Assembly: GCA_943349825.1 (NCBI GenBank)
Contig: CALQZQ010000003.1
Coordinates: 62,001-126,000 of the forward strand
Source: Candidatus Peribacteria bacterium
GTDB lineage: Bacteria; Patescibacteriota; Gracilibacteria; UBA1369; 2-02-FULL-48-14
DNA: 64,000 bases
Direction of reading: 5' to 3'
Shown here: positions 1 through 64,000 of the stretch, one piece after another
Position numbering within the stretch: the stretch's first letter is position 1
Layout: each line of letters opens with the position of its first letter
Position numbers and translations under genes: made by a program
Notes under the pieces: model-generated
What the model was told of the DNA's origin: nothing
Database searches by the model: none
What the model saw: the letters and a program-made list of their open reading frames with translations, nothing else

Positions 1-1
1 C

Positions 2-391
2 ATAGTGGACTCCAGTGTCCTGGTAGCCTTCTTCAGGGGAGACGACAGCAACCACCAAAGGGCAGTCGAGTTCATGGAAAAAATCGATTCTTTTGCAATA
101 AGTGACTATATCCTGCTTGAAGTGACTACGGTTTTACAACAAAAAGTAGGGTTGGAGCTCACAAGGAAAGCTGTCGAATTTTTAGTGAACAATAGGGACG
201 TAGAACTGCTTAGCATTAACAACCAAGAGCTCGGAGACACACTTGCTCTATTTTTTGAACAAAAATTCAAGCTATCTTTCGTAGACTGTAGCATTTTGGT
301 CTTGGCAAAAAACCGCGGGCTGATTGTTTCTACCTTAGACGATGGCATGATTAAGGCGGGGAAATGGCTCAACGAAAGTTCTCACAACTAA
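2..391 (+). CDS. PIN-domain ribonuclease toxin, VapC-like (5' end cut by window)
   Basis: About 129 residues are visible. The frame is open to the left edge and reads I-V-D-S-S before the first possible GTG at base 5. PIN proteins normally have several residues before that first Asp, so the true start lies outside. The PIN acidic set is visible: Asp in VDSS, Glu in LLEV near residue 40, Asp in FVDCS near 94, and Asp in STLDDG near 112. VapC-type PIN proteins are Mg-dependent RNases that cleave RNA and are held in check by a partner antitoxin, which would lie upstream and cannot be seen here. The gene is more A+T-rich than its neighbours, as usual for mobile toxin-antitoxin genes. The fold is secure; the toxin role is inferred. 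Confidence 0.8.
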   Translation: MVDSSVLVAFFRGDDSNHQRAVEFMEKIDSFAISDYILLEVTTVLQQKVGLELTRKAVEFLVNNRDVELLSINNQELGDTLALFFEQKFKLSFVDCSILVLAKNRGLIVSTLDDGMIKAGKWLNESSHN

Positions 392-410
392 AAAACCCGC
401 CTTTCAGCGG
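390..410 (-). terminator. Intrinsic terminator of the small lipoprotein gene
   Basis: Read on the minus strand, CCGCT-GAAA-GGCGG forms a five-pair stem with a GAAA loop, followed by G and a run of T. It lies about 30 bases after the stop codon of the lipoprotein gene at 441-617 and just past the stop of the convergent PIN gene. Confidence 0.65.
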
Positions 411-440
411 ATCGTTTAGCCTAAACAATAGGAGGGAAAA

Positions 441-617
441 TTACTCAGCGGCGCTATCGGTCGTAGGGACAACAACGTCCATAGAACCTGTAGCTTCAAC
501 GGTACCTTCAGTGGTTTCATCCGTTGTAGGGGTCACCGTAGCTGTGCTGCTGCATCCAGCGAGCATCAGAGCCAAAACTCCGAAGGACGCGAGAGCCATT
601 TGCATGAGGCGTTTCAT
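441..617 (-). CDS. Small lipoprotein, 58 residues
   Basis: The product starts MKRLMQMALASFGVLALM, a basic N-terminus and hydrophobic core, and continues into the lipobox L-A-G-C with Cys at residue 22. The mature part is only about 36 residues, rich in Thr, Val and Glu, and ends in SAAE. It should be exported, acylated and anchored in the membrane. A TTTAAT hexamer lies nine bases before the ATG and a terminator follows the stop, so it looks like a complete single-gene unit. It is divergent from smpB. I recognise no family; the function is unknown. It could also be an entericidin-like small lipoprotein, but nothing in the mature part proves this. Confidence 0.75.
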   Translation of the reverse strand: MKRLMQMALASFGVLALMLAGCSSTATVTPTTDETTEGTVEATGSMDVVVPTTDSAAE

Positions 618-685
618 AGGCGGGAGATTAAAGAATAAAACTGGTCAAAACTGTAACGAACCAGAACAAACCTGTAAAGACAAAA

Positions 686-714
686 TTGACGGCTACTTAT
701 CTTAACCTTATGCT
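686..714 (+). promoter_or_regulatory. smpB promoter, leaderless type
   Basis: TTGACG (686-691), a 17-base spacer and TATGCT (709-714). Only six bases separate the -10 from the smpB ATG, so the expected transcription start falls on the start codon. Confidence 0.65.
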
Positions 715-720
715 CTGGGC

Positions 721-1164
721 ATGGAAAAAATACTCATCAAAAACAAACGAGCCACCTTCGATTACGAAATCGTGGAAAAATTTGAGTCCGGGATCATTCT
801 GAAAGGTTACGAGGTGAAATCCTTGCGCCTGGGTCAGGCCCACTTCGCCAGCTCCTACGTGACCATCAGTGGCGGCAAAGTCTTGCTCCATCACTTCCAC
901 ATCGCCCCCTATCTAAAGGCCACGCTGGAGAGCTACAACCCAGAGCAGACCCGCGAATTGCTGCTGCACAAAGCCGAAATTCTGAAAATCTCTAGCGCAC
1001 TAAATACGAAGGGTGTTACGGTGATTCCGCTCGACTGCGGCCTCGAAAAGCAGCGCGTCAAAGTCACTTTGGCCATTGCAAAAGGGAAAACGCAGTACGA
1101 CAAACGTGAATCCATTAAAAAACGTGACCTCAAACGTCACATTGAAACCTCACTCCGTGACTGA
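721..1164 (+). CDS. smpB: SsrA-binding protein SmpB
   Basis: 147 residues, the usual length. SmpB binds the tRNA-like part of tmRNA and brings it to stalled ribosomes for trans-translation. Visible family features are the N-terminal KNKRATFDYEI block, GYEVKSLR, the HIAPY motif, and the basic C-terminal tail KGKTQYDKRESIKKRDL. This tail enters the empty mRNA channel in known SmpB proteins. It ends in TGA, showing that UGA is a stop in this organism. Its partner RNA is in the same window, at 35248-35699 on the minus strand. The gene has its own promoter with almost no leader and no Shine-Dalgarno site. Confidence 0.97.
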   Translation: MEKILIKNKRATFDYEIVEKFESGIILKGYEVKSLRLGQAHFASSYVTISGGKVLLHHFHIAPYLKATLESYNPEQTRELLLHKAEILKISSALNTKGVTVIPLDCGLEKQRVKVTLAIAKGKTQYDKRESIKKRDLKRHIETSLRD

Positions 1165-1192
1165 CTTCATTGATCCAAGACAGCTTTCCTTC

Positions 1193-2041
1193 ATGGCCAC
1201 CCCGCCGCCACCCGTCTCTGACTCTTCGCCAATCCCTTCTATGAACGCCCTCTACGCCACGCTCATCAAGCAACTTCACGATTACGCCAAGAATCACCAG
1301 ATTCAACGCGCCGTACTGGGACTTTCCGGCGGCTTGAATAGCGCCGTAGCCCTCTGCATTGCCATCCGCGCCTTCGGGCCCAAAAATGTGACCGCCCTGG
1401 TACTACCCGAATTGGGTCTCACTCCTCACGACGACATCGACCATGCCCGCGCGCTGGCCCAACATTTTGGCTGCCACTCCCACTACCAACCCATCAACAA
1501 CTTCCTCGTCGATTTCAATTTTGTGACCTGGGATAAAGCCGAAACAGCCAACGAAAATTTGAAGGGCCGCATTCGCGCCACCCTGCTGCGCCACTTTGCA
1601 GAAGCCCAAAACATGATGTTGCTGGGCAGCGCTTCCAAGAGCGATCTTTTGATTGGCCTCGGCACCGTGGACGGCGAATTCAACGCCGATCTCCAAATCT
1701 TGGGTGACGTCTACAAAACCGACATCCTGGAACTCGGGCGCTGGATCGGCCTGCCCGATGAACTCTTGGCCAAAGACCCCGCTCGTCACCTAAAGGCGAA
1801 CGTCATCGACGAAGACGAACTCTCCGCGCCCTGGGCAAAAATCGACGAAATCCTACGCGCCCTCACCGAAGGCACAGACCCCGAAGCCTTGATCCAAAAA
1901 GGCATGGACACGCTCATCGTGCACAAAACCGTGCGCCTGCTCCAACAAAACGAAAAAGGCCTCACTCACATCCCCATCCTCGCCATCGGCGAACTCCCCG
2001 CTATTCTTTTGAAAGCGCAAGAAGCAGAGGCTTCAAGCTAA
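1193..2041 (+). CDS. nadE: NH3-dependent NAD synthetase, NadE-type
   Basis: 282 residues from the ATG at 1193. A second ATG at 1241 gives 266 residues and matches the usual distance to the P-loop; the first 16 residues are Pro/Ser-rich and may be untranslated. NadE joins ammonia to nicotinate adenine dinucleotide using ATP, the last step of NAD synthesis. The PP-loop reads SGGLNSAVA where the family normally has SGGxDS, so the conserved Asp is Asn. GSASKSDLLIG corresponds to GTxNKSE, and GDVYKTDILELGRWIGLP is the conserved second half. There is no glutaminase domain. It starts 28 bases after smpB and its end overlaps the convergent M23 gene by nine bases. The family is clear; full activity is less certain because of the Asp change. 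Confidence 0.88.
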   Translation: MATPPPPVSDSSPIPSMNALYATLIKQLHDYAKNHQIQRAVLGLSGGLNSAVALCIAIRAFGPKNVTALVLPELGLTPHDDIDHARALAQHFGCHSHYQPINNFLVDFNFVTWDKAETANENLKGRIRATLLRHFAEAQNMMLLGSASKSDLLIGLGTVDGEFNADLQILGDVYKTDILELGRWIGLPDELLAKDPARHLKANVIDEDELSAPWAKIDEILRALTEGTDPEALIQKGMDTLIVHKTVRLLQQNEKGLTHIPILAIGELPAILLKAQEAEASS

Positions 2042-3463
2042 CTTGCTGCCCAAATAAGGTTCAGGGTCGACAACTTGCCCACCCGCATGGACTTCAAAGT
2101 GCACGTGAGGGCCAGTAACTCGCTTACCCGTTCCGCCCGAAAGCGCAATCGTTTCGCCCGGATGGATGACCGTACCCTTCGCCGGCGGATTCTTCTGAAT
2201 CGCGTCGTTCAAGTGGTGAAAAACATAGGTCTTCCCGTCAGAAGGCACTAGTTCCACCGTAATACTATTCCCTCCACCTTCACTGCGTCCCACATTGACC
2301 ACCTTCACGTCATGAGTGGCTACAAGAGGGGTCGCATCCGGCACACGCCCAATGTCCACTCCCTTGTGGTTTTGGTGCTTACTGTGGTCCATAGGGTCAA
2401 CCCGACCACCAAAATCCGAAGAGATGTATGGTGTTCGGTCACTAAAAAAGGTGAATACAGGCGCAGCAGCATCCAAAACTTTGTTCTTCCACTCCTCCGC
2501 TCCAGCCCGCACCTTTTCTTCAACCTTTCCCACGTCAAATCCAAGCCAAGTGAGTCCTCCCAAAATAGACGCCTTTATAGAGGCATAAGTTTTTTTAAAC
2601 GTATCCGAGGCGGCAGCGCCCATCTTAGAAAAGAACTGTCCAATTTTTGCAAGTAGACCTTCTTCTTCAGGTTTGGGGCCCGGCCCCTCGCTGGGCGAAA
2701 CCGTGCCACGAGGAAATTCAAAACCATATTGTTTGCCAATTTTCTCCACTTTTTCAATGTAGCGAGGGTCCTCAAAGTATTTAGCATCCCTCAAGGCGCA
2801 CAAAAACAGGTAAGGATTATCGGAGTGTTCAAAAGCAGGTTTGTAACGGGGTTGATTGTTTAAGAACTCTCCATAGGCATGAAACGATTCACGAATGGAG
2901 CTATAGCTTCTAAAAGCCGCCACATTGTCGTGACCGTCCGCACCATCCTTGGTCCCTGAAGAAACACTGCTGCCTTTGTAGGCTTTATCGGCCTTAATAC
3001 CAAAAGTAATGTACGCGTCTCGGCCTTTTTGACTCATACCATAGCCATACCCCGTTTCCAAACAGGTCTGAGCCAAGCAAACCTGCCAAGGCACCACTCC
3101 CTTCCCTTCACGTCTCAGTTTATCTTCCAACTCGCGCGCCAGTTTTTCAGCCACAAGAAAATAGTCGTGTTTCTTGTCTCCTGTCGAATGCAATCCAAAT
3201 TCCGCCAAAAGGGCTCGTACGTCTTTATCGAAATCACTCAAAGTATCGGTATCCAAACTTCCATCACTATCCGTATCCCGGTCCGCGTCCGTATCCGTGC
3301 CCAGTTCCACAGCCAATTGAGTCCGTGCCGTAGGAGCCGTTTCCGCCGCCAAACGCGCGAGGGAATCAGGAAGAGGAGCTTTTTTCTCAGCTGCTTCTTT
3401 TTCACCCTTCTTTTCAGGTTCAGGAGGAGAGTCGCTCAGCAGTAGAGGAAACAAAACAGACAT
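2033..3463 (-). CDS. Two-domain peptidoglycan hydrolase: glucosaminidase plus M23 LytM endopeptidase
   Basis: 476 residues. Residues 1-75 are acidic and Pro-rich. Residues about 80-250 resemble the FlgJ/LytG glucosaminidase fold, with the likely catalytic Glu in CLETGYG and then YITFGIKA and FRSYSSIRES. A helical linker follows, and a C-terminal M23 domain carries HKGVDIG and HVHFEVH, the zinc-binding set of LytM endopeptidases. Such enzymes cut both the glycan strand and the peptide bridge. There is no convincing signal peptide; the N-terminus MSVLFPLLLSDS is short. The block KKAPLPDSLARLAAETA also occurs in the next gene upstream, as does the promoter. Upstream on its strand is the amidase-like gene 3510-4478. 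Confidence 0.85.
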   Translation of the reverse strand: MSVLFPLLLSDSPPEPEKKGEKEAAEKKAPLPDSLARLAAETAPTARTQLAVELGTDTDADRDTDSDGSLDTDTLSDFDKDVRALLAEFGLHSTGDKKHDYFLVAEKLARELEDKLRREGKGVVPWQVCLAQTCLETGYGYGMSQKGRDAYITFGIKADKAYKGSSVSSGTKDGADGHDNVAAFRSYSSIRESFHAYGEFLNNQPRYKPAFEHSDNPYLFLCALRDAKYFEDPRYIEKVEKIGKQYGFEFPRGTVSPSEGPGPKPEEEGLLAKIGQFFSKMGAAASDTFKKTYASIKASILGGLTWLGFDVGKVEEKVRAGAEEWKNKVLDAAAPVFTFFSDRTPYISSDFGGRVDPMDHSKHQNHKGVDIGRVPDATPLVATHDVKVVNVGRSEGGGNSITVELVPSDGKTYVFHHLNDAIQKNPPAKGTVIHPGETIALSGGTGKRVTGPHVHFEVHAGGQVVDPEPYLGSKLA

Positions 3464-3483
3464 AAGCCGAATTTAATCTCCTA

Positions 3484-3512
3484 ATTATAGCACTTTTCAA
3501 GGAATTTCTCTA
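3484..3512 (-). promoter_or_regulatory. Promoter of the M23 hydrolase gene, extended -10
   Basis: On the minus strand: TAGAGA, 17 bases, then TATAAT preceded by TGC (extended -10), ending 20 bases before the ATG. The -35 overlaps the stop codon of the upstream gene. The stretch TGAAAAGTGCTATAATTA and the following GAGATTAAAT recur at 4499-4527. Confidence 0.75.
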
Positions 3513-4478
3513 GGCGCTTGGCCTCGTCACCACCTTAATGTCTCGCCCCTTAATCGACAAAGGACGGATCTTACGTTCTCCACTGTTTCCACTCACCGAA
3601 GTTTGTCCCACCGTAACCGCCTCATAGTTACCATTTGCATCAGGTCCATTGGAGGAAAGTACAATCTCTTGATGGAAGCCCGTCTCGCCATTTCCATTGT
3701 AGCGAATGATACTGTCTCCAGGTTTGAGTTCTAAACCTGTCAAAGTACCCCTAGGCTTCCAATTTTCATAATCCCCCACATAGATACGGGAAGACTGGTC
3801 ATACAGGTCCAATCCGGCTTTTTCAAAAACAGAATCGCACCAACCAGAACAGTGGTTGCCATCTTTCGTGAAGCAATCCATGCCGGTAGCATAAGCAAAA
3901 AGGGCAGCCTGCACGACACGCTGGCTTTTGTCAGAAATGCCTTGAAGGTCCTCCCAAGAGCGTACAGCAAGCTTCTGCAAATACTCAGACGCACTCACCA
4001 AGAGTGGAGTAGGCTGTTGACCTTCGTTTTTTTTCTCCTCCGGTTCTTTCAAATCAAAGGTTTTTCTGAACCACACTCCAAATGCGGTACTTTTTTCCGA
4101 AGTCCACTCTCCAAATTTTTTAAAATTTGCCGTAAGCCAAGTAGTAACCGCACCAAATCCAGCTTTTACAGAACCCCAGAACCCTGCTTCCTGCTCCTCT
4201 TTTCCCGACACCTCAGCGACAGTACCATCACTCGTAGGAACCTCTGCCTCCGGGGAAACATCTGGATCTTGCTCTGTGGGTGACTGCTGGGCTTCCTGTC
4301 CACCCGCAAGCGCCTCGGCCTCTTTCACGCGCGCTTGGCGGGCCGTTTCCACTCCCAAGGCAGCCAAGGAATCTGGCACAGGAGCTTTTTTCTCAGCTTC
4401 TTTAGCCTTTTCCGCAGCCTTCTCCGCTTCTTGCTGACGAAGCTGCTCTTGAGCCTCCGCTTTTGCGCCGTAATCCAT
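3510..4478 (-). CDS. Probable papain-fold (CHAP or NlpC/P60-like) cell-wall amidase
   Basis: 322 residues. The first 90 are charged and coiled-coil-like (Ala/Glu/Lys), with the block KKAPVPDSLAALGVETA shared with the neighbouring M23 hydrolase. Residues 160-322 look like a Cys/His hydrolase: the candidate nucleophile lies in DCFTKDGNHCSGWCDSVF, and LKPGDSIIRYNGNG is followed by GFHQEIVLS with the candidate His. This order, Cys then a PGD turn then His, is the CHAP/NlpC pattern. No signal peptide is visible, so export would need another route. I infer a second wall-degrading enzyme co-regulated with the M23 gene. The exact family and which Cys is catalytic are uncertain. Confidence 0.65.
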   Translation of the reverse strand: MDYGAKAEAQEQLRQQEAEKAAEKAKEAEKKAPVPDSLAALGVETARQARVKEAEALAGGQEAQQSPTEQDPDVSPEAEVPTSDGTVAEVSGKEEQEAGFWGSVKAGFGAVTTWLTANFKKFGEWTSEKSTAFGVWFRKTFDLKEPEEKKNEGQQPTPLLVSASEYLQKLAVRSWEDLQGISDKSQRVVQAALFAYATGMDCFTKDGNHCSGWCDSVFEKAGLDLYDQSSRIYVGDYENWKPRGTLTGLELKPGDSIIRYNGNGETGFHQEIVLSSNGPDANGNYEAVTVGQTSVSGNSGERKIRPLSIKGRDIKVVTRPSA

Positions 4479-4498
4479 AACCTTGATTTAATCTCTTA

Positions 4499-4527
4499 AT
4501 TATAGCACTTTTCAGGCTATTTTTCTA
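4499..4527 (-). promoter_or_regulatory. Promoter of the amidase-like gene, extended -10
   Basis: Minus strand TAGAAA, 17 bases, TGC-TATAAT, then 20 bases to the ATG. Sequence and spacing are nearly the same as at 3484-3512. Its -35 overlaps that of the divergent phosphohexomutase gene. Confidence 0.75.
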
Positions 4528-4554
4528 GCCAGTTCGAGGGGTTTCTGGCAAAGT
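4526..4554 (+). promoter_or_regulatory. Possible promoter of the phosphohexomutase gene
   Basis: TAGCCA (4526-4531), a 17-base spacer and CAAAGT (4549-4554) preceded by TGG. Nine bases separate it from the ATG. The -10 is weak and the call rests on the spacing and on the same -35 word used before the ABC-F gene. Confidence 0.4.
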
Positions 4555-4563
4555 GGAGCCACT

Positions 4564-5973
4564 ATGGTCACTCCACACATTTTCAGAGCCTACGACATCC
4601 GTGGAATCGCGCATCTGCCAGGCAACGGAACCACGCCGGAACTCACTCCGGAAAGCATGCTTTTGATTGGGAAAGGGGCCGGAACCTACTTCAAACGACA
4701 TTTCGGCACTAAAGTCGTACTCGGCTACGACTGCCGCCTCAGCACTCCGGAGCTTTCCCGCGCCTTCATCGATGGCCTCAAAAGCACAGGCTGCCAGGTG
4801 ACAATCGTGGGCATGGTCACTACGCCGATGCTCTATTTTTCCGTCTGCCATTTTGATTTCGACGGCGGCGCCATGATCACGGCCAGCCACAATCCCAAGG
4901 AATACAACGGCGTGAAACTGGTGGGCCGCGCGGCTCACTCCATTTGCGGCGACGAACTCCAAGATGTGCTCAAACTCATCCAAGCCGAAGATTTTGAAAC
5001 CGGCGAAGGCAGCGAAAGCACCTTGGATCCCTTCCCCGCCTACCTCGAAAAAATAAAAAGCATCGTGAAGATTGAGCGCCCTCTCAAAATCGTAGCAGAC
5101 AGCGCCAACGGCGCGACCGGGCCCTTCGTGAAACCCCTATTTGAAGCCCTGGGCTGCACCGTAGTCCCGCTCTATACAGAACCGGATGGCCTATTCCCCA
5201 ACCACGAAGCGAACCCTGAAGAAACCGCCAACATGCAGGACCTCATTCGCGCAGTGAAAGAAAACGGGGCCGATCTGGGCCTGGGTTTTGATGGCGACGG
5301 GGACCGTGTGGGCGTTGTAGACACGCAAGGCACCCACTACAGCGCAGACCTGCTGCTCCTCCAACTCGCGCGCGAATTGCTCAGCCGCAAACCCGGTTCT
5401 AAAATCGTTTTCGACGCCAAAGCTTCGCAAGTGCTCATCAACGACATCACCGCCCATGGAGGCATTCCCGTGATGACCAAAACCGGTCACTCTTTCATAG
5501 AAAAACAAATGCACGACATCGGCGCGCCGCTCGCCGGCGAAATCAGCGGACACCTCTTTTTTGCAGAAAACTACTACGGCTTCGACGACGCTTTCTTGGG
5601 CGCGGCGCGCCTCCTGGAACTCCTTTCGCGCAGCTCCGCACCCTTCCAAGATCTTTACAAAGATGTGCCCAAAACCGCCTGCACTCCGGAGTTCAAATCC
5701 CCCTGCCCGGACGACAAAAAATTCGCCATCGTGGATGCCCTGCAAAAAGCTTTCGTGGCCAAATACGACTGCATCACCATGGACGGCGTGCGCGTGAATT
5801 TCGACGCCAATTCCTGGGGCGCCGTGCGTTGCAGCAACACTTCTCCCAACCTCACTTTGCGCTTCGAAGCCCCCACCCCGGAGCGCCTTGCAGAAATCAT
5901 CCGGCTGATGCTGGAAGAACTCCGCAAGTACCCGGAAATCGATCTCTGGTGGGCTAAACCCTACGAATCATGA
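4564..5973 (+). CDS. manB: Phosphomannomutase/phosphoglucomutase
   Basis: 469 residues, the full length of an alpha-D-phosphohexomutase. It interconverts hexose 1- and 6-phosphates and feeds nucleotide sugars into glycan synthesis. All four family motifs are visible: the N-terminal FRAYDIRG, the phosphoserine loop TASHNPKEYNG near residue 107, the Mg site DGDGDR near 243, and the sugar-specificity loop GEISGHLFF near 325, followed by the C-terminal phosphate-binding domain. The GEISGH loop fits a PMM/PGM of broad specificity; whether mannose or glucose is preferred cannot be told. Its stop codon overlaps the next start (ATGA), so the small membrane protein is probably translationally coupled. 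Confidence 0.94.
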   Translation: MVTPHIFRAYDIRGIAHLPGNGTTPELTPESMLLIGKGAGTYFKRHFGTKVVLGYDCRLSTPELSRAFIDGLKSTGCQVTIVGMVTTPMLYFSVCHFDFDGGAMITASHNPKEYNGVKLVGRAAHSICGDELQDVLKLIQAEDFETGEGSESTLDPFPAYLEKIKSIVKIERPLKIVADSANGATGPFVKPLFEALGCTVVPLYTEPDGLFPNHEANPEETANMQDLIRAVKENGADLGLGFDGDGDRVGVVDTQGTHYSADLLLLQLARELLSRKPGSKIVFDAKASQVLINDITAHGGIPVMTKTGHSFIEKQMHDIGAPLAGEISGHLFFAENYYGFDDAFLGAARLLELLSRSSAPFQDLYKDVPKTACTPEFKSPCPDDKKFAIVDALQKAFVAKYDCITMDGVRVNFDANSWGAVRCSNTSPNLTLRFEAPTPERLAEIIRLMLEELRKYPEIDLWWAKPYES

Positions 5974-6176
5974 ACCTCCTTTCGCTCGTCATCGGTTTCG
6001 CCGTACTCGTGACCTTTCTGGTCTTCGCACTCTACGCCTACCTAGCCCTGCGCCACGCCAGTCGTTTCCGCTACTTGAGCAAACGCATGCTCATTCTGAC
6101 CCTGCTCTTCATAGTGAGCACGATCATCGTGAGTGGCCTCTTACTCATGAGCTACGGATTCTTTGTAATACAATAA
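5970..6176 (+). CDS. Small membrane protein with two transmembrane segments
   Basis: 68 residues. Two hydrophobic segments, about residues 4-27 and 40-66, are separated by a basic loop RHASRFRYLSKR, which should face the cytoplasm. The ATG overlaps the stop codon of the phosphohexomutase gene by four bases (ATGA), supporting a real coupled gene. No family is recognised. It could be a small partner in envelope glycan synthesis, but that rests only on position. Confidence 0.65.
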   Translation: MNLLSLVIGFAVLVTFLVFALYAYLALRHASRFRYLSKRMLILTLLFIVSTIIVSGLLLMSYGFFVIQ

Positions 6177-6188
6177 ACTCTCGCTCTA

Positions 6189-8981
6189 CTAACGCCCATT
6201 TTCCAATCGGAAGATGGGTAATTCATCAGCGGGTGAGTAATCCAAAATGAAAGAGTTGTAGAGGCCATTGGCTTCACCGTATTCAGTGCGAGGCAATTCT
6301 CCTTCATCACAATCAATGATGGTGGAAGTATCCAAAGTACCATCGGCCAGGGTGTCATAACATCGGCGATACTGTCTCAGCCTATCGAGATCTACTGAAC
6401 GAGCGAGTTCGTAATCCGAAGTCTCGGTGCCATCCCCGGCAGCCCATGAACTCGCCGTAAGGTCCCATGCCGTATGCACCCCGTTGTTTGAAACCAAAGA
6501 TCCGTTGAGGTAAAACTGCTTGAGGAGGGTCTCTATATACACTTCCTCTGAAGCCCAATTCGTGGGCGCTGACACTCCGTCAAAAGACATCAGGGCTCCA
6601 TCCAAGAATAGATTGGCGTAGGCTTCGTTAACATCCGGATGCAAGAAAGCGTAGCCCCCAAGCCCATCAGAGTTTTGGAGCGCAATGATTCCCAAACGAC
6701 CTCCAGTAATATCGCCATTAATGAACACATTGCCACCCACCGTCACAATGGTTCTGTCGGTGAAACTAGAGGAGCCATCAATAATGATGTCCCCTTCCGT
6801 ATAAAACCATCGTCCCTCGTCGAGCATCACCCCGGAGCTGTCCTCCATGTCACTGTCTAAATGGGCCTGAGCAGTGGAGGCGGTTTGTCCCAAAGTGTTG
6901 CGCACAATTTGTGCATACATTTTGTTCCTCAACTTACCATTGTCAGCACCGAAACCCACTACCGTCAAAGTACTGTCATTGTTGATGAAACCTTCCTGAT
7001 CAATAACCGAGTTGATGGCTCCAATCACCAGCATGCTTTCCGCATGGTCATCTCCATAATCCACGTGATCATCAAGCCGAGGCATGTAGCCGGTGAAGTA
7101 ACAAGAGTACGGGAGGGTGCTGTACCCATCCACATCGCTCTGCCCCTTATCACACACCCACTGTTCAGCGGTGGGATTCCCGGTAATGGTATTGGTAGAA
7201 GCAAGGGTGGATCCATTGCACGTTGTAGCGCTCTTTTGACCATACTTCATCACGTAATTCGTGACGTAAGAGACTCCACTCGCACCATAGTTTTTGGCCA
7301 TCGTATCCGTACGGTACGTACAATCCGCTATTCCATCAGCAGCCGTAGTCGCATCCATAATCAAATACTTATCATGGGCCTGAGGATCACTGTCGTTGGA
7401 AGAATCCACATCCATTTGATAGTTCACATAATACCCGGGGCGACTCAGTCCAAAAGCATGGAAGAACGCCTCCGAAGTATCCGCCACGGTAGCGGTGGTC
7501 TTCAAAGTCATATTGGTGGAGGAATACTTCGTCACATCGGAACTGATGTAATCGTGACTAGTAGAATCGAAAAGCGCCGAAAAATCCGTGAGTTGATAAC
7601 GCGGCCTCCACGTGAGGGGCAGGCCGGGATTGCCCGCTGTATCGTGCACGGTATAAGTATAAACACTGAGATCCGAAGGATCCTGTTCGGTATAACTGTC
7701 GGTGGCAATAGTGGTGCTTGCGTTGGCAAAGGTCACGTCGATCTCCAAAGTGTCCAAAATATACTGGTTACGATCATTCACACGATTAAAGAAATAGTCT
7801 GCTATATCATAGGTGCGAGGGATAGTATCACAGTCGGGTTGGTAAGTCCGAGGGGTCACATATTTCCACTGATCGTAATACCAACGGCACCCATCTCGGT
7901 CCCCCAAGAAATCAATCGCATCCCCAAGAGTATTGTGCAAACCAACATCAATGGACGTGGGAGAATACGAACGGAAAAAAGTGTTCCAACTGGTGGAAGA
8001 ATCTGTGTCGTCCTCAGTAAGCACACAAGACCCCGCGGTAGTACAGTAAGCCCAAGTCTCCGAATCTGGATCAAAAACCATAGTGTTTATGTCCGATTCA
8101 ATCTCAGCTACTCCAGTGTTCTCCACCTGATTCCTATAGATGCTCCCTGTTGCACTCGGCGTAATCGTAAGAGACGTGATGTCGGTAGAGGGCAGATACG
8201 CATTAATGTCTGGATCCCAAAACTGAACGCGAGCTCTCCAGTAGTCGGATCCATCGGCAATCACCGTATAAGGAGCGGTAACAGGGCTAACATCCTCAGG
8301 TTCACTCGTGCCATCGCTGGAGAGAATCGTCACCTCCATGTAAACCTCTTTCGGAGGAAGTTCTTGGGTGAGTCCCGTGAAATCCATAAAGCCAAAGTAG
8401 CTATTGTAGGCATAGCCACTAACAGCTCCCGTAGTCGTATCTGTCGTCACCCAGTAGGAAGGCGCCGTTGGACAGCCATGCGTACAGTCCCAGTTGAACC
8501 ACACCCAACGCTGTGCGGTAGTCCCCGGAAAACTAGTATCCGTAATTCGGCCGTAGCCAGACCACTGGCCCGTCATTTGATCGATCACCACTTGATAGCT
8601 CGATCCCACAAAATCCACCGTATAGTCGGTGTAATTCCCGCCATGATCAGTGGTATAGGAATAGGTGGCACGAGAGTCGCGCGTGGGACTGGAGGTAGAG
8701 GAGGAATAGGCGTAACCATTTTCATCAAAACAGCCTTGGACGTTATTGCCCTGCGACCTCAATTTTATTGTCCCGGAGACATTATTCGTAAGATCCAAGG
8801 TCGGATAAGGCGTTGCCCCAGCCCCCATCAGGTATCCACAAGGATCTGTACTTTCAAAATACTGAGTTGTGTCTTCCTCGTAAGGGGTGTCTGCTGTAGT
8901 GGCAGCTTGCACCGTCCCGAGTGAAACTCCCGAAACTACTAAAACAATTAGAACAAGAACGAAGGCAAGGTTTTTTTTCAT
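6189..8981 (-). CDS. Large secreted surface protein, 930 residues
   Basis: A clear signal peptide opens the protein: MKK, then a 20-residue hydrophobic core, then a cleavage-like VQA-A near residue 27. The rest is rich in Thr, Ser, Asp, Tyr and Gly and poor in Lys, as expected for an exported or surface-exposed protein. Residues about 740-800 run as short beta repeats (GRWFYTEGDIIIDGSSSF, TIVTVGGNVFINGDITGG), which resembles the beta-helical turns of polymer-forming/bactofilin-type domains. Scattered Cys pairs could form disulphides. A weak extended -10 (TGC-TAGACT) lies about 24 bases upstream. No overall family is recognised. The gene is convergent with the two-TM gene, 12 bases apart. Confidence 0.75.
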   Translation of the reverse strand: MKKNLAFVLVLIVLVVSGVSLGTVQAATTADTPYEEDTTQYFESTDPCGYLMGAGATPYPTLDLTNNVSGTIKLRSQGNNVQGCFDENGYAYSSSTSSPTRDSRATYSYTTDHGGNYTDYTVDFVGSSYQVVIDQMTGQWSGYGRITDTSFPGTTAQRWVWFNWDCTHGCPTAPSYWVTTDTTTGAVSGYAYNSYFGFMDFTGLTQELPPKEVYMEVTILSSDGTSEPEDVSPVTAPYTVIADGSDYWRARVQFWDPDINAYLPSTDITSLTITPSATGSIYRNQVENTGVAEIESDINTMVFDPDSETWAYCTTAGSCVLTEDDTDSSTSWNTFFRSYSPTSIDVGLHNTLGDAIDFLGDRDGCRWYYDQWKYVTPRTYQPDCDTIPRTYDIADYFFNRVNDRNQYILDTLEIDVTFANASTTIATDSYTEQDPSDLSVYTYTVHDTAGNPGLPLTWRPRYQLTDFSALFDSTSHDYISSDVTKYSSTNMTLKTTATVADTSEAFFHAFGLSRPGYYVNYQMDVDSSNDSDPQAHDKYLIMDATTAADGIADCTYRTDTMAKNYGASGVSYVTNYVMKYGQKSATTCNGSTLASTNTITGNPTAEQWVCDKGQSDVDGYSTLPYSCYFTGYMPRLDDHVDYGDDHAESMLVIGAINSVIDQEGFINNDSTLTVVGFGADNGKLRNKMYAQIVRNTLGQTASTAQAHLDSDMEDSSGVMLDEGRWFYTEGDIIIDGSSSFTDRTIVTVGGNVFINGDITGGRLGIIALQNSDGLGGYAFLHPDVNEAYANLFLDGALMSFDGVSAPTNWASEEVYIETLLKQFYLNGSLVSNNGVHTAWDLTASSWAAGDGTETSDYELARSVDLDRLRQYRRCYDTLADGTLDTSTIIDCDEGELPRTEYGEANGLYNSFILDYSPADELPIFRLENGR

Positions 8982-9031
8982 GGCGTGAAAAATGAATTCG
9001 CAGCCAGTCTAGCAAACCTTATCCGTGCTGA

Positions 9032-11281
9032 CTACTCTTCTTTCCCTTTCTTTTTTCCTTTTCCCTTCTCTTTAGATTTTTCCTCAGCAGCCTCGTGAAG
9101 TTCCATGGCATGTTCGCTGCTCGTGGGCTTTTCCCACACGGCAAACTTACATTTGGGGAAACGTTGGCAACCGTAGAAAGGTTTGCCTCCACGCTTGGTG
9201 TGGCGCTCCGCGAGTTCACCTTCTTTACACTCCGGACATTTCACTCCGATGGTTTTCAAAATGCTTTCGGTGGTCTTGCACGTGGGGTAGTCCACACAGG
9301 CCAAGTACTCGCCAAAACGCCCCGATTTGATCGTCATTTCTTTTCCACATTTTTTGCACTTTTTATCTGCAAATTTCTTCTGGAGCTCTTTCATTTCCGC
9401 CTCAGGAATTTCCTCTTTCTTCGCTTCATCTCCCATCGGCTTCGCGTTCTTGCATGTAGGGAAATTCGTGCAAGACAAGAACTTTCCAAAGCGACCGAAT
9501 TTCACCATCATTGGGCTGCCACACATTTCACACATTTCCTCGGTCTTTTCGGTGATCACATCTTCTTTTTTGATGCTCTTCATTTTTTCTTCCACACTGT
9601 CGTGGAAAGGCCCGTAAAAATCCGCGATTTCCGATTGCCACTTTTCACTGCCCTCTTCAATTTCATCGAGCATCTCTTCCATGTGCGCAGTGAACTGGTA
9701 ATCCAAAATCTTGGGGAAATGTTCCACCAAAAAATCGTTCACCAACATCCCAATATCTGTGGGTGAAAGTTGGCGTTTTTCACTCTGAATATAACCGCGC
9801 GCCTGCACCGTAGAAATAGTGGGTGCGTAAGTAGACGGTCGTCCAATCCCTTCGGCTTCCAATTTTTTCACCAAACTCGCTTCTGTATAACGTGCGGGCG
9901 GCTTGGTGAAGTGCTGCAAGGGATCGAACTTTTTGAAGTGTGGTTTTTCACCCTCAGTGAGCACTGGCAAAATCTTTTCACCGTCCTCCTCTTCTTCCTC
10001 GCTGTCGTGGCTTTCCATGTACACAGCCATGAATCCGGGGAAACGAACCGTCTGTCCCGTCGCACGAAATCCATAGTCTTTCGCCACAATGTCCACGCCC
10101 ACTTGATCCAAAATCGCCGGCGCCATTTGGCAAGCCAGCGTGCGTTTCCAAATGAGTTCATAAAGCTTCATTTCGTCCTTAGCCAAATGCTTCGTGAGTT
10201 GCTCCGGAGTGCGAGAAAGATCCGTAGGACGAACCGCTTCATGAGCCTCCTGCGCTCCCTTCTTTCCTTTATAGAGTCGCGGCGTGGCCAAAGCGTAATC
10301 CTTGCCATACGTTTTCGTGATCACCTCCTTGGCCTGCGTCACAGCCGTCACCGAAAGATTCACGCTGTCCGTACGCATATAAGTGATGAGACCTTCGTGC
10401 CCAGTATCGAGCTCCACACCTTCGTACAAATGCTGCGCGATCATCATGGTTTTTTTCACCGAAAAACCCAGTTTGCGGGACGCTTCCTGTTGCAAAGTCG
10501 AGGTCGTAAACGGCGCGGCGGGATTGCGGTTCACTTCTTTTTTCTCCACACTTTCCACGGTGTAGGTCGCACCCTTCAGCGCGTCCATCACTTCATTGGT
10601 GTCTTTTTCGTTCGTGAGTTTGAAGGGCTTCCCTTTGAATTTTTGCAAAGCCGCTTCAAAACTTTCCTTGGATTTTTCCGGCGTAAACTCCGCAACGAGA
10701 GACCAATATTCTTCCGGCTTGAAGGCCAAAATTTCACGTTCACGTTCCACTACCAAACGAACCGCCACGCTTTGCACGCGTCCGGCAGAAAGCCCGTATT
10801 TGATTTTTTTCCACAGCAAAGGCGAGAGTTCATAACCCACAAGACGATCCAAAATACGACGCGCTTGCTGCGCATCCACCAAATGTTTGTCGATAGTGCG
10901 AGGATTGGCCACCGCATCCAAAATCGCCTGCTTGGTGATTTCATGGAAAACGATACGCTTCAAATCTTTGCGGCCTTCCAATTCCAGCGCTTGCACCAAA
11001 TGCCAACCGATCGCTTCCCCTTCTCGATCTTCATCAGTTGCGATGTAGACCACGGTATCTTTCTTTATTTTAGCCGCGAGCCCGGAAACCACTTTCTTTT
11101 TATCGTTCGGAATAATATAGCTCGGTTCAAAGTGATGCTTCACGTCTATTCCCATCTTATTCTTCGGCAAATCCCGCACATGGCCAAAGGAAGCCATAAC
11201 AGTGAAGTCCGGTCCCAGATATTTGGAAATCGTTTGAATCTTACCGGGAGATTCTACAATCACGAGATTTTTTACAGCCAT
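9032..11281 (-). CDS. topA: DNA topoisomerase I (type IA)
   Basis: 749 residues from the ATG at 11281. An upstream TTG in frame adds 17 residues but lies before the conserved start KNLVIVESPGK. The enzyme relaxes negative supercoils by a single-strand break. The TOPRIM domain carries VIVESPGK and TDEDREGEAIGW, and the active-site Tyr sits in YMRTDSVNLS near residue 297. The C-terminus has three four-Cys zinc ribbons (CEMCGSPMMVKFGRFGKFLSC..C, CKKCGKEMTIKSGRFGEYLAC..C, CPECKEGEL..C..C) and a Lys-rich tail. The length is slightly short of the E. coli enzyme, mainly in the C-terminal domains. It is divergent from the HU gene. Confidence 0.97.
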   Translation of the reverse strand: MAVKNLVIVESPGKIQTISKYLGPDFTVMASFGHVRDLPKNKMGIDVKHHFEPSYIIPNDKKKVVSGLAAKIKKDTVVYIATDEDREGEAIGWHLVQALELEGRKDLKRIVFHEITKQAILDAVANPRTIDKHLVDAQQARRILDRLVGYELSPLLWKKIKYGLSAGRVQSVAVRLVVEREREILAFKPEEYWSLVAEFTPEKSKESFEAALQKFKGKPFKLTNEKDTNEVMDALKGATYTVESVEKKEVNRNPAAPFTTSTLQQEASRKLGFSVKKTMMIAQHLYEGVELDTGHEGLITYMRTDSVNLSVTAVTQAKEVITKTYGKDYALATPRLYKGKKGAQEAHEAVRPTDLSRTPEQLTKHLAKDEMKLYELIWKRTLACQMAPAILDQVGVDIVAKDYGFRATGQTVRFPGFMAVYMESHDSEEEEEDGEKILPVLTEGEKPHFKKFDPLQHFTKPPARYTEASLVKKLEAEGIGRPSTYAPTISTVQARGYIQSEKRQLSPTDIGMLVNDFLVEHFPKILDYQFTAHMEEMLDEIEEGSEKWQSEIADFYGPFHDSVEEKMKSIKKEDVITEKTEEMCEMCGSPMMVKFGRFGKFLSCTNFPTCKNAKPMGDEAKKEEIPEAEMKELQKKFADKKCKKCGKEMTIKSGRFGEYLACVDYPTCKTTESILKTIGVKCPECKEGELAERHTKRGGKPFYGCQRFPKCKFAVWEKPTSSEHAMELHEAAEEKSKEKGKGKKKGKEE

Positions 11282-11371
11282 AATAATGAATGAGCGTGCG
11301 ACCACCATAAAAACTTTCCTGGAAAATTGCAACTAGTTCCACCAAATTGGCTTGTGGTCAATCGTTTGCGC

Positions 11372-11399
11372 TTGTGAAAAGAAATCGGCGGCTTATAAT
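11372..11399 (+). promoter_or_regulatory. HU gene promoter
   Basis: TTGTGA (11372-11377), a 16-base spacer and a perfect TATAAT (11394-11399). The ATG is 29 bases further on. This is the most conventional promoter in the window and fits a highly expressed gene. Confidence 0.8.
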
Positions 11400-11428
11400 G
11401 AGCGGGATTTATTTCCTAATCCACCGCC

Positions 11429-11704
11429 ATGACAAAAGGTGATTTAATCAACATCGCTGCTGACGCCGCTGGTATTACCAAGAAGGCTGCAGGCGAAGCT
11501 CTCGAGGCTGTCCTCACGGCAGTCACGAAGTCTCTCTCCAAGGGACAAAGCGTAACCCTCACAGGTTTCGGAACCTTCCGCGTTTCGAAGCGTGCATCTC
11601 GCACGGGTGTGAACCCTCGCAACCCTTCTCAGAAGATCAAGATCCCTGCGATGACTCTCCCTGCCTTCAAGGCTGGAAAGTCTCTCAAGGACGCAGTTCG
11701 CTAG
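11429..11704 (+). CDS. hup: HU-family DNA-binding protein
   Basis: 91 residues, the standard HU length. The N-terminal helices MTKGDLINIAADAAGITKK and GEALEAVLTAV are followed by the beta-arm signature GFGTFRVSKRASRTGVNPRNP. In HU proteins the conserved arm proline inserts into DNA and bends it. The protein compacts the nucleoid and assists replication and recombination. It has its own strong promoter and a two-hairpin terminator region, so it is a single-gene unit. HU rather than IHF is favoured because only one gene is seen, though a second could lie elsewhere. Confidence 0.95.
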   Translation: MTKGDLINIAADAAGITKKAAGEALEAVLTAVTKSLSKGQSVTLTGFGTFRVSKRASRTGVNPRNPSQKIKIPAMTLPAFKAGKSLKDAVR

Positions 11705-11717
11705 TCGAACCCGCTCT

Positions 11718-11758
11718 CTTTTGAAATCAAAAGCCCCGCCTTAAACCGCGGGGTTTTT
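11718..11758 (+). terminator. HU gene terminator, two hairpins
   Basis: A first hairpin CTTTTGA-aa-TCAAAAG (11718-11733) is followed directly by CCCCGC-cttaaacc-GCGGGG and a TTTTT run (11734-11758). The second is a clear intrinsic terminator on the plus strand. Confidence 0.85.
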
Positions 11759-11760
11759 CT

Positions 11761-11789
11761 TTGACTCGTTCCGTCCATGCGAGTAAAAT
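11761..11789 (+). promoter_or_regulatory. vapBC promoter
   Basis: TTGACT (11761-11766), a 17-base spacer and TAAAAT (11784-11789), directly after the HU terminator. The inverted repeats at 11791-11826 cover the expected transcription start. Confidence 0.75.
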
Positions 11790-11790
11790 A

Positions 11791-11826
11791 GTTGTGTAAC
11801 TTAATTACACGCATGAATTACACAAC
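11791..11826 (+). promoter_or_regulatory. Candidate autoregulatory operator of vapBC
   Basis: GTTGTGTAA (11791-11799) is repeated exactly in inverse as TTACACAAC (11818-11826), with an extra inverse half-site TTACAC at 11805-11810. The site spans the transcription start and the VapB start codon. Antitoxins of this kind repress their own operon, so this is the expected place for VapB or VapBC binding. Confidence 0.6.
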
Positions 11827-12067
11827 ACTCGATCGACGGAAACGTATCAACTTCATGATCAATATAAGCTTAGTCGAGAAGTTAAATGCCATCCCTGCAG
11901 GGGAAAGGAGTAATTTTGTAAATGAAGCCCTGGAAGAAAGTTTAATCCGTTACGGCCGCAGAAAGGCTTTCGAAGAGTTGGATGAATTCAAAAAGAAACA
12001 CCCTTTGAAAATGACCTCCAAGCAAATCCTTAAAATCATCCAAGATGGACGCAAAGAACTCCTTTAA
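11813..12067 (+). CDS. VapB-like antitoxin
   Basis: 84 residues from the ATG at 11813. An in-frame ATG upstream at 11792 lies directly after the -10 and ahead of the expected transcription start, so it is rejected. The N-terminal half, RKRINFMINISLVEKLNAIP then RSNFVNEALEESL, has the strand-helix-helix pattern of ribbon-helix-helix DNA-binding proteins. The Lys-rich C-terminal half would wrap the toxin. It should neutralise the PIN toxin encoded next and repress the operon. Its end overlaps the toxin start by 23 bases. The exact antitoxin family is not certain, but the arrangement is typical. Confidence 0.72.
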   Translation: MNYTTLDRRKRINFMINISLVEKLNAIPAGERSNFVNEALEESLIRYGRRKAFEELDEFKKKHPLKMTSKQILKIIQDGRKELL

Positions 12068-12479
12068 AAAATTCGTCGTAGATGCTTCTGTAATCATCAA
12101 GTGGTTTGCAGAAGATGAGGAAGATAAAGCTCAAGCAGATAAGCTGAAAGAAGACTATAAAAACGCCCGAGCCACATTGCTCGCACCCGCTTTAGTGGCA
12201 TGGGAAATGGGAAATTTTTTGGGCAGAGTGTATTCCGAGCCAGAAGCAGTACGATCTTTTAACATTTTTAAAAACTACGGCATCACCCAACTTATGCTCA
12301 CTCTGGAAGGCACGGCCTTGGCTTTCCAAATAATGAAAAAATGCCCGGGCGTGTCTTTTTACGACGCTTCTTATCATGCTTTGGCCATGCAATACGAAGC
12401 AACTTTTCTAACCGACGACAGAAAATACTATGATAAAGCAAACAAGTTCGGGCACATCATGCTACTGAAAGACTACTGA
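12045..12479 (+). CDS. VapC-like PIN-domain toxin
   Basis: 144 residues. The PIN acidic residues are visible: Asp in FVVDASV near residue 13, Glu in AWEMGNF near 53, Asp in SFYDASYHALA near 105, and Asp in TFLTDDRKY near 123. VapC proteins are site-specific RNases that act on tRNA or rRNA when the antitoxin is lost. The start overlaps the antitoxin gene, which suggests translational coupling. It differs clearly from the PIN protein at the left edge of the window, so the two are not recent copies. Confidence 0.85.
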   Translation: MDAKNSFKKFVVDASVIIKWFAEDEEDKAQADKLKEDYKNARATLLAPALVAWEMGNFLGRVYSEPEAVRSFNIFKNYGITQLMLTLEGTALAFQIMKKCPGVSFYDASYHALAMQYEATFLTDDRKYYDKANKFGHIMLLKDY

Positions 12480-12491
12480 TCACTCACCGCC

Positions 12492-12650
12492 ATGAAAAAA
12501 TACAGTGACGACCCTATCGTCAACTTCATTCACAACGAGCGTGAAGCTCGCTACCAACGGCTGCTCGAAGCGGTCTATGGGCCTAGCAAAAAGCCCCGTG
12601 TGAAATCTAAAAAGATCCGTCACCCTTCCAGAAAAAGCTCATCTAAGTGA
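12492..12650 (+). CDS. Small basic protein of unknown function, 52 residues
   Basis: ATG at 12492, 12 bases after the vapC stop, ending in TGA. The N-terminus is acidic/aromatic (MKKYSDDPIVNFIHNEREAR) and the last 20 residues are strongly basic (KKPRVKSKKIRHPSRKSS). A nucleic-acid-binding role is possible, but nothing proves it. It may belong to the vapBC transcript. It is convergent with the Cys-rich gene 12 bases away. Confidence 0.5.
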   Translation: MKKYSDDPIVNFIHNEREARYQRLLEAVYGPSKKPRVKSKKIRHPSRKSSSK

Positions 12651-12661
12651 TGTCCACCATC

Positions 12662-14335
12662 TCACTGGAATTCTTCACTGTACTCATCACGATCGTAAAT
12701 AATATAAGGAGCATCGGGAGAATAGGTCGTTAAAATAGGCTTTCCCGTTTTCATACAAGTTCTTTGGTAAAGCTGAATCCCTCCAAGAATTTTAGCCCGC
12801 TCATCCATTCTTTCTTGGTATGTTAGCCGTGGAAGAGGGGCGTCAAAAGTCCTGTATTTTGTTAATTCCTGAGGAATGATCCGAAAAGGCTGGCCGGACG
12901 CAGCGCTTTCCACGAGCAAGGACTCGTTACTGCTAGGAAGTCCGTCGAGCAAAGCGGCAGCTGGAGTGGCTCCCAAAAATTCTTTTTGCTCTTCCTCAAA
13001 CCAAGTAAAGCCTTGAGCCAAGGCTTCTTCTTTCGTGAGAGGGAAATATCTTTGGGCTACAGAACGGTTGTAAGGCATGGGGGTAAGGATGATCGGAAAA
13101 AATTGCCCCCACTCACCTGTGTTTTGCATGTGCTCAATAATGCGTACCATCATGCGTTCATACTCTTCTTTCGTGTACTGTTTATTTAAAATGCAGTACT
13201 GCTTTCTTCGAAGACCGGAACACCCAAAACTGTCACGGGTGGCATCGCAACTGTAGCAGTAGAGCAAATTGGAACTTCCGTCGCGACACTGCACTGAAAA
13301 CAAAATGCCGTAAACATTAATGACGCAAGTGGAAGACTCGTAAACCAACTGCGCTTTTCTCCCAGAATAGGAATAGTCCATGCAGTCGTTCGCTCCTTCG
13401 TAAAGATTGAAACAGTACTTTAGATTTTCCCCATTTTGGATAAAAAAACTCTCTGTGACATGACGTGATTCAGTCAAAAAGCTCCCGCTACAGTCCTCCA
13501 CTTGATGAAGTGTGGCATGCGGACGCGGTGACGTCCTCATAAGTTCCTCAAATCGCTCCAGATACCGCTGACGTTCCCTCCACGAACTGCCTTTGAAATT
13601 CTGAATGAAAAGTTCGTATTCGGCCTTGGTCTTTTGCTCGTTGAAAAGGCAATACTCCCGTCCTCGCAAATTGGTGCAACCAAAACAGTTTTTACACGAG
13701 CGACAGAAGGCAAGAAAGAAACTGTCACTGCAGTTCTCGCAAAACTGACTGCTTTGCAAATTGTAGCAACGCAAGCAGTCCGTACAGTCGTAACATTTTT
13801 CTGATTGCAAGGTAATGGTGCACTCCAAACAATCCTTAGAACCCCAAGAGTCTTCGCAATACATACAGTCTTCAGCATTGGACATGCTGAAGGCCATGTA
13901 GCAGTTTTTGTTGTCTGAAAGATTGTTGGCGTATTCACAGTTTTCGTTCCGTAAAGCAATACGGGCATATTTTGGTACTCGATCATTCAGCTCTTTAAAT
14001 TGTTCAAAGAATGGGCGGTTGAAGTCAAAATCCTGCCCATACGCCAAGGGATCCCAGTGATCGCTATTCCAGTCCTCATTTCTCATCACGGGAAAAGGCG
14101 CACTTTGAGGATGCATGGACAAAATAGCTTGCCCATCCGGATATGCAGGCCGCTGAAAAAGCGCCGTTTGATTACGAAAAACCAATCGACTCCGAAGCCG
14201 GCAAGTAGGACAAAAACTGGGCTGAGGAACGAGGAATTTCCTGCCCTCAAAAATGGGACTGACGTGCTGATAAAAAACTAAATCTTCATCGGTAATTTCA
14301 AAAGAACTCCGGCAGTTTTTGCAATTTTGAAGCAT
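12662..14335 (-). CDS. Cys-rich repeat protein of a family common in CPR genomes
   Basis: 557 residues from the ATG at 14335; longer in-frame starts upstream lack conservation-like sequence. The N-terminus has a CKNC ... CPTC zinc ribbon. Residues about 140-270 hold a dense series of Asn/Asp-Cys-x-x-Cys steps (NCYM, DCMYC, KDCLEC, KCYDC, FCENC, SCKNCFGC). Two longer blocks repeat: REYCLFNEQKTKAEYE and KQYCILNKQYTKEEYE. The second is followed by GEWGQFFP and YFPLTKEEALAQGFTW. I have seen this last block in many unnamed Patescibacteria proteins, so this is a known but unexplained family. Metal binding is likely from the Cys pattern. CACAAT lies six bases before the ATG. Divergent from the TrmB-type regulator. 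Confidence 0.8.
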   Translation of the reverse strand: MLQNCKNCRSSFEITDEDLVFYQHVSPIFEGRKFLVPQPSFCPTCRLRSRLVFRNQTALFQRPAYPDGQAILSMHPQSAPFPVMRNEDWNSDHWDPLAYGQDFDFNRPFFEQFKELNDRVPKYARIALRNENCEYANNLSDNKNCYMAFSMSNAEDCMYCEDSWGSKDCLECTITLQSEKCYDCTDCLRCYNLQSSQFCENCSDSFFLAFCRSCKNCFGCTNLRGREYCLFNEQKTKAEYELFIQNFKGSSWRERQRYLERFEELMRTSPRPHATLHQVEDCSGSFLTESRHVTESFFIQNGENLKYCFNLYEGANDCMDYSYSGRKAQLVYESSTCVINVYGILFSVQCRDGSSNLLYCYSCDATRDSFGCSGLRRKQYCILNKQYTKEEYERMMVRIIEHMQNTGEWGQFFPIILTPMPYNRSVAQRYFPLTKEEALAQGFTWFEEEQKEFLGATPAAALLDGLPSSNESLLVESAASGQPFRIIPQELTKYRTFDAPLPRLTYQERMDERAKILGGIQLYQRTCMKTGKPILTTYSPDAPYIIYDRDEYSEEFQ

Positions 14336-14412
14336 AAGTTCATTGTGAAGTAGTGTGCCCAATAAACCAGCAAGTGCTACAGGATGCCCGCCAGTTAATC
14401 TGTTATTACATG

Positions 14413-14441
14413 TCGAAACTTTCGGCAAATAACGCTAGAAT
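14413..14441 (+). promoter_or_regulatory. TrmB-type regulator promoter, leaderless type
   Basis: TCGAAA (14413-14418), a 17-base spacer and TAGAAT (14436-14441), then six bases to the ATG. Confidence 0.55.
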
Positions 14442-14447
14442 GTATGC

Positions 14448-15191
14448 ATGTTTGAGAAAATTCTTACCGAAAACGGCTTCAGCCCCAAAGAAGCCGCCCT
14501 CTACCTCACCGTTTTGGAAGCGGGGGAAATGACTCTGGGCAGAGCGGCGGAAAAGTCTCGCTTAAAACGCTCGACTGTCTACAGTCTGGTGGAGGCTCTC
14601 AAGAAAAAAGGCGTCGTTTCAACGAACAAACGGCGTGGCAGTACTTACATTTCAGCTTTATCGCCGAGACTCCTCATCGAACATTTCGAAAATTCCGCTG
14701 CCATGGCCAAATCCGTACTCCCTCAGCTGATGGAGTTGGCCTACACTTCACCCGTCAAACCTCGCATCCGCTTCGCAGAAGGTATGCAGGCCATCAAAGA
14801 TATCCTCTTTGAGGCTTCCTCCAGCAAACAAGACTACATCGGCTTCATCGATTACACCCTAATGCCAAAAGAAATCTATCGCTACATTCGAACCAAAGTA
14901 GCTCCGCGGCGAGCAAAAGCAGGCATCACGGTCCGTTTGTTGATGCCACGCAACGAAACCGACCTAAAAGTGTTGAAGGAATACACTCAAAGCATCGAGC
15001 ACCGCCTCGTAGACTTCCCCTCGCGTAAAAATCACATCGAGATTTTGCTCTACGAAAACAGCAAAATCGGCTTCATGTCTTATGTGAAAAATGAGCTTTT
15101 CGGCGTGGTGATCGATTCGGAAGCCATCCACCAAACCCTGCGGGATTTGTTTGAATTGATTTGGCAGCTGACAAAAACTACAGAAGATTAG
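14448..15191 (+). CDS. TrmB-family transcriptional regulator
   Basis: 247 residues. Residues 1-75 are a winged helix-turn-helix of the TrmB kind: FSPKEAALYLTVLEAGEMTL, then AAEKSRLKRSTVYSLVEALKKKGVV and a wing with KRRGSTYI. The remainder resembles the TrmB/PLD-like effector domain (FAEGMQAIKDIL near residue 108, VRLLMPRNE near 165, VVIDSEAIHQTLRDLFELIW at the end). TrmB proteins in archaea sense sugars; many CPR genomes carry such regulators with unknown ligands. The gene is divergent from the Cys-rich gene, which may be a target, but this is only positional. Its end overlaps the small minus-strand gene by four bases. Confidence 0.85.
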   Translation: MFEKILTENGFSPKEAALYLTVLEAGEMTLGRAAEKSRLKRSTVYSLVEALKKKGVVSTNKRRGSTYISALSPRLLIEHFENSAAMAKSVLPQLMELAYTSPVKPRIRFAEGMQAIKDILFEASSSKQDYIGFIDYTLMPKEIYRYIRTKVAPRRAKAGITVRLLMPRNETDLKVLKEYTQSIEHRLVDFPSRKNHIEILLYENSKIGFMSYVKNELFGVVIDSEAIHQTLRDLFELIWQLTKTTED

Positions 15192-15391
15192 CCCTCTAAG
15201 TCGTCGCAGCTAGGATGAGCAAAAGGCTTTCCCGCTTCCATGGCCCTCCCTCCAAAACCAAGGCCTTGAACCTGCTGACGTACAAACTCCGCGTCAGAGT
15301 GAGTGTACTCATCTTGTCCTGGACGATAGCCCATACGAGCTTCAAATGTTTCTGTGGCGGCAAGACCTCCTTCTGATGAACCGTTAGCCAT
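15188..15391 (-). CDS. Small hydrophilic protein, 67 residues, unknown
   Basis: The product starts MANGSSEGGLAATETFEAR and is acidic and Gly-rich, without membrane segments. A TATACT hexamer lies 13 bases before the ATG on the minus strand. The reading frame is clean and convergent with the regulator gene by four bases, a spacing used repeatedly in this window. No family is recognised; it could still be a chance frame. Confidence 0.45.
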   Translation of the reverse strand: MANGSSEGGLAATETFEARMGYRPGQDEYTHSDAEFVRQQVQGLGFGGRAMEAGKPFAHPSCDDLEG

Positions 15392-15478
15392 AAAATCGTT
15401 TTTGAGTATAAAGGCGCCGCACTATAAAATGGACAAGAGCTAAAGTCAAGCTGCGCTCGCTTGCCAGCGCCAAGCCCT

Positions 15479-15484
15479 TATAAT
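15479..15484 (+). promoter_or_regulatory. -10 box ahead of the threonine leader peptide
   Basis: A perfect TATAAT lies 12 bases before the leader ATG. No good -35 at 16-18 bases is visible, so the upstream half of the promoter is uncertain. Confidence 0.55.
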
Positions 15485-15496
15485 AAGATTCGAGCA

Positions 15497-15562
15497 ATGA
15501 AGAACTTCACGACAACTACAACGACTACCACAACTCCCCGCTCGGGAGCGAAGTCGCTGTGA
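15497..15562 (+). CDS. Threonine-rich leader peptide, 21 residues
   Basis: The frame ATG AAG AAC TTC is followed by nine threonine codons in a row (15509-15535) that use all four Thr codons except none left out by more than chance would allow: ACG, ACA, ACT and ACC all occur. It then reads PRSGAKSL and stops at TGA. The layout matches the thr operon leader of enterobacteria. The last codons lie inside the sequence that can form the antiterminator (15543-15556), so a ribosome that reaches the stop would cover it. Its product probably has no function of its own; the act of translation is the sensor. The mechanism is inferred from sequence complementarity only. Confidence 0.7.
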   Translation: MKNFTTTTTTTTTPRSGAKSL

Positions 15563-15616
15563 TGTAAATTTTCTTCATCCACTCGCCGACTTCTCCCGGA
15601 GAAAGTCGGTATTTTT
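15543..15616 (+). terminator. Transcription attenuator with competing antiterminator
   Basis: Terminator: CCGACTT-CTCC-c-GGAG-a-AAGTCGG (15586-15609) followed by TATTTTTT. Antiterminator: CGGGAG (15543-15548) and AAGTCG (15551-15556) are together complementary to CGACTTCTCCCG (15587-15598), 12 pairs with a two-base bulge, using the 5' arm of the terminator. A small hairpin CGCT-CGGG-AGCG (15539-15550) can hide the antiterminator strand. Stalling at the Thr codons would leave the antiterminator free and allow read-through into the gene at 15641. Confidence 0.72.
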
Positions 15617-15640
15617 TATTAACCCTAACCCTTTTATCTC

Positions 15641-15823
15641 ATGTGCAACTACGAACTCCGTTCAGAAGGAAGCCACTCTTCAGAACTCAAGCCATACACG
15701 CCTTTAGAGCTAGCCCCAGCCCTCAGGGATGAAATCGCCGCCTTGGACACTGCATCCAAAGTTCGCTTGAGCTCAGCTCCACGTGATCCGTTTGGAGACG
15801 GCGATTACATCTCTATGACCTGA
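15641..15823 (+). CDS. Small protein downstream of the attenuator, 60 residues, unknown
   Basis: The product starts MCNYELRSEGSHSSELKPY and is acidic, without signal peptide or membrane segment. It begins 24 bases after the attenuator T-run, so it is the first gene that read-through would express. It is followed after 25 bases by the pheS -10. I recognise no family. If the frame is not coding, the attenuator would control pheS and the genes beyond it directly. The attenuator makes a transcribed region here likely, but the coding call is moderate. Confidence 0.5.
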   Translation: MCNYELRSEGSHSSELKPYTPLELAPALRDEIAALDTASKVRLSSAPRDPFGDGDYISMT

Positions 15824-15825
15824 TC

Positions 15826-15854
15826 TATACACCATAGTTTGGCTCTGCTAGAAT
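15826..15854 (+). promoter_or_regulatory. pheS operon promoter, extended -10
   Basis: TATACA (15826-15831), a 17-base spacer, and TAGAAT (15849-15854) preceded by TGC. The pheS ATG follows 16 bases later. Confidence 0.65.
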
Positions 15855-15870
15855 AGCGCCACTTGAATTT

Positions 15871-16914
15871 ATGCACGATTCTTTAGGCGAATTACAGAAA
15901 GAAGCGGTCGCTGCCCTGGAAAAGGCGGCATCCTTGGCCGCACTCAAAGAAGTGGAGAAAAATTTCTTGGGAAAAGGAGGTAAAGTAACAGGCCTTTTGA
16001 AAGGCCTCAAAGACCTGCCCGACGAAGAAAAGAAGAGTTTTGGAAAAGCCGTAAACGACCTGAAAGTCGCGCTGGAAGGGCTCTACCAAAGCCGCTCCCA
16101 GATCCTTGAACGTGAAGAAATCGATCGCACCCTCGAAAACGACTGGATCGACCTGACCGCTCCCGGAACCCAGCACGAAACCGGCCACATCCATCCTCTT
16201 TCTGAAACGCAGGAAGAAGTGGAGCGTATTTTCCAACAAATGGGCTTCACCATTGTGGACGGACCTGAAGTAGAAAGTGAATTTTACAATTTTGAAGGAC
16301 TAAACATCCCTTCCTACCATCCAGCCCGCGACATGCAGGACACCTTTTTTATAGACAAAGCTCCGCATCCAACGGAAGGAAAAATGGTCCTGCGCACCCA
16401 CACGTCCCCCGCGGGGCAAGTGCGCGCCCTCATGCAACACGGCGCTCCCCTACGCGTGATCTGCCCCGGTCGCTGTTTCCGCAACGAGGCCACCGACGCT
16501 TCTCACGAACACACTTTCAACCAAGTGGAAGGCCTGCTGATCGACGAAGGCATTTCCCTCGCTCATCTCAAAGGAGTGATGTTGGAGTTTTTAAAACGAC
16601 TCTTCAAACGTGACCTCAAAGTGCGCTTCCGCCCGGGCTACTTCCCCTTTGTGGAACCCGGCTTGGAACTGGACATGTCCTGTCCATTCTGTGACCAAAA
16701 AGGCTGCCGCGTCTGCAAACACAGCGGTTGGATTGAATTCATGGGCTGCGGAATGACCCACCCTCACGTTTTAAAAACAGCCGGCATTGATTCCGAAAAA
16801 TACCAAGGCTGGGCCTTCGGTTTCGGCCTCACTCGCCTCGTGATGATGCGCTACGCGATCGACGACATTCGTCATTTGCAAAACGGAGATCTACGCTTTA
16901 ACGAACAATTCTAA
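15871..16914 (+). CDS. pheS: Phenylalanine--tRNA ligase alpha subunit
   Basis: 347 residues, normal length. The N-terminal coiled coil (residues 1-90) contacts tRNA, and the catalytic class II core follows. Motif 2 is visible as GRCFRNEATDASHEHTFNQVEG, and motif 3 as GWAFGFGLTRLVMMRY near the end. FRPGYFPFVEPG is the Phe-pocket region. A four-Cys insertion, CPFCDQKGCRVCKHSGW, may bind zinc; it is present in many bacterial PheS proteins. With PheT it forms the alpha2-beta2 enzyme that charges tRNA-Phe. The stop codon overlaps the next start (TAATG). Confidence 0.97.
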   Translation: MHDSLGELQKEAVAALEKAASLAALKEVEKNFLGKGGKVTGLLKGLKDLPDEEKKSFGKAVNDLKVALEGLYQSRSQILEREEIDRTLENDWIDLTAPGTQHETGHIHPLSETQEEVERIFQQMGFTIVDGPEVESEFYNFEGLNIPSYHPARDMQDTFFIDKAPHPTEGKMVLRTHTSPAGQVRALMQHGAPLRVICPGRCFRNEATDASHEHTFNQVEGLLIDEGISLAHLKGVMLEFLKRLFKRDLKVRFRPGYFPFVEPGLELDMSCPFCDQKGCRVCKHSGWIEFMGCGMTHPHVLKTAGIDSEKYQGWAFGFGLTRLVMMRYAIDDIRHLQNGDLRFNEQF

Positions 16915-17189
16915 TGAATCCTAATCTGCTGACCGCCGTCGGAGTCCTGGGAAACATCCTCGTGGTGGTTTCCTACCTGCCTCAGATTCGTAAGATCATC
17001 GTGACCAAAAAATCCGACGACTTGAGTCTGGGAATGTGGGGCCTCTACGTACTCGGAGACATACTCCTGCTCGTCTACGCTGCCGCCACCGGCGACACCA
17101 TCTTCACCGCCCTCTTCACGCTCTTCACCATAGAAAACCTGGTTGTCCTCTATCTCGCCTTCAAATACGCTAAAGTGAAACCCCAATGA
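16914..17189 (+). CDS. PQ-loop (SemiSWEET-like) membrane protein
   Basis: 91 residues with three hydrophobic segments (about 6-24, 40-58, 64-84). The first ends in YLPQIRKI, the proline-glutamine motif of the SWEET/PQ-loop family, and KSDDLSLGMW matches the conserved stretch that follows. SemiSWEET proteins are sugar transporters that act as dimers of three-helix bundles. The gene sits between pheS and pheT with overlaps on both sides, which is an unusual place. The substrate is unknown. Confidence 0.8.
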   Translation: MNPNLLTAVGVLGNILVVVSYLPQIRKIIVTKKSDDLSLGMWGLYVLGDILLLVYAAATGDTIFTALFTLFTIENLVVLYLAFKYAKVKPQ

Positions 17190-19606
17190 AAATTTCTCTC
17201 GACTGGATTTCGGATTTCGTTGCTCTCCCGAACCTCGCTCCGGAGGAAATCGGCAAAACCTTCACGCACCACACCGCGGAGGTAGAAGGAGTGGAAGATC
17301 AAGCCGCCGCCTATGACAAAATGGTCATCGGCAAAATTCTTTCTGTGTCCAAACATCCCGGAGCAGACCGCCTCAACCTGGCTCAAACAGACATCGGTGG
17401 AAAAACCGTGCAAATCGTATGTGGAGGGCAAAATCTTTTCGAAGGGATGTTGGTACCCGTGGGACTACCCGGCTCTTGGGCCAATGTGCACGGCGGCGAC
17501 CGCATGCAACTCGCAGAAATCAAAATCCGCGGCGAAGACAGTTTTGGAATGATTTGTGCCGGTGAAGAAATCGGCCTAGCTCCGGACAACGCCGTGGGCT
17601 CCAAAACTGACGTACGCATTCACAACCTCACCCACACCAAAGCCAAACCCGGCACGCCACTGGCCAAAGCGCTCGGCAAAGAAGGCGCTGTCATGGAAGT
17701 AGACAACAAATCTCTCACGCACCGTTCTGACCTGTGGGGACACTACGGAATTGCTCGAGAACTCGCCGCCATTTATGGGAAAAACCTCGCGCCTCTCGAC
17801 AGCTTCACCAAAATTCCCGCAACCAAGGGTAAAGCTAAGGTGCATGTAGACATCCAAGACGCTGTGCTCTGTCCACGTTTCTCCTCCGCCATCATGACGG
17901 GCATCAAAATTGAGGAATCCCCTCAGTGGATGAAGGCACGGCTCCAAGCCGCCGGAATGAACGCCCACAACAACATTGTGGACATCACCAACTATGTGAT
18001 GCTCGAGCTCGGCCAACCCATGCACGCCTACGATCGTGCCGTGCTCGGCAGCGACATTCTTCGAGTGCGCTTCGCTAAGAAAGGGGAAAAGCTGGTGACT
18101 CTGGATGAAACCGAACAAGCCCTCACCCCGGAAGATCCGCTCATTTGCAGCGGCAAAGACGAAGCCGTTGGCCTCGCCGGAGTCAAAGGCGGGCTCAAAT
18201 CCGGAATCAGCACTGCGACCACGGAAGTGATTTTGGAATGTGCGGCCTTCGATGCCGTCCTCGTGCGTAAGGCCAGCATGCGCCACGCGCTCCGCACAGA
18301 CGCCTCTCAACGTTTCGAAAAAAGCCTCGACCCCACGCTCACAGAAGTCGCCCTCAAGCGCGCCATCCACCTTATTTTACAACTCTGCCCCGGTGCAAAA
18401 TTAGAAGGCCCTGTGGACACGGTGGGCACATGGAAACCCAAAAAAGTGGTGCTCAAAATCACGCCGGAAAACATCTGCAGCAAAATCGGTATTTCTATAC
18501 CTACTCCAAAAATCATCGCGCTCTTAAAATCCCTTGAGTTCGAGGTTCAAAAGACAGGCAAAAGTCTAACCGTGACCGTGCCTTCCCACCGGTCCACGCG
18601 CGACGTCCTCATTCCCGAAGACCTAGTGGAAGAAGTGGCCCGCCTCTACGGTTACAATAATATTCCCGCTTTGTTGCCAGAAAAAGTACTGGAACTACCG
18701 AAAGAAAACGTGGAACGAGGTCTCGAGCACAACACGCGTGCCATTTTGTCCGCCAGCCTGGGCTTCACAGAAGTGATGAACTATTCCTTCTACGGAAAAG
18801 ACCGTTTGGAAAAGTGCGGACTCGATGAAAAAGACCACCTCAAAGTGCTCAACTATTTGTCGCTGGACCAAAGCCACATGCGCACCACGCTCACCCCAAA
18901 TATGCTGGCCAACATTGCGGCCAATGCTCGAGAACGTGCCGTCATCAAAATCTTCGAACTCGGCCACACTTATAAAGAAGTCGGAGAGTTCATGCCGCTG
19001 GAAGAAAAGCGCCTCACCGCTGCCGTCGCAGAAAACGGCGAAGCCTTCTACGCCGCCAAAGGGGCTCTGGAAGTATTTTTAAAAGAATTCCACGTGAGCA
19101 ACTACGAACTCAAACCAAGCGCAAAAATCCTGCCTTACTCTCACCCCAAGAAGAGCGCGGACTTGATCGTGAAAGGCAAAACCGTGGGAGTGCTCTTCAC
19201 AGTACATCCTGGCGTTCTCAGAGCCTTCGACATTCCCCAGGACGTGGCGATGTTTTCCGTGGACTTTGCGAAACTCATCAGCCTCGGCCGAGAGCTGACT
19301 CGCTTCCAAGCACTGGCCAAATTCCCTGCCCTCCCTTTTGACATTTCCATCTTGGTGGACCGCAAGAAAACCGTGGCCGAAATGGAAACCGCCATTCGTT
19401 CGACGGACTCAAACGGCCTCATAGAGTCGGTGAAACTTTTTGACATTTACGAAGGCAAAAATATCCCCGAAGGCCAAAAATCTTTGAGCTTCAACGTGAC
19501 TCTGCGTCACCCGGACCGCACGCTGACTGACGCTGAATTTCAAGCTCTTTATTCATCTGTTGGCACCGCTTTGGCAGCGGCCGGCGGAACCATCCGCGGA
19601 CTATGA
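17186..19606 (+). CDS. pheT: Phenylalanine--tRNA ligase beta subunit
   Basis: 806 residues, full bacterial length. Residues 39-150 are the EMAP/OB tRNA-binding domain (VSKHPGADRLNLAQTDIGG). B3/B4 editing follows (near 205-370, with NIVDITNYVMLELGQPMHAYD), then the B5 DNA-binding-like fold (near 405-480), the catalytic-like core (GYNNIP; GFTEVMNYSF), and the C-terminal FDX-ACB anticodon-binding domain (FPALPFDISILVDRK, with LRHPDRTLTDAE). The ATG overlaps the PQ-loop stop (ATGA), and its own stop overlaps the PBP start in the same way. This four-gene chain should be one transcript. Confidence 0.97.
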   Translation: MKISLDWISDFVALPNLAPEEIGKTFTHHTAEVEGVEDQAAAYDKMVIGKILSVSKHPGADRLNLAQTDIGGKTVQIVCGGQNLFEGMLVPVGLPGSWANVHGGDRMQLAEIKIRGEDSFGMICAGEEIGLAPDNAVGSKTDVRIHNLTHTKAKPGTPLAKALGKEGAVMEVDNKSLTHRSDLWGHYGIARELAAIYGKNLAPLDSFTKIPATKGKAKVHVDIQDAVLCPRFSSAIMTGIKIEESPQWMKARLQAAGMNAHNNIVDITNYVMLELGQPMHAYDRAVLGSDILRVRFAKKGEKLVTLDETEQALTPEDPLICSGKDEAVGLAGVKGGLKSGISTATTEVILECAAFDAVLVRKASMRHALRTDASQRFEKSLDPTLTEVALKRAIHLILQLCPGAKLEGPVDTVGTWKPKKVVLKITPENICSKIGISIPTPKIIALLKSLEFEVQKTGKSLTVTVPSHRSTRDVLIPEDLVEEVARLYGYNNIPALLPEKVLELPKENVERGLEHNTRAILSASLGFTEVMNYSFYGKDRLEKCGLDEKDHLKVLNYLSLDQSHMRTTLTPNMLANIAANARERAVIKIFELGHTYKEVGEFMPLEEKRLTAAVAENGEAFYAAKGALEVFLKEFHVSNYELKPSAKILPYSHPKKSADLIVKGKTVGVLFTVHPGVLRAFDIPQDVAMFSVDFAKLISLGRELTRFQALAKFPALPFDISILVDRKKTVAEMETAIRSTDSNGLIESVKLFDIYEGKNIPEGQKSLSFNVTLRHPDRTLTDAEFQALYSSVGTALAAAGGTIRGL

Positions 19607-22404
19607 AAAAAACTCTCAACACCATTAAGGACTGGAGCATCCGGTCCGTAGGCAAAGCTCGGGCTCACCTCAAAACCAAGCCCGAAATGACGCGCTTTCA
19701 AAAATCTTGGCGCTACGCCATCACCGCGGGATTTGCTCTTTTCGCTGCCTTCTGTGTGGTGTCCTTCATCTACTTTCTCTGGCTACTCCTCACCTTCGAT
19801 CCTCTCGGAGGAATTCCCAAAGATTCCACGCTCATTTACGATCGCACCGGAGAAAACATCCTCTACACCATTCACGGAGAAGAAAACCGTAAAACGGTAG
19901 ACACTCTGGATGAAATTTCTCCACAAGTCATCGACGCCACACTGGCGATTGAAGACGATCAATTCTACCACCACATCGGAATCGACATCCCGGGTCTCAT
20001 CAAGGCTGTCTTCTCCGAAATCGGCATAGGAACGGCGCGTGGAGGGTCCACCATCACTCAGCAGTTCGTGCGCAACGAGTACCTTTCTCTCGAAAAAAGC
20101 TACATCCGCAAATACCGCGAAATCATGATGTCCTTCGTACTGGAAATGAAGTTCAGCAAAGACGACATTCTTTTGATGTACTTGAACGAAATCCCTTACG
20201 GAAACAACGCCTACGGCATCGAACTGGCCTCAGAGCGCTATTTCGGCATCAAAGCGTCAGAAATGAACCTGGCCCAATCTGTCATTCTCGCCAGCATTCC
20301 CAACGCACCCACTTATTATTCTCCTTACGGCGAACACAAATTCACCACGCTCAATTTTGAACTCACCGCAGAAGCGCTGGGTGAACGTGAAATCACGGGG
20401 GAAGAAGATTTGGAGCCAGATGAGTTCGACCGCGGACTCATTGGTCAAGTCTTCACCTTGCCCGACGGCAGCACTTTTTACATAAAAGGCCGCAGCGACA
20501 TCGTACTGGAACGCATGCAAGAACTGGAAATGATCACGGAAGCCGAAGTCACCAGCGCTCTCGCCGAAGTCCAGACCATGGAGTTCACCGCTTATAGAGA
20601 CACCATCAAAGCCGCTCACTTCGTACTCTGGGTAAAGCAACAGCTCGAAGACAAATACGGCAAGGAAGTCGTGGAACAAGGAGGTCTTCGTGTAACCACT
20701 ACCCTAGATCCTGAATTCCAAGAAGCCGCCGAAACGGCCGTCGCCGATAAAATCGAGGGCATCAGCGACAGCTACAACGCGAACAACGCTGCCTTAATCA
20801 GTGTACAGCCTCAAACCGGACAAATCCTGGCCATGGTGGGCAGCGCAGACTATTTTGACGAAGAGATCCAAGGCCAAGTGAACATGATCACCAGCCGCCG
20901 CCAACCCGGTTCTTCTTTCAAACCTTTTGTGTATGCGCTCGCATTTTTGAATCAATACACGCCGGCCACAGTGATCTACGACGTACTCACCCACTTCGGT
21001 CCCGATACGCCAAAGAACTATGAAGGCGGCTTCAAAGGTCCGCTCAGCATGCGTGAAGCCCTCGGAGGGTCTCGCAATATTCCCGCCGCCAAAACCTACT
21101 TCCTCGCCGGTCAGCAAGAAAGCATCATTCCTTTTGCACAAAAGCTCGGGCTGGAATCCATCCCGGAGGAAGGCGACTACGGCTACACGCTGGCCCTGGG
21201 AACCGCCGAAGTGACCCCACTCGAAATGGCAGAAGCTTACGGAGTCTTCGCCAACAACGGCACTAAAATTCCGCTCACCGCTATCTTAAAAATAGAAACT
21301 TCTGACGGAACCATTTTGGAACAGTGGGAAGAAAGCAAAGTGGAAAAAACACAGGTCCTCGATCCTCAAGTAGCCTTCCTCATCAACGACATTCTTTCGG
21401 ATCCCAGTGTGAACATCGGCCCCGGCGTCTACATGGATGCCATCGACAACGCCGCCAAAACAGGAACCTCCACCGATCCGGATGGCTACACTCAAGACGG
21501 TTGGATCGCTGCCTACACCCCGACCCTCGTCACCATCGGTTGGAGCGGAAACGCAGATGGCACAGCCATGAATTCCGCCGGTGAAGCCTACTACACCATC
21601 GCTCCCATCTGGAAGGCCTACATGACCAAAATCCTCACTCGTCTGGAGCCCACCGAATGGGCTCGTCCTCAAGGCATCACGGAAGTAGCCGTGAGCAAGG
21701 CGAGCGGAAAACTACCCGGTGCGGATACTCCCTCCGACATGGTGCACACCGAAGTCTTTGCAGACTTTGCAGTCCCCACGGAAATCGACGACGCTTACCA
21801 AACAGTGAAGATCGAAACCGTCACCAACCGCCTGGCCACCGACTATTCTCCTGCGGACGTAGTGGAAGAAAAAGCCTACCGCATTTACAAAGAAGATTGG
21901 TCCAATTGGCAGAGCGACATAGACGCTTGGGCTATGGAACAAAAGTTCGAAATGCCTCCCGCCGAATACGCGGACGACATTCATAACGCCGAAACCGCCA
22001 GCCATATCCCCTCAGTCGCCATCACCAGTCCCAGCACCCTTTCTGGAGTCTCCAAAGAAGACAAACTGGTAGACGTGACTGTGGAAATCAACGATGTGGG
22101 CAACGGTCTCGACGAAGTCCAATACACCGTGAACGGCATACTTCCTTATCACGCCAAAGAAGCCCCTTACGACGGCAAAATCCGTATTTCCGTCACCGCC
22201 AAAGTCGGCGACATCTTGGAAGTACAGGCCAAGGCCATCGACCAGTACGGCTACTCCTCTACGAGCACTATCGAACTCCGCGTGGAGGACTCAGAGGATT
22301 CCGATGATTCGAAGAACAGCGACGACTCCAGGGGCAGCAACGACGATTCGAGTAGCTCAATACTTCCCGACCTCAGTCTGCCTCGTTTGTGGCCCGCGCG
22401 ATAA
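19603..22404 (+). CDS. Class A penicillin-binding protein (PBP1A-type)
   Basis: 933 residues. Residues 1-40 are cytoplasmic and basic, with one membrane anchor near 42-68. The GT51 glycosyltransferase domain shows EDDQFYHHIGID, GGSTITQQFVRNEYL, KYREIMMS and YLNEIPYGNNAYGIE. The transpeptidase domain shows the nucleophile motif SSFK near 434, GGSRN as SxN, and KTGTS near 618. A C-terminal extension (about 800-905) resembles an Ig-like or Big domain, and the last 30 residues are a Ser/Asp-rich low-complexity tail. It polymerises and crosslinks peptidoglycan outside the membrane. Start overlaps the pheT stop (ATGA). The end overlaps the convergent methyltransferase gene by 32 bases. Confidence 0.95.
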   Translation: MKKTLNTIKDWSIRSVGKARAHLKTKPEMTRFQKSWRYAITAGFALFAAFCVVSFIYFLWLLLTFDPLGGIPKDSTLIYDRTGENILYTIHGEENRKTVDTLDEISPQVIDATLAIEDDQFYHHIGIDIPGLIKAVFSEIGIGTARGGSTITQQFVRNEYLSLEKSYIRKYREIMMSFVLEMKFSKDDILLMYLNEIPYGNNAYGIELASERYFGIKASEMNLAQSVILASIPNAPTYYSPYGEHKFTTLNFELTAEALGEREITGEEDLEPDEFDRGLIGQVFTLPDGSTFYIKGRSDIVLERMQELEMITEAEVTSALAEVQTMEFTAYRDTIKAAHFVLWVKQQLEDKYGKEVVEQGGLRVTTTLDPEFQEAAETAVADKIEGISDSYNANNAALISVQPQTGQILAMVGSADYFDEEIQGQVNMITSRRQPGSSFKPFVYALAFLNQYTPATVIYDVLTHFGPDTPKNYEGGFKGPLSMREALGGSRNIPAAKTYFLAGQQESIIPFAQKLGLESIPEEGDYGYTLALGTAEVTPLEMAEAYGVFANNGTKIPLTAILKIETSDGTILEQWEESKVEKTQVLDPQVAFLINDILSDPSVNIGPGVYMDAIDNAAKTGTSTDPDGYTQDGWIAAYTPTLVTIGWSGNADGTAMNSAGEAYYTIAPIWKAYMTKILTRLEPTEWARPQGITEVAVSKASGKLPGADTPSDMVHTEVFADFAVPTEIDDAYQTVKIETVTNRLATDYSPADVVEEKAYRIYKEDWSNWQSDIDAWAMEQKFEMPPAEYADDIHNAETASHIPSVAITSPSTLSGVSKEDKLVDVTVEINDVGNGLDEVQYTVNGILPYHAKEAPYDGKIRISVTAKVGDILEVQAKAIDQYGYSSTSTIELRVEDSEDSDDSKNSDDSRGSNDDSSSSILPDLSLPRLWPAR

Positions 22405-22942
22405 GCAAGCCGCTGCCCACCGGAATTTCCACGACTTCAAACCGTGGATCTTCGTGCAGGCCCTGAACAAAAGCTCCCATGGCTCCCACTCGGTGCGACT
22501 CCACGTTGTCCACCGCTATCATCGCGCCCGGCGCCAAGAGCGGCAAGAGCCCCTCTAAGTAACTTTGATGTTCCATTTTCGTCGCATCCAAAAAAACAAA
22601 ATCCACTGGTCCCGGAAGTTGCAGCTCCGGAAAAATTTCCGGAGCATGGCCCTTCACCTGGTGGATCCAATCGCCCATGCCAGCCTCTTCAATATTGGCG
22701 CGCGCTCGTTCAAAACGCTGAGCATGGGATTCTATGGTCCAGAGTTTTCCGCTGCCATTTTTTCCTAAAGCAGACCCCATCCAGAGCGCACTGTAACCCA
22801 CCGAGGTTCCAATTTCTACAACAATTTTAGGTGCAACCACACGCAACAAAAAATGCAGCAAGCGCCCAGTTTCCGGCCCCACAATCCACACGCTTTCCTG
22901 CGCGTGCTCCGCTTCAATTCTTTTTAAAATGCTCTCTAGCAT
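22373..22942 (-). CDS. SAM-dependent O-methyltransferase, catechol-OMT-like
   Basis: 189 residues from the ATG at 22942; two earlier ATGs would overlap the glutaredoxin gene further. Motif I is VVEIGTSVGYSALWM, motif II ends in WTIES, and VDFVFLDATK followed by VDNVESHR matches the metal-binding region of caffeoyl-CoA/catechol O-methyltransferases. The methyl acceptor is unknown. It is the last gene of a minus-strand run with glutaredoxin and the nucleotide pyrophosphatase, each overlapping the next. Confidence 0.88.
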   Translation of the reverse strand: MLESILKRIEAEHAQESVWIVGPETGRLLHFLLRVVAPKIVVEIGTSVGYSALWMGSALGKNGSGKLWTIESHAQRFERARANIEEAGMGDWIHQVKGHAPEIFPELQLPGPVDFVFLDATKMEHQSYLEGLLPLLAPGAMIAVDNVESHRVGAMGAFVQGLHEDPRFEVVEIPVGSGLLIARATNEAD

Positions 22943-23150
22943 AAGCAATGATGTCAGCGGATTCATACATGTGAGTCTCTCCATCCACCAAAAAAGGCAC
23001 TTGTTGTTTGCCCCCCAGTTTCACCAACTCTGCCGACCCCGGCGTACCACGCTCGGCATCCACTTCTTCGTAAACCACATCCATTTCAGCAAACGCGCTA
23101 CGAACTTTTTCGCAGTAAGGGCAAGCGGCGTAGGTATAGAGTTTAAACAT
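22914..23150 (-). CDS. Glutaredoxin-like protein
   Basis: 78 residues from the ATG at 23150, which directly precedes the canonical first strand KLYTYAACPYC. The dithiol active site CPYC is near residue 9, and VPFLVDG with the cis-Pro and ESADIIAYARE match the thioredoxin fold. It probably reduces protein or small-molecule disulphides. Its start overlaps the end of the ITPase gene by eight bases and its end overlaps the methyltransferase start. Confidence 0.9.
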   Translation of the reverse strand: MFKLYTYAACPYCEKVRSAFAEMDVVYEEVDAERGTPGSAELVKLGGKQQVPFLVDGETHMYESADIIAYAREHFKKN

Positions 23151-23730
23151 GGGCCAAAAAGTGAAGGAGTTGAACGAAGGCCTTTCCACGATGGCTAAGC
23201 TCATTTTTCTCAGCCTCAGAAAGAGCAGAGTAGACAGTAGCACATCCCTCAGACAAAAACACGGAGGACAAAGGAATTCCCGGCTTTACTGGCACCCTCA
23301 CGTCTTCCGTAATCACCCCATGGGTCTCACCTTCAAAAGCCACCGCCTGGGCTTCATCGGCATAGGCCGCCACGCACACAAACTTTGCTTTTCGATTTTT
23401 CTCCAACGCCATTCTCTCCATAAAATAGGTCAACCACTCTTCATCTGTGGCACTAGCACCAGCGCCCCAGCGACGCGTCTTCACCCCCAGCTCATCCGCC
23501 AGAGCTTCCACAAAAATCCCGCTGTCGTCCGCCACGGTGGGCAAGCCCGAAAGTTCGTGATAAAAACGCGCCTTCCCCAGCGCATTGGCTTCAAAACTGT
23601 GGCCTTCCTCAGGAAAATCCTGCGCAACACCCAACTCATCCAAAGACACCAACTCAGCGCCCAAGTCCGCCAACATGGCACGGATTTCCTGGAACTTCCC
23701 CGGGTTGTGAGTAGCAATCAGGAGTTTCAC
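23143..23730 (-). CDS. rdgB: dITP/XTP pyrophosphatase (Ham1/RdgB family)
   Basis: 195 residues with a GTG start. It hydrolyses non-canonical purine triphosphates such as dITP and XTP and so protects DNA and RNA. Family signatures are LIATHNPGKFQEI at the start, SFEANALGKARFY, TVADDSGIFVEAL, and SHRGKAFVQL at the end. TAAATT preceded by TGC lies exactly six bases before the GTG, so the mRNA may be leaderless. The gene is divergent from the O-antigen ligase; the two -10 boxes are about 12 bases apart. Confidence 0.95.
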   Translation of the reverse strand: MKLLIATHNPGKFQEIRAMLADLGAELVSLDELGVAQDFPEEGHSFEANALGKARFYHELSGLPTVADDSGIFVEALADELGVKTRRWGAGASATDEEWLTYFMERMALEKNRKAKFVCVAAYADEAQAVAFEGETHGVITEDVRVPVKPGIPLSSVFLSEGCATVYSALSEAEKNELSHRGKAFVQLLHFLAHV

Positions 23731-23736
23731 GGAGGC

Positions 23737-23745
23737 AATTTAGCA
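23737..23745 (-). promoter_or_regulatory. rdgB extended -10, leaderless type
   Basis: Minus strand TGC-TAAATT, then GCCTCC and the GTG start. The -35 is weak. Confidence 0.45.
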
Positions 23746-23754
23746 GTTTTGCGC

Positions 23755-23760
23755 TACAAT
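23755..23760 (+). promoter_or_regulatory. -10 box of the O-antigen ligase gene
   Basis: TACAAT followed by seven bases and the ATG at 23768; no clear -35. It faces the rdgB -10 in a short divergent region. Confidence 0.4.
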
Positions 23761-23767
23761 GCACAGC

Positions 23768-25009
23768 ATGAAAGTCCCTCGAATTCCTTTCAGCACCGCG
23801 CTCGTTGGGCTCGTCCTCCTTGCCGCTCTCGTGGCAGAGCTCTACCGCGTGCGCGGATTTTTAATCCTAGACCTCCTCACCCCGGCCCTCGTCGGGCTCT
23901 GGCTGCTCAAAAAAATCGCCCGCAAAGAAGCCATTCGCTGGCCCAGCCTCGCCCTCCCCGCTGCACTTTTTTTGCTCATCGGCTTCGCCTCTTTACTACT
24001 CCACAACACAGCCCTTTCCACCAGCGACTTTCTCGCCAGCACCTTCTACGGAGTCCGCTGGGCTTCCCTTTTCGCCCTGAGCCTCATCGTCTACCAGCAA
24101 ACTCCCGCCGAACAAAAACTCACCTGGAAACTGCTCATCGCCTTCACGGTACTGCTCGCCGTCGCCGGCTTCATCCAGCTCTATTTCGTACCCGACTTCA
24201 CTAGCTTTGAAGACCTCGGCTGGGACCCTCACCAAGGCCGTTTGCTGTCCACATGGTTCGATCCCAACTTCGTCGGGGGCTACCTGGCCTTCTTCACACC
24301 TCTCCTGCTCGGCTATGCTTGGGACCACAAACCCGAGCGCCGCTGGGCCCTTCCAGCCCTGGGACTCATCGTCGTCGCCCTCACCCTCACACTTTCTCGC
24401 AGCGCCTACGTAGCGCTGTTTGCGGGCCTTTTGGTCTTCGGCCTGCTGCGCTCCCTCAAACTCCTCGCTGCCGGCGCCGTACTGCTCACCCTCCTTGGCC
24501 TCACTGTCGCCCCCGTTCGTGACCGCTTTGAAAGTCTCTTGAGCAACGTCGCCTCCGTCACCACGGAAACCTACACTCTGCCCGATGCGTCTTCTCGGCT
24601 CCGCTACGATTCTTGGCGCACAGGCTGGACCCTCTTCACAGAAAGTCCCCTCTTGGGCCACGGCTACAACGCCTACAAATTCGCCGCTCTGGACGCGGGC
24701 CTCCTCAAAGACACCGAAATTCATGCCGCCAGCGGCAGCGATTCCAGCCTCCTCACCATTCTGGCCACCACCGGCATCGCCGGCTTCCTGCCCTTTCTCA
24801 GTGTCTACATTTTGCTCTTTCTCAGCACTTGGAAAAACCGCCGGAGCGGCTTCGGCTTAGGCTTTTTGAGCGGCCTCATTGGTCTTTTCATTCACAGTAT
24901 TTTTGTGAACAGCCTCCTCTTTCCGCTCTTCATGGCCCCTTTTTGGATCAGCGCTGGCCTGCTGCTTGGAGCGGCAAAACAATCCTCCACGTCGCTCCCT
25001 CCGCATTAG
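23768..25009 (+). CDS. O-antigen ligase/polymerase-type membrane protein
   Basis: 413 residues from the ATG at 23768, three codons after another ATG that overlaps the -10. There are ten or more hydrophobic segments. The large loop near residues 270-320 with SSRLRYDSWRTGWTLF, SPLLGHGYNAYKF and the downstream HAASGSDSSLLTIL is the Wzy_C signature of WaaL/Wzy proteins. Such enzymes link or polymerise lipid-carried glycans on the outer face of the membrane. The acceptor is unknown. Its 3' end overlaps the convergent histidine kinase gene by 62 bases. Confidence 0.85.
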   Translation: MKVPRIPFSTALVGLVLLAALVAELYRVRGFLILDLLTPALVGLWLLKKIARKEAIRWPSLALPAALFLLIGFASLLLHNTALSTSDFLASTFYGVRWASLFALSLIVYQQTPAEQKLTWKLLIAFTVLLAVAGFIQLYFVPDFTSFEDLGWDPHQGRLLSTWFDPNFVGGYLAFFTPLLLGYAWDHKPERRWALPALGLIVVALTLTLSRSAYVALFAGLLVFGLLRSLKLLAAGAVLLTLLGLTVAPVRDRFESLLSNVASVTTETYTLPDASSRLRYDSWRTGWTLFTESPLLGHGYNAYKFAALDAGLLKDTEIHAASGSDSSLLTILATTGIAGFLPFLSVYILLFLSTWKNRRSGFGLGFLSGLIGLFIHSIFVNSLLFPLFMAPFWISAGLLLGAAKQSSTSLPPH

Positions 25010-26036
25010 GATCCACCAGACTCAGTGAGCCTCCAGCCTGCCTACAAAAATCGAAACAAATCGGAATTCCGCTCCCGTTCTCAGGACTAGCCAGCTTGCT
25101 TTGACGAGAGGCCTCCAGCGGATCCACCCCTTTGAAGCCAGGCCCATCGTCTTTCAATATCACCACGAGCTCGTTCCCCTCATGCAGAACAAGCACGGTC
25201 ACCCACTCGGCTCCAGCTTTTTGAGCATTATCACAAAGATTAAAAAGTAGCCGATAGAACTGCCCCTCGGACAACACAAGCTCCCCAAACTTCTCTGCAA
25301 GGGCAGGATCCACCTCCACTGTCACGAGAAGACGTGCTTTCAGCTGCACTTTTAAAGCCTCCATGACGGCGGGTACATCCGCCAAACGCTGAGGCGTGGG
25401 CACTTCCTCACGCAAAACCCCCAGCTGTTCTGTCAACATCAGCTCGATCCGATTCAAAGCCTTCAAAACGGTGTGCAAAAAAGAAATGCTCTCTCCTCTT
25501 TTAGCGGCCACCATTGAAAGGGCCCCTTGCGCTGCCATAAGCATGTTATTAAGATCGTGACTTAAGCGATGAAGCTCCCGCGCTAAAACAGGTAGCCGAC
25601 GCAGCGGCACAGCCTGCAGTCGTGTTTCCCACACATTATCGGTTTCCGAAACATCCTGAACGGGAGGCAAAGCTTGTCTGAGAAGCTGAAGCGTTCGGCC
25701 ATTAAGAGCGGCCAAACGGGCAACGGCATCCTCCAATCTGGTTAAAAGACGCCCCGTGGAAGGCAGTTCGCTGTACGAATCTCCTCCTATAGCTCGAACA
25801 GCTTCCCCCAAACAAGCTTTGCTTGCAGCGGTGCGGTCCAACATTTCGGAAAACGCGGCACAAGAGAAACTCACCTGCCCCAAATGCCTTCGCGTTAACT
25901 CCACAAAACGCGCCACCTCCAAAGGAGCTCCTTCCCCCTCTCTTTTTTCCTCTCTGGGGACGAGCACTAAAGCAGTGCACTCTTTAGAGTCTATAGCCAT
26001 AGCCCTCGCTTCTACGCCATTTTCATTTTTAGTCAA
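24948..26036 (-). CDS. Soluble histidine kinase-like protein
   Basis: 362 residues with a TTG start overlapping the previous stop by eight bases; an ATG at 26000 is an alternative. There is no membrane segment. The H-box is LSHDLNNMLMAAQGALSMV near residue 160. The ATPase domain has the N box NLCDNAQKAG, the G1 box DDGPGF and the G2 box GSGIPICFDFCRQAGG. The first 120 residues are helical and match no sensor domain I know. No response regulator gene is adjacent. It is downstream of the UPF0489 gene, so a joint role is possible but unproven. Confidence 0.82.
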   Translation of the reverse strand: MTKNENGVEARAMAIDSKECTALVLVPREEKREGEGAPLEVARFVELTRRHLGQVSFSCAAFSEMLDRTAASKACLGEAVRAIGGDSYSELPSTGRLLTRLEDAVARLAALNGRTLQLLRQALPPVQDVSETDNVWETRLQAVPLRRLPVLARELHRLSHDLNNMLMAAQGALSMVAAKRGESISFLHTVLKALNRIELMLTEQLGVLREEVPTPQRLADVPAVMEALKVQLKARLLVTVEVDPALAEKFGELVLSEGQFYRLLFNLCDNAQKAGAEWVTVLVLHEGNELVVILKDDGPGFKGVDPLEASRQSKLASPENGSGIPICFDFCRQAGGSLSLVDPNAEGATWRIVLPLQAAGQR

Positions 26037-26736
26037 ATAACCTGTGCAGTACCTGAATAGCTCGCTCTTGAGTAATAAAGAAGGGGCTGCTCGCCACCGT
26101 GATCAAACTAGCTTCCCGCGCATGTCGCAAAATAAACCGCTTGGCTTTTTCAAAATCGATATAGTCCAGCTCTGGCGCAAAGAAATCCAGATCCAGATTC
26201 AAAATTTTCGGGGCCTTTCCAAAAAACACCCCGTTCTCCAATTCCATCTCACTGGTCACGAGCTGAGCCTCCCTCACCACCCCCGCCTTCATCGCCGGCA
26301 CAATATAATTCCCTACATTGAGTCCAAAATTCGTGTATTCAAAAGCCTCTTCCAAACTCGTCCCCAAATACAGCTGGGCCGGTTCACGCATGTCTTTGTG
26401 CCCGTCCACATGGACGAGAGCCGCGCCACCCTCCAACTGCCCCGCCAAATAAGCCTCCATCCAAAAATAAAAAACATGATTGTGGTTGTCCACAATCACC
26501 ATGGGCACCCCTTCCCACGAAGTGCGGATAAAGGCCTCCAAGCCTTTGCATTCTTGCAAGATTCCGAACTCATCTTCGTCCGAAAAAACCACTTCACTTC
26601 CCACCCGCACGTCCTCCAAAGTTCCCACCTTCAGAGCGGGCACGTAAAGCTTCGGCTCCGCTCCACGTTTATCGTAAGAAAAAACATTGTTGCCACGAAG
26701 ACCTTCCAAATAAAAACCCTGAGTATAGTTTTTCAT
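26029..26736 (-). CDS. UPF0489-family protein
   Basis: 235 residues. DNHNHVFYFW near residue 83, VHVDGHKDM near 107 and LNLDLDFFAPE near 177 are the conserved His/Asp clusters of UPF0489 proteins. These resemble the metal-binding motifs of the arginase/deacetylase fold. A metal-dependent hydrolase is likely, but no substrate is known to me. The ATG overlaps the stop of the GGQ-protein gene by four bases, and its end overlaps the kinase start, so the three are probably co-translated. Confidence 0.82.
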   Translation of the reverse strand: MKNYTQGFYLEGLRGNNVFSYDKRGAEPKLYVPALKVGTLEDVRVGSEVVFSDEDEFGILQECKGLEAFIRTSWEGVPMVIVDNHNHVFYFWMEAYLAGQLEGGAALVHVDGHKDMREPAQLYLGTSLEEAFEYTNFGLNVGNYIVPAMKAGVVREAQLVTSEMELENGVFFGKAPKILNLDLDFFAPELDYIDFEKAKRFILRHAREASLITVASSPFFITQERAIQVLHRLFD

Positions 26737-27131
26737 AGTACTCTTTTACGATTAGCCTTCAGTTCACCGCGTCGTGACTTTCCTTCCATCATCCGCTCTT
26801 TCGCCTTGCGTGTGCGTCGCTTTTTTTGCTTCCGGATTTTGAAGAGTTTCTGCGCAATTTCTGACTTCTTCCCCAATACTTTCATTTCAATTTTTAGCAC
26901 CAGCAATTTGTACGCACGCTTGCGGTTCACTTCCCTCTCGCGAAAATCCTGACACTTCACTTCCACCCCAGTGGGCAAATGCTTGAGCCAGACACAACTG
27001 TTGGTCTTGTTGATTTTCTGCCCACCTGCTCCGCTGCCACGCACAAATTGCTCATCAATATCCGCGGCCTCCACGTGCAAGTGGCGAGCCTTGTCTAGAA
27101 TGTCTACCGGCAGTTCAACGGGAAACTCCAT
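26733..27131 (-). CDS. GGQ-domain peptidyl-tRNA hydrolase, ArfB/release-factor-like
   Basis: 132 residues. The catalytic loop GSGAGGQKINKTNS near residues 32-45 is the release-factor GGQ domain, which hydrolyses peptidyl-tRNA. There is no stop-codon recognition domain. The C-terminal half is strongly basic (KQKKRRTRKAKER), as in ArfB/YaeJ and the mitochondrial relatives, whose tails enter the mRNA channel of stalled ribosomes. This suggests a rescue system beside tmRNA/SmpB. It could instead be one of the uncharacterised RF-like proteins, as the tail differs from E. coli ArfB. It overlaps the Ddl gene end by 17 bases. Confidence 0.88.
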   Translation of the reverse strand: MEFPVELPVDILDKARHLHVEAADIDEQFVRGSGAGGQKINKTNSCVWLKHLPTGVEVKCQDFREREVNRKRAYKLLVLKIEMKVLGKKSEIAQKLFKIRKQKKRRTRKAKERMMEGKSRRGELKANRKRVL

Positions 27132-29499
27132 AGCCCTTATTCTCCACGAGTTTCTCCAAAAGTTCCAGAGGAGCGATGGGCTTAGCTTCGGCCAAACCTT
27201 GGTGGAACAAAACCGTGGAAGGGGTGAGCCCCGGAAGCGTGTTCACTTCGATCAAAATAAGATCGCCCGTGTCGATTTGGATAAAAGCATCCAGGCGCGA
27301 ATAGCCTTCCAGCCCCAGCACCTCGGCCACTCTTTCCATGGATTTTTTAACACGCGCGAGCACGACAGGCTTCACGTACTCTTCCGGCGGCGGCGTCATA
27401 TTGACCCCGGTCCCCCCTTGAAACTTTTCTTCCACCGTCAGCACTTCACCTTCCGCCACCGTCAAACTCGGGCTGAGGGCATGCATTTTCTTGCCTTCTT
27501 GAATCACTCCCACAGTCACCTCCACCCATCCTTTTTTCCTACGCCATTTGAGCCGATTCCCCTTCACACGCACGGTGTCCGTTTCAATGAACTGCTCAAA
27601 AAGCAGCCGCTTGATGGGCTCCAGCGGCATCTCTATAGGATCTTTTTGATTGCGGAACGTCCCCACAGAAATTTGCCCAGCACCCTTCAAAACAAACTGC
27701 ACATAATGCTGCAAATCCTTGGCCTCAAATAAACGCACAATTCCCGAAGAGCACCCTTCGTCCTGAGGTTTAACAATGAGGGTTTTAGCGCCCAACTCAC
27801 TTTGCAATTCGGCAAAATACTGCTCAAAATCTTTGGTTTTAAATCCCTTAAAATGACCCGCCAAAACCGCTCGCTTGGGTGCCACAAAAATGCCTTCCTT
27901 CTCCAGGCCAGCCAGTCGGCGTCCCGTCTCCGCCTTGTCCATACATATTCTAGAAGCCGCCACACCGGGCCCATTGAATTTCACTCCGGCGTCCGTCAGT
28001 TTTTGCTGCAAAGTACCGTCTTCACCAATTCCACCGTGCAACCCCAAGAAAACAAAATCCGCCTCCGCAATAAACTTTTTAAGGCTCATTTTCTTGGGCA
28101 AAAAGAAGGGCGCCGTCACATCACCTTCTTCCAGAGCCAGCCTCAACCGCACTTTTTCTTCCAAAAACTTCAGGCGTTTTTCACCCGCTTCCGCGTGTTC
28201 ACAGTTGTACAAAACTTCTTCCACCGTGTGGTTGAGCGTGAGGGCGTAAGGCAGCTCCCAGACCTCACCGTGGAGATCCAAAAAGTAAGGCTTGGGCTCA
28301 TAGCGATGAGACCGCCTGAGCTTCAACCAAGCGTTAGTTCCACTCATCAGCGAGACTTGGCGCTCCGAAGTCTGCCCCCCAAAAAGCACCTGCACCGGCT
28401 TGCGCTGAACATCCAAACGTTGCGCCGTTTCCGGGGAAACCACTCCGGCGCGGCGGCAGGCATTCTTCACCACATAACGCAAAATATCCCGATGACTGAA
28501 GCCAATGCGCGCTGCCTGTTGAAACAAGAAACTATTCTGCTCCATCCCGCTCACCGCGTTAAAGTCCGAAAACCAAATCTTCCCGTCCGGAAGCAGCCAC
28601 CCGTCAATGCGGGCAAAATCACGCATCCCCAGCACCGTGAAAAGTTGCTCCGCCTGCACTTGAATGCGCTCAATGGTTTCATTGTCAAAACGAGGCGGAC
28701 AGTGATAATGCACCTGGCGTGTGGGCAAATATTTTTTTCGATAATCAAAAATTTGGTTTTCCGTATAGTCCGTTTCCACCTCAGTCGGGAGCACCGCCAC
28801 CGGCATGCCAAAACGATTCTGCAAAACGATCACCGTGAATTCTGTACCTTCACAAAAGGGTTCCAACACGACTCGTGTGTCCATGCGACGCCCGAACAAA
28901 AGTTTCATTTTTTCAAAAGCCTCGGCCTCACTACGCACCGAGAACACCCCGATCGAAGACCCCCCCGTTGCCGGTTTCACCACGGCACGCGTCAGGCGGT
29001 GTGCTTTAAAAAATCGCTCAATGGCAATCTGGTTTTCAACTTCACTCGCATTGATTTTAAGCACTGCGGAAGGCAGGGCAAAAAAACCTTTTCCGGCAAT
29101 AAATCGATTGGCTTCGTACTTATCAAAAAAGAGACGACAAGCTTCGGCAGAAGAGCCCACGTAAGGCACGCCCATTCGCTCCAAGAGTTTCTGCACCTGC
29201 CCGTCTTCCCCAAAAGCTCCATGAATCGCGGGAAACGCCAAGTCGACATTTTTCAAAATTTCCTTGAGCCCAGTCGCGCTCAAAGCCTTCGCTGTTTGCT
29301 GCAATTTAAAGTCAAAATCCGAAGGCGTGTTGGAATAAAGCTGCCCCGGAGACAGCAAGTAAGCCCTCTTTTTATAATCAAAATAGATCGGCACAATTTC
29401 CACCCCGTCGCCCCCCAAATGGTCCAAAACGCTGCGAGCAGAATTGAGTGAGATGCCTCTTTCCAGCGAAGGCCCCCCGCAAAGCAGTGCAATTTTCAT
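27115..29499 (-). CDS. Tandem D-alanine--D-alanine ligase (two Ddl units in one chain)
   Basis: 794 residues, about twice a normal Ddl. The ATG at 29499 is chosen over an upstream TTG. Unit one (about 1-365) has GGPSLERGISLNSA, HGAFGEDG near 89, VKPATGGSSIG, and DFNAVSGM near 313 in place of the usual EVNTLPG. Unit two (about 376-794) has FGGQTSERQVSLMSG, HGGIGEDGTLQ, VKPQDEGCSSGI and the intact LIEVNTLPGLTPST. Ddl joins two D-Ala with ATP for the peptidoglycan stem. Unit two looks catalytic. Unit one keeps the ATP-grasp landmarks but has a changed metal/D-Ala site, so it could act on another pair of substrates or serve as a partner domain. Confidence 0.9.
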   Translation of the reverse strand: MKIALLCGGPSLERGISLNSARSVLDHLGGDGVEIVPIYFDYKKRAYLLSPGQLYSNTPSDFDFKLQQTAKALSATGLKEILKNVDLAFPAIHGAFGEDGQVQKLLERMGVPYVGSSAEACRLFFDKYEANRFIAGKGFFALPSAVLKINASEVENQIAIERFFKAHRLTRAVVKPATGGSSIGVFSVRSEAEAFEKMKLLFGRRMDTRVVLEPFCEGTEFTVIVLQNRFGMPVAVLPTEVETDYTENQIFDYRKKYLPTRQVHYHCPPRFDNETIERIQVQAEQLFTVLGMRDFARIDGWLLPDGKIWFSDFNAVSGMEQNSFLFQQAARIGFSHRDILRYVVKNACRRAGVVSPETAQRLDVQRKPVQVLFGGQTSERQVSLMSGTNAWLKLRRSHRYEPKPYFLDLHGEVWELPYALTLNHTVEEVLYNCEHAEAGEKRLKFLEEKVRLRLALEEGDVTAPFFLPKKMSLKKFIAEADFVFLGLHGGIGEDGTLQQKLTDAGVKFNGPGVAASRICMDKAETGRRLAGLEKEGIFVAPKRAVLAGHFKGFKTKDFEQYFAELQSELGAKTLIVKPQDEGCSSGIVRLFEAKDLQHYVQFVLKGAGQISVGTFRNQKDPIEMPLEPIKRLLFEQFIETDTVRVKGNRLKWRRKKGWVEVTVGVIQEGKKMHALSPSLTVAEGEVLTVEEKFQGGTGVNMTPPPEEYVKPVVLARVKKSMERVAEVLGLEGYSRLDAFIQIDTGDLILIEVNTLPGLTPSTVLFHQGLAEAKPIAPLELLEKLVENKGYGVSR

Positions 29500-29560
29500 A
29501 AATTTATGCAAAAAAATACCACGCCAATTTAACCTATAAAAGGCGCGTTGACAAGCTATG

Positions 29561-30130
29561 TTACTTCCTAAGCATCAACAAAATTGCGGAAAAAAGTGCG
29601 AGCACTAGGGCTCGTTCTTGCTCCGTTCCTTTTTCAAAAGAAAGATCGTAGAAGCTGCTGAAGAAGCCGTGCTTCATCCCAATCATCGCTACTTCTCCGC
29701 CCTTCAAGTTCCGCACCGTGAGTGCATGAGTCGGATTGTAGAGGTTCGTCATTTCGTCCAAAATGTGCGTCAGTGCCGCTCCTTCCGGAGAGCTCACTTT
29801 CAAAATTTCCTTCCCCGCTTCATCCAAAACACTCCACTGTTCCGTCCCCAAAGTGAGGAGGCTCTGCAGAACTTCGGTTCGAATCGCTCCTTGTTTTTTG
29901 CCATCCACAAAAACCTCCCACGTCCTCCATCCCCCTGCCTTAAGCCAGCGCGATTCCACGAGCAGATTTTGTCGGCTCGCATCGTAAACCTTCAAAGTAG
30001 AGCTCCAGTCCATCTGAAAAAAGAACCGGGGCTGCTTGCTCTCCGCGTCAGAAATTTCCCGGCTCATGGGGTGAAACAGAGCAGAAAACCAGTTTTTTTC
30101 GTAATGTAGTTTTTTGAAAGAAGGAAGCAT
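29561..30130 (-). CDS. LURP-one/phospholipid-scramblase-like protein (tentative)
   Basis: 189 residues. The middle runs as alternating strands (FFQMDWSSTLKVYDASRQNLL, WRTWEVFVDGKKQGAI, WSVLDEAGKEIL, HALTVRNLKGGEVAMIG) and the end is a hydrophobic helix ERALVLALFSAILLML. This tubby-like order, a beta barrel around a C-terminal helix, is seen in the LURP-one-related/scramblase superfamily. I base this on pattern only, not on clear motif identity. It lies 17 bases downstream of the ABC-F gene on the same strand. Confidence 0.5.
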   Translation of the reverse strand: MLPSFKKLHYEKNWFSALFHPMSREISDAESKQPRFFFQMDWSSTLKVYDASRQNLLVESRWLKAGGWRTWEVFVDGKKQGAIRTEVLQSLLTLGTEQWSVLDEAGKEILKVSSPEGAALTHILDEMTNLYNPTHALTVRNLKGGEVAMIGMKHGFFSSFYDLSFEKGTEQERALVLALFSAILLMLRK

Positions 30131-30147
30131 GAGGTGATTATACGGAA

Positions 30148-31614
30148 CTAGCGATCCAAGTCCAGGGTCCGATCGATACGAATTTGATCGACGAACTCAG
30201 GCACGTGCGAAACCAAAATCATGGCCCCTTCGTAAGCATCCAAAGCTTCGGCAATCACCGGCAAATGGCGGAAGTTGATGTGGTTCGTGGGTTCATCTAA
30301 AATCAACAAACCCGGCTGCTGCAGCACCAAACGTGCAAAAGACACGAGGCCTTTTTGCCCTTCAGACAAATGCCCCACCTTCGAATGGATCAGCTCTTTC
30401 GTGATCAAAAATCCAGCAGCCACTCTACGCATTTCTTCCTCCAAAACCTTGCCTCCAGAAGACTCCAACGCCTCCATCAAAGACTCGCGTACCGTGTGTT
30501 CAAAGTTCAAAGTCGAGAAGTCCTGGCGGTAGTAACCCACACGAACTCCGGGAGCGATCCACGCATCTTTCGCCTGCCCGGAAGCCAAGACCTCCAGCAG
30601 CGTGCTCTTTCCAATTCCATTCGGACCCATGAGCAAAAGGTGCTCGTCTTTGCGCAAACTCATTTCCACTTTTTTGGAAGTCGCGTGATGGTTGCGAATG
30701 ACAGAAACCGCAGAGAGCTTCAGCAATTCCCCGCTGAGTTCCTCTTGCACGGGAATTTCAAAGGAGCGGATGGTTTTGTCTTCACGACGCACCTCCACCT
30801 TGGACTCCTCCATTTCTTCCGCTTTCTCACGCATTTTTCGCGCGACCAAACGCAATTTTCCTCCCTTGTGAGCAAACACATTCGCCTGCTCTTTATTCTT
30901 AATGATTCCCTTTACCAGCTGAGCATTTTTCATATTTTCCTTTTCGATCCGGCGCGCAATTTGGTCCACCGCATCGAAATAATTCCCCACATACTGCTCC
31001 ACTTTATGGGTGTGCGCATCCAGGTACAAAACCCCTTCGGTGAAGGAATTCAAAAAGTCCGCATCGTGGGAAATCACCATGCACGTTTTTTCATACATGA
31101 TCAAAAATGCGGTCAAATGGCCAATGCCTTCCTTGTCCAAATTGTTCGTGGGCTCGTCGAGCAACAACAAATCCGCGTCCTGAATCAGCGCCGAGGCCAG
31201 CAAAAGTCGGGCCTGCTGCCCACCCGAGAAACTCTTCACCAAGCGATCGTGCTGCGGCGCGTGAAGATTGACCACTTCTAAAACTTCGTCGATTTTCCGA
31301 TCAATATCGTACTGCTTGTCTTTGAAATTTTGCTGAAAAAACTCGCGCACCGTCAGCTCGCGGTCCTGCGGACGAATGACCTGATGCGCCGTGGCAATCG
31401 TGAGCCTGGGCACCACATTCACCGTGCCTTCCTTGGGCTTCAGGGCCCCCGTAATCATCTTCAAAATCGTACTTTTCCCCGCCCCATTTTGTCCCATGAT
31501 CGTGATTTTCGTATCTCGTCGCACCGAAAAATCTACCAGATTCAAAATAGGCTTCTTGGGCTCGAATTCAAACGATACCTTATCAAAACTGAGAATGGTT
31601 TCACTCGTAGACAT
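30148..31614 (-). CDS. ABC-F family ATPase
   Basis: 488 residues with two ATPase domains and no membrane part. Domain one has GQNGAGKST, the signature SFSGGQQAR and LLLLDEPTNNLD. Domain two has GPNGIGKST, LSEGQKGLVS and LLILDEPTNHIN. The linker between them is the charged helical P-site tRNA interaction motif region (RRIEKENMKNAQL to MREKAEEMEE). ABC-F proteins act on ribosomes and relieve stalls or antibiotic block. It is on the short side because the linker and C-terminal extension are small. TATAAA lies six bases before the ATG. Confidence 0.92.
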   Translation of the reverse strand: MSTSETILSFDKVSFEFEPKKPILNLVDFSVRRDTKITIMGQNGAGKSTILKMITGALKPKEGTVNVVPRLTIATAHQVIRPQDRELTVREFFQQNFKDKQYDIDRKIDEVLEVVNLHAPQHDRLVKSFSGGQQARLLLASALIQDADLLLLDEPTNNLDKEGIGHLTAFLIMYEKTCMVISHDADFLNSFTEGVLYLDAHTHKVEQYVGNYFDAVDQIARRIEKENMKNAQLVKGIIKNKEQANVFAHKGGKLRLVARKMREKAEEMEESKVEVRREDKTIRSFEIPVQEELSGELLKLSAVSVIRNHHATSKKVEMSLRKDEHLLLMGPNGIGKSTLLEVLASGQAKDAWIAPGVRVGYYRQDFSTLNFEHTVRESLMEALESSGGKVLEEEMRRVAAGFLITKELIHSKVGHLSEGQKGLVSFARLVLQQPGLLILDEPTNHINFRHLPVIAEALDAYEGAMILVSHVPEFVDQIRIDRTLDLDR

Positions 31615-31620
31615 GCGGAG

Positions 31621-31649
31621 TTTATACCCTAAAAAAGCCCTGGTGGCTA
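31621..31649 (-). promoter_or_regulatory. ABC-F gene promoter, leaderless type
   Basis: Minus strand TAGCCA, 17 bases, TATAAA, then six bases to the ATG. Confidence 0.6.
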
Positions 31650-31658
31650 CTCAATAAA

Positions 31659-31687
31659 TTGGCACCTTTATATGGGTTTGCTTAAGT
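31659..31687 (+). promoter_or_regulatory. Hydrolase gene promoter, leaderless type
   Basis: TTGGCA (31659-31664), 17 bases ending in TGC, TTAAGT (31682-31687), then six bases to the ATG at 31694. Confidence 0.55.
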
Positions 31688-31693
31688 AAGCAC

Positions 31694-32761
31694 ATGAAGG
31701 CTACTCCTCGCCCACGGCGGATCCTGGCTCGTCGCATACTAAAATGGCTTCTTTGCGCCGTGCTGACCTTTGCCATTCTCATCCTTATGGTACTCGTTTT
31801 TTTCAGTTGGAGCGCGGGCCGACGGGAAGTCGAAAGCCCAAGCTCGGCCGCCCCCACTACGGGGCACTTCGTTCAAGCCGCCGATGCAGAAGTTTTCATC
31901 CAAGAAGCAGGGCCCAGCTCCGGTCAGGCGGTACTACTGATTCACGGCATGGGAGCCTGGAGTGAAATTTGGCGAGAAACCATGACGCCCCTGGCTGAAG
32001 CCGGATTCCATGTGATCGCAATAGACATACCCCCCTTTGGCTACTCTGAAAAACTGCCCGGCGTTGCCCAGTACAGCAGAGAAAATCAGGCCAAAAGAAT
32101 CCTCGGCGTCTTGGATGCCTTAAATATCGAGAGTGCCATCCTGGTCGGCCACAGCGTGGGAGCCCGTCCCACCCTAGAAGCCGCTTTAGGAAATCCGGGG
32201 AGAGTGGATAAACTCGTTCTGGTGGCCCCAGCTCTTGGATTTCAAGTAGATCCAGAGGAGACTCCTCATTTTGAACAAAACGACCCCTCTTGGTTAGTGG
32301 AAACTTTGTTCTCAATAAAACCGCTGAGGAACGCTCTTCAAGCCAGCTCCGGCACAAATCCTTGGCTCACCAAAAACCTCTTCACTTCTTTCGTGTCCAA
32401 AACCGAATCCGTCACAGACCTCAGAATCGAGACGCTTCAAAAACCTTTGGTCGTGCAGGATTTAACAAAGGCCACCGCCGATTGGCTAGAGTACCTCACT
32501 ACTGCACAAGACGCGTCTTTAGGCAGCGATTTCAACAACTTCAAAGCCCTCCCCATGCCCGTTTTCATCATCTGGGGCACCGCGGACACCATCACTCCGC
32601 TATGGCAGAGCGAAGCACTAAAGAGCCTCATCCCCGGCTCCGAACTTTCCGTCATGGAAGACATCGGCCACATGCCCTACATCGAGGACGTAGAGGCGTT
32701 CAACGAACTCTTGCTCGAGTTTTTACAGGCTAAACCCTCAACGAGCCTCGAAACCCTCTAG
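31694..32761 (+). CDS. Membrane-anchored alpha/beta hydrolase
   Basis: 355 residues. A basic N-terminus (KATPRPRRILARRILKW) precedes one membrane segment near residues 18-40, so the enzyme domain should face outward. The fold shows LLIHGMGAWSEIW for the oxyanion region, the nucleophile elbow GHSVG near 155, the acid Asp in WGTADTITP near 297, and the His in DIGHMPY near 321. This is a complete Ser-Asp-His set. The substrate is unknown. The 3' end overlaps the DUF4256 gene by 32 bases on the other strand. Confidence 0.88.
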   Translation: MKATPRPRRILARRILKWLLCAVLTFAILILMVLVFFSWSAGRREVESPSSAAPTTGHFVQAADAEVFIQEAGPSSGQAVLLIHGMGAWSEIWRETMTPLAEAGFHVIAIDIPPFGYSEKLPGVAQYSRENQAKRILGVLDALNIESAILVGHSVGARPTLEAALGNPGRVDKLVLVAPALGFQVDPEETPHFEQNDPSWLVETLFSIKPLRNALQASSGTNPWLTKNLFTSFVSKTESVTDLRIETLQKPLVVQDLTKATADWLEYLTTAQDASLGSDFNNFKALPMPVFIIWGTADTITPLWQSEALKSLIPGSELSVMEDIGHMPYIEDVEAFNELLLEFLQAKPSTSLETL

Positions 32762-33275
32762 CGGCATAGTAAGATTCCGCCCCGTTGTGATACACGAAAA
32801 CCGTCTCGTAGCGACGATCACAAAACAGCGCCCCGCCAAGTTTTCTAATTTCCGAAGGGGTTTGAATCCAGCTCGACGTCTTCAAATCGAAATCTCCCAA
32901 CCCCTGCAACTCTCGGTATTCTTCTTCCGTTAAAAGCTCCACACCCATCTCCGCCGCCATCTCCATCGCGCTACTTTTTGGCTTATGTTCTTTCCTTTCC
33001 TCAAGCGCCTTAGGGTCGTAACAAACACTTCTGCGGCCACTCGGACTTTCCGCGGAGCAATCGTAAAAAAGGTATTCGCCCGTCTTTTTATTCAAGCCCA
33101 CCACATCCGGTTCCCCGCCACTATCTTCCATTTCCTGAAGTGACTGCCGTTTCGCAGGCTTCGCCACCAAACGAACCTCCACTTTAGCCCATTCCAGCCC
33201 TTTGTGGCGATTCATGTGTTTCTCGAAACGAGCCTTCAAAATCTTGAGCAATTCTTCATGATTGGGCTTGTTCAT
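32730..33275 (-). CDS. DUF4256-family protein
   Basis: 181 residues. The stretches GGEPDVVGLNKKTGEYLF, FYDCSAESPSGRRSVCYD, MAAEMGVELLTEEEYRELQ and YHNGAESYYAARGFRGSLRV are those of DUF4256, a conserved cytosolic protein found in scattered bacteria. No function is known to me. The order of conserved Asp, Cys and Arg suggests an enzyme, but this is a guess. It appears to have its own promoter (TAAAAT about 17 bases upstream). Confidence 0.88.
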   Translation of the reverse strand: MNKPNHEELLKILKARFEKHMNRHKGLEWAKVEVRLVAKPAKRQSLQEMEDSGGEPDVVGLNKKTGEYLFYDCSAESPSGRRSVCYDPKALEERKEHKPKSSAMEMAAEMGVELLTEEEYRELQGLGDFDLKTSSWIQTPSEIRKLGGALFCDRRYETVFVYHNGAESYYAARGFRGSLRV

Positions 33276-33330
33276 GCCTTGTATCTTTCTCTATTTTACG
33301 AACTTTTTCAACTTGTTCAAAACGATAGCC

Positions 33331-33358
33331 CACGCCTTCCGACCTATTTACTCGTTTG
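33331..33358. repeat. Direct repeat, left copy, flanking the ATPase gene
   Basis: 28 bases beginning CACGCCTTCCGACCTATTT. It matches 34164-34191 at 25 of 28 positions; the three differences are all C in this copy and T in the other. It lies 96 bases before the ATPase start codon. Confidence 0.75.
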
Positions 33359-33453
33359 TAGCTTAGCGCTGTAACCCAAATATTGCGCTTTTGCAGGAAA
33401 AGCGTACAATAGCACTACAATTCGGTTTCATCAGTTCTCCTGACTATAACTAT

Positions 33454-34155
33454 ATGTTTGAACTTCACCTGGGAGAAGGCCTCTCTATTCAATCTACAGA
33501 ACTGTCGTCACCACTTTTGGTCCTCGGTAAAAGCGGCCAGGGCAAGTCGGTCTTTTTGATGAACCTAGTCCTAGAACTCATCAAAAATGGCCAAAAGGGG
33601 TACCTGTACGATCCCTTCGGCGACATCGCACTAAAAGTAAAAGCTCAGCTAAAAGCACCAGAGGTATTGACTAGGGTAGAGTTTGTTTCCCACGACGACT
33701 CGGCGACTATCGCAAAGGCCCTGAACGAAAAATTCGTCCTAATCCGAGGGGACATGCTGGACGAGGGCTCACGGAAAGCCAACGACTTGGCGCGACCTCT
33801 ACTCAAGTCCATCTTAGCCGCAGCAGACGCGACCTCCTGGATTATCATCGACGAGGCCTTTGGAATGATCGACGATGAATTATTTGGTCTATACCTGTCA
33901 AAATCAAGTCCACAACTTGTTTTGGGGGCCACAGAACTGGTTGGGCTATCCGCAAAAGAGCGCTCTCAACTATTCAAAGCCACAAAAAACATAGCCCTCT
34001 ACAAACCCCGCGAATTGGACGCCAAGTGGCTCGAAGAAAATTACTCCGAACTAAATGCCAAAGACATTGGCGCAATCCAACAATACCATTTTCAGTTTCT
34101 CCATAACGAGAAACTGACGTACGCCGCCGCCCCGTGGCCGCTACCAAAGCTCTAA
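33454..34155 (+). CDS. VirD4/HerA-like P-loop ATPase, short form
   Basis: 233 residues from the ATG at 33454; the 21 residues before it look like leader. The Walker A motif GKSGQGKSVFLMNL is near residue 26, followed by GYLYDPFGDIALKV, and the Walker B is SWIIIDEAFGM near 131. This pattern is that of DNA-pumping ATPases and conjugation coupling proteins of the VirD4/TraG/HerA group, but the usual extra domains and membrane helices are missing. The gene sits between two direct repeats and has less C-biased codon use than its neighbours, suggesting transfer. The role is unknown. Confidence 0.7.
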   Translation: MFELHLGEGLSIQSTELSSPLLVLGKSGQGKSVFLMNLVLELIKNGQKGYLYDPFGDIALKVKAQLKAPEVLTRVEFVSHDDSATIAKALNEKFVLIRGDMLDEGSRKANDLARPLLKSILAAADATSWIIIDEAFGMIDDELFGLYLSKSSPQLVLGATELVGLSAKERSQLFKATKNIALYKPRELDAKWLEENYSELNAKDIGAIQQYHFQFLHNEKLTYAAAPWPLPKL

Positions 34156-34163
34156 TGGTGACG

Positions 34164-34191
34164 CACGCCTTTCGACTTATTTACTTGTTTG
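34164..34191. repeat. Direct repeat, right copy, flanking the ATPase gene
   Basis: 28 bases beginning CACGCCTTTCGACTTATTT, eight bases after the ATPase stop codon. Partner of 33331-33358. Confidence 0.75.
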
Positions 34192-34220
34192 GGACCTAGA
34201 CCTTTAACTCACTAAAATGG

Positions 34221-35108
34221 CTAAGCCGCAAGACGCCCTAGTTCTAGCAACTCGTTCGATGCCAAAGTTTGGTTTTCAGCCTTTCCAGGTTTATCCAATA
34301 GTTCCAAGATTCTTGCCTTTTCTGACTTGGAATTAATATGGGATGCAATTGTTGCCCTAGCCTGCCCTCGCCAATTTTGATGCAATTCCCAACCTAAATG
34401 CCTGTGAACAATATCTGCCTGTACTTGGCGATCTACGAAAGGATCTCCAAGATGATATTTCGTGCCATCCGATTGTTCTCTATTTTTATTGAGATAGCTT
34501 TGCTTCGCAATATCCCAAAAAGCCCAACTTACGCTGAGAGAATATGGGCTAGGCTCCACCCCGATTGCCTCTAGAATGTCCAACAGCTTATTCCTTAACT
34601 TTGATTCAAGGTTTGCAAGCTCATACTCACCTTGAGTGCTAACGAGATTGTGAAACTCAGAACCATATTTTTTCTCTGCTGGACTTAAATTTTCCACCCG
34701 CCCAACGCGTGCTCGTGTGGCTTCTATTTTTTGCTTAACGCCAGCCTCTAGAGTAAGTTCCTCGCCATTTAAATCTAAGAGATCTAAATAGCTCAAATAC
34801 TTAGCGACACAGAGCCTTCCCTCGACATCTTTCATTGCCTGCTCTCTTGCTCGTTTTCCTTCTTCAGCAGAAACAACGTGGACATAGGTAGGGGGGGTGT
34901 AGCTAGAGGAAGGAAGGGGGGCGCCAAACGAAGGCCCTCTATTTATGACGCTCCGTTGCAGTGTTGCTTGAGTGTCGGCTAGGGCAGCCCCAACGTCTAG
35001 CGCTGTCCGTATGGTTGCATCCAAAACTCTTTCCGCTTGACCCACTGAATCGAAATGGGGATCTGGCGCTGCTCCATCTAATCTTTTGTCTTCTGGAGGG
35101 GGTCTCAT
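34221..35108 (-). CDS. Helical protein of unknown function, 295 residues
   Basis: The ATG at 35108 is used; a TTG upstream overlaps the -10. No signal peptide or membrane segment. The first 100 residues are Pro/Ser/Ala-rich, the rest mainly charged helices with a Trp-containing block SWAFWDIAKQSYLNKNR and HLGWELHQNWRGQARATIASH. The last part ends in short leucine-rich helices. No family is recognised. It is convergent with the ATPase and shares its less C-rich codon use, so the two may have arrived together. Confidence 0.6.
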   Translation of the reverse strand: MRPPPEDKRLDGAAPDPHFDSVGQAERVLDATIRTALDVGAALADTQATLQRSVINRGPSFGAPLPSSSYTPPTYVHVVSAEEGKRAREQAMKDVEGRLCVAKYLSYLDLLDLNGEELTLEAGVKQKIEATRARVGRVENLSPAEKKYGSEFHNLVSTQGEYELANLESKLRNKLLDILEAIGVEPSPYSLSVSWAFWDIAKQSYLNKNREQSDGTKYHLGDPFVDRQVQADIVHRHLGWELHQNWRGQARATIASHINSKSEKARILELLDKPGKAENQTLASNELLELGRLAA

Positions 35109-35134
35109 ATAAAATATGATTTGTGGATCAAGCA

Positions 35135-35143
35135 ATTATAGCA
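35135..35143 (-). promoter_or_regulatory. Extended -10 of the helical protein gene
   Basis: Minus strand TGC-TATAAT, 26 bases before the ATG at 35108; the -35 is weak. The same extended word occurs before the two wall-hydrolase genes. Confidence 0.6.
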
Positions 35144-35211
35144 TACAGCGCTAGCTCTTGGAAGTACTCCGTCCTTCGGAGGTCTCTCCCGCTCGGCTAC
35201 GCCAGAATAAA

Positions 35212-35234
35212 ACAAAACCCCGCACGTAGGCGGG
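35212..35234 (-). terminator. tmRNA terminator
   Basis: Minus strand CCCGC-ctacgt-GCGGG followed by GTTTTGTTTT, about 14 bases after the tmRNA CCA end. Confidence 0.8.
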
Positions 35235-35247
35235 CTTTCATTTTATA

Positions 35248-35699
35248 TGGTGGAGATGACGGGAGTCGAACCCGTGTCCAAGAAGGAAGTGAGAAACTAT
35301 CTACATGTGTAGCTCATCCTGTATACGCTGAGCTCATAAAGGTTGAGCGAAAACAAACGCAGCGCGTCTTCGAATTTTCAGTGGACGAGTGGAACACGAG
35401 CCCTCGCCAACCTAAGCCCCGAGTATGACACCCAGTCTCTCTCACAGGGCCTCAGAGAGTGGGCGGAACCGCACTAAATGGCAGTTCACCAGAAACTAGG
35501 CAGCAATGGGAACTGCGGCAGCAAAGTGCAAGTTGTTGTTTCCAACAAATGCAGAAGCTTCCTCAGCCAATTGGGCTAGTTTAAGGCTTAGAGTGTTTTT
35601 AGCACTTATAGTGTCTGGACGGGTTAAGGGGTGACCAGACAAACCCCTACATGCAAGCCTCCGACTTCAAATCTTCCTGTCGAAGCCAAGTACATCCCC
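35248..35699 (-). ncRNA. ssrA: Transfer-messenger RNA
   Basis: About 452 nt, ending in an encoded CCA. The 5' end GGGGATG pairs with CATCTCC before CCA to form the acceptor stem (one G-U), and the T-arm GGGTTCGACTCCC is standard. The tag frame ends GCT GCC GCA GTT CCC ATT GCT GCC TAG (AAAVPIAA). Read back in frame it is open to a GCT in AAGTGCTAAAAAC, giving a candidate tag that starts AKNTLSLK and has 35 residues, long for tmRNA. The exact resume codon cannot be fixed by eye. It works with SmpB (721-1164) to free stalled ribosomes and mark the product for proteolysis. Confidence 0.95.
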
Positions 35700-35720
35700 A
35701 CATTTTCAAAGAGCCAGAAG

Positions 35721-35749
35721 ATTATACGTGATTTAAGCCTCGTTGGCAA
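35721..35749 (-). promoter_or_regulatory. ssrA promoter
   Basis: Minus strand TTGCCA, a 17-base spacer and a perfect TATAAT, 21 bases before the mature 5' end. This leaves room for a short 5' leader removed by RNase P. It overlaps the 3' end of lysA. Confidence 0.75.
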
Positions 35750-36971
35750 TCATCTGGTCCAAGGTCTGACGACGACGCATCAGTTGCAGGCTCCCGTCTT
35801 CCTTCACCAAAACTCCAGCGGCCTGCGGAAAAGAATTGTAGTTGATCGCCGCCATACTGCTGCAATACGCGCCCGCCCCTTCAATCGCCACAAGATCGCC
35901 GAGCTCCGCTTTGGCCATGAGCCGCGGCTTCTCTTTGTCCAGCACTTCGGGGTCCGGTGTGAGCAAATCACCACTCTCGCAGCAATGCCCCACCACCACG
36001 TACTCCTCGGTCTGAGCCGAATCGTTCAAGACCACAATCGGGTGCTGCGCACGATACAGCGCGGGCCTCAAAATCTCGGTCATGCCCGCATCGATTTTAA
36101 GAAACCGGCGCGAGCTCGTCTGCGTTAGATCCTGCACTCGTGCCAACAAGGTTCCTGCCTGCGCCACCAAAAAAGTGCCCGGCTCCACTTCCAAATGGAT
36201 CTGCCTTCCCGTTCGCTCAGCAAAATCCAAAAGGATCTGCTGCACCCGTGCTCCAATCGCCTGAAAATCCGCGGTTTTTTCTCCCACCATCCGGCCCACT
36301 TTAAAGCCTCCACCTAAACTGAGTCGCGTCGCCTCCGGGAAATAATCCAGCAGCGCCGCACAGGGTTCTGCCACTTTTTGCCACTCGTCGGGATCCGTTC
36401 CCGAGCCCACATGCGTATGCACCGTACGAACCTTCAGGCCATACTTTTGCAAAAGTTCCTGGGCCTGCGGAATGAATTCGTGCCAGATTGCAAAACCCGC
36501 TTCCTCCCCGGCCACGCTCGTCTTGGCATGGCCACCACTTCCCATACCCGGGTTGATGCGCACAGAAAATTCTGTTCCCGGAAACAACTTTCCATAGGCT
36601 TCGATTTGGTGCAGTGAACACGCGTTGTAAAACACGCCGGCCTCCACCAGCTCTTTCAGGTTGCCCGGCAGTTCCTGCGCCGTGAGCATGATTTTGTCCG
36701 CCGCAATCCCCGCCTTCATCGCGCGCTCCGCCTCATAGCCGGAACTCGCGTCAATGTGGAGCCCCATCCCGTCAAAGAGCTTCAAAACCGTGCGGTTCGA
36801 ATTCGCTTTCATCGCATAGCGCACGGTGAGCCCAAAGGGCGCCGGCAAACCCAAAACCTCTCGCGCCGCCTCACGCAGCAACTTCTCCGAATACACATAA
36901 ACCGGCGTCCCAAAATCCTGCCGAATTTTTTCGGCAAGTTCACGGTTCAAAAAACGAGCAGTCTCAATCAT
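35733..36971 (-). CDS. lysA: Diaminopimelate decarboxylase-family enzyme
   Basis: 412 residues, normal for LysA. The PLP lysine is in YAMKANSN near residue 54, with HTHVGSGTD, the glycine loop LSLGGGFKVG, EPGTFLV, GHCCESGD and GAYCSSM. It decarboxylates meso-DAP to lysine; related enzymes act on ornithine/arginine or carboxynorspermidine. The neighbour upstream is aspartokinase-like, supporting the DAP/lysine path. A TACACT hexamer sits six bases before the ATG even though the gene is 12 bases behind its neighbour, so it may also be transcribed alone. Confidence 0.88.
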   Translation of the reverse strand: MIETARFLNRELAEKIRQDFGTPVYVYSEKLLREAAREVLGLPAPFGLTVRYAMKANSNRTVLKLFDGMGLHIDASSGYEAERAMKAGIAADKIMLTAQELPGNLKELVEAGVFYNACSLHQIEAYGKLFPGTEFSVRINPGMGSGGHAKTSVAGEEAGFAIWHEFIPQAQELLQKYGLKVRTVHTHVGSGTDPDEWQKVAEPCAALLDYFPEATRLSLGGGFKVGRMVGEKTADFQAIGARVQQILLDFAERTGRQIHLEVEPGTFLVAQAGTLLARVQDLTQTSSRRFLKIDAGMTEILRPALYRAQHPIVVLNDSAQTEEYVVVGHCCESGDLLTPDPEVLDKEKPRLMAKAELGDLVAIEGAGAYCSSMAAINYNSFPQAAGVLVKEDGSLQLMRRRQTLDQMIANEA

Positions 36972-36983
36972 GCAAACAGTGTA

Positions 36984-38510
36984 CTAGTACGGACGAATTA
37001 ATCCATCATGAAGTGCGTTGACCCCAATTTGCACGGAGTCGTTCGGTACTAAAAACTTAATGCCTCCCGGGCTGCCGATAGACCAGTCCCCGGAAACTTT
37101 AGCGTCTGCCAGACAGATTTGCGCCTGCCCTTTCACGCGTCCATCCAAGTGATTGCCCAAACAGTGAATCCAAGAGTGTCTTTCCACAGGATCTACTTCG
37201 AAGTTGCCCATAGAACTCAGCGCTGCCCTCAGTGCGGGCAGTCGTTCGAGGGCAGCAGCTTCATGAAAAGTCACCAAGACCGTGAGCGCATCCGACGGAG
37301 CATGCCCAATGGAAACAGCCCCAAATTGAGACAAAATCGCGCTGAACACCCCGGGTCGATCCGCCATCCCTCCACCCTTCACCAAGACCGCTGCAGGGAC
37401 TGGCGTAACCGCCACCGTGTCCACTCGTGGAGCTCGGCCGTGCAAAGGGCTGGCCGTAATGCGCGTCACCCCTCGGTCGAACTGTGAAGGATTCGTGACA
37501 AAAACATCGATCTCCGAGCTCAACCAGTCCACGGCATCCGGATGCAAGGCCGCCGCTTTTCCTCCGTTGTCTTCAAAAAGATTGCTCGCAAAATTTCTAT
37601 TCACATGCGGAACAAGTTGCCCCTTGCCACTACGCGGGTCTCGGCTCCAAATGGGCCACTGCTTTGCAATCACTACGGCCGTCTCTAAGTTCGTGCGGGC
37701 TCGCGCACAAATCATCGCCAGAACATCGCTATAGCCTTTACTGTAGGCCACTCCCGGAGCATAACCAGGCAGACAAACCAGTGTGTTGCGGCTCACCTCG
37801 TCTAGCTCACTCCAAAGGCTCCGTATCCCTGCAAGAGGGTCCCCCAAAAGAGAGGCTTTCCTCGCCAAGTCCTGTGGAGATTCCGGCCCGGCAAAGAAAG
37901 CCTGCGGCGCAAGCGCTTGAGTGTTCAAAACACGTGCGTCCATCCCCAACTCTTCAAAAAGCGCCGCATAAACATCCGCAGAGGCGAGTTCTCCGAGCCC
38001 GGTAAAAGTCACCGCTTCCTGGTTGTTCGCGTGATACAGCCTGTCCCGTCCATGTTGAATAAAACGTGTCGAAGCCCAATGTGCAGGCATCCTCGCCGCT
38101 TCCTCAAGGGAGCCGTCAAAGGCCGTCCCTCGCTGCTCAATTTTATCGCGAATAATCTGCCCCCAACGCGCTTTTTGAGCGTCGGGAAGGGCGCTCAAAG
38201 ACCCCGTCATAAAACCTTGCATATGACCACAGATGTCTTCAAGTTCCTGCTGATAGCCTCGTAACCGCCCTTCCACTGGGCCGGTACCACCCGCCACATG
38301 GTCGGCAAGTGCAACCAATTGATCCGTCGGGCTATAAGCCCCTGCACGGGGAGCTGAAAAAACAGGGATAACCCTGCGTCCCGTCTCCAAAATCGCCTTC
38401 ACGGTCGCCACCGTTCCGGGCACATCCGCCGCATTTTCTCCGCCCACTTTAAGCACCACGTTTTCCACGTCGCCTAGGAAGTCAAAACCACTGGGATCTA
38501 TTTCAACCAT
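36984..38510 (-). CDS. Aspartokinase-like protein (amino-acid kinase plus ACT domain)
   Basis: 508 residues from the ATG at 38510, supported by a promoter 17 bases upstream. The N-terminus VVLKVGGENAADV replaces the usual KFGGTSV, and the loop PVFSAPRAGAYSPTDQL corresponds to VVSAxxxxTDxL. YSKGYSDVLAMICARA with WSRDPRSGKG matches the RGGSD and TADPR regions of aspartokinase. A C-terminal ACT-like part begins near VLVKGGGMADRPGVFSAILSQFG. The insert at residues 90-190 is helical and unusual. It probably phosphorylates aspartate for DAP synthesis, but the changed GGT loop leaves another substrate possible. Confidence 0.78.
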   Translation of the reverse strand: MVEIDPSGFDFLGDVENVVLKVGGENAADVPGTVATVKAILETGRRVIPVFSAPRAGAYSPTDQLVALADHVAGGTGPVEGRLRGYQQELEDICGHMQGFMTGSLSALPDAQKARWGQIIRDKIEQRGTAFDGSLEEAARMPAHWASTRFIQHGRDRLYHANNQEAVTFTGLGELASADVYAALFEELGMDARVLNTQALAPQAFFAGPESPQDLARKASLLGDPLAGIRSLWSELDEVSRNTLVCLPGYAPGVAYSKGYSDVLAMICARARTNLETAVVIAKQWPIWSRDPRSGKGQLVPHVNRNFASNLFEDNGGKAAALHPDAVDWLSSEIDVFVTNPSQFDRGVTRITASPLHGRAPRVDTVAVTPVPAAVLVKGGGMADRPGVFSAILSQFGAVSIGHAPSDALTVLVTFHEAAALERLPALRAALSSMGNFEVDPVERHSWIHCLGNHLDGRVKGQAQICLADAKVSGDWSIGSPGGIKFLVPNDSVQIGVNALHDGLIRPY

Positions 38511-38527
38511 ATTGAAGATAAGTTCAG

Positions 38528-38555
38528 ATTTTAACCCACTCCACGGTTTCGTCAA
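38528..38555 (-). promoter_or_regulatory. Promoter of the aspartokinase-like gene
   Basis: Minus strand TTGACG, a 16-base spacer and TAAAAT, 17 bases before the ATG at 38510. The -35 begins directly after the mfd stop codon. Confidence 0.7.
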
Positions 38556-41500
38556 CTATTCCTTCTCCACCTCCGCGCCGGGCATGTTCTTCATTTTTTT
38601 GCCGAGAGCCAGTAGACAGCGCTTGAGTTCTTCCACCCAAGACACTCCCAGGGCTTGGAAAGAAATCTTGAGCTTGGTGCCGGAAATGATCCAGCGGTTG
38701 TTGTATTCCAGCAGTGACATGATGTTTTCCGGGCGCACTTTTTCAGACATATGCAGCACAATTTGGCGGTCTTCAGACGAGTGCACGTTCTCCGCCTTCA
38801 CGTTGATGATGCCCGCTTTCTTCGCCAGCATTTTCACCTCCAGCACGCGGAACAAGTTGCCCACTTCCTCCGGCATTTTCCCGTAATCTTCCACGAGCTC
38901 GTGATGCAGTTCGTCCAAATATTCCATAGTGTCTGCAGCGGCCAATTTTTGGTACACAGAAATTTTATCCTTGCTGCTCACGATGTATTCGTCCGGAATA
39001 TACGCGGGCAGCGGCACCTCAATCGTCACGTCCGGAAGTCCTGCGTCGTCCTTCACGGTGCGGCCCTTCTTCATGTCTTCCACGGCTTGATTCAGCATGC
39101 GGATGAAGTGCGAAACCCCCACCACCTGAATGGCTCCCGATTGATTCGCGCCCAAAATATCTCCGGCGCCACGGATCTCCAAATCCTTCATCGCGATCTG
39201 GAATCCAGCCCCCAGTTCGTTCGCTTCCACAATCGCTTTCAAACGTTTTTTCGCATCCAGCGGCAACCGTTTCATGTGGTACAAGAAGTACGCGTAGGCC
39301 TGAATGCGCGCGCGTCCCACACGTCCACGGAGTTGGTAGAGTTGGGAAAGTCCAAAACGTTCGGCGCTATTCACAATCAGCGTGTTCGCATTCGGCAAGT
39401 CGATTCCATTTTCAATAATCGTCGAGGAAACCAAGACGTCGTATTCGGCATTTTTAAAGGCCAAGATGCGACGCTCCAGCTCGTCCGGCGGCAACTTCCC
39501 ATGAGTCACCACTACGCGGGCCTGGGGTAGCAAGGATCGCAGTTTTGAGGCCATGTCGTCGATGGTCTGCACGCGATTGTGCAGGAAATAAATTTGCCCG
39601 CCGCGTTTGAGCTCGTCTTCCACCGCACCTTTGATCAGCGCCAGCGAGAACCGTCGCACTTCCGTCACAATCGGCAGACGTCCGGGGGGCGGCGTCGTAA
39701 TCGTGGTGATGTCGCGCAGTCCATGCAGGCTGATGTTGAGCGTGCGCGGGATCGGCGTCGCCGTCATCGTCAAAATATGAACTTCCTTGCGCAGATCTTT
39801 AAGCGCCTCTTTTTGCTTCACCCCAAAACGCTGTTCTTCATCGATAATGAGTAGCCCCAAATCCTTAAAGTGAATGTCCGGCTGCAGCAAGCGGTGCGTT
39901 CCAATCACAATGTCCAGTTCGCCCCGTTCCAGCTGACGCAAAATCTTCTTTTGCTCGGCGGGACTACGGAAACGAGACAGCATTTCAATGCGCACATTGA
40001 AGCCCTCCATGCGTTTCACAAAACTTTTGTAATGCTGGTCCACCAGAATCGTGATCGGCGCCAAAATCGCCACTTGCTTGCCCCCTTGCACGGCCTTGAA
40101 AGCGGCGCGCATGGCCACTTCCGTCTTTCCAAATCCCACGTCTCCACACACCAGTCGATCCATCGGTTTCTTTTTTTCCATGTCGCGCTTCACGTCCAAA
40201 ATCGCACGGAGCTGGCCGGGCGTCGGTTCGTATTGAAAGTTCTTTTCGAACTGAATCATGTCCTGCGTGTCCGCCTCAAAAGCATGGGCCTTCGCATTTT
40301 CACGCTCGGCATAAAGCTTCAAAAGTTCGGTCGCAATTTTCTCGGTTTCCTTGCGCACGCGGTTCTGCATGGTCGTCCATTCGGCGCTGCCAAGACGCGT
40401 CAACTTGGGCACACGGTCTCCCGCCCCAATGAATTTAGAAACCTTATCCGCTTGATCGATCGGCACAAAAAGTTTGTCGTTTTCCGCGTAACCGATTTTC
40501 AAATATTCACGCGTCACTTCGTCCACCGTGCGCTTGTCGAGTCCCATAAACTGTCCGATCCCATGATCGCTGTGCACCACAAAATCCGCAGGCTTGAGTC
40601 CCGTCAAAAAGTCCATGTAGACCTTCTGGCGTTCGGGGCGTTTTTCTTGTTCGCCAAAGCCGCCCACATTGCGGTCAGAAACCACCATGAACTTGAGTCC
40701 CGGGTTTTGAAACGCTTCCGGAAAAATGTCTTCGGTGTCCACATGGAAGAGCACCACTTGCCTGGAAGCAATCGCCTCACCACGCTTATACACCGAGTGA
40801 GGCAAATTGCGATCCTCAAAAAGTCCGGTGTACTGCTCGGGATGCTTGGTGAATAAAAACACCGTCCAGTCGTTGGTGATTTTATCGCGCAAATCTTCCG
40901 CAAAATCTGCCGGCGCGTAGTACTTGAGCACGGACAAATAGTGCAAATGGTGGTGATACGCGCTCTCTTCCATGAACGAGCGGAATTCCAAGTAACGCGA
41001 CTCATTGTTACGCTTCGCCATAGCTTCTTCAAAGGCCTCCGCATCGTCATCCGGGAACTCCACTTCGTCATCGATCACCAAACTGCCACGCCCAAAAAAA
41101 TCAAATAAATGGGCCTGCCCTTCCGGCACAGCCAGCGGATAAATCACAATTTCTTCCAGCTCGTGCAAATCCTTCTTTTCGTTTTGATCGAACAGCGCAA
41201 TTTTCTCCACTTCGTCAAAACCAATTTCCAGCCGCACCGGAAACTCGCTGTTCACCGGCCACAGCGTGAGCAAATCTCCATGGCGATAGTATTCACCCTT
41301 CTCTACAAACGGATCCATGGACACCTCATAACCCACATTAATCAGCTGCTCAAAAAACTCCACAGGGTCGATGCTCTGCTTTTTCTGGATCCTCAAAATG
41401 CCGCGCGCAACCACATCCTTCGCCGGATACTGTCTAAACAAATCCTTATAGCCCACCACAAAAAACTGCGACCGGCTCGTGTCCATCACCGCCGCCACAA

Positions 41501-41822
41501 ACTCCATCAGTCTCACCTTATTGGTGTGCGCAATCTCGCTGTCGCGCATCGGATTCTCCTCTAGCTCAAATCGAAATACCGGCGCATCTCCCCACATCGA
41601 AAGGTCTCTCGCGGTGTTTTCCTGATGCTGATGTTCACTCGTGAGCCAGAGCACATGATGCAGGTCTTTCACCTCACGCATCAAATCAGCGATCAAAAAA
41701 CACTTGGAGGAAGTGTTTCCGGAACCTGAAACCGAACTATAGCCCTGATTTTGAAACTGCTCGATAACCTGCAGGTTTTGCCCGTGCGGGAAGAGAGTGA
41801 TCAGGTGTTTACAATCTTTCAA
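38556..41822 (-). CDS. mfd: Transcription-repair coupling factor
   Basis: 1088 residues with a TTG start 17 bases after dnaN. The UvrB-homology part comes first (residues about 1-370), then the RNA-polymerase interaction domain (near 415-480, with KPADFVVHSDHGIGQFMGL). The RecG-like translocase follows: Walker A GDVGFGKTEVA near 562, DEEQRFG near 661, TATPIPRT, and the GRVGRARIQAYAYFLY motif VI. The C-terminal TRCF domain ends the protein. Mfd removes RNA polymerase stalled at lesions and recruits UvrA. No other start exists for 40 codons, so TTG is accepted. Confidence 0.96.
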   Translation of the reverse strand: MKDCKHLITLFPHGQNLQVIEQFQNQGYSSVSGSGNTSSKCFLIADLMREVKDLHHVLWLTSEHQHQENTARDLSMWGDAPVFRFELEENPMRDSEIAHTNKVRLMEFVAAVMDTSRSQFFVVGYKDLFRQYPAKDVVARGILRIQKKQSIDPVEFFEQLINVGYEVSMDPFVEKGEYYRHGDLLTLWPVNSEFPVRLEIGFDEVEKIALFDQNEKKDLHELEEIVIYPLAVPEGQAHLFDFFGRGSLVIDDEVEFPDDDAEAFEEAMAKRNNESRYLEFRSFMEESAYHHHLHYLSVLKYYAPADFAEDLRDKITNDWTVFLFTKHPEQYTGLFEDRNLPHSVYKRGEAIASRQVVLFHVDTEDIFPEAFQNPGLKFMVVSDRNVGGFGEQEKRPERQKVYMDFLTGLKPADFVVHSDHGIGQFMGLDKRTVDEVTREYLKIGYAENDKLFVPIDQADKVSKFIGAGDRVPKLTRLGSAEWTTMQNRVRKETEKIATELLKLYAERENAKAHAFEADTQDMIQFEKNFQYEPTPGQLRAILDVKRDMEKKKPMDRLVCGDVGFGKTEVAMRAAFKAVQGGKQVAILAPITILVDQHYKSFVKRMEGFNVRIEMLSRFRSPAEQKKILRQLERGELDIVIGTHRLLQPDIHFKDLGLLIIDEEQRFGVKQKEALKDLRKEVHILTMTATPIPRTLNISLHGLRDITTITTPPPGRLPIVTEVRRFSLALIKGAVEDELKRGGQIYFLHNRVQTIDDMASKLRSLLPQARVVVTHGKLPPDELERRILAFKNAEYDVLVSSTIIENGIDLPNANTLIVNSAERFGLSQLYQLRGRVGRARIQAYAYFLYHMKRLPLDAKKRLKAIVEANELGAGFQIAMKDLEIRGAGDILGANQSGAIQVVGVSHFIRMLNQAVEDMKKGRTVKDDAGLPDVTIEVPLPAYIPDEYIVSSKDKISVYQKLAAADTMEYLDELHHELVEDYGKMPEEVGNLFRVLEVKMLAKKAGIINVKAENVHSSEDRQIVLHMSEKVRPENIMSLLEYNNRWIISGTKLKISFQALGVSWVEELKRCLLALGKKMKNMPGAEVEKE

Positions 41823-41839
41823 TGAAAATTCAAAAAAAT

Positions 41840-42943
41840 CTAGACCTTGAGCGGCATAATGATATGCAAATAGTCCGCGCTCGAGGCCGGCGTCACCATA
41901 ACAGGGGAAAGTCCATCGTTCAAGCTCAAATGCACTTCTTTGTCGTTCAGGTGAGAAAGCACGTCCAGAAGATATTGCACATTGAGGGCTGTCTCCATCC
42001 CATCGCCTGTCACACTGGCTGGCACATCCGTTACCCCTTGCCCCACCTGAGTTTCATCACTGGAAATCTGCAGGGAGTCGTTCTGCACTTTGATGCGCAC
42101 GTTGTTGTTATTTTCGCGCACAATCACGGACACTTTCTTTAGTCCCAAAACAAATTCCTCGGTAAATAAACTCACCTTCGTCTTCGTTTCCTTGGGTAAA
42201 ATCTTTTCGTAATCCGGGAAATTCCCCTCAATCAACCTGGACATGAGTTCAATCCCGTCCACCACAAAGAGCACTTGGCCTTTGCCTACGCGCACTTCAA
42301 ATTCCTCAGCGGTCGTCATCGATAAAATCTTCGCGAGTTCTTGAGCGGTCTTCGACGGTACAATAAATGAAATGTCCAAGTTCTGATCCTTCGTGAGCGT
42401 CATTGTTTTTTCACTCAAACGATAACTGTCCGTCGCTGCCAGCTTCATAGTCTGCCCCACCAGCTGCCAAAATAAACCTGTTAAAACCGGCCTAGAAATA
42501 TTCGTAGAGGCCGCAAAAGCCACTTGATCCAGCGCCGCTAAAATCATCTTCGTGGGAAAATGGAAAACATCAGGCTTATCAAGTTTAGGCAAAAGCGGAA
42601 ACTCCTCACTCGCAATCCCCTTTACATTCGTTCGTGATCCCTTGGTTTGCACTAAAAGCGTATTTCCTCCCACTACAGATAAATTCACTTCCTTGTCGTT
42701 GATGAGTGCAATGTACGAAGATAAAACTTTCGCGGGCACAGTGAGTGTCCCCTCATTCTCCACTTCCGCATCAAAAGAAGCACTGATCGCAATTTCCAAA
42801 TTGGTCGCAGATAAAAATAATTTCTTACCTTCCGCTTTCAATAAAATATTATTAAGAACCGGCAAAGTATTGTTCGGACTCACCGCTCTATTCACCAATG
42901 CCAGTGCCGAAGTAAAATCGGCTTGTGCACAAGAAAGTTTCAT
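41840..42943 (-). CDS. dnaN: DNA polymerase III beta subunit (sliding clamp)
   Basis: 367 residues, the usual length, made of three clamp folds. It starts MKLSCAQADFTSALALVNRAV and ends in the conserved IMPLKV. TDSYRLSEKTM and EGNFPDYEKILP are typical of the family. The clamp tethers polymerases and other replication proteins; the 5'-nuclease at 61272-62195 carries a candidate clamp-binding tail. A TTGTGCACAA palindrome lies in its first codons and may belong to the adjacent candidate origin. dnaA is not in the window. Confidence 0.97.
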   Translation of the reverse strand: MKLSCAQADFTSALALVNRAVSPNNTLPVLNNILLKAEGKKLFLSATNLEIAISASFDAEVENEGTLTVPAKVLSSYIALINDKEVNLSVVGGNTLLVQTKGSRTNVKGIASEEFPLLPKLDKPDVFHFPTKMILAALDQVAFAASTNISRPVLTGLFWQLVGQTMKLAATDSYRLSEKTMTLTKDQNLDISFIVPSKTAQELAKILSMTTAEEFEVRVGKGQVLFVVDGIELMSRLIEGNFPDYEKILPKETKTKVSLFTEEFVLGLKKVSVIVRENNNNVRIKVQNDSLQISSDETQVGQGVTDVPASVTGDGMETALNVQYLLDVLSHLNDKEVHLSLNDGLSPVMVTPASSADYLHIIMPLKV

Positions 42944-43321
42944 ATTTCGGAAGGCTTAGGAAATCGAGCTCATCAAAGCAAACTTTTGTGCATATGTCTA
43001 TAAGCTAATTAAAAAGAAAAGTATATAAATATAAACAGCAGTAGATACAGTACCCCCTTGTCAAAACACCCCATAATATGTCGCAAACGCTATAAAAGTA
43101 GACAGGTCCTAAAGCTGGATTGTGCAAAACTTTGATCCGTTAAATAACAAACATGTGCAAAACCCGTTGAAAAGTCTCTTTCCTCTGCATAACTCTGTCA
43201 AAACCACGGAGAGGAAGCACGCCGCTCCACCCCACCCCACGCACCATTCGGTACCCCAAAAGTACGAGCAAAGCCCCGCCTGTGCAAAACTCAAAACACG
43301 GTAGTGCCCAAGTTATGCACA
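42923..43321. other. Candidate chromosomal replication origin (oriC)
   Basis: A 392-base gap between dnaN and RNase J without coding potential. An A+T-rich part (about 42997-43050) could be the unwinding element. Around it lie repeated DnaA-box-like nonamers. TTTTGCACA occurs three times on the minus strand (43121-43129, 43154-43162, 43281-43289). Further copies are ATATGCACA (42987-42995), TTATGCAGA (43184-43192) and, on the plus strand, TTATGCACA (43313-43321), one base from the E. coli box TTATCCACA. TTGTGCACAA lies at 42923 inside dnaN. Position beside dnaN, box cluster and A+T-rich part agree, but function is inferred. Confidence 0.6.
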
Positions 43322-43335
43322 TTTTTTCCACCCAC

Positions 43336-45252
43336 TTACGCCCCCAAAACCACCACATTGATCAGCGGTCTTCGGTCGAGTTTTCGAAGAATAAGTCCGG
43401 CGACTTCGCTCTTCACGAAGGCTTCAAAATCTTCGGAATGCAGGCTGCGTTTGTCGCGGTCTGCGAGCTTTAAAACGGCATCTTTGGAGTGTCTTTCAAT
43501 CTCTCTCACCATCTTAGCGAGGTCCTTTTGGTACACAAAGCCACGAGTAGACACGATAGCCTCTCCCAAAACGCGCCCCTTATTAACCTGGAGCACAATC
43601 CCTACAAAACCGTTCTCCGCCATCACTTCGCGCTCTTTGAGCACCACTGAGCCCAAATCCCCTTGCATGAGTCCATCCACCACCACGTAGCGCACCTTGA
43701 TGTCTTCCGTTTTCAGCTTCACTTCTCCGTTGCGCACCTCAATCACGTTCCCATTGTCCATCATATGCACGTTCTCCGCGGGAATGCCGGCCTGAGGCCC
43801 GAGATTTCCGTGCGCGCGACGCATGAAGAAGTTGCCGTGGATCGGCACCAAATGCTTGGGCTTCACCAGACTCATCATGAGCTTCAAATCTTCCTGTTGG
43901 CCGTGCCCGGAGGTGTGCACATCCATGATCCCGTTGGTCACCATGGTCGCCCCTTGGCGTGCCAGGGAATCGATCAAAAAAGCCACCGCTTTTTCATTCC
44001 CAATAATAGGAGACGAAGACACCACAATTGTGTCTCCGGCGTGAATTTTAACCTGAGCGTGAGCGCCAGTGGCCATGCGAGACAGCGCCGCCATCGGCTC
44101 GCCCTGTCCCCCCGTGGTCAAAATCAGAACCTCGCTGTCCGGGTACTTATTCACTTCTTTAATAGACTTCACCTGATCCTTTTGAAATTTCAGAAAGCCC
44201 AATTTGTGCGCTATTTCCGCATTGTTTTCCAAGCTGCCTCCAGACAAAAACACGCGCCGTCGATTGCGCGCGGCAAAATCGATGATCTGCTGAATACGCC
44301 CGATCAGCGAAGCAAAACACGCAATCACAATACGCCCCTTGGCCCCAGAAATAGCGGTCTCCAGGTTTTCGGCCACCACGCGTTCAGACATGGTGTGCCC
44401 GGGCTTCACCGCATTGGTGCTGTCCGCAAATAGCAGATTCAAATCGCGCTTTCCAATCTCACTCATTTTGCGAATGTCGCACTCAATTCCATCGGCAGGC
44501 GTGAAGTCGAATTTGAAGTCGCCCGTGTGCACCAGCGACCCAGCCGGAGACTTAATATAGATCCCCATCGCGTCCGGAATAGAGTGATTCACACGGAAAA
44601 ATTCCACCGCGAACTGGCCCATTTGGTAGGTCTGAACATTGTCGATGACTTTCATACGCGCTTGCTTGGTGAGTTTGAATTCATCGAGCTGCTTTTGAAC
44701 GAGCCCCAGCGAAAGTGACGAACCGTAAATCGTAGGAAATCCCAAATCCGCGAGCACGTAGGGAATCGCCCCAATATGATCCAGATGCGCGTGCGTGATC
44801 AAAATGCCACGAATGCGATCTTTGCGCTCCACGAGGTACTGAATGTCGGGGATGATGTAATCCACCCCGAACATTTCGTCCTCAGGGAATTGAAAGCCCA
44901 TGTCCACCACCAGGATGTCATTTTCGTACTCGATCACCATACAGTTCTTCCCTACCTCTTCCAGACCCCCAATCGGGATGATGCGCATCACTTTAGGGTG
45001 AGTCACCACTTTTCCACGGGGCACAAATTCTTGAGGTACCGGCGCTTCTCTGCGAGGACGATGGCGTCCGCCTCCACGATGCTTATCTCCACCACCGTGA
45101 CTTTGCCCACCGTGCCCCGAAGGACGCGGCTGCTGCTGTGCCGTCGGTGCGGGAGTGGGCAAACGAGCCTCCGCCGCGCTCACGATAGGACCCTTGGAAC
45201 CTCCCTGCACTGCGCTACGAAGCCATTCTGACAATTTATCGATCTGACTCAT
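43336..45252 (-). CDS. rnj: Ribonuclease J
   Basis: 638 residues. The metallo-beta-lactamase/beta-CASP core begins near residue 87 (VMRIIPIGGLEEVGKNCMVIEY) and carries THAHLDHIGAIPY, HTGDFKFDFTP, DSTNAVKPGHTMSE, TSGHGQQEDL and PIHGNFFM. RNase J is a 5' exo- and endonuclease in mRNA decay and rRNA maturation. The first 85 residues are disordered and rich in Gly, His, Arg and Pro (GGGDKHRGGGRHRPRREAPV), an extension that could bind RNA. No RNase E is seen in the window. The leader upstream carries part of the long inverted-repeat element on the other side of the gap. Confidence 0.95.
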   Translation of the reverse strand: MSQIDKLSEWLRSAVQGGSKGPIVSAAEARLPTPAPTAQQQPRPSGHGGQSHGGGDKHRGGGRHRPRREAPVPQEFVPRGKVVTHPKVMRIIPIGGLEEVGKNCMVIEYENDILVVDMGFQFPEDEMFGVDYIIPDIQYLVERKDRIRGILITHAHLDHIGAIPYVLADLGFPTIYGSSLSLGLVQKQLDEFKLTKQARMKVIDNVQTYQMGQFAVEFFRVNHSIPDAMGIYIKSPAGSLVHTGDFKFDFTPADGIECDIRKMSEIGKRDLNLLFADSTNAVKPGHTMSERVVAENLETAISGAKGRIVIACFASLIGRIQQIIDFAARNRRRVFLSGGSLENNAEIAHKLGFLKFQKDQVKSIKEVNKYPDSEVLILTTGGQGEPMAALSRMATGAHAQVKIHAGDTIVVSSSPIIGNEKAVAFLIDSLARQGATMVTNGIMDVHTSGHGQQEDLKLMMSLVKPKHLVPIHGNFFMRRAHGNLGPQAGIPAENVHMMDNGNVIEVRNGEVKLKTEDIKVRYVVVDGLMQGDLGSVVLKEREVMAENGFVGIVLQVNKGRVLGEAIVSTRGFVYQKDLAKMVREIERHSKDAVLKLADRDKRSLHSEDFEAFVKSEVAGLILRKLDRRPLINVVVLGA

Positions 45253-45384
45253 TTTCGCGTATTAAAAATATAAGCTCTTCCCTCGAATTTTTTTACGACC
45301 CCATTCTATCTAAACGGCAGGAAAATCCAAAGCCATTTTAAGAGGTGGACCTTGAAACCATTCTGTCCCCAACGGAAAGAGAGT

Positions 45385-45532
45385 TTGAAATCCCACAACA
45401 AAGAGAAGATGCTGCCCCTTCTGGGAAGCATCAAACATGAAAGGAAGCGGAGAGAAAGTTCATGAACTTTCTCGGAGCGCTCCATGCTGAACAGAAGGGG
45501 CAGCATCTTCCAGCCTGGGTTTGGGGTTTCAA
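45385..45532. repeat. Long inverted-repeat element, copy 1
   Basis: Outer arms of 19 bases (45405-45423 and 45492-45510; GAAGATGCTGCCCCTTCTG and its exact complement) enclose a 22-base palindrome GAGAAAGTTCA/TGAACTTTCTC at 45452-45473. AGCAT/ATGCT and GGAGCGCTCC add inner pairs. A further pair of outer arms, TTGAAATCCCA (45385-45395) and TGGGGTTTCAA (45522-45532), extends it. The layout and the CATG-centred core match the element at 57085-57191 although the outer arms differ. No transposase is near. It lies in the noncoding region between RNase J and the MurL-MurD gene. Confidence 0.75.
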
Positions 45533-45552
45533 GATTCACGTCTTTTAAGCGT

Positions 45553-45581
45553 TTGACTTTCCCCTCTCCCCGCGCTTCACT
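45553..45581 (+). promoter_or_regulatory. murL-murD promoter, near-leaderless
   Basis: TTGACT (45553-45558), a 17-base spacer and TTCACT (45576-45581), then seven bases to the ATG at 45589. The weak -10 makes this tentative; it supports the chosen start. Confidence 0.45.
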
Positions 45582-45588
45582 GAGATCA

Positions 45589-48093
45589 ATGAAGCCAAGC
45601 ACCTTTGTCTTCGAGCGCGCAACTTTCCAAGAAAAGGAAAGGCGTGCTGTTTTTTCGTACCGCATTACTTTTAAAGACCACGCGCCGCTGCACTTCACCG
45701 AAACCCTCGCCTTCCCTGCCGGAAAAATCCTGGGCCTGCCTCCACACTTTCTCAAAGAACTCCTTAAAAATCTGCACTTGGTTTTGGGCGTGAGTTACTA
45801 CAAGCTCTACTGCCCGGCCAAACTGGAACTGCCCTACCGCCTCACCCGCGCCGAAGCCGACTTTTGGACCACCCTTTACCAAAAAGGCTTGGGCGAATTT
45901 TTCTTCCGCAACAAGATAGACTTCCGCCGCCTCGCCCACTTTCCCTCTTCAAAAACAGCCCAGCCTTTCCTCCCGGGCCACGTTCCCACCCAGGAGCGCG
46001 CCCTCCTGGGCATCGGCGGCGGAAAAGATTCCATTGTGGCCGGAGAACTGCTCAAAGAGCGGAAGCTCCCCTGCACCGCCTTCGTGGTGGAAACTGAAAA
46101 AGATTCGCCCGTGGTGAACAGTGTGATCAAAGCCATGAGCCTCAAAAAACTGGTGGTGCGCCGCAAACTGGACCCACAACTTTTCCAGGCGCTACCGGGC
46201 TCCACCAACGGCCACGTCCCCATCTCAGCGGTCTTCGCTTTTGTGGGCACTTTCACGGCCGCTCTCTACGGCTACCGCTACGTGGTGGTGGCCAACGAAG
46301 CCAGCAGCAACTTTGGCAACACAAAATATCTCGGGCAAGAGATCAACCACCAGTGGAGCAAGTCCGCGGAATTCGAAGAGCTCTTCCAAGAACACGTCCG
46401 CACCCGCCTCACCCCTTCCATCACCTATTTTTCTGCCATCCGCCATTTCTACGAAATTCGCACGGTGGAAGCCTTCACTCGCTACCCCAAATATTTCCCG
46501 ATTTTCACCAGCTGCAACCGCAACTTCCGCGTGCACCATGCTCGCCCCGGGGATCTCTGGTGCGGCGAATGTCCCAAGTGTGCTTTTGTTTTCGCTCAGC
46601 TCGCGGCCTTTCTTCCACCCGCCAAGCTGCTCAAATTTTTCAACAAAAACCTCTTCGAAACCCCAGCCCTCCTGCCCCTCTTCAAAGACCTGGCCGGTCT
46701 GGGCAAACTCAAACCCTTCGATTGCGTGGGCACTTTTGAAGAGACCCGCGCCGCCCTGCGCCGCGCCTCCGCTTGGCACAAAACCACCGCCCTCAAAACG
46801 CTGCTCCCACTGCTCCATAAAAATTTCCCCAAGGACGACGACAACGCGCTTTTCAAGATTCAAAATGCCCCCACGCTCCCGGCCCATTTCAAATTTTTAG
46901 GGCTCAAAAATGTGCTGCTGCTGGGCTATGGGAAAGAGGGAGAAGCCACGCATGCCTACCTCAAAAAATTCTACCCAGGCTTGCGCGTAAAAATCGCAGA
47001 CCACGCCAAGAGCCCGCACTATCTCGATCAACAAGATCACGCCGAGTTCGCCGTAAAAACTCCCGGCCTCCCCAAGCAAAAAGTTCGCATCCCCTACACC
47101 ACCGCTACCAATATTTTCTTCGCGCAGAGTCGCCAAATCACCTTTGGAGTAACGGGCAGCAAAGGCAAAAGCACCACGGCCAGTCTGCTCGCACACTTGC
47201 TCAACAAAGCCGGCATCGAAGCGGAGCTCCTGGGCAACATTGGCAAGCCCATGCTGGAATCCCTGTTGAGGCCCCGCCACCCCAACCAAGTCGACGTGCT
47301 CGAACTTTCCAGCTATCAGTTGGATGACTGCACGCATTCGCCGAACGTGGCCCTCGTCACCAACCTCTTCCCCGAGCACATGACTTACCACGGAGGCATC
47401 GCGCCCTACTACACAGCCAAGCAAAACATTCTAAAACACCAGACCCCCGCAGACGTCTTCATTGTGAATCCCCAGCACCCGCTCCTCAAAAAGTGGGCGA
47501 AAACAGCCCCCGGGAAAACCCTGCCCTTCGCCAGCTGGCAGCCCCCGACGAATCCGCTGCTCGGCCAACACAACCGCTCCAACACCGCCGCCGCTCTAGC
47601 CGCCGCCACGGCCGTCTACAAAATCCCTAAGAAAACCCTCATCGAAGCCCTCGCGACTTTCAAAGCCCTGCCCCACCGTCTCGAAAAAGTGGGCACCTTC
47701 CGCGGCATCACCTTCTACGACGACGCCATCTCCACCTCGCCCGAATCCACCCTAGAGGCCTTGAAAGCGCTCCCTCCCATCGGCACCATTTTTCTGGGCG
47801 GCGAAGACCGGGGCTACGATTTCATCCAGCTCGAGAAAGCCCTGCGCCGTTACAAGATCAAAAACCTGGTCCTTTTCCCCGAAACCGGCGCTCGCATACT
47901 GAAGTCCGAAAAGGGCTTCAAAATCCTCAAAACCACCTCGATGAAAGAAGCCGTAGAGTTCGCCTATCAAAACACCCCTCGCGGCCAAATCTGCCTGCTC
48001 TCCACCGCCTCTCCCAGCTACTCTCTGTGGAAGAATTTCGAGGAGAAAGGGGCGGAGTTTCAGAGACAAATCAAGGCACTTGACATAGAATAG
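45589..48093 (+). CDS. Fused MurL epimerase and MurD-type ligase
   Basis: 834 residues; the ATG at 45589 is chosen because upstream codons lie in the repeat element. The N-half (1-435) matches MurL, the ATP-dependent epimerase that turns the terminal L-Glu of UDP-MurNAc-L-Ala-L-Glu into D-Glu: GIGGGKDSIVAGELL near 140, NEASSNFG, NHQWSKSAEFEELF near 251, CNRNFRVHH near 308, and WCGECPKCAFVF. The C-half (440-834) is a Mur ligase: LLGYGKEGEATH, the P-loop VTGSKGKSTTASLLAHLL near 520, LELSSYQLDD, TNLFPEHMTYHGG, LGQHNRSNTAAA, and YDDAISTSPESTLEAL. In Xanthomonas MurL works with MurD2, which adds L-Glu. The fusion suggests that here ligation and epimerisation occur on one chain. Confidence 0.9.
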   Translation: MKPSTFVFERATFQEKERRAVFSYRITFKDHAPLHFTETLAFPAGKILGLPPHFLKELLKNLHLVLGVSYYKLYCPAKLELPYRLTRAEADFWTTLYQKGLGEFFFRNKIDFRRLAHFPSSKTAQPFLPGHVPTQERALLGIGGGKDSIVAGELLKERKLPCTAFVVETEKDSPVVNSVIKAMSLKKLVVRRKLDPQLFQALPGSTNGHVPISAVFAFVGTFTAALYGYRYVVVANEASSNFGNTKYLGQEINHQWSKSAEFEELFQEHVRTRLTPSITYFSAIRHFYEIRTVEAFTRYPKYFPIFTSCNRNFRVHHARPGDLWCGECPKCAFVFAQLAAFLPPAKLLKFFNKNLFETPALLPLFKDLAGLGKLKPFDCVGTFEETRAALRRASAWHKTTALKTLLPLLHKNFPKDDDNALFKIQNAPTLPAHFKFLGLKNVLLLGYGKEGEATHAYLKKFYPGLRVKIADHAKSPHYLDQQDHAEFAVKTPGLPKQKVRIPYTTATNIFFAQSRQITFGVTGSKGKSTTASLLAHLLNKAGIEAELLGNIGKPMLESLLRPRHPNQVDVLELSSYQLDDCTHSPNVALVTNLFPEHMTYHGGIAPYYTAKQNILKHQTPADVFIVNPQHPLLKKWAKTAPGKTLPFASWQPPTNPLLGQHNRSNTAAALAAATAVYKIPKKTLIEALATFKALPHRLEKVGTFRGITFYDDAISTSPESTLEALKALPPIGTIFLGGEDRGYDFIQLEKALRRYKIKNLVLFPETGARILKSEKGFKILKTTSMKEAVEFAYQNTPRGQICLLSTASPSYSLWKNFEEKGAEFQRQIKALDIE

Positions 48094-48108
48094 GAATAGT
48101 GTTAGAGT
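48080..48108 (+). promoter_or_regulatory. Promoter of the 48-kb lipoprotein gene
   Basis: A perfect TTGACA (48080-48085), a 17-base spacer ending in TGT, and TAGAGT (48103-48108). The -35 lies in the last codons of the MurL-MurD gene. The ATG is 25 bases downstream. Confidence 0.7.
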
Positions 48109-48133
48109 AAGCTCCTTTTTACTCACACTACCT

Positions 48134-49381
48134 ATGTCCGAACGCCTTTCCGTCCCTGCACTCCTCACCCTGACCATGCTTGCAGCCGGATGCTCTGAAA
48201 CGGAACTCCCCGCAGCGCTGCCCCGCAGCTATCCTGGTGATTTCTCTCTGGAAACAGAGCGACAGAAGGCTATGGCGAAAGCCCGCGCCACAGTCAAAGA
48301 AGAATTGGTCACCAAAACTCCTTTCACTTGCATGCCCCCATGGTCTGAAGAATCTTGTGACGAAGAACTGAGCCGAAAAACCGTTAGTCCCGACGAAACC
48401 GTGGGTGTAAAAAAAGAAGAAGGTTGCGGGGCCCTATGGCTCAGCACCTGTACCACAGAAATAGTAGACACTGAAAAGCTGGTTGAAGCGTGTTCAGAAG
48501 ACCAGGCCGCCGTGTTGAAAAGAATTCGAGAAAAAGCGTCTACCGCCTTGAGCAACGACACCGTGCTCGAAACCGTATGGAAGGCCAAAGAAGGCGGCAA
48601 TCCTTACCTCAACGACGTGCCCTGGACCGCCCTGTCTAGCGCGACCAGCCCCAGCGAAGACCGCGCAGACATTTGCCCAAAAGACCCAGCATTTTTGCTC
48701 GAAAACAGCGGCCAAAACAAGATCTACGGTTTCACGGTGGACGCTGAACGCGCAGCTTTCACCCCTCTGATGTTTGAAAGTGCAGAGCAGTCTCCGCTCT
48801 GTGACCGTGCCGCAGTCCTTGCAAAAATAGAGTATTGCCGCATCACGGGAGAATGCGACTACACCACTCAAACGGCCCTCCCGGGAGCCAGCCAAGTGAC
48901 GCCCAACGAACTCAGAGCCCTGGTTGCCGGATTCTGCGTGAACCCTGAAAAAACAGTAAATGGAGAGAAAGAAAGCCTGAGCGCCTACTACGGCTTCACC
49001 GGCCCTTACGAAATCAAGCCAGACGGGCTACACACCAAGGGAACCGCTCCCATCAAAGGCCGCCCCGTAACCGGAGAGTTCATTGTGAAATCGGACAAAT
49101 CCACCTGTGTGGACGCGAACAAGCCCGTTGAAATAGACCTGGGTGGCGGGAAAAAACTGCAAGTAGAATTCTCTGGCTGCCAAACCCCGAACGACGCTAA
49201 AGATGCCACTCTGATCGAAGGCAGCAGCAGCACGACCCTGACCGCTTTTGCAGCAGCTGGAGCCAGCTACGACTGGTCTACCTGCGGAGCAGATACCGAT
49301 GGGAACTGTGACCCTTACTACCGCTACACCCTCGACCAAGACACCTTTGCTTGGACCGGACCGGTAGAAACAGCCCGTTAA
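48134..49381 (+). CDS. Secreted lipoprotein, 415 residues, unknown function
   Basis: The signal peptide MSERLSVPALLTLTMLAAGC carries a lipobox L-A-A-G-C with Cys at residue 20. The mature protein is hydrophilic, with about 15 further Cys residues, often two close together (CMPPWSEESC, GCGALWLSTC, CRITGEC, CGADTDGNC). This suggests several disulphides. It ends FAWTGPVETAR. No family is recognised. It has its own promoter and ends four bases inside the convergent flippase gene. A surface role outside the membrane is likely. Confidence 0.8.
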   Translation: MSERLSVPALLTLTMLAAGCSETELPAALPRSYPGDFSLETERQKAMAKARATVKEELVTKTPFTCMPPWSEESCDEELSRKTVSPDETVGVKKEEGCGALWLSTCTTEIVDTEKLVEACSEDQAAVLKRIREKASTALSNDTVLETVWKAKEGGNPYLNDVPWTALSSATSPSEDRADICPKDPAFLLENSGQNKIYGFTVDAERAAFTPLMFESAEQSPLCDRAAVLAKIEYCRITGECDYTTQTALPGASQVTPNELRALVAGFCVNPEKTVNGEKESLSAYYGFTGPYEIKPDGLHTKGTAPIKGRPVTGEFIVKSDKSTCVDANKPVEIDLGGGKKLQVEFSGCQTPNDAKDATLIEGSSSTTLTAFAAAGASYDWSTCGADTDGNCDPYYRYTLDQDTFAWTGPVETAR

Positions 49382-50868
49382 ACGCCCACGCGTTTTCGCA
49401 CCTCTTCCGGGAAAGCCTTGAGCACCCAGAGCAGGCCCACGTAAACAAAGCAGCCCACTCCCGCAAGCAAAATCACATTCAAATTCTGGAGCCCCAGCCA
49501 TTCATAGCTGGGCTCTTTGAGTAGCCAAACCACGCCTGCCATCACCGCAGCAGAAAAGCCAATCTTGGCAAAACTCTTCCAGTCGATTCTGTATTTTAAG
49601 TAGCGTCGCACCAAGGTTCCGGCTACCAGCAAAATAAACACCTCCGTGGCCACGGTAGACCAAGACGCCCCGCGAAAGCCCCAGTGCGGAATCACGAATA
49701 AGTTCAGTACGATATTGAACACGGCTGCACCCCCGTTGATCCACAGCAACTTGGACTGCTTCCCCAGTGCCACCAGCGAGTAATTGTACAAACTGGTGTT
49801 GAAGGAAATCGCCATGGCTATGCAGAGAATCTGCAGCGCCACGTCCGATCCGTAAATTCCCTGGTCGACTTGGCTCAAAAACTCGGGCTGCGTGATGAGG
49901 AAGATGATGGGGTAAGCCAGCAGGTAAATGCCAATGGTGATGGGCAGCGAAGCCATCAACAAGAAGTTCATGCAGAGGGTTAAAATCCGCTCCACTTTTT
50001 TGGGATCGTCCTTCAGAGCCTTGGAAAGCACCGGCAGCACGCTGTTCATAAAGTAGACCGGAATCACCTGCAGAATTTCGAGCATCCGCACCGCCGGGCC
50101 GTAGTAGCCCAGTTCGTGAGGCCCTTTCATGAACATGATCATCACGCTGTCGATGCGGAAATAAATCATGTTGAAAACCAGCGCAATCCCATACGGAAAC
50201 GCCCCCGTAAAAATCTCTTTCCAATACGTTTTTTCATAAAGCGGTTTCAGTTTTGCATACTTCGCGGCATAGAAATACGTGAACGCCAACGCGAAGCCGT
50301 TGCCCACCACGCCCGCGATCATCAGCTGATCAAAAGCCTCCTGCGTCGGAGTGCCGATGTAAAAATAATAGATCGCCGCGAGCATCCACAAAAACGACAG
50401 CACCTTCCCTCCCACGAGGCCAATCGTGGCGTATTCCATCTTGAGTTCCACCTGCAGCACGCTGGAAACGGTACCCTGCAAAATCGCCAAAAATACCGAA
50501 ATCGCCGCGATGGAAATTCCTATCGGAATGAAGGTGCCTTGGTACTGCGGCAAGACAAAAGCCAGCACCACGGCGAGCGCCATCGTCACCGCCGCGGTCA
50601 CAATGCGCATTCCAAAAATATTCCCCGCAATAAAACTCTTTTCACGCTCGCCCTTACTCATTTCCCGCACGCCAATGGTGAACAGCCCAAAATCCGCCGC
50701 GATCCCAAAAAACGCCAAAAATTCATAAACCGCCGTGTACTGCCCATAGCCCTCCACACTCAAAAAATCGCTGACCGCCTTCAAAATCCCAATGCTCACC
50801 ACCGCCATAATGGCGCGGCCGATCACTTGAATCACGGTATTTCCGAGGATTTTCTTTGCGGTAGACAT
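49378..50868 (-). CDS. Polysaccharide flippase (Wzx/MATE-like)
   Basis: 496 residues with about 12-14 hydrophobic segments spread evenly over the chain. The start ILGNTVIQVIGRAIMAVVSIG followed by DFLSVEGYGQYTAVYEFLAFF is typical of Wzx/RfbX-type flippases. IYFRIDSVMIMFMKG near residue 240 is another conserved stretch. These proteins move lipid-linked glycans across the membrane, which fits the O-antigen ligase at 23768-25009. MurJ is a relative and cannot be fully excluded, but the sequence looks closer to the polysaccharide group. TAGAAT is eight bases before the ATG. Confidence 0.88.
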   Translation of the reverse strand: MSTAKKILGNTVIQVIGRAIMAVVSIGILKAVSDFLSVEGYGQYTAVYEFLAFFGIAADFGLFTIGVREMSKGEREKSFIAGNIFGMRIVTAAVTMALAVVLAFVLPQYQGTFIPIGISIAAISVFLAILQGTVSSVLQVELKMEYATIGLVGGKVLSFLWMLAAIYYFYIGTPTQEAFDQLMIAGVVGNGFALAFTYFYAAKYAKLKPLYEKTYWKEIFTGAFPYGIALVFNMIYFRIDSVMIMFMKGPHELGYYGPAVRMLEILQVIPVYFMNSVLPVLSKALKDDPKKVERILTLCMNFLLMASLPITIGIYLLAYPIIFLITQPEFLSQVDQGIYGSDVALQILCIAMAISFNTSLYNYSLVALGKQSKLLWINGGAAVFNIVLNLFVIPHWGFRGASWSTVATEVFILLVAGTLVRRYLKYRIDWKSFAKIGFSAAVMAGVVWLLKEPSYEWLGLQNLNVILLAGVGCFVYVGLLWVLKAFPEEVRKRVGV

Positions 50869-50876
50869 CGAGGGCC

Positions 50877-50882
50877 ATTCTA
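50877..50882 (-). promoter_or_regulatory. -10 box of the flippase gene
   Basis: Minus strand TAGAAT, eight bases before the ATG; the -35 (TTGTTT at 17 bases) is weak. Confidence 0.4.
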
Positions 50883-50943
50883 AAACTTCCCATGAGTTTA
50901 AACAAACACACTTGGGCCCCAGTTCGTTTCTCGCTCAAAAATT

Positions 50944-50952
50944 TGCTAAGAT
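50944..50952 (+). promoter_or_regulatory. Extended -10 of the 51-kb membrane protein gene
   Basis: TGC-TAAGAT, 28 bases before the ATG at 50981; no clear -35. Confidence 0.4.
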
Positions 50953-50980
50953 CGTCACAGGTTTTCACTACAACCCTCGC

Positions 50981-51787
50981 ATGAAAGAACCGTCCAAAGT
51001 AAAAGTCTTGAGCGCTGTCCTCACGCCACCGGCGGTCTTCTTAGGAAGTTTTGCCAGTCTCGTCTGGTTTTTTAGCCAACAAAGCGGGACGATTTTGTGG
51101 GAAAACTTAGTAGCCTCCGCGCTGCTTGCAGGAATGCTGGGCTTCTTCGCTATTCTTTGCGTGTTCAGCCGATGGGTACTGCCTTTCGGCTTGATCGGAG
51201 CCCTAGGATTTGTTCTCATCGGCACCCTCGCAGGAGGGGACTACCGCTTCGGCACTTGTTTCGTGTCATTCTATTGTTTGAATCAACACGCGCCGGACTG
51301 GCTGGTTCTGCTGATAAAAAGCACCTACGAAAGCATTTTCCTAATCGACCTCATTGCTGGAGCCACGCTCGGAGTGCGCCTTTTGGTCAATCTCAACGCA
51401 AAGTATCCACAAACACGCTATTTCATGGGCACTTTTCTTCTCGCCTTGTTCACCCTCCTCTTGAGCCTAGTCCAAGGTATTCCGGATGTGCCACAGTACA
51501 ACTCTTTTCAGCTCGCCCTGCTGAGTTTGATGGGGCTCCTAGCTCTCGTCTCTTTTTGTTTCGGACTATTCTACAAAAAAATCGGGATGGCCGTGGACAA
51601 ATGGAAGAGAATTTACGGCGCTGGCGTAATATCCCTCATTTTTCTGCTTCCCCTCCTAGCTCCTTTAAAAGTCAGTTCGCCAGAAGATCAAAAGGCGGCT
51701 TTTTTTGGGATGATATTCTTTGGAGCCACCGCGTGTTTTAGCTTCATCTACCTGGGCTTTTTCGCCAAAAAAGTTGCCGTGAAATGA
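50981..51787 (+). CDS. Integral membrane protein, unknown, 268 residues
   Basis: The ATG at 50981 is used because the upstream frame contains the -10. Seven or so hydrophobic segments run through the protein (about 12-35, 45-62, 68-88, 115-135, 150-172, 185-205, 222-240). A loop with two Cys residues (GTCFVSFYCLNQHAPDW) lies near residue 90. Nothing identifies a transporter or enzyme family. It precedes prfB but has a separate promoter signal. Confidence 0.65.
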   Translation: MKEPSKVKVLSAVLTPPAVFLGSFASLVWFFSQQSGTILWENLVASALLAGMLGFFAILCVFSRWVLPFGLIGALGFVLIGTLAGGDYRFGTCFVSFYCLNQHAPDWLVLLIKSTYESIFLIDLIAGATLGVRLLVNLNAKYPQTRYFMGTFLLALFTLLLSLVQGIPDVPQYNSFQLALLSLMGLLALVSFCFGLFYKKIGMAVDKWKRIYGAGVISLIFLLPLLAPLKVSSPEDQKAAFFGMIFFGATACFSFIYLGFFAKKVAVK

Positions 51788-51810
51788 AATTCGACTCACC
51801 CCCTTCGCTT

Positions 51811-51819
51811 TGTTAAACT
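51811..51819 (+). promoter_or_regulatory. Extended -10 of prfB
   Basis: TGT-TAAACT, 30 bases before the prfB ATG. Confidence 0.45.
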
Positions 51820-51849
51820 GCGGTCAGCTTTACGGAACCTCTAATTACG

Positions 51850-52935
51850 ATGCAAGAACTCAAAGACCGCCTCGCCCTGCTCCAAGACGAAGTCCAAAAA
51901 TCCATGGACCACCTGGATCTTCCTCAGAAAAAATCCAAGCTGGCCGCCCTGGACGTGGAAATGGGCGCGCCTGATTTTTGGAACGACCAAGCCGCCGCTC
52001 AAAAAGTCTCTAAAGAAGCGGGGCTCCTGCGCAACACCATCGAGGCCTGGGAAAAACTCGCTCACGACGTGAAGGATCTTTTGGACCTCACCGAAATGGT
52101 GGCCGCCGACGACAAAGAAACCGTGACCCAGCTCGCCGCAGACATCACCGAAGCTGAGAAAAACCACCACCACCTCAACATCGAGCTCTATCTCTCCGGC
52201 CCCTACGACGCGAGCGACGCCATCCTCTCTTTCCACGCGGGCACCGGCGGCGTAGACGCGCAAGATTGGGCGGAAATGCTCATGCGCATGTACCTGCGCT
52301 ACTGCGAAAATCAAGGTTGGAAAGTCACGCAGCTGGATCTCTCCACCGCGGAACAGGCCGGCATCAAAAGCGCTTCCTTCAAAGTGGAAGGCAATTACGT
52401 TTATGGTTATTTGAAACACGAACACGGCGTACACCGCCTCGTGCGAATCTCTCCGTTCAACTCCAAAGGCACGCGTGAAACGTCCTTTGCCATGGTGGAC
52501 GTGGCGCCGCAAATCGACGAAGCCGAAGTGGAAATCCGCGACGACGACCTGGACTGGGAATTCATCCGCGCCAGCGGAGCCGGCGGTCAAAACGTGAACA
52601 AAGTGTCTTCCGCGGTGCGCCTCAAGCACGTCCCCACCGGCCTCGTGGTCACCTGCCAAACCGAGCGTAGCCAAATCCAAAATCGCCAAAACGCGCTGGG
52701 CATGCTCAAGGCCAAACTCGTTGCCATGAAGGAGCAGCACCACCTAGACACACTCCACGACCTCACCGGCGAACACGTGCAACACTCCTGGGGCAACCAA
52801 ATTCGCTCCTATGTTTTGCAGCCCTACCAAATGGTGAAAGACCACCGCACCGACTACGAAACCAGCCAAGTGGACAAAGTCCTGGGCGGCGAACTTGACG
52901 AATTCGTGGAAGCCAGTCTAAGATCTAAGGCTTAA
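51850..52935 (+). CDS. prfB: Peptide chain release factor 2
   Basis: 361 residues. RF2 ends translation at UAA and UGA. The codon-recognition region reads VRISPFNSKGTRETSFAMV, with the RF2 tripeptide SPF rather than the RF1 PxT. The peptidyl hydrolase loop is GAGGQNVNKVSSAVRL. Most RF2 genes need a +1 frameshift at an early UGA. Here the first codons read straight through with no in-frame stop, so this control is absent. The presence of RF2 agrees with UGA being a stop codon. The next gene starts eight bases after the stop. Confidence 0.97.
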   Translation: MQELKDRLALLQDEVQKSMDHLDLPQKKSKLAALDVEMGAPDFWNDQAAAQKVSKEAGLLRNTIEAWEKLAHDVKDLLDLTEMVAADDKETVTQLAADITEAEKNHHHLNIELYLSGPYDASDAILSFHAGTGGVDAQDWAEMLMRMYLRYCENQGWKVTQLDLSTAEQAGIKSASFKVEGNYVYGYLKHEHGVHRLVRISPFNSKGTRETSFAMVDVAPQIDEAEVEIRDDDLDWEFIRASGAGGQNVNKVSSAVRLKHVPTGLVVTCQTERSQIQNRQNALGMLKAKLVAMKEQHHLDTLHDLTGEHVQHSWGNQIRSYVLQPYQMVKDHRTDYETSQVDKVLGGELDEFVEASLRSKA

Positions 52936-52943
52936 ACAAGTTT

Positions 52944-53195
52944 ATGGACGTCAATCAGCCTGAAGCCGGCCGCCATGAGCAGCCCAACCGACCGCCGCTC
53001 ACGCTCGAGGGTTTATTGGAAGATCCCATCGGAACCGTCCTTGTCGGCACTTTTAGAGGAGTGGAACGCGTGGTTAGAAAAGGGTTGAAGCATCCATTAA
53101 CAGTAGTCCCCGCCGCAGTCTTGGGTGGAGTCGGCTTGGTGACCGCACTAGCACTCCTGCGAATTCTCCCCGACGAAGAAGAGCAAGCCGCTTGA
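52944..53195 (+). CDS. Small protein with one membrane segment, 83 residues
   Basis: Pro/Gln/Glu-rich N-terminus, an amphipathic part PIGTVLVGTFRGVERVVRKGL, then one hydrophobic segment LTVVPAAVLGGVGLVTALALL near residues 51-71 and an acidic end DEEEQAA. It follows prfB by eight bases and is probably co-transcribed. No family is recognised. Confidence 0.6.
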   Translation: MDVNQPEAGRHEQPNRPPLTLEGLLEDPIGTVLVGTFRGVERVVRKGLKHPLTVVPAAVLGGVGLVTALALLRILPDEEEQAA

Positions 53196-53208
53196 CGAAA
53201 AGCTTCCC

Positions 53209-53229
53209 ATCCCCCAAAATTCAGGGGAT
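53209..53229 (+). other. Intergenic hairpin between two small genes
   Basis: ATCCCC-9 bases-GGGGAT. Only a weak T-stretch follows (TTTCCTT), so it is a poor terminator; it could be an mRNA end or a partial block between the genes at 52944 and 53248. Confidence 0.4.
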
Positions 53230-53247
53230 TTCCTTAACAAAATTTTT

Positions 53248-53457
53248 ATGAGTGGAGAAAGAGAGCCCTTGAGCGATAACGTCGTCACTAGCAGTTTAAG
53301 GTTACCCGAACGAGAAAGTTCTTTTGCAGTAGAGTTAGTTGTGGACAGAATTCATGCCACCACCGCTACAGTCCATCCCGTCTCTGTAGCCACCCCGACC
53401 CCGGTCATGACAGTTCTGGGCGAAGACACTCCAGAACGCTTTGAACCCGCCTACTAA
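53248..53457 (+). CDS. Small protein of unknown function, 69 residues
   Basis: Starts MSGEREPLSDNVVTSSLRL and is rich in Val, Thr and Pro, with no membrane segment. It ends two bases before the peptide deformylase start, consistent with one transcript. Similar small polar proteins of 60-70 residues occur at 15188 and 15641, but they share no clear sequence. The coding call rests on spacing and a clean frame. Confidence 0.5.
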   Translation: MSGEREPLSDNVVTSSLRLPERESSFAVELVVDRIHATTATVHPVSVATPTPVMTVLGEDTPERFEPAY

Positions 53458-53459
53458 CC

Positions 53460-53963
53460 ATGCCCTTCGAAGTCGAAAAAGGTACGGAGAACCAAATCCT
53501 ACGCACGGTTTCTAAACCGGTGCGGGAGATCACACCGGAACTCAAAAGGTTCGCAGTGGACATGGTCAAAACCATGGAAGAAGAACAGGGCGTGGGCATT
53601 GCCGCGCCGCAAGTGGGCCGCAACATTCGCATGGTGATTGTGAAGCTGAATCCCGGCGATAAAAACGAGATCGTTTTCCCCATGGTGAACCCTGAAATTG
53701 TGGATCACGCAGAAGAACAAGAAGACGGCGAAGAAGGCTGCCTCAGCCTCCCCGGAGTCTGGGGCAAAGTGACGCGCTACTCCCACCTCACGGTGCGCTA
53801 CAAAAACTTGAAAAACGACCAACAAACTCTAGAGCTCCACCACTTCAACGCCCGCATCATCCAGCACGAAATCGACCACCTAGACGGCGTCCTTTTCATC
53901 GACAAAGCCTTCGACATCGAAGAAAAAAAGCGGGCTAAACGCGGGAAAGGGGCAGAGATCTAG
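53460..53963 (+). CDS. def: Peptide deformylase
   Basis: 167 residues. It removes the formyl group from new proteins. The three motifs are present: GVGIAAPQVG near residue 45, EGCLSLPG near 97, and QHEIDHLDG near 139, giving the Cys-His-His metal site. The tail KKRAKRGKGAEI is basic. No methionyl-tRNA formyltransferase gene is in the window. The stop overlaps the end of the convergent gene by four bases. Confidence 0.96.
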   Translation: MPFEVEKGTENQILRTVSKPVREITPELKRFAVDMVKTMEEEQGVGIAAPQVGRNIRMVIVKLNPGDKNEIVFPMVNPEIVDHAEEQEDGEEGCLSLPGVWGKVTRYSHLTVRYKNLKNDQQTLELHHFNARIIQHEIDHLDGVLFIDKAFDIEEKKRAKRGKGAEI

Positions 53964-54274
53964 ACGGCCAAACGGATCAATTCGTAAACATGACGGCGCA
54001 GAGTGCTCATGTGGCGAGCTAGCTCTCCTTCTTGAGGAGTGATGCCAAGTCCATCCACGGCTCTTTGTATGTCGCCTCGTACGGTTTCCGCAACACTGGA
54101 AGGAAGCGCATCTCCTTCGGCAGTAAGGAGAGTTTGGTAGGTCCGAGTAAGGGCCAAAGAAAGGTTCGCGGCAAAACGGCCATCGATAGAGCGGACGCTC
54201 TCCAAAGCGGTTTGCGCTCGGCTCACATGGTGCAAGGCCTGCGTTCTCTTGGAGGGGAATTCTGAAGCTTGCAT
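53960..54274 (-). CDS. Small helical protein, unknown, 104 residues
   Basis: The ATG at 54274 is 23 bases after an extended -10; an upstream TTG would overlap that promoter. The product is predicted to be almost all helix: SKRTQALHHVSRAQTALESV, FAANLSLALTRTYQTLL, VAETVRGDIQRAVDGL, ELARHMSTLRRHVYELI. This suggests a helical bundle. There is no signal peptide. No family is recognised. Confidence 0.55.
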   Translation of the reverse strand: MQASEFPSKRTQALHHVSRAQTALESVRSIDGRFAANLSLALTRTYQTLLTAEGDALPSSVAETVRGDIQRAVDGLGITPQEGELARHMSTLRRHVYELIRLAV

Positions 54275-54297
54275 CAACAAGTGATAAAGAAGCTCAG

Positions 54298-54306
54298 AGT
54301 TTAGCA
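54298..54306 (-). promoter_or_regulatory. Extended -10 of the small helical protein gene
   Basis: Minus strand TGC-TAAACT, the same core as before prfB. Confidence 0.45.
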
Positions 54307-54347
54307 ATGAAAATCAATTTCGTAAAGAGGGCAAGCGCCGTCCCCCA

Positions 54348-54851
54348 CTAAATCTCACCCACCACGGGCGTGAACTCACAAGAAAGGTAGGGCAGAAGGA
54401 CCCGAGTAGTTTTGGGAAAGATAAAACCGGGGTCCGTCACGCGCGCCCCCATCAAATTTGGCTCGCATACGTAATCGTAGCCACCGGCCTCACCTATGAA
54501 CTGAGGATTATCAGCTAACATCCACCCTAGGCAACGGTGGTTTTTGGCAGTGTCCCTAAAGCCTAAGTATGTATGATTAGCGGGGTTGGCGGAGGTCAAC
54601 TCCGCATGCAAACGCCCCGCGGACTTCTCAGAAAAGGCAAAACTGTGAAAAGGAGAGACTCCATGCCCAGAGGCTTTCAAATTACAGCTCTGAGCAAAAA
54701 GCACCGTCTCAACCGTCAGCATCTGGAGCATCGCCGCCTCCAGCTCTGGCCGCACGGTCAAATCCAAAACACTGGGCTCCACCACTGGAGCTAAGTCCAC
54801 AGGGTCCGCGGCCAAGGCCGTGCTCACCAAAAAAGAGGATAATAAATTCAT
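54348..54851 (-). CDS. Secreted protein, unknown, 167 residues
   Basis: A short signal peptide MNLLSSFLVSTALA-ADP with an A-x-A-like cleavage site opens the protein. The mature part has four Cys residues (SCNL, RCLGW, VCEPN, SCEFT), enough for two disulphides. It lies eight bases downstream of the FemAB-type gene on the same strand, so the two are probably one transcript. No family is recognised. A role outside the membrane near the cell wall would fit, but only by position. Confidence 0.7.
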   Translation of the reverse strand: MNLLSSFLVSTALAADPVDLAPVVEPSVLDLTVRPELEAAMLQMLTVETVLFAQSCNLKASGHGVSPFHSFAFSEKSAGRLHAELTSANPANHTYLGFRDTAKNHRCLGWMLADNPQFIGEAGGYDYVCEPNLMGARVTDPGFIFPKTTRVLLPYLSCEFTPVVGEI

Positions 54852-54859
54852 AAGAAGCC

Positions 54860-55861
54860 TTATTTGTACAACTTTCTCATTAATTTAGCAAGGCTGCGAA
54901 GCCACCACCACGCCCTGCGGTACACAAAGACCCGCGGCTCAGCATAGTCCACGCGCTTTCCTCCAAAGCGAGTTTTGAACTGGGTCACCCCCGAGAGCAC
55001 GTGCTTCGCATCCCCTTCCGGCGCGATCCCAAAAAAATCATAGCTTTTGCAGTCCCGCCGTTTCGCCTCCCGGATGGCGTGCCACTGCAAGGCATAAGGA
55101 GCCATAGCCTCCCGATATTTCCCGGCAGATGCTCCAAAATAATAAACCGCTTGATCCCTAAAAAAAGTCGCGATCAGCCCACCCACCAGCTCGTCGCCGA
55201 TCCAGGCGGTGTAAAGCGCCGCGTCCTTGCCCAACAAGGCCAAAAAATCGCGATAGAAGGCCTCTTGGTGGAGGTAAAACCCATCTCGCCCCGCTGTTTC
55301 CCGGAAAACCTCATAAAACGCGTGTAGGCCCTTTAAATCGGCTTCTTTCACAGTCACACCATGTTTCTCAGCCACCTTGATGTTGTAGCGGCCCTTTTGA
55401 GTCATTTGTGCGAGCAACTCGGCTTCAGAAAGCCCCAAATCCAGCATCAAAGTGTGCCCGGGCACATATGCCTCTGCAGTCCCTCGCCCACCCAGCTCAA
55501 ATTCCCCAGGCAAAAATCCCGGTTCCACGCGCAAAAACACGTCCCCGTGCAGCCGCGCCCAATTGCCACACGCTTCCTGCAAAAGCGCCCAGGCCGCTTT
55601 CTCCTCGCCAGACGGTAGCAGCGGCCCTCGCGGAGCCCAAAGCCAGGTCTTCCCAAGGCCCATCGCCTGCCGAATCGCCAGCATCGATCCCACCAGTTTT
55701 TCATCTTCAAATAGGCCAAACACGCGGAACTCCGGACGTCCTGCCACCTTCGTCTGCAGCACCCCAAAAGCCCAGGTTTGCTCAATGGAACCATTGAAAT
55801 GGCCGGCCACAAAAGCATCCAGGAGCGAAGCATCTTCAGAAGTCAGAGGCTGTACATGCAT
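54860..55861 (-). CDS. FemAB-type aminoacyltransferase
   Basis: 333 residues from the ATG at 55861, six bases after a -10. Two GNAT-like halves are visible: WAFGVLQTKVAGRPEFRVFG with WLWAPRGPLLP in the first, and YYFGASAGKYREAMAPYALQ with YDFFGIAP and GVTQFKTRFGG in the second. FemX/FemAB enzymes transfer an amino acid from aminoacyl-tRNA to the third residue of the peptidoglycan stem, making interpeptide bridges. The first half contains KGRYNIKVAEKHGV, a stretch that in related proteins lies near the substrate. The amino acid is unknown. Confidence 0.88.
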   Translation of the reverse strand: MHVQPLTSEDASLLDAFVAGHFNGSIEQTWAFGVLQTKVAGRPEFRVFGLFEDEKLVGSMLAIRQAMGLGKTWLWAPRGPLLPSGEEKAAWALLQEACGNWARLHGDVFLRVEPGFLPGEFELGGRGTAEAYVPGHTLMLDLGLSEAELLAQMTQKGRYNIKVAEKHGVTVKEADLKGLHAFYEVFRETAGRDGFYLHQEAFYRDFLALLGKDAALYTAWIGDELVGGLIATFFRDQAVYYFGASAGKYREAMAPYALQWHAIREAKRRDCKSYDFFGIAPEGDAKHVLSGVTQFKTRFGGKRVDYAEPRVFVYRRAWWWLRSLAKLMRKLYK

Positions 55862-55867
55862 GCGCCC

Positions 55868-55876
55868 AGCATAGCA
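55868..55876 (-). promoter_or_regulatory. Extended -10 of the FemAB-type gene, leaderless type
   Basis: Minus strand TGC-TATGCT, then six bases to the ATG at 55861; -35 weak. Confidence 0.5.
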
Positions 55877-55880
55877 CGAT

Positions 55881-55909
55881 TTGGCAAAAAGCATAAACTA
55901 TGTTATAAT
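55881..55909 (+). promoter_or_regulatory. Promoter of the surface protein gene
   Basis: TTGGCA (55881-55886), a 17-base spacer ending in TGT, and TATAAT (55904-55909). The -10 sits in a 15-base palindrome ATGTTAT-a-ATAACAT, which could also be a regulator site. Confidence 0.8.
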
Positions 55910-55940
55910 AACATGATTCTTCATTTTTTAACCCCCTAAA

Positions 55941-57029
55941 ATGAAAAAGCAAACAAAAATCCTATTCGCCACCGCCTTTGGGCTCTTGGCTGTACTCGGA
56001 GCCAGCGTCTACGCTTCCGGCGGATCGCTGCAAGGCCGCTTCACCACGGCAGGAAGTGAACTCACCATTGAAGTGGCTTCCACCACTCCAAGGGCGGACA
56101 TCCTCATCTCTCCTTCAGACCACGCCACCGCAGGCCTCAACGCAGCCTCTGCTTACAGCTTCACCACATCAGGAGAAGCTTTGCTCGTGGAAAAACTGGC
56201 AGTGAGTTTAAAAGGTACAACGCCGTATAATCCGATCACTATAGAGTACGAAGACTCCGACGGAGTGACTCGAGCGGACCTAGCATACGTGGTCGAAGGA
56301 ATAGCCTCTTTTACGGGGCTCGATTTTTACATCCCTGAGGCTGACTCCAAAACACTCACTATCTATGCAGACGTACTCAACATTGGTACAGGCGCCACAT
56401 CTGGTGATGTTGTGAAGGCAGTCATAGCCAAAAGCAACTTTAAAGCCGTAGGCCAGGACACAGGCACTACTTTTACGACCTTGACCTTTGCAGCCACCAC
56501 AGAGCCCAACAACATGACCATCTATCAAACCAAACCCACTTTCTCTTTGGACAGCAGCTCTCCATCAGGCACTCGCTCGGTCTCAGCCGTCGACTCGATG
56601 TTTGTCTTTAATATCCACGCGGACGACGGAGGCGAGGTAACGGTGAAAGACTTAAGAATCAACCTGACCTCTTCTGCAGACTTCAACACAGCAGCAGTGG
56701 TCACGGCCACTCTGGAAGATCCAGACACAGGAACGGTGTTCGCCGGACCTCTTCAAGTGAGATTCAGTAACGCTTCTACCGCTTACATCCCTTTCTCTGA
56801 TGATTTCACGGTGAGTGCCAGTGACGATCAACTTTTGGAACTTGTATTAGACTCGGCCACTCTCTTGGATGAAGATTCAGGAGTAGATGATCCAGTGACA
56901 GCAAAGATCAACCTCGGCAGCAGCCCCGTTAGCGGAGGTGGAGTGGTGTGGAACGATGGTTACAACGACGTACGTTGGATGGGCGCTTTGACCAGCTCCA
57001 CTTTGACCGGAAATACCGTAAACTACTAA
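55941..57029 (+). CDS. Secreted surface protein, possibly S-layer-like, 362 residues
   Basis: The signal peptide MKKQTKILFATAFGLLAVLG is followed by ASVYA-SGG, a likely cleavage site. The mature part is rich in Thr, Ser, Asp, Val and Ala and has almost no Cys. It runs as beta strands (LTIEVASTT, VEKLAVSLKG, PITIEYEDSDG, KTLTIYADVLNIG, EVTVKDLRINLTSS). A near-consensus promoter and a strong terminator make a single-gene unit, as expected for an abundant surface protein. No family is recognised, so the S-layer idea is inference from composition and expression signals. Confidence 0.72.
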   Translation: MKKQTKILFATAFGLLAVLGASVYASGGSLQGRFTTAGSELTIEVASTTPRADILISPSDHATAGLNAASAYSFTTSGEALLVEKLAVSLKGTTPYNPITIEYEDSDGVTRADLAYVVEGIASFTGLDFYIPEADSKTLTIYADVLNIGTGATSGDVVKAVIAKSNFKAVGQDTGTTFTTLTFAATTEPNNMTIYQTKPTFSLDSSSPSGTRSVSAVDSMFVFNIHADDGGEVTVKDLRINLTSSADFNTAAVVTATLEDPDTGTVFAGPLQVRFSNASTAYIPFSDDFTVSASDDQLLELVLDSATLLDEDSGVDDPVTAKINLGSSPVSGGGVVWNDGYNDVRWMGALTSSTLTGNTVNY

Positions 57030-57043
57030 TCAGTCTCGCCACA

Positions 57044-57073
57044 AAAAAGAGCCTCCTCACGGGGGCTCTTTTT
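57044..57073 (+). terminator. Strong intrinsic terminator of the surface protein gene
   Basis: AAAAAGAGCC-tcctcacggg-GGCTCTTTTT, with inner pairs that close a TCAC loop. The A and T runs on both sides let it work in either direction. Confidence 0.9.
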
Positions 57074-57084
57074 AAATAATCCGC

Positions 57085-57191
57085 ATAGCCAGTTCCCCCT
57101 CCTTTCTGAACACAACCAGGCAGAAAGAAAAAGAGAAGCTCATGAGCTTCTCTTTTTCGCTTCCAGTGAAGAAAGGAGGGGGACTGGCTAT
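57085..57191. repeat. Long inverted-repeat element, copy 2
   Basis: Outer arms of 22-23 bases (57085-57107, ATAGCCAGTTCCCCCTCC..., and 57170-57191) are complementary with one extra T. They enclose a 30-base palindrome AAAAAGAGAAGCTCA/TGAGCTTCTCTTTTT at 57128-57157. The architecture matches the element at 45385-45532. The right arm includes the ftsZ stop codon. It could end ftsZ transcription, but it is much larger than a terminator needs to be. Confidence 0.75.
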
Positions 57192-58399
57192 TTTTGCATT
57201 TTCTGTCTAATGAACGCAGGAATATCGTATTCGCTGGCTTGGTCGTCGGTCATCGGCATGGAAGGAGTGGAGGGCGTAGAAGGTCGCGCGTCCATGGAAG
57301 GACGAGGCGCCTGCTGTTGGTTCCCCATCGGTCGGTATTCCCCGAGAGGTCTAGTGATTTGAACGCCACGTTTGATGTCGTCGAAGCCCGTAGCCACCAC
57401 CGTGATTTTGATTTCACCGGTGTAGGAATCGTTGATGACGGCTCCAAAGATGATGTTCGCTTCAGGGTCAGCCGCTTCAGTGATGATGCGAGCCGCTTCG
57501 TCCACTTCAAACATAGAGAGGTCGCTGCCTCCGGTGATGTTGAAGAGGATTCCCTTCGCGCCTTGAATGTCGAGTTCGAGCAAGGGGCTTTCCACTGCAG
57601 CACGAGCCGCTTCCACCGCACGATTTTCTCCGGTTCCGTAACCGATTCCCATGAGGGCGGATCCGGCGTTTTCCATGATCGCTTTCACATCGGCGAAGTC
57701 CACGTTGATCATGCCGTGTACGGTGATCAAATCGGAGATGCCCTGCACACCTTGGCGGAGCACATCGTCCACCACCGTGAAGGCCTCAGAAAGAGGAGTC
57801 TTCTTGTCGATGAGAGACAAAATCTTGTCGTTCGGGATCGTGATGAGCGTATCCACTTTGTTCTTCAAATTCTCGAGACCTTCCTCAGCCTGCGTGCGGC
57901 GACGGTGTCCTTCAAACGTGAAGGGCTTGGTCACTACAGCCACGGTCAGGATTCCCATGTCGCGGGCAATTTCAGCAATCACAGGAGCAGCCCCGGTTCC
58001 GGTTCCGCCGCCGAGTCCACAAGTAATGAACAGCATTTCGGTTCCTTCCAAAGCCTGTTTGATTTCCTCAGCAGATTCTTCAGCCGCTTGGCGACCCATT
58101 TCTGGGTGGCTTCCTGCTCCGAGTCCACGAGTCGTAGCCTTTCCAATGTTGATCTTCAAAACCGCTTCGTTGTGGTACAGCGCTTGAGCATCGGTGTTCA
58201 CGGCAATGAATTCAATTCCCTTGATGTTGGATTTGATCATGCGGTTGAGCGCATTTCCGCCGCCGCCACCCACACCAATAACTTTGATACGAGCGACTGG
58301 AGTCACGTCCGAAGGCGTGATTTCCATGTTACGGCGGTTGGTTTTACTGCCGGAGAACAGCGTTTTCAGGCTGTCGTCTTGTTGTGAATGGCTTGCCAT
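57188..58399 (-). CDS. ftsZ: Cell division protein FtsZ
   Basis: 403 residues from the ATG at 58399; a later ATG at 58327 begins directly before the conserved core. FtsZ is the tubulin-like GTPase that forms the division ring. The core carries [17 protein letters not shown], the tubulin signature [16 protein letters not shown] near residue 132, and [10 protein letters not shown]. The Pro/Ser/Met-rich linker ends in the conserved peptide [13 protein letters not shown], which binds FtsA in other bacteria. It follows ftsA on the same strand after 49 bases. Confidence 0.97.
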
Positions 58400-58448
58400 A
58401 CGAAAGGGGTAAAGATAGAGCACTCGGCGAAGCCGAGCTATTAATAAG

Positions 58449-59693
58449 TTAAGGAAGGAGTCCGCGGAACCAGTTCTTGAGTCCTTGCGTCATTTTTTCG
58501 ACATTGAAATTCTTGAAATTCATCTTGAGTCCGTAGCCCTCGCCTTGGAAGCGAGACCCCCAGATCACCAGACCGATCACACTGGCATAAGCCGGGTCTT
58601 CGATCTTGTCCACCACGCCTTCGTAGTTGGTGGGGAAACCAATCTGCACAGGAAGGTTGAGCACTTCGCGAGCGAGGTCGATCACACCAGGCATCTTCAC
58701 CGCAGCACCGCACAAAATCGCACCGGCAGGCAGCATCCCGTCGCGTTGCACGCGAGCGAGTTCGTCCTTCACCATGGCAAAAATTTCGTGGTAACGCGCT
58801 TGAATGATTTCCGCGAGTTGCTTCTTGGAAACCGTTTGCGTGTCGATCTTGGAAAGCAAAGACAAATCGATGGTTTCTCGATCGTGAATGTCTTCTGGGA
58901 TGCAGGATCCGTATTCGATCTTAATTTTTTCAGCAGTATCGATGGAAGTACGCAGACCAATCGCAATATCGTTGGTCACGTTGTCTCCACCCACAGGCAG
59001 TGAAGCGCTGTGCAGCACGGTTCCTTCTTCAAACACAGACACGTTCGTGCCGCCGCAACCCACGTCGATCACCACCACCCCGAGCTCTTTTTGGCGCTTG
59101 CTCACCACGGATTCCGCGGCGGCCAGCCCACAAGGAATAATATCGTTGATGTCCACACCGGCTTGGTGCACACATTTTTCAATGTTCTTCACGGCAGGCA
59201 CCAGGCCCGTCACCAAGTGCGCGAGCACTTCGAGACGAATTCCCGTCATGCCCACAGGGTATTTGATGCCGGTCTGTTCATCTACGGTAAAGCTCTTGGG
59301 AATGATGCGCAGAATTCTTCGGTTGTTGGGAATAGCCACCGCTTGAGCGGCTTCCAGTACGCGGTCCACATCGTCTTCAATGATTTCGTTTCCGGTATGA
59401 GAAATAGCAATCACGCCCTTGCTGTCCATGGACGCAATATGGTCGCCAGAAATGCCCAGGAACACCGCGTGCACCGGTTCCCCGGCCATGCGTTCGGCGT
59501 CTTCCAAAGCGGCAGCAATGTTTGCCACAGTTTCTTCCACATCAATAATATTTCCCTTACGCAGACCACCGGAGGGGGAAACCCCTACCCCAATGATGTT
59601 CGGTTGAGTGCTGTCTTCGTCGAGAACGGCTATCGCTGCGCGGATTTTGGAGTTCCCAATATCAAGACCCGCTATGATTCGGTGTTTTGGCAT
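58449..59693 (-). CDS. ftsA: Cell division protein FtsA
   Basis: 414 residues, an actin-fold ATPase that anchors FtsZ to the membrane. [16 protein letters not shown] is the phosphate-1 motif, [19 protein letters not shown] the phosphate-2 region, and [19 protein letters not shown] the adenosine motif. The 1C domain between residues 85 and 165 is present ([14 protein letters not shown]). The C-terminus [15 protein letters not shown] is an amphipathic helix fit for membrane binding. The promoter ends six bases before the ATG. Confidence 0.96.
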
Positions 59694-59699
59694 GTCCAG

Positions 59700-59728
59700 A
59701 CTTTAGACCATCAAAAAAGGCTTTTCAA
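59700..59728 (-). promoter_or_regulatory. ftsA promoter, leaderless type
   Basis: Minus strand TTGAAA, a 17-base spacer and TAAAGT, then CTGGAC and the ATG. Confidence 0.65.
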
Positions 59729-60022
59729 GTCGACTGAGTCAAAAAACGCCGCTTAGGCAAGCCAATCTCAGAAGCTTGACTCAAAAATGTACTCAGCTTT
59801 TACGGCTTCAAACGGCCCTCCAGACCTGTTTTTACACCACCCCATTTTTTCCACTTGCGAAACCACAAAAATGTGTAAAAAATCCAAACCTGTCGCACGG
59901 AGGCCGAACAATCCTTTTGCACAAGCCAAAAGAAGATGAACAAAAAAGTTATACGATGTCCATGGCGCCAGATCTTCCAATAAAACCTTTCCAAATACTC
60001 CGGCATGCAGTAAACTCATAAA
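59729..60022. other. Noncoding region between ftsA and the MazF-type toxin-antitoxin genes
   Basis: No convincing gene. It contains a spaced inverted repeat TTTTTACAC (59829-59837) and GTGTAAAAA (59873-59881), one TTTTGCACA (59915-59923) of the kind clustered at the candidate origin, and GACTGAGTCAAAAAA near 59732 partly repeated as TTGACTCAAAAA near 59777. These could be binding sites for regulators of ftsA; no function can be assigned. Confidence 0.35.
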
Positions 60023-60037
60023 GTAAAATAATTTTAC
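60023..60037 (+). promoter_or_regulatory. Candidate operator over the -10 of the MazF-type module
   Basis: GTAAAAT-a-ATTTTAC, a perfect 15-base inverted repeat. It includes a TAAAAT -10 (60024-60029) and ends three bases before the antitoxin ATG. AbrB-type antitoxins bind such sites and repress their own genes. Confidence 0.6.
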
Positions 60038-60040
60038 ATT

Positions 60041-60274
60041 ATGCCAAAGCTTGTCACCATTTCGCCCAAAGGCCAGATCACCATTCCGACGAGTTACAGG
60101 AAGCGAATCAAGGTCAAACAGTATATTTTTGATACGAAAGGAGCTGTGATTACTCTGAGGCCCGTAGAGATGAAGGAGCTGCAGTCAGATACTCAAGAGC
60201 TGGCCGGGGCTGCCCTCTCCAATTTTAAATTCTGGGACGACCCATCCAACGACGCTTATGACCAACTCCTCTAA
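60041..60274 (+). CDS. AbrB/MazE-type antitoxin
   Basis: 77 residues. The N-terminus PKLVTISPKGQITIPTSYRK is the SpoVT/AbrB swapped-hairpin DNA-binding fold, and the C-terminal half NFKFWDDPSNDAYDQLL is acidic and would bind the toxin. It starts 11 bases after a -10 covered by a perfect inverted repeat. It overlaps the toxin gene by 17 bases, so the two are coupled. Confidence 0.85.
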   Translation: MPKLVTISPKGQITIPTSYRKRIKVKQYIFDTKGAVITLRPVEMKELQSDTQELAGAALSNFKFWDDPSNDAYDQLL

Positions 60275-60599
60275 ATTCAAAGCGGGCGAAATTCTACTCA
60301 TCCCCTTCCCTTACACGGACATGAGCAGCAAAAAAGTAAGACCTGTTTTTGTGGTGAGGGATGCTGTAGACGAAGATATATTGGTGGCCCCCATCTCCAC
60401 GAATGTGAACAGAGGGAAGAACGACTACCTAATCGGCAACGAAGATTACGGAGGCACTCCTCTACCGGTGACGTCTTGTTTGCGTTACGAAAAACTCGTC
60501 ACACTGAGCAGTAGCTTGGTTTTAAAAAAAGTAGCCACTTTAAAAACAGCGGTGACTAAGAAAATCCAAAGTAAAATTTCAGACTTCATTCTGGCCTAA
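60258..60599 (+). CDS. MazF/PemK-type toxin
   Basis: 113 residues. KAGEILLIPFPYTDMSSKKVRPVFVV is the start of the MazF fold, with the conserved Arg-Pro, and SCLRYEKLVTLSSS holds the second conserved region. MazF enzymes cut mRNA at short sequences. The start lies inside the antitoxin gene. It is the third toxin-type gene in the window after two PIN proteins. Confidence 0.85.
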   Translation: MTNSSKFKAGEILLIPFPYTDMSSKKVRPVFVVRDAVDEDILVAPISTNVNRGKNDYLIGNEDYGGTPLPVTSCLRYEKLVTLSSSLVLKKVATLKTAVTKKIQSKISDFILA

Positions 60600-60617
60600 A
60601 ATAAACTCCACGGCTTC

Positions 60618-61265
60618 TCACCCGCCCACTTTTATCCCCTGCAAGCGACCCAAAAGCGCTTCCACTTCTTCTACCCGGCCCGGCAAAAACAAATCCCGAT
60701 TCACCACCAGGTCCAGCTCGCCCTCTCCCAGCTTAAAAGACTCGACGCGCGGGTCTAAAAACAGGTCCAAGTGAGAAAGAAGCATGGATTCTACCGAAGA
60801 TGGCACCTCAGCGGCATCCGGCTGGAAAGTATAGGCGGCCAAACCGGTTTCCAACTGGGAATTTTTAAAATGAATAGCGCTGATCTTCCCGGGGAAAAGA
60901 AACTTGGCTAGAGTCATCAAACGGTCCGTGCTCAAAAGGGCGGCCCCTTCCTTTCGGGCGCCTATAAAATGAAAGGCAGGCAGCTGAGGCAGTTGAACAA
61001 AAAGCGTTCGCTCCACAGCACGTCTTTTCCCTCGCCCCGTGGTTTTGACCGCTAGGCCCACCTTTCCTCGCTCCAAAAAATAAGCGGAAGCGTTGGAGCC
61101 AGGTCTTTCCGTAAAACCTCGAGAAAGAAGAATTTTTTTAAACTGTCCAAGCCGATAACTTTGATAAATCCCTTGAATCAAAGCCAGTCCTACAAAAACA
61201 CCCACGATCCATAGGCCATGTTGGTTGAACCACTGACCTCCCTCGGCAAAAATAGAAGTTTCCAT
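60618..61265 (-). CDS. Membrane-anchored protein, unknown, 215 residues
   Basis: The ATG at 61265 is used; the TTG two codons earlier is less likely. One hydrophobic segment near residues 15-35 (HGLWIVGVFVGLALIQGIY) follows a short outside part, and the rest is a soluble mixed domain, probably cytoplasmic. It has no motif I recognise. It starts six bases after the 5'-nuclease stop codon on the same strand, so the two are likely co-transcribed. Confidence 0.65.
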   Translation of the reverse strand: METSIFAEGGQWFNQHGLWIVGVFVGLALIQGIYQSYRLGQFKKILLSRGFTERPGSNASAYFLERGKVGLAVKTTGRGKRRAVERTLFVQLPQLPAFHFIGARKEGAALLSTDRLMTLAKFLFPGKISAIHFKNSQLETGLAAYTFQPDAAEVPSSVESMLLSHLDLFLDPRVESFKLGEGELDLVVNRDLFLPGRVEEVEALLGRLQGIKVGG

Positions 61266-61271
61266 AAGCAA

Positions 61272-62195
61272 TTAAAATAAACTCCACTGCTTCTCCTCTT
61301 CCCGTTGTTGCTCCCAGGGCTTGTTCAGTTTTTCCAAGCGCCCGAGCAGCGTCTTAAAAGAGAAACCGGAAAACACCTTACGCGCGAGGTCCATGTCAAA
61401 AGTGTGCACGCGGCTCTGCTCCAAATCAAACTCCAATCCATCTTCTCGCAAAATCGTGGCCACTTTCTTATAGAGCCCCGCCTTATCCTGTTCGGCTCGC
61501 AGCAGTTCCCTCACCCGCTCCGGCTGCACTTCTTCCAAATGCGCGTACAAATTTTCCACAGTACCCCACTCCGCCAGCAGCTTCACTGCCGTTTTCTCGC
61601 CAATGCCCATCACGCCTGGAATATTGTCACTGTTGTCCCCGCAGAGCCCCTTAAAGTCCGGCACCTGCTCCGGCCAGACACCCATCTTGTCCTTCACAGC
61701 CTGGCGGTCGTAGCGGATCACCTTGGTGTATCCACTCACCGGGGACACCACTATCGTATTGCCACGCACGAGTTGAAACGCGTCCTTGTCCCCCGTCACA
61801 ATCAAAGTGGCGACGTCCGGGTGGCCGGTCTCCACCAATTCAGAGACGATTCCCAAATAATCGTCCGCCTCCAGGCCTTCTTTCTCAAAAACAGGAATCG
61901 AAAGCGCATCCAACACCTCTCGCACTCGAGGAAACTGCACAATCAGATCGTCGTCGGTTTTATTACGGGTGGCCTTGTACTCGGTGTAAATCACATCCCG
62001 GAAGGTCGGGCCCTTCATGTCCCAAGCGGTCGCCAAATAGTCTGGCTTTTCCACCTCCAAAATCCCCAAAAGGATGCTCGTGAACCCGTAAACGGCGTTC
62101 ACCGGAGACCCATCCGGCGCGGTTAAAGTCTTGGGCACAGCATGGTAGCAGCGGTGGACCAAAGCGTTGCCATCAATGAGGATGAACTTTTTCAC
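61272..62195 (-). CDS. Stand-alone 5'-3' exonuclease (Pol I N-domain/FEN type)
   Basis: 307 residues. It matches the 5'-nuclease domain of DNA polymerase I without the polymerase part. The acidic metal ligands are in LIDGNALVHR, AWDMKGPTFR, EGLEADDYLG, VTGDKDAFQLV and GLCGDNSDNIPG. The helix-hairpin-helix follows as GVMGIGEKTAVKLL. Such enzymes remove RNA primers and flaps. The protein ends in QWSLF, close to the clamp-binding pentapeptide QLSLF, so it may be held by DnaN. Whether a separate Pol I exists cannot be seen. Confidence 0.93.
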   Translation of the reverse strand: MKKFILIDGNALVHRCYHAVPKTLTAPDGSPVNAVYGFTSILLGILEVEKPDYLATAWDMKGPTFRDVIYTEYKATRNKTDDDLIVQFPRVREVLDALSIPVFEKEGLEADDYLGIVSELVETGHPDVATLIVTGDKDAFQLVRGNTIVVSPVSGYTKVIRYDRQAVKDKMGVWPEQVPDFKGLCGDNSDNIPGVMGIGEKTAVKLLAEWGTVENLYAHLEEVQPERVRELLRAEQDKAGLYKKVATILREDGLEFDLEQSRVHTFDMDLARKVFSGFSFKTLLGRLEKLNKPWEQQREEEKQWSLF

Positions 62196-62224
62196 TAGAA
62201 AAACAGGTCAAGTTCTGATATAAT
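62196..62224 (+). promoter_or_regulatory. Promoter of the 62-kb gene, extended -10
   Basis: TAGAAA (62196-62201), 17 bases ending in TGA, TATAAT (62219-62224), 18 bases before the ATG. The -35 is the same word as in the amidase-like gene promoter. Confidence 0.7.
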
Positions 62225-62242
62225 AACTTAATAGCTTCACGT

Positions 62243-62716
62243 ATGGCAAAAACAAAAACTCCCCACAAGCCCGCCCAACTCCATCTGAAAATCCGCATTC
62301 CCCATGTGATCCTGGACGTGCGCGGCGCCGACCCCAAGGTGGCGGAAGCCCTCGCCGAAGGCCTCGATGAACTCGGAGCCCGCTTTCACGTGCTCGGCAG
62401 CGGAATGAAGAGTGTCCCCCACGTTTTCTCCCTGGAAGAAGCCCTGGAAGAAGCCCACATGTGGGTGGTGATGGGAACCAAAGTTCCCACCGAATTCAAA
62501 ATGATCATCGACCGTGGCATCGTGCCCATCATGCTCGCCGGGATTCACCCCAAAGCAGACAACTACAACCCCATTGAAGAAGACGGAAACGCCTTTCTTT
62601 TCGATAAAATGTCCCACTGGCAAATCTACAGCGCCCTCGTGCGCGCCCTGGAAAACTTCAACTTCAGCTACGACTGGGAAAACCTCCGCGCTCAAGGACG
62701 GTCCTTAATGGAGTAA
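62243..62716 (+). CDS. Conserved hypothetical protein, 157 residues
   Basis: A soluble alpha/beta protein starting MAKTKTPHKPAQLHLKIR. The central part alternates strands and helices (HVILDVRGADPKVAEALAEGL, MWVVMGTKVPTEFKMIIDRG, IVPIMLAGIHPKADNYNP), which resembles half of a Rossmann or glycosyltransferase-B domain. No catalytic motif is obvious. The end FSYDWENLRAQGRSLME is aromatic. It is complete, with a good promoter. It ends exactly one base before the stop of the convergent lipoprotein gene. Confidence 0.68.
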   Translation: MAKTKTPHKPAQLHLKIRIPHVILDVRGADPKVAEALAEGLDELGARFHVLGSGMKSVPHVFSLEEALEEAHMWVVMGTKVPTEFKMIIDRGIVPIMLAGIHPKADNYNPIEEDGNAFLFDKMSHWQIYSALVRALENFNFSYDWENLRAQGRSLME

Positions 62717-63853
62717 TTATTCTAAGGTCCCGAGCAGGCCTTTTAAAAATGCTTCATCACGGATCGAGCAATCACTTTCACCCAGAGGACAAGCGAGCGT
62801 GGCTGCGAGGTAACCTTGTTCTTTAAACAAGAATAAGTAGCTCAGAATATCACCTCCAAACCAGTCTTCGCGGTAGATATAGCCGTGGACAGGGCCGTAA
62901 CTAAAAGCCCCCTGAGTCATGAAGGAAGGATCAAAAGCAGCAACATTCGCTTCGTAGTCACTGGGCTTCAAATAGATCCCCATCATATCCCCATAAGCGA
63001 GACAAGCAGCGTCGGTAGTTGCCCCAAAACTCAGAGCGTCCGAGCCAAAAGCTCCTCTAAAGACGTGGTAGTTGCCATACTCTAAGGGAACCCAGAACCC
63101 AAGAGCCCAGTCTTCAATCCAATAATGCCGCCCATCCTGAGTGGTTTCGGTCGGTTCCACCACCACCGCCTGTCTCAGCTCTGCCGCAGTGCTTACGTCG
63201 GGAAAATCATGCCCGTCTTCGCAAATCTGATTCCCGTAGTAGGTTTTTTCGTGATTAGCCAAGGCCGCTTCATCATCTTTGGTGGCCACAAAGTCACCCC
63301 ACGCATCCACTTCAGCCAAGCAAGTATCTGTATATTTGCTGCCGGGGTAAGTTTCTAAAATTTTAAGTTCAAGGACCTCTATATCGTGCAAATTGAGGGT
63401 AAAAAACTGCATTCCATAGCGGTCTTCCAGACTAAAACCCCCCGCTGATTTTCCATCGTAGAAAAGCTCCAGACTTTTCACGCGCGGGTTTTTAAAAAAC
63501 AAGTCTTCCGTGGCAGCGTAACCGGGCACTATGCCCAAGTTCCCCAGGTCGGTACTTTGGTCAAAGCTCAGAGTCCACGTAGGGTTGCTTTCCATGCTGC
63601 ACCAAGCCGTGCCCCAATTCTCGTCCACAGCCATCTTTGCCTCATAAACGAGATGATTTGTCACGTCATAGCTCAGTGAGGAGCTGGCGCTGGCTTCCGA
63701 GAGGTAGCGTTCCGCCGTCACTACGAAACTATCTTTTCCAAAGTCCGTGTTTTTCAAAGAATCACCCGTTGCCCCACCCTGCGGGTCGCACCCCGAAAGC
63801 AGCACAAAACCAGCCGTCAGTACCACCCAAGTTTGTAGGGCGGATTTCTCCAT
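62717..63853 (-). CDS. Lipoprotein with a discoidin-like (NADase-type glycan-binding) domain
   Basis: 378 residues. The signal peptide ends in the lipobox L-L-S-G-C with Cys near residue 22. Residues about 60-195 follow the pattern of the discoidin-like glycan-binding domain found with bacterial NADases: AVDENWGTAWCSM, LGIVPGYA, NPRVKSLELFYDG, FTLNLHDIEVLELKILETYPG, TDTCLAEVDAWG. The C-terminal half (200-378) is unknown and has a few Cys and many aromatic residues. It should sit on the outer face of the membrane and may bind sugars. The start is three bases after the stop of the gene to its right. Confidence 0.75.
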   Translation of the reverse strand: MEKSALQTWVVLTAGFVLLSGCDPQGGATGDSLKNTDFGKDSFVVTAERYLSEASASSSLSYDVTNHLVYEAKMAVDENWGTAWCSMESNPTWTLSFDQSTDLGNLGIVPGYAATEDLFFKNPRVKSLELFYDGKSAGGFSLEDRYGMQFFTLNLHDIEVLELKILETYPGSKYTDTCLAEVDAWGDFVATKDDEAALANHEKTYYGNQICEDGHDFPDVSTAAELRQAVVVEPTETTQDGRHYWIEDWALGFWVPLEYGNYHVFRGAFGSDALSFGATTDAACLAYGDMMGIYLKPSDYEANVAAFDPSFMTQGAFSYGPVHGYIYREDWFGGDILSYLFLFKEQGYLAATLACPLGESDCSIRDEAFLKGLLGTLE

Positions 63854-63856
63854 AGT

Positions 63857-64000
63857 TTACTCCAGTGATCCAGTCCCGTCCGTTCCACTGCTGTTGAATT
63901 TGAAGTTGGAAACAAGATCAAAAACTTCGCCCAAATTGATGTACTGAACCACATTCAGGCCCATCGCGTTGCCCACAATCACCACAATCACCACGGCCAA
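63857..64000 (-). CDS. C-terminal part of a membrane protein (cut by window)
   Basis: The last 47 residues are visible, starting LAVVIVVIVGNAMGLNVV, the end of a hydrophobic segment, followed by QYINLGEVFDLVSNFKF and a polar tail SSGTDGTGSLE. The stop is three bases before the lipoprotein ATG, so the two form one transcript. Too little is seen to name it. Confidence 0.65.
   Translation of the reverse strand: MAVVIVVIVGNAMGLNVVQYINLGEVFDLVSNFKFNSSGTDGTGSLE

Follow-up and report, generated by a model that had tools for sequence, protein, structure and literature searches.

An intergenic locus of a Candidatus Peribacteria bacterium very probably carries a leader-peptide transcription attenuator of the classical type, with charged tRNA-Thr as the sensed signal. 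It lies in a 64,000-nucleotide contig segment (the window), between the gene of a TrmB-like regulator (14448-15191) and pheS. Computational evidence gives good support to the assignment of a classical threonine leader-peptide attenuator to a CPR lineage; it comes without any data on transcripts or expression. The original prediction, made from the letters alone, described a 21-codon frame with nine consecutive threonine codons followed by a terminator, and direct reading of the sequence confirms both. The thr/his-type attenuation logic that it proposed is supported by folding with a masking ribosome, by shuffled controls, and above all by seven further threonine leaders of the same layout. The best relatives of this genome are named Ca. 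Peribacteria or Ca. Peregrinibacteria, in agreement with the suspected CPR origin. The coordinates of the features are collected in Table 1.

Table 1. Features of the threonine leader locus and threonine leaders elsewhere in the order (G000, this genome; G001, sister species)
Feature	Position	Strand	Basis or remark
Promoter-like site TTGCCA-17-TAAGAT	15461-15489	+	Consensus scan, 9 of 12; no transcript data
Leader peptide ORF MKNFTTTTTTTTTPRSGAKSL	15497-15562	+	21 codons; ATG 15497, stop TGA 15560-15562; read from sequence
Nine consecutive Thr codons (ACG ACA ACT ACA ACG ACT ACC ACA ACT)	15509-15535	+	Sequence
Inner protector hairpin CUCCC/GGGAG	15534-15548	+	15534-15538 with 15544-15548
Strand 2, antiterminator strand (GGGA + GAAGUCG), in last leader codons	15544-15556	+	Duplex with strand 3
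Intrinsic terminator GCCGACTTCTCCCGGAGAAAGTCGGT	15585-15610	+	Then ATTTTTTAT, U-tract to 15619
Strand 3 (terminator 5' arm)	15587-15597	+	Folding
Strand 4 (terminator 3' arm)	15598-15609	+	Folding
60-codon ORF, no recognized family	15641-15823	+	First ORF after terminator
pheS own promoter (TAGAAT at 15849-15854)	15826-15870	+	Also conserved in sister genome G001
pheS	15871-16914	+	Could receive read-through from leader promoter
thrS leader MHIRLNTTTTTTARRVV	G000, L137 / G000:C2 about 9,070-8,960	-	Terminator, then thrS
thrS leader MKFFATTTTTTTVTPEQV	G039		
thrS leader MLQIIKTTTTTAIQ	G020		
Leader MNAAKIIITTTTTTTIM (Thr + Ile codons)	G018		Before thrA, 601-aa protein
Leader MNKFALIITTTTTTTIM (Thr + Ile codons)	G029		Before thrA, 601-aa protein
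Thr + Ile leader and terminator before thrA	L262:2099-2220 and L263	L263 -	G018 and G029
Leader MNRLSFVTTTTTTTTSLRNRG	G001		Before 71-aa unknown
Leader MNNEIHNQFVTTTTTTNLGLR	G020		Before small unknown gene (119 aa); 20-codon frame in between

Leader Peptide and Predicted Promoter

The leader frame contains a single phenylalanine codon against nine threonine codons. Within the threonine run the first and second codon positions are fixed and the third positions are mixed, with all four bases in use; the run is therefore not a simple DNA repeat. Such a free third position is as would be expected for selection on the peptide and argues for it. The minus strand of the run reads as nine valine codons, a feature that the first reading of the sequence missed. 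Runs of at least seven threonine codons occur at three places genome-wide, including the leader, and the other two look like Thr-rich linkers within coding sequence. Any further threonine leader of this genome that carries fewer than five threonine codons in a row would escape the searches used.

The promoter is inferred. Its end is separated from the leader ATG by a gap of 7 nt, and an additional TATAAT motif (15479-15484) lies within it. Transcription is predicted to start within a few nucleotides of the ATG, so that a short frame bearing regulatory codons in a row stands at the predicted transcript start, as is typical of a classical attenuator. No Shine-Dalgarno sequence precedes the leader frame, the translation of which is likewise inferred. 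This is no objection, because Shine-Dalgarno motifs are not enriched in the window (7 of 45 genes, and likewise 7 of 45 for a control position) and Ca. Peribacter riflensis is among the Shine-Dalgarno-scarce organisms in a published survey (PMC10783764). Several promoter-like sites in the window lie very near an ATG, and for these the 5' leaders are expected to be very short or absent.

Terminator, Alternative Pairings, and Proposed Mechanism

The terminator begins 25 nt after the leader stop codon, which places an intrinsic terminator with its U-tract (15585-15619) between the leader and the presumed controlled gene, as in other classical attenuators. Like the leader frame and the terminator, the alternative pairings can be read from the sequence itself. 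The strand in the last leader codons was proposed to pair 12 bases with the 5' arm of the terminator; the pairing itself is recovered by folding, with 11 bp and a 2-nt bulge instead of 12 bases (15544-15547 plus 15550-15556 with 15587-15597). The antiterminator duplex has a calculated ΔG of -15.0, compared to about -13.7 for the terminator. The small protector hairpin that had been considered possible is present, and a larger protector pairing connects threonine codons 15522-15526 (strand 1) with 15552-15556 of strand 2. The leader fold lies 4 standard deviations below dinucleotide shuffles (z = -4.0).

In the proposed mechanism, RNA polymerase would begin transcription only a few bases away from the leader ATG, with a ribosome following. 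When threonyl-tRNA is plentiful, the ribosome would reach the stop codon and cover strand 2, leaving strands 3 and 4 to form the terminator. When threonyl-tRNA is scarce, the ribosome would stall within the nine threonine codons and break the pairing between strands 1 and 2, since strand 1 partly consists of the threonine codons themselves. The freed strand 2 would then take up strand 3, and with the terminator blocked, transcription would proceed to the 60-codon gene and perhaps as far as pheS. If the leader is not translated, its long hairpin would form together with the terminator, which makes off the default state. The stall itself is an inference.

Simulation of the Switch

The switch is reproduced by computation. 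The RNA was folded with a ribosome at each codon, masked through 11 nt past the first base of the A-site codon; this footprint is an assumption, and equilibrium folding stands in for folding during transcription. Without a ribosome, the probability of the pairing between strands 2 and 3 is 0.00 and that of the terminator 0.90, in keeping with a protector pairing that holds the default state off. With the ribosome at the stop codon, the antiterminator remains near 0 and the terminator at about 0.9. With the ribosome on the threonine codons, the antiterminator reaches 0.64 to 0.89 before strand 4 is made; an antiterminator that excludes the terminator and forms upon a stall at the threonine codons is thus found in the simulation. 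The terminator prevails in the unmasked RNA and with the ribosome at the stop codon; a ribosome on the threonine codons shifts the balance toward the antiterminator. At equilibrium the antiterminator has a probability of 0.5 to 0.8 (up to 0.82) at four of the nine threonine stall positions. For some stall positions the terminator is still favored at equilibrium, and the switch therefore relies on timing. None of 1200 shuffles of the leader, in which the dinucleotides and the terminator were kept, reproduces the switch.

Threonine Leaders Elsewhere in the Order

A further seven threonine-run leaders of this design are present in the order to which this genome belongs (Peregrinibacteria/Peribacteria), and for five of them the downstream gene is a threonine gene. 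By target, the eight leaders precede thrS in three genomes, thrA in two, and small unknown genes in three. The seven others were found via the region upstream of thrS, followed by an order-wide pattern search with fetched matches; the pattern detects only leaders that begin with ATGA and carry at least six threonine codons. The thrS leader of this very genome is the clearest single support for the finding. The three genomes with thrS leaders represent three families. Such a leader is missing from most thrS genes of the order, being present in 3 of the 59 regions with at least 250 nt upstream.

The terminator starts 20 to 30 nt after the stop codon in all eight leaders, and for each of them the best stalled antiterminator is matched by only 0 to 2.7% of 300 shuffles. 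The early-stage measure of the switch is weak for the thrS leaders of G000 and G020. Across all of the DNA retrieved, among short ATG frames with a run of at least five of one residue, a terminator follows 10 of 12 threonine frames compared to 2 of 28 of all others. Nested starts are counted twice in this comparison, and many loci were fetched by a threonine pattern; therefore, the terminator contrast is evidence and the number of threonine frames is not.

The two thrA leaders are identical from the threonine run through the U-tract and differ in leader codons 3 to 7, which is only modest evidence because the two genomes are close relatives within one genus. The 601-aa protein of G018 passes the NCBIfam cutoff for bifunctional aspartate kinase/homoserine dehydrogenase I without the first 219 positions of the model, and that of G029 has the same Pfam domains. 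In both, the N-terminal aspartate-kinase half is missing, and the homoserine dehydrogenase and ACT domains are kept.

An exchange of T-box and leader peptide is known from elsewhere. Weak T-box matches are found upstream of thrS at L164:273-455 (G025) and L171:279-463 (G013), with 44 and 31 bits at a cutoff of 93. These two genomes belong to one family of the order, other than those with threonine leaders before thrS, and the matches would repeat the exchange within one order.

Probable Controlled Gene and Conservation of the Locus

The 60-codon frame is probably the controlled gene, an inference from its position. Classical attenuators usually, though not by strict definition, act on a gene connected with the sensed amino acid; such a connection is seen for thrS and thrA at the parallel loci and is not evident for the 60-codon frame. 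To this extent the original prediction stands; pheS does lie further downstream, with a promoter of its own that the prediction had not seen. The 60-codon frame has a borderline coding score, and an AlphaFold2 model of its product has low confidence (mean pLDDT of 63) with one helix. Relatives are found neither by DNA search in 89 genomes of the order nor by protein search of the order and the phylum (59 genomes and then 380 of the phylum), and a protein search of phages and viral contigs returns none. The product shows no significant similarity to the 71-aa and 119-aa products behind the leaders of G001 and G020. Threonine leaders before small unknown genes in these two other genomes nevertheless make the 60-codon frame a more credible target. 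That threonine attenuators have been recruited in this order to small lineage-specific unknown proteins (60, 71, and 119 aa in three genomes), besides thrS and thrA, can be put forward only tentatively.

No terminator-like site is listed on the plus strand between the 60-codon frame and pheS, and read-through from the leader could add to pheS and pheT expression. The leader is unlikely to serve mainly for the control of pheS, judged from the conserved promoter of pheS itself in a sister genome without a leader beside the gene. The gene order of this sister species is topA-HU-vapB-like-PIN-52aa-pheS-pheT, and its homology to the window resumes at 15825, i.e., at the pheS promoter; pheS is therefore independent of the leader promoter. 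The stretch from 12662 to 15823 is accordingly either an insertion in this genome or a loss in the sister. The surrounding gene order matches that of the sister, which makes assembly contamination unlikely.

In the comparison of relatives, recommended as a check, the leader locus itself is found in no other genome searched, which leaves no covariation to draw on at this site; the same layout recurs at seven other loci in the order. DNA searches of the order and of plasmids yield no homologue of the leader region; the best match, of 23 nt, looks like chance similarity inside another gene. Orthologous pheS regions carry no leader, nor does the TrmB orthologue of the sister species have one beside it. 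A T-box at the locus was considered and rejected, as the T-box covariance model is not met and no Rfam family matches between 14900 and 17300 up to an E value of 5.

Further features of the surroundings are as follows. The TrmB-like regulator (plus strand) belongs to an expanded family with 10 matches in this genome and several in most relatives. A 67-codon frame on the minus strand (15188-15391) with a good promoter-like site is convergent with the TrmB gene and overlaps its end; it has no family match and a borderline coding score. A 91-aa PQ-loop/SemiSWEET-like protein is encoded between pheS and pheT (16914-17189, plus strand) and is missing from this position in the sister genome. The tmRNA at 35248-35699 (minus strand) is the only Rfam match at gathering level in the window.

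Alternative Explanations

It is unlikely that the locus is a free-standing small RNA or mini-gene, in which a promoter, a structured transcript of 120 nt, and an ordinary terminator leave the downstream gene unregulated. In favor of this reading, the unit from promoter to terminator is compact and strongly folded (z = -4.0), and the 60-codon frame has a borderline coding score and lacks relatives. A plain small RNA, however, needs neither a threonine-coding frame nor an antiterminator. The absence of the switch from all 1200 shuffles, the recurrence of this layout immediately upstream of thrS and thrA at other loci, and the lack of any Rfam match also speak against it. The leader could also sense slow translation in general, caused by drugs or by features of the peptide, instead of threonine. 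Any stall at the threonine codons would free strand 2, and the downstream gene has no obvious threonine function. What renders this reading very improbable is the fit between amino acid and target wherever the target is known, with threonine before thrS and threonine plus isoleucine before thrA.

Thr-rich linker-like stretches elsewhere in this genome, together with the nine valine codons on the opposite strand, leave minimal room for the view that the run is what remains of a surface protein's Thr-rich linker, or that it arose as a repeat by chance, with terminator and pairing as coincidences. This view can hardly be upheld against a short frame with a nearby start and stop, a promoter-like site and a terminator in place, a switch absent from the shuffles, and seven parallel cases. 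The preferred reading remains the threonine attenuator.

Relation to Known Attenuators

In its logic the locus corresponds to the thr, his, and phe attenuators. The thr operon attenuator of Escherichia coli is the thrL leader, and the pheST attenuator of the same organism is the pheM leader with phenylalanine codons. The locus resembles thrL in its run of threonine codons, in the leader stop before the terminator, and in the order of the strand pairings 1:2, 2:3, and 3:4. In contrast to thrL, it precedes an unknown 60-codon frame, lacks a Shine-Dalgarno sequence, carries nine threonine and no isoleucine codons, and has a predicted transcription start almost at the ATG. The leaders of G018 and G029 come closer to thrL, with isoleucine codons as well and a position before thrA. 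The locus shares with pheM the position of a leader-peptide attenuator ahead of pheS and pheT; it differs in its threonine instead of phenylalanine codons, in the separate promoter of pheS, and in the sister pheS without a leader beside it. An assignment as pheST operon attenuator is rejected, with one phenylalanine codon compared to nine threonine codons and a conserved promoter belonging to pheS.

T-box leaders (RF00230) also sense tRNA charging and often control synthetase genes by a terminator; in contrast, sensing at this locus would need translation of the leader frame. Leader peptides were known in 2010 from Proteobacteria and Actinobacteria, to which the authors of that study added the hisS/hisZ leader peptides of bacilli (PMC2965389). 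The thrS leaders described here are similar to the latter in that a leader peptide would control an aminoacyl-tRNA synthetase in a lineage belonging to neither Proteobacteria nor Actinobacteria, and differ in phylum and amino acid. For CPR/Patescibacteria, the open-access literature yields no paper on leader-peptide attenuation. This is consistent with the prediction that no such device has been described there; absence is not established, as subscription journals lie mostly outside the search. The logic is known; its occurrence in this lineage is unexpected, and its target is unusual.

Implications

Few Patescibacteria can be grown, and for this reason little is known about how their genes are regulated. 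No thrC was found in this genome, and threonine is therefore probably obtained by uptake in this species. If all eight leaders function as their design suggests, ribosome-coupled attenuation serves to sense an amino acid in at least one order of Patescibacteria, the sensed amino acid is one that this species probably takes from outside, and the leaders act without a Shine-Dalgarno sequence, starting almost at the 5' end. Should the small unknown proteins prove to be targets, scarcity of threonine would activate not only its supply but also a fast-evolving, dedicated response. If true, the finding would bring a deep branch of the Bacteria within the known range of leader-peptide attenuation and would offer a testable readout of a nutrient monitored by a CPR cell, as well as a pointer to unknown starvation-responsive genes.
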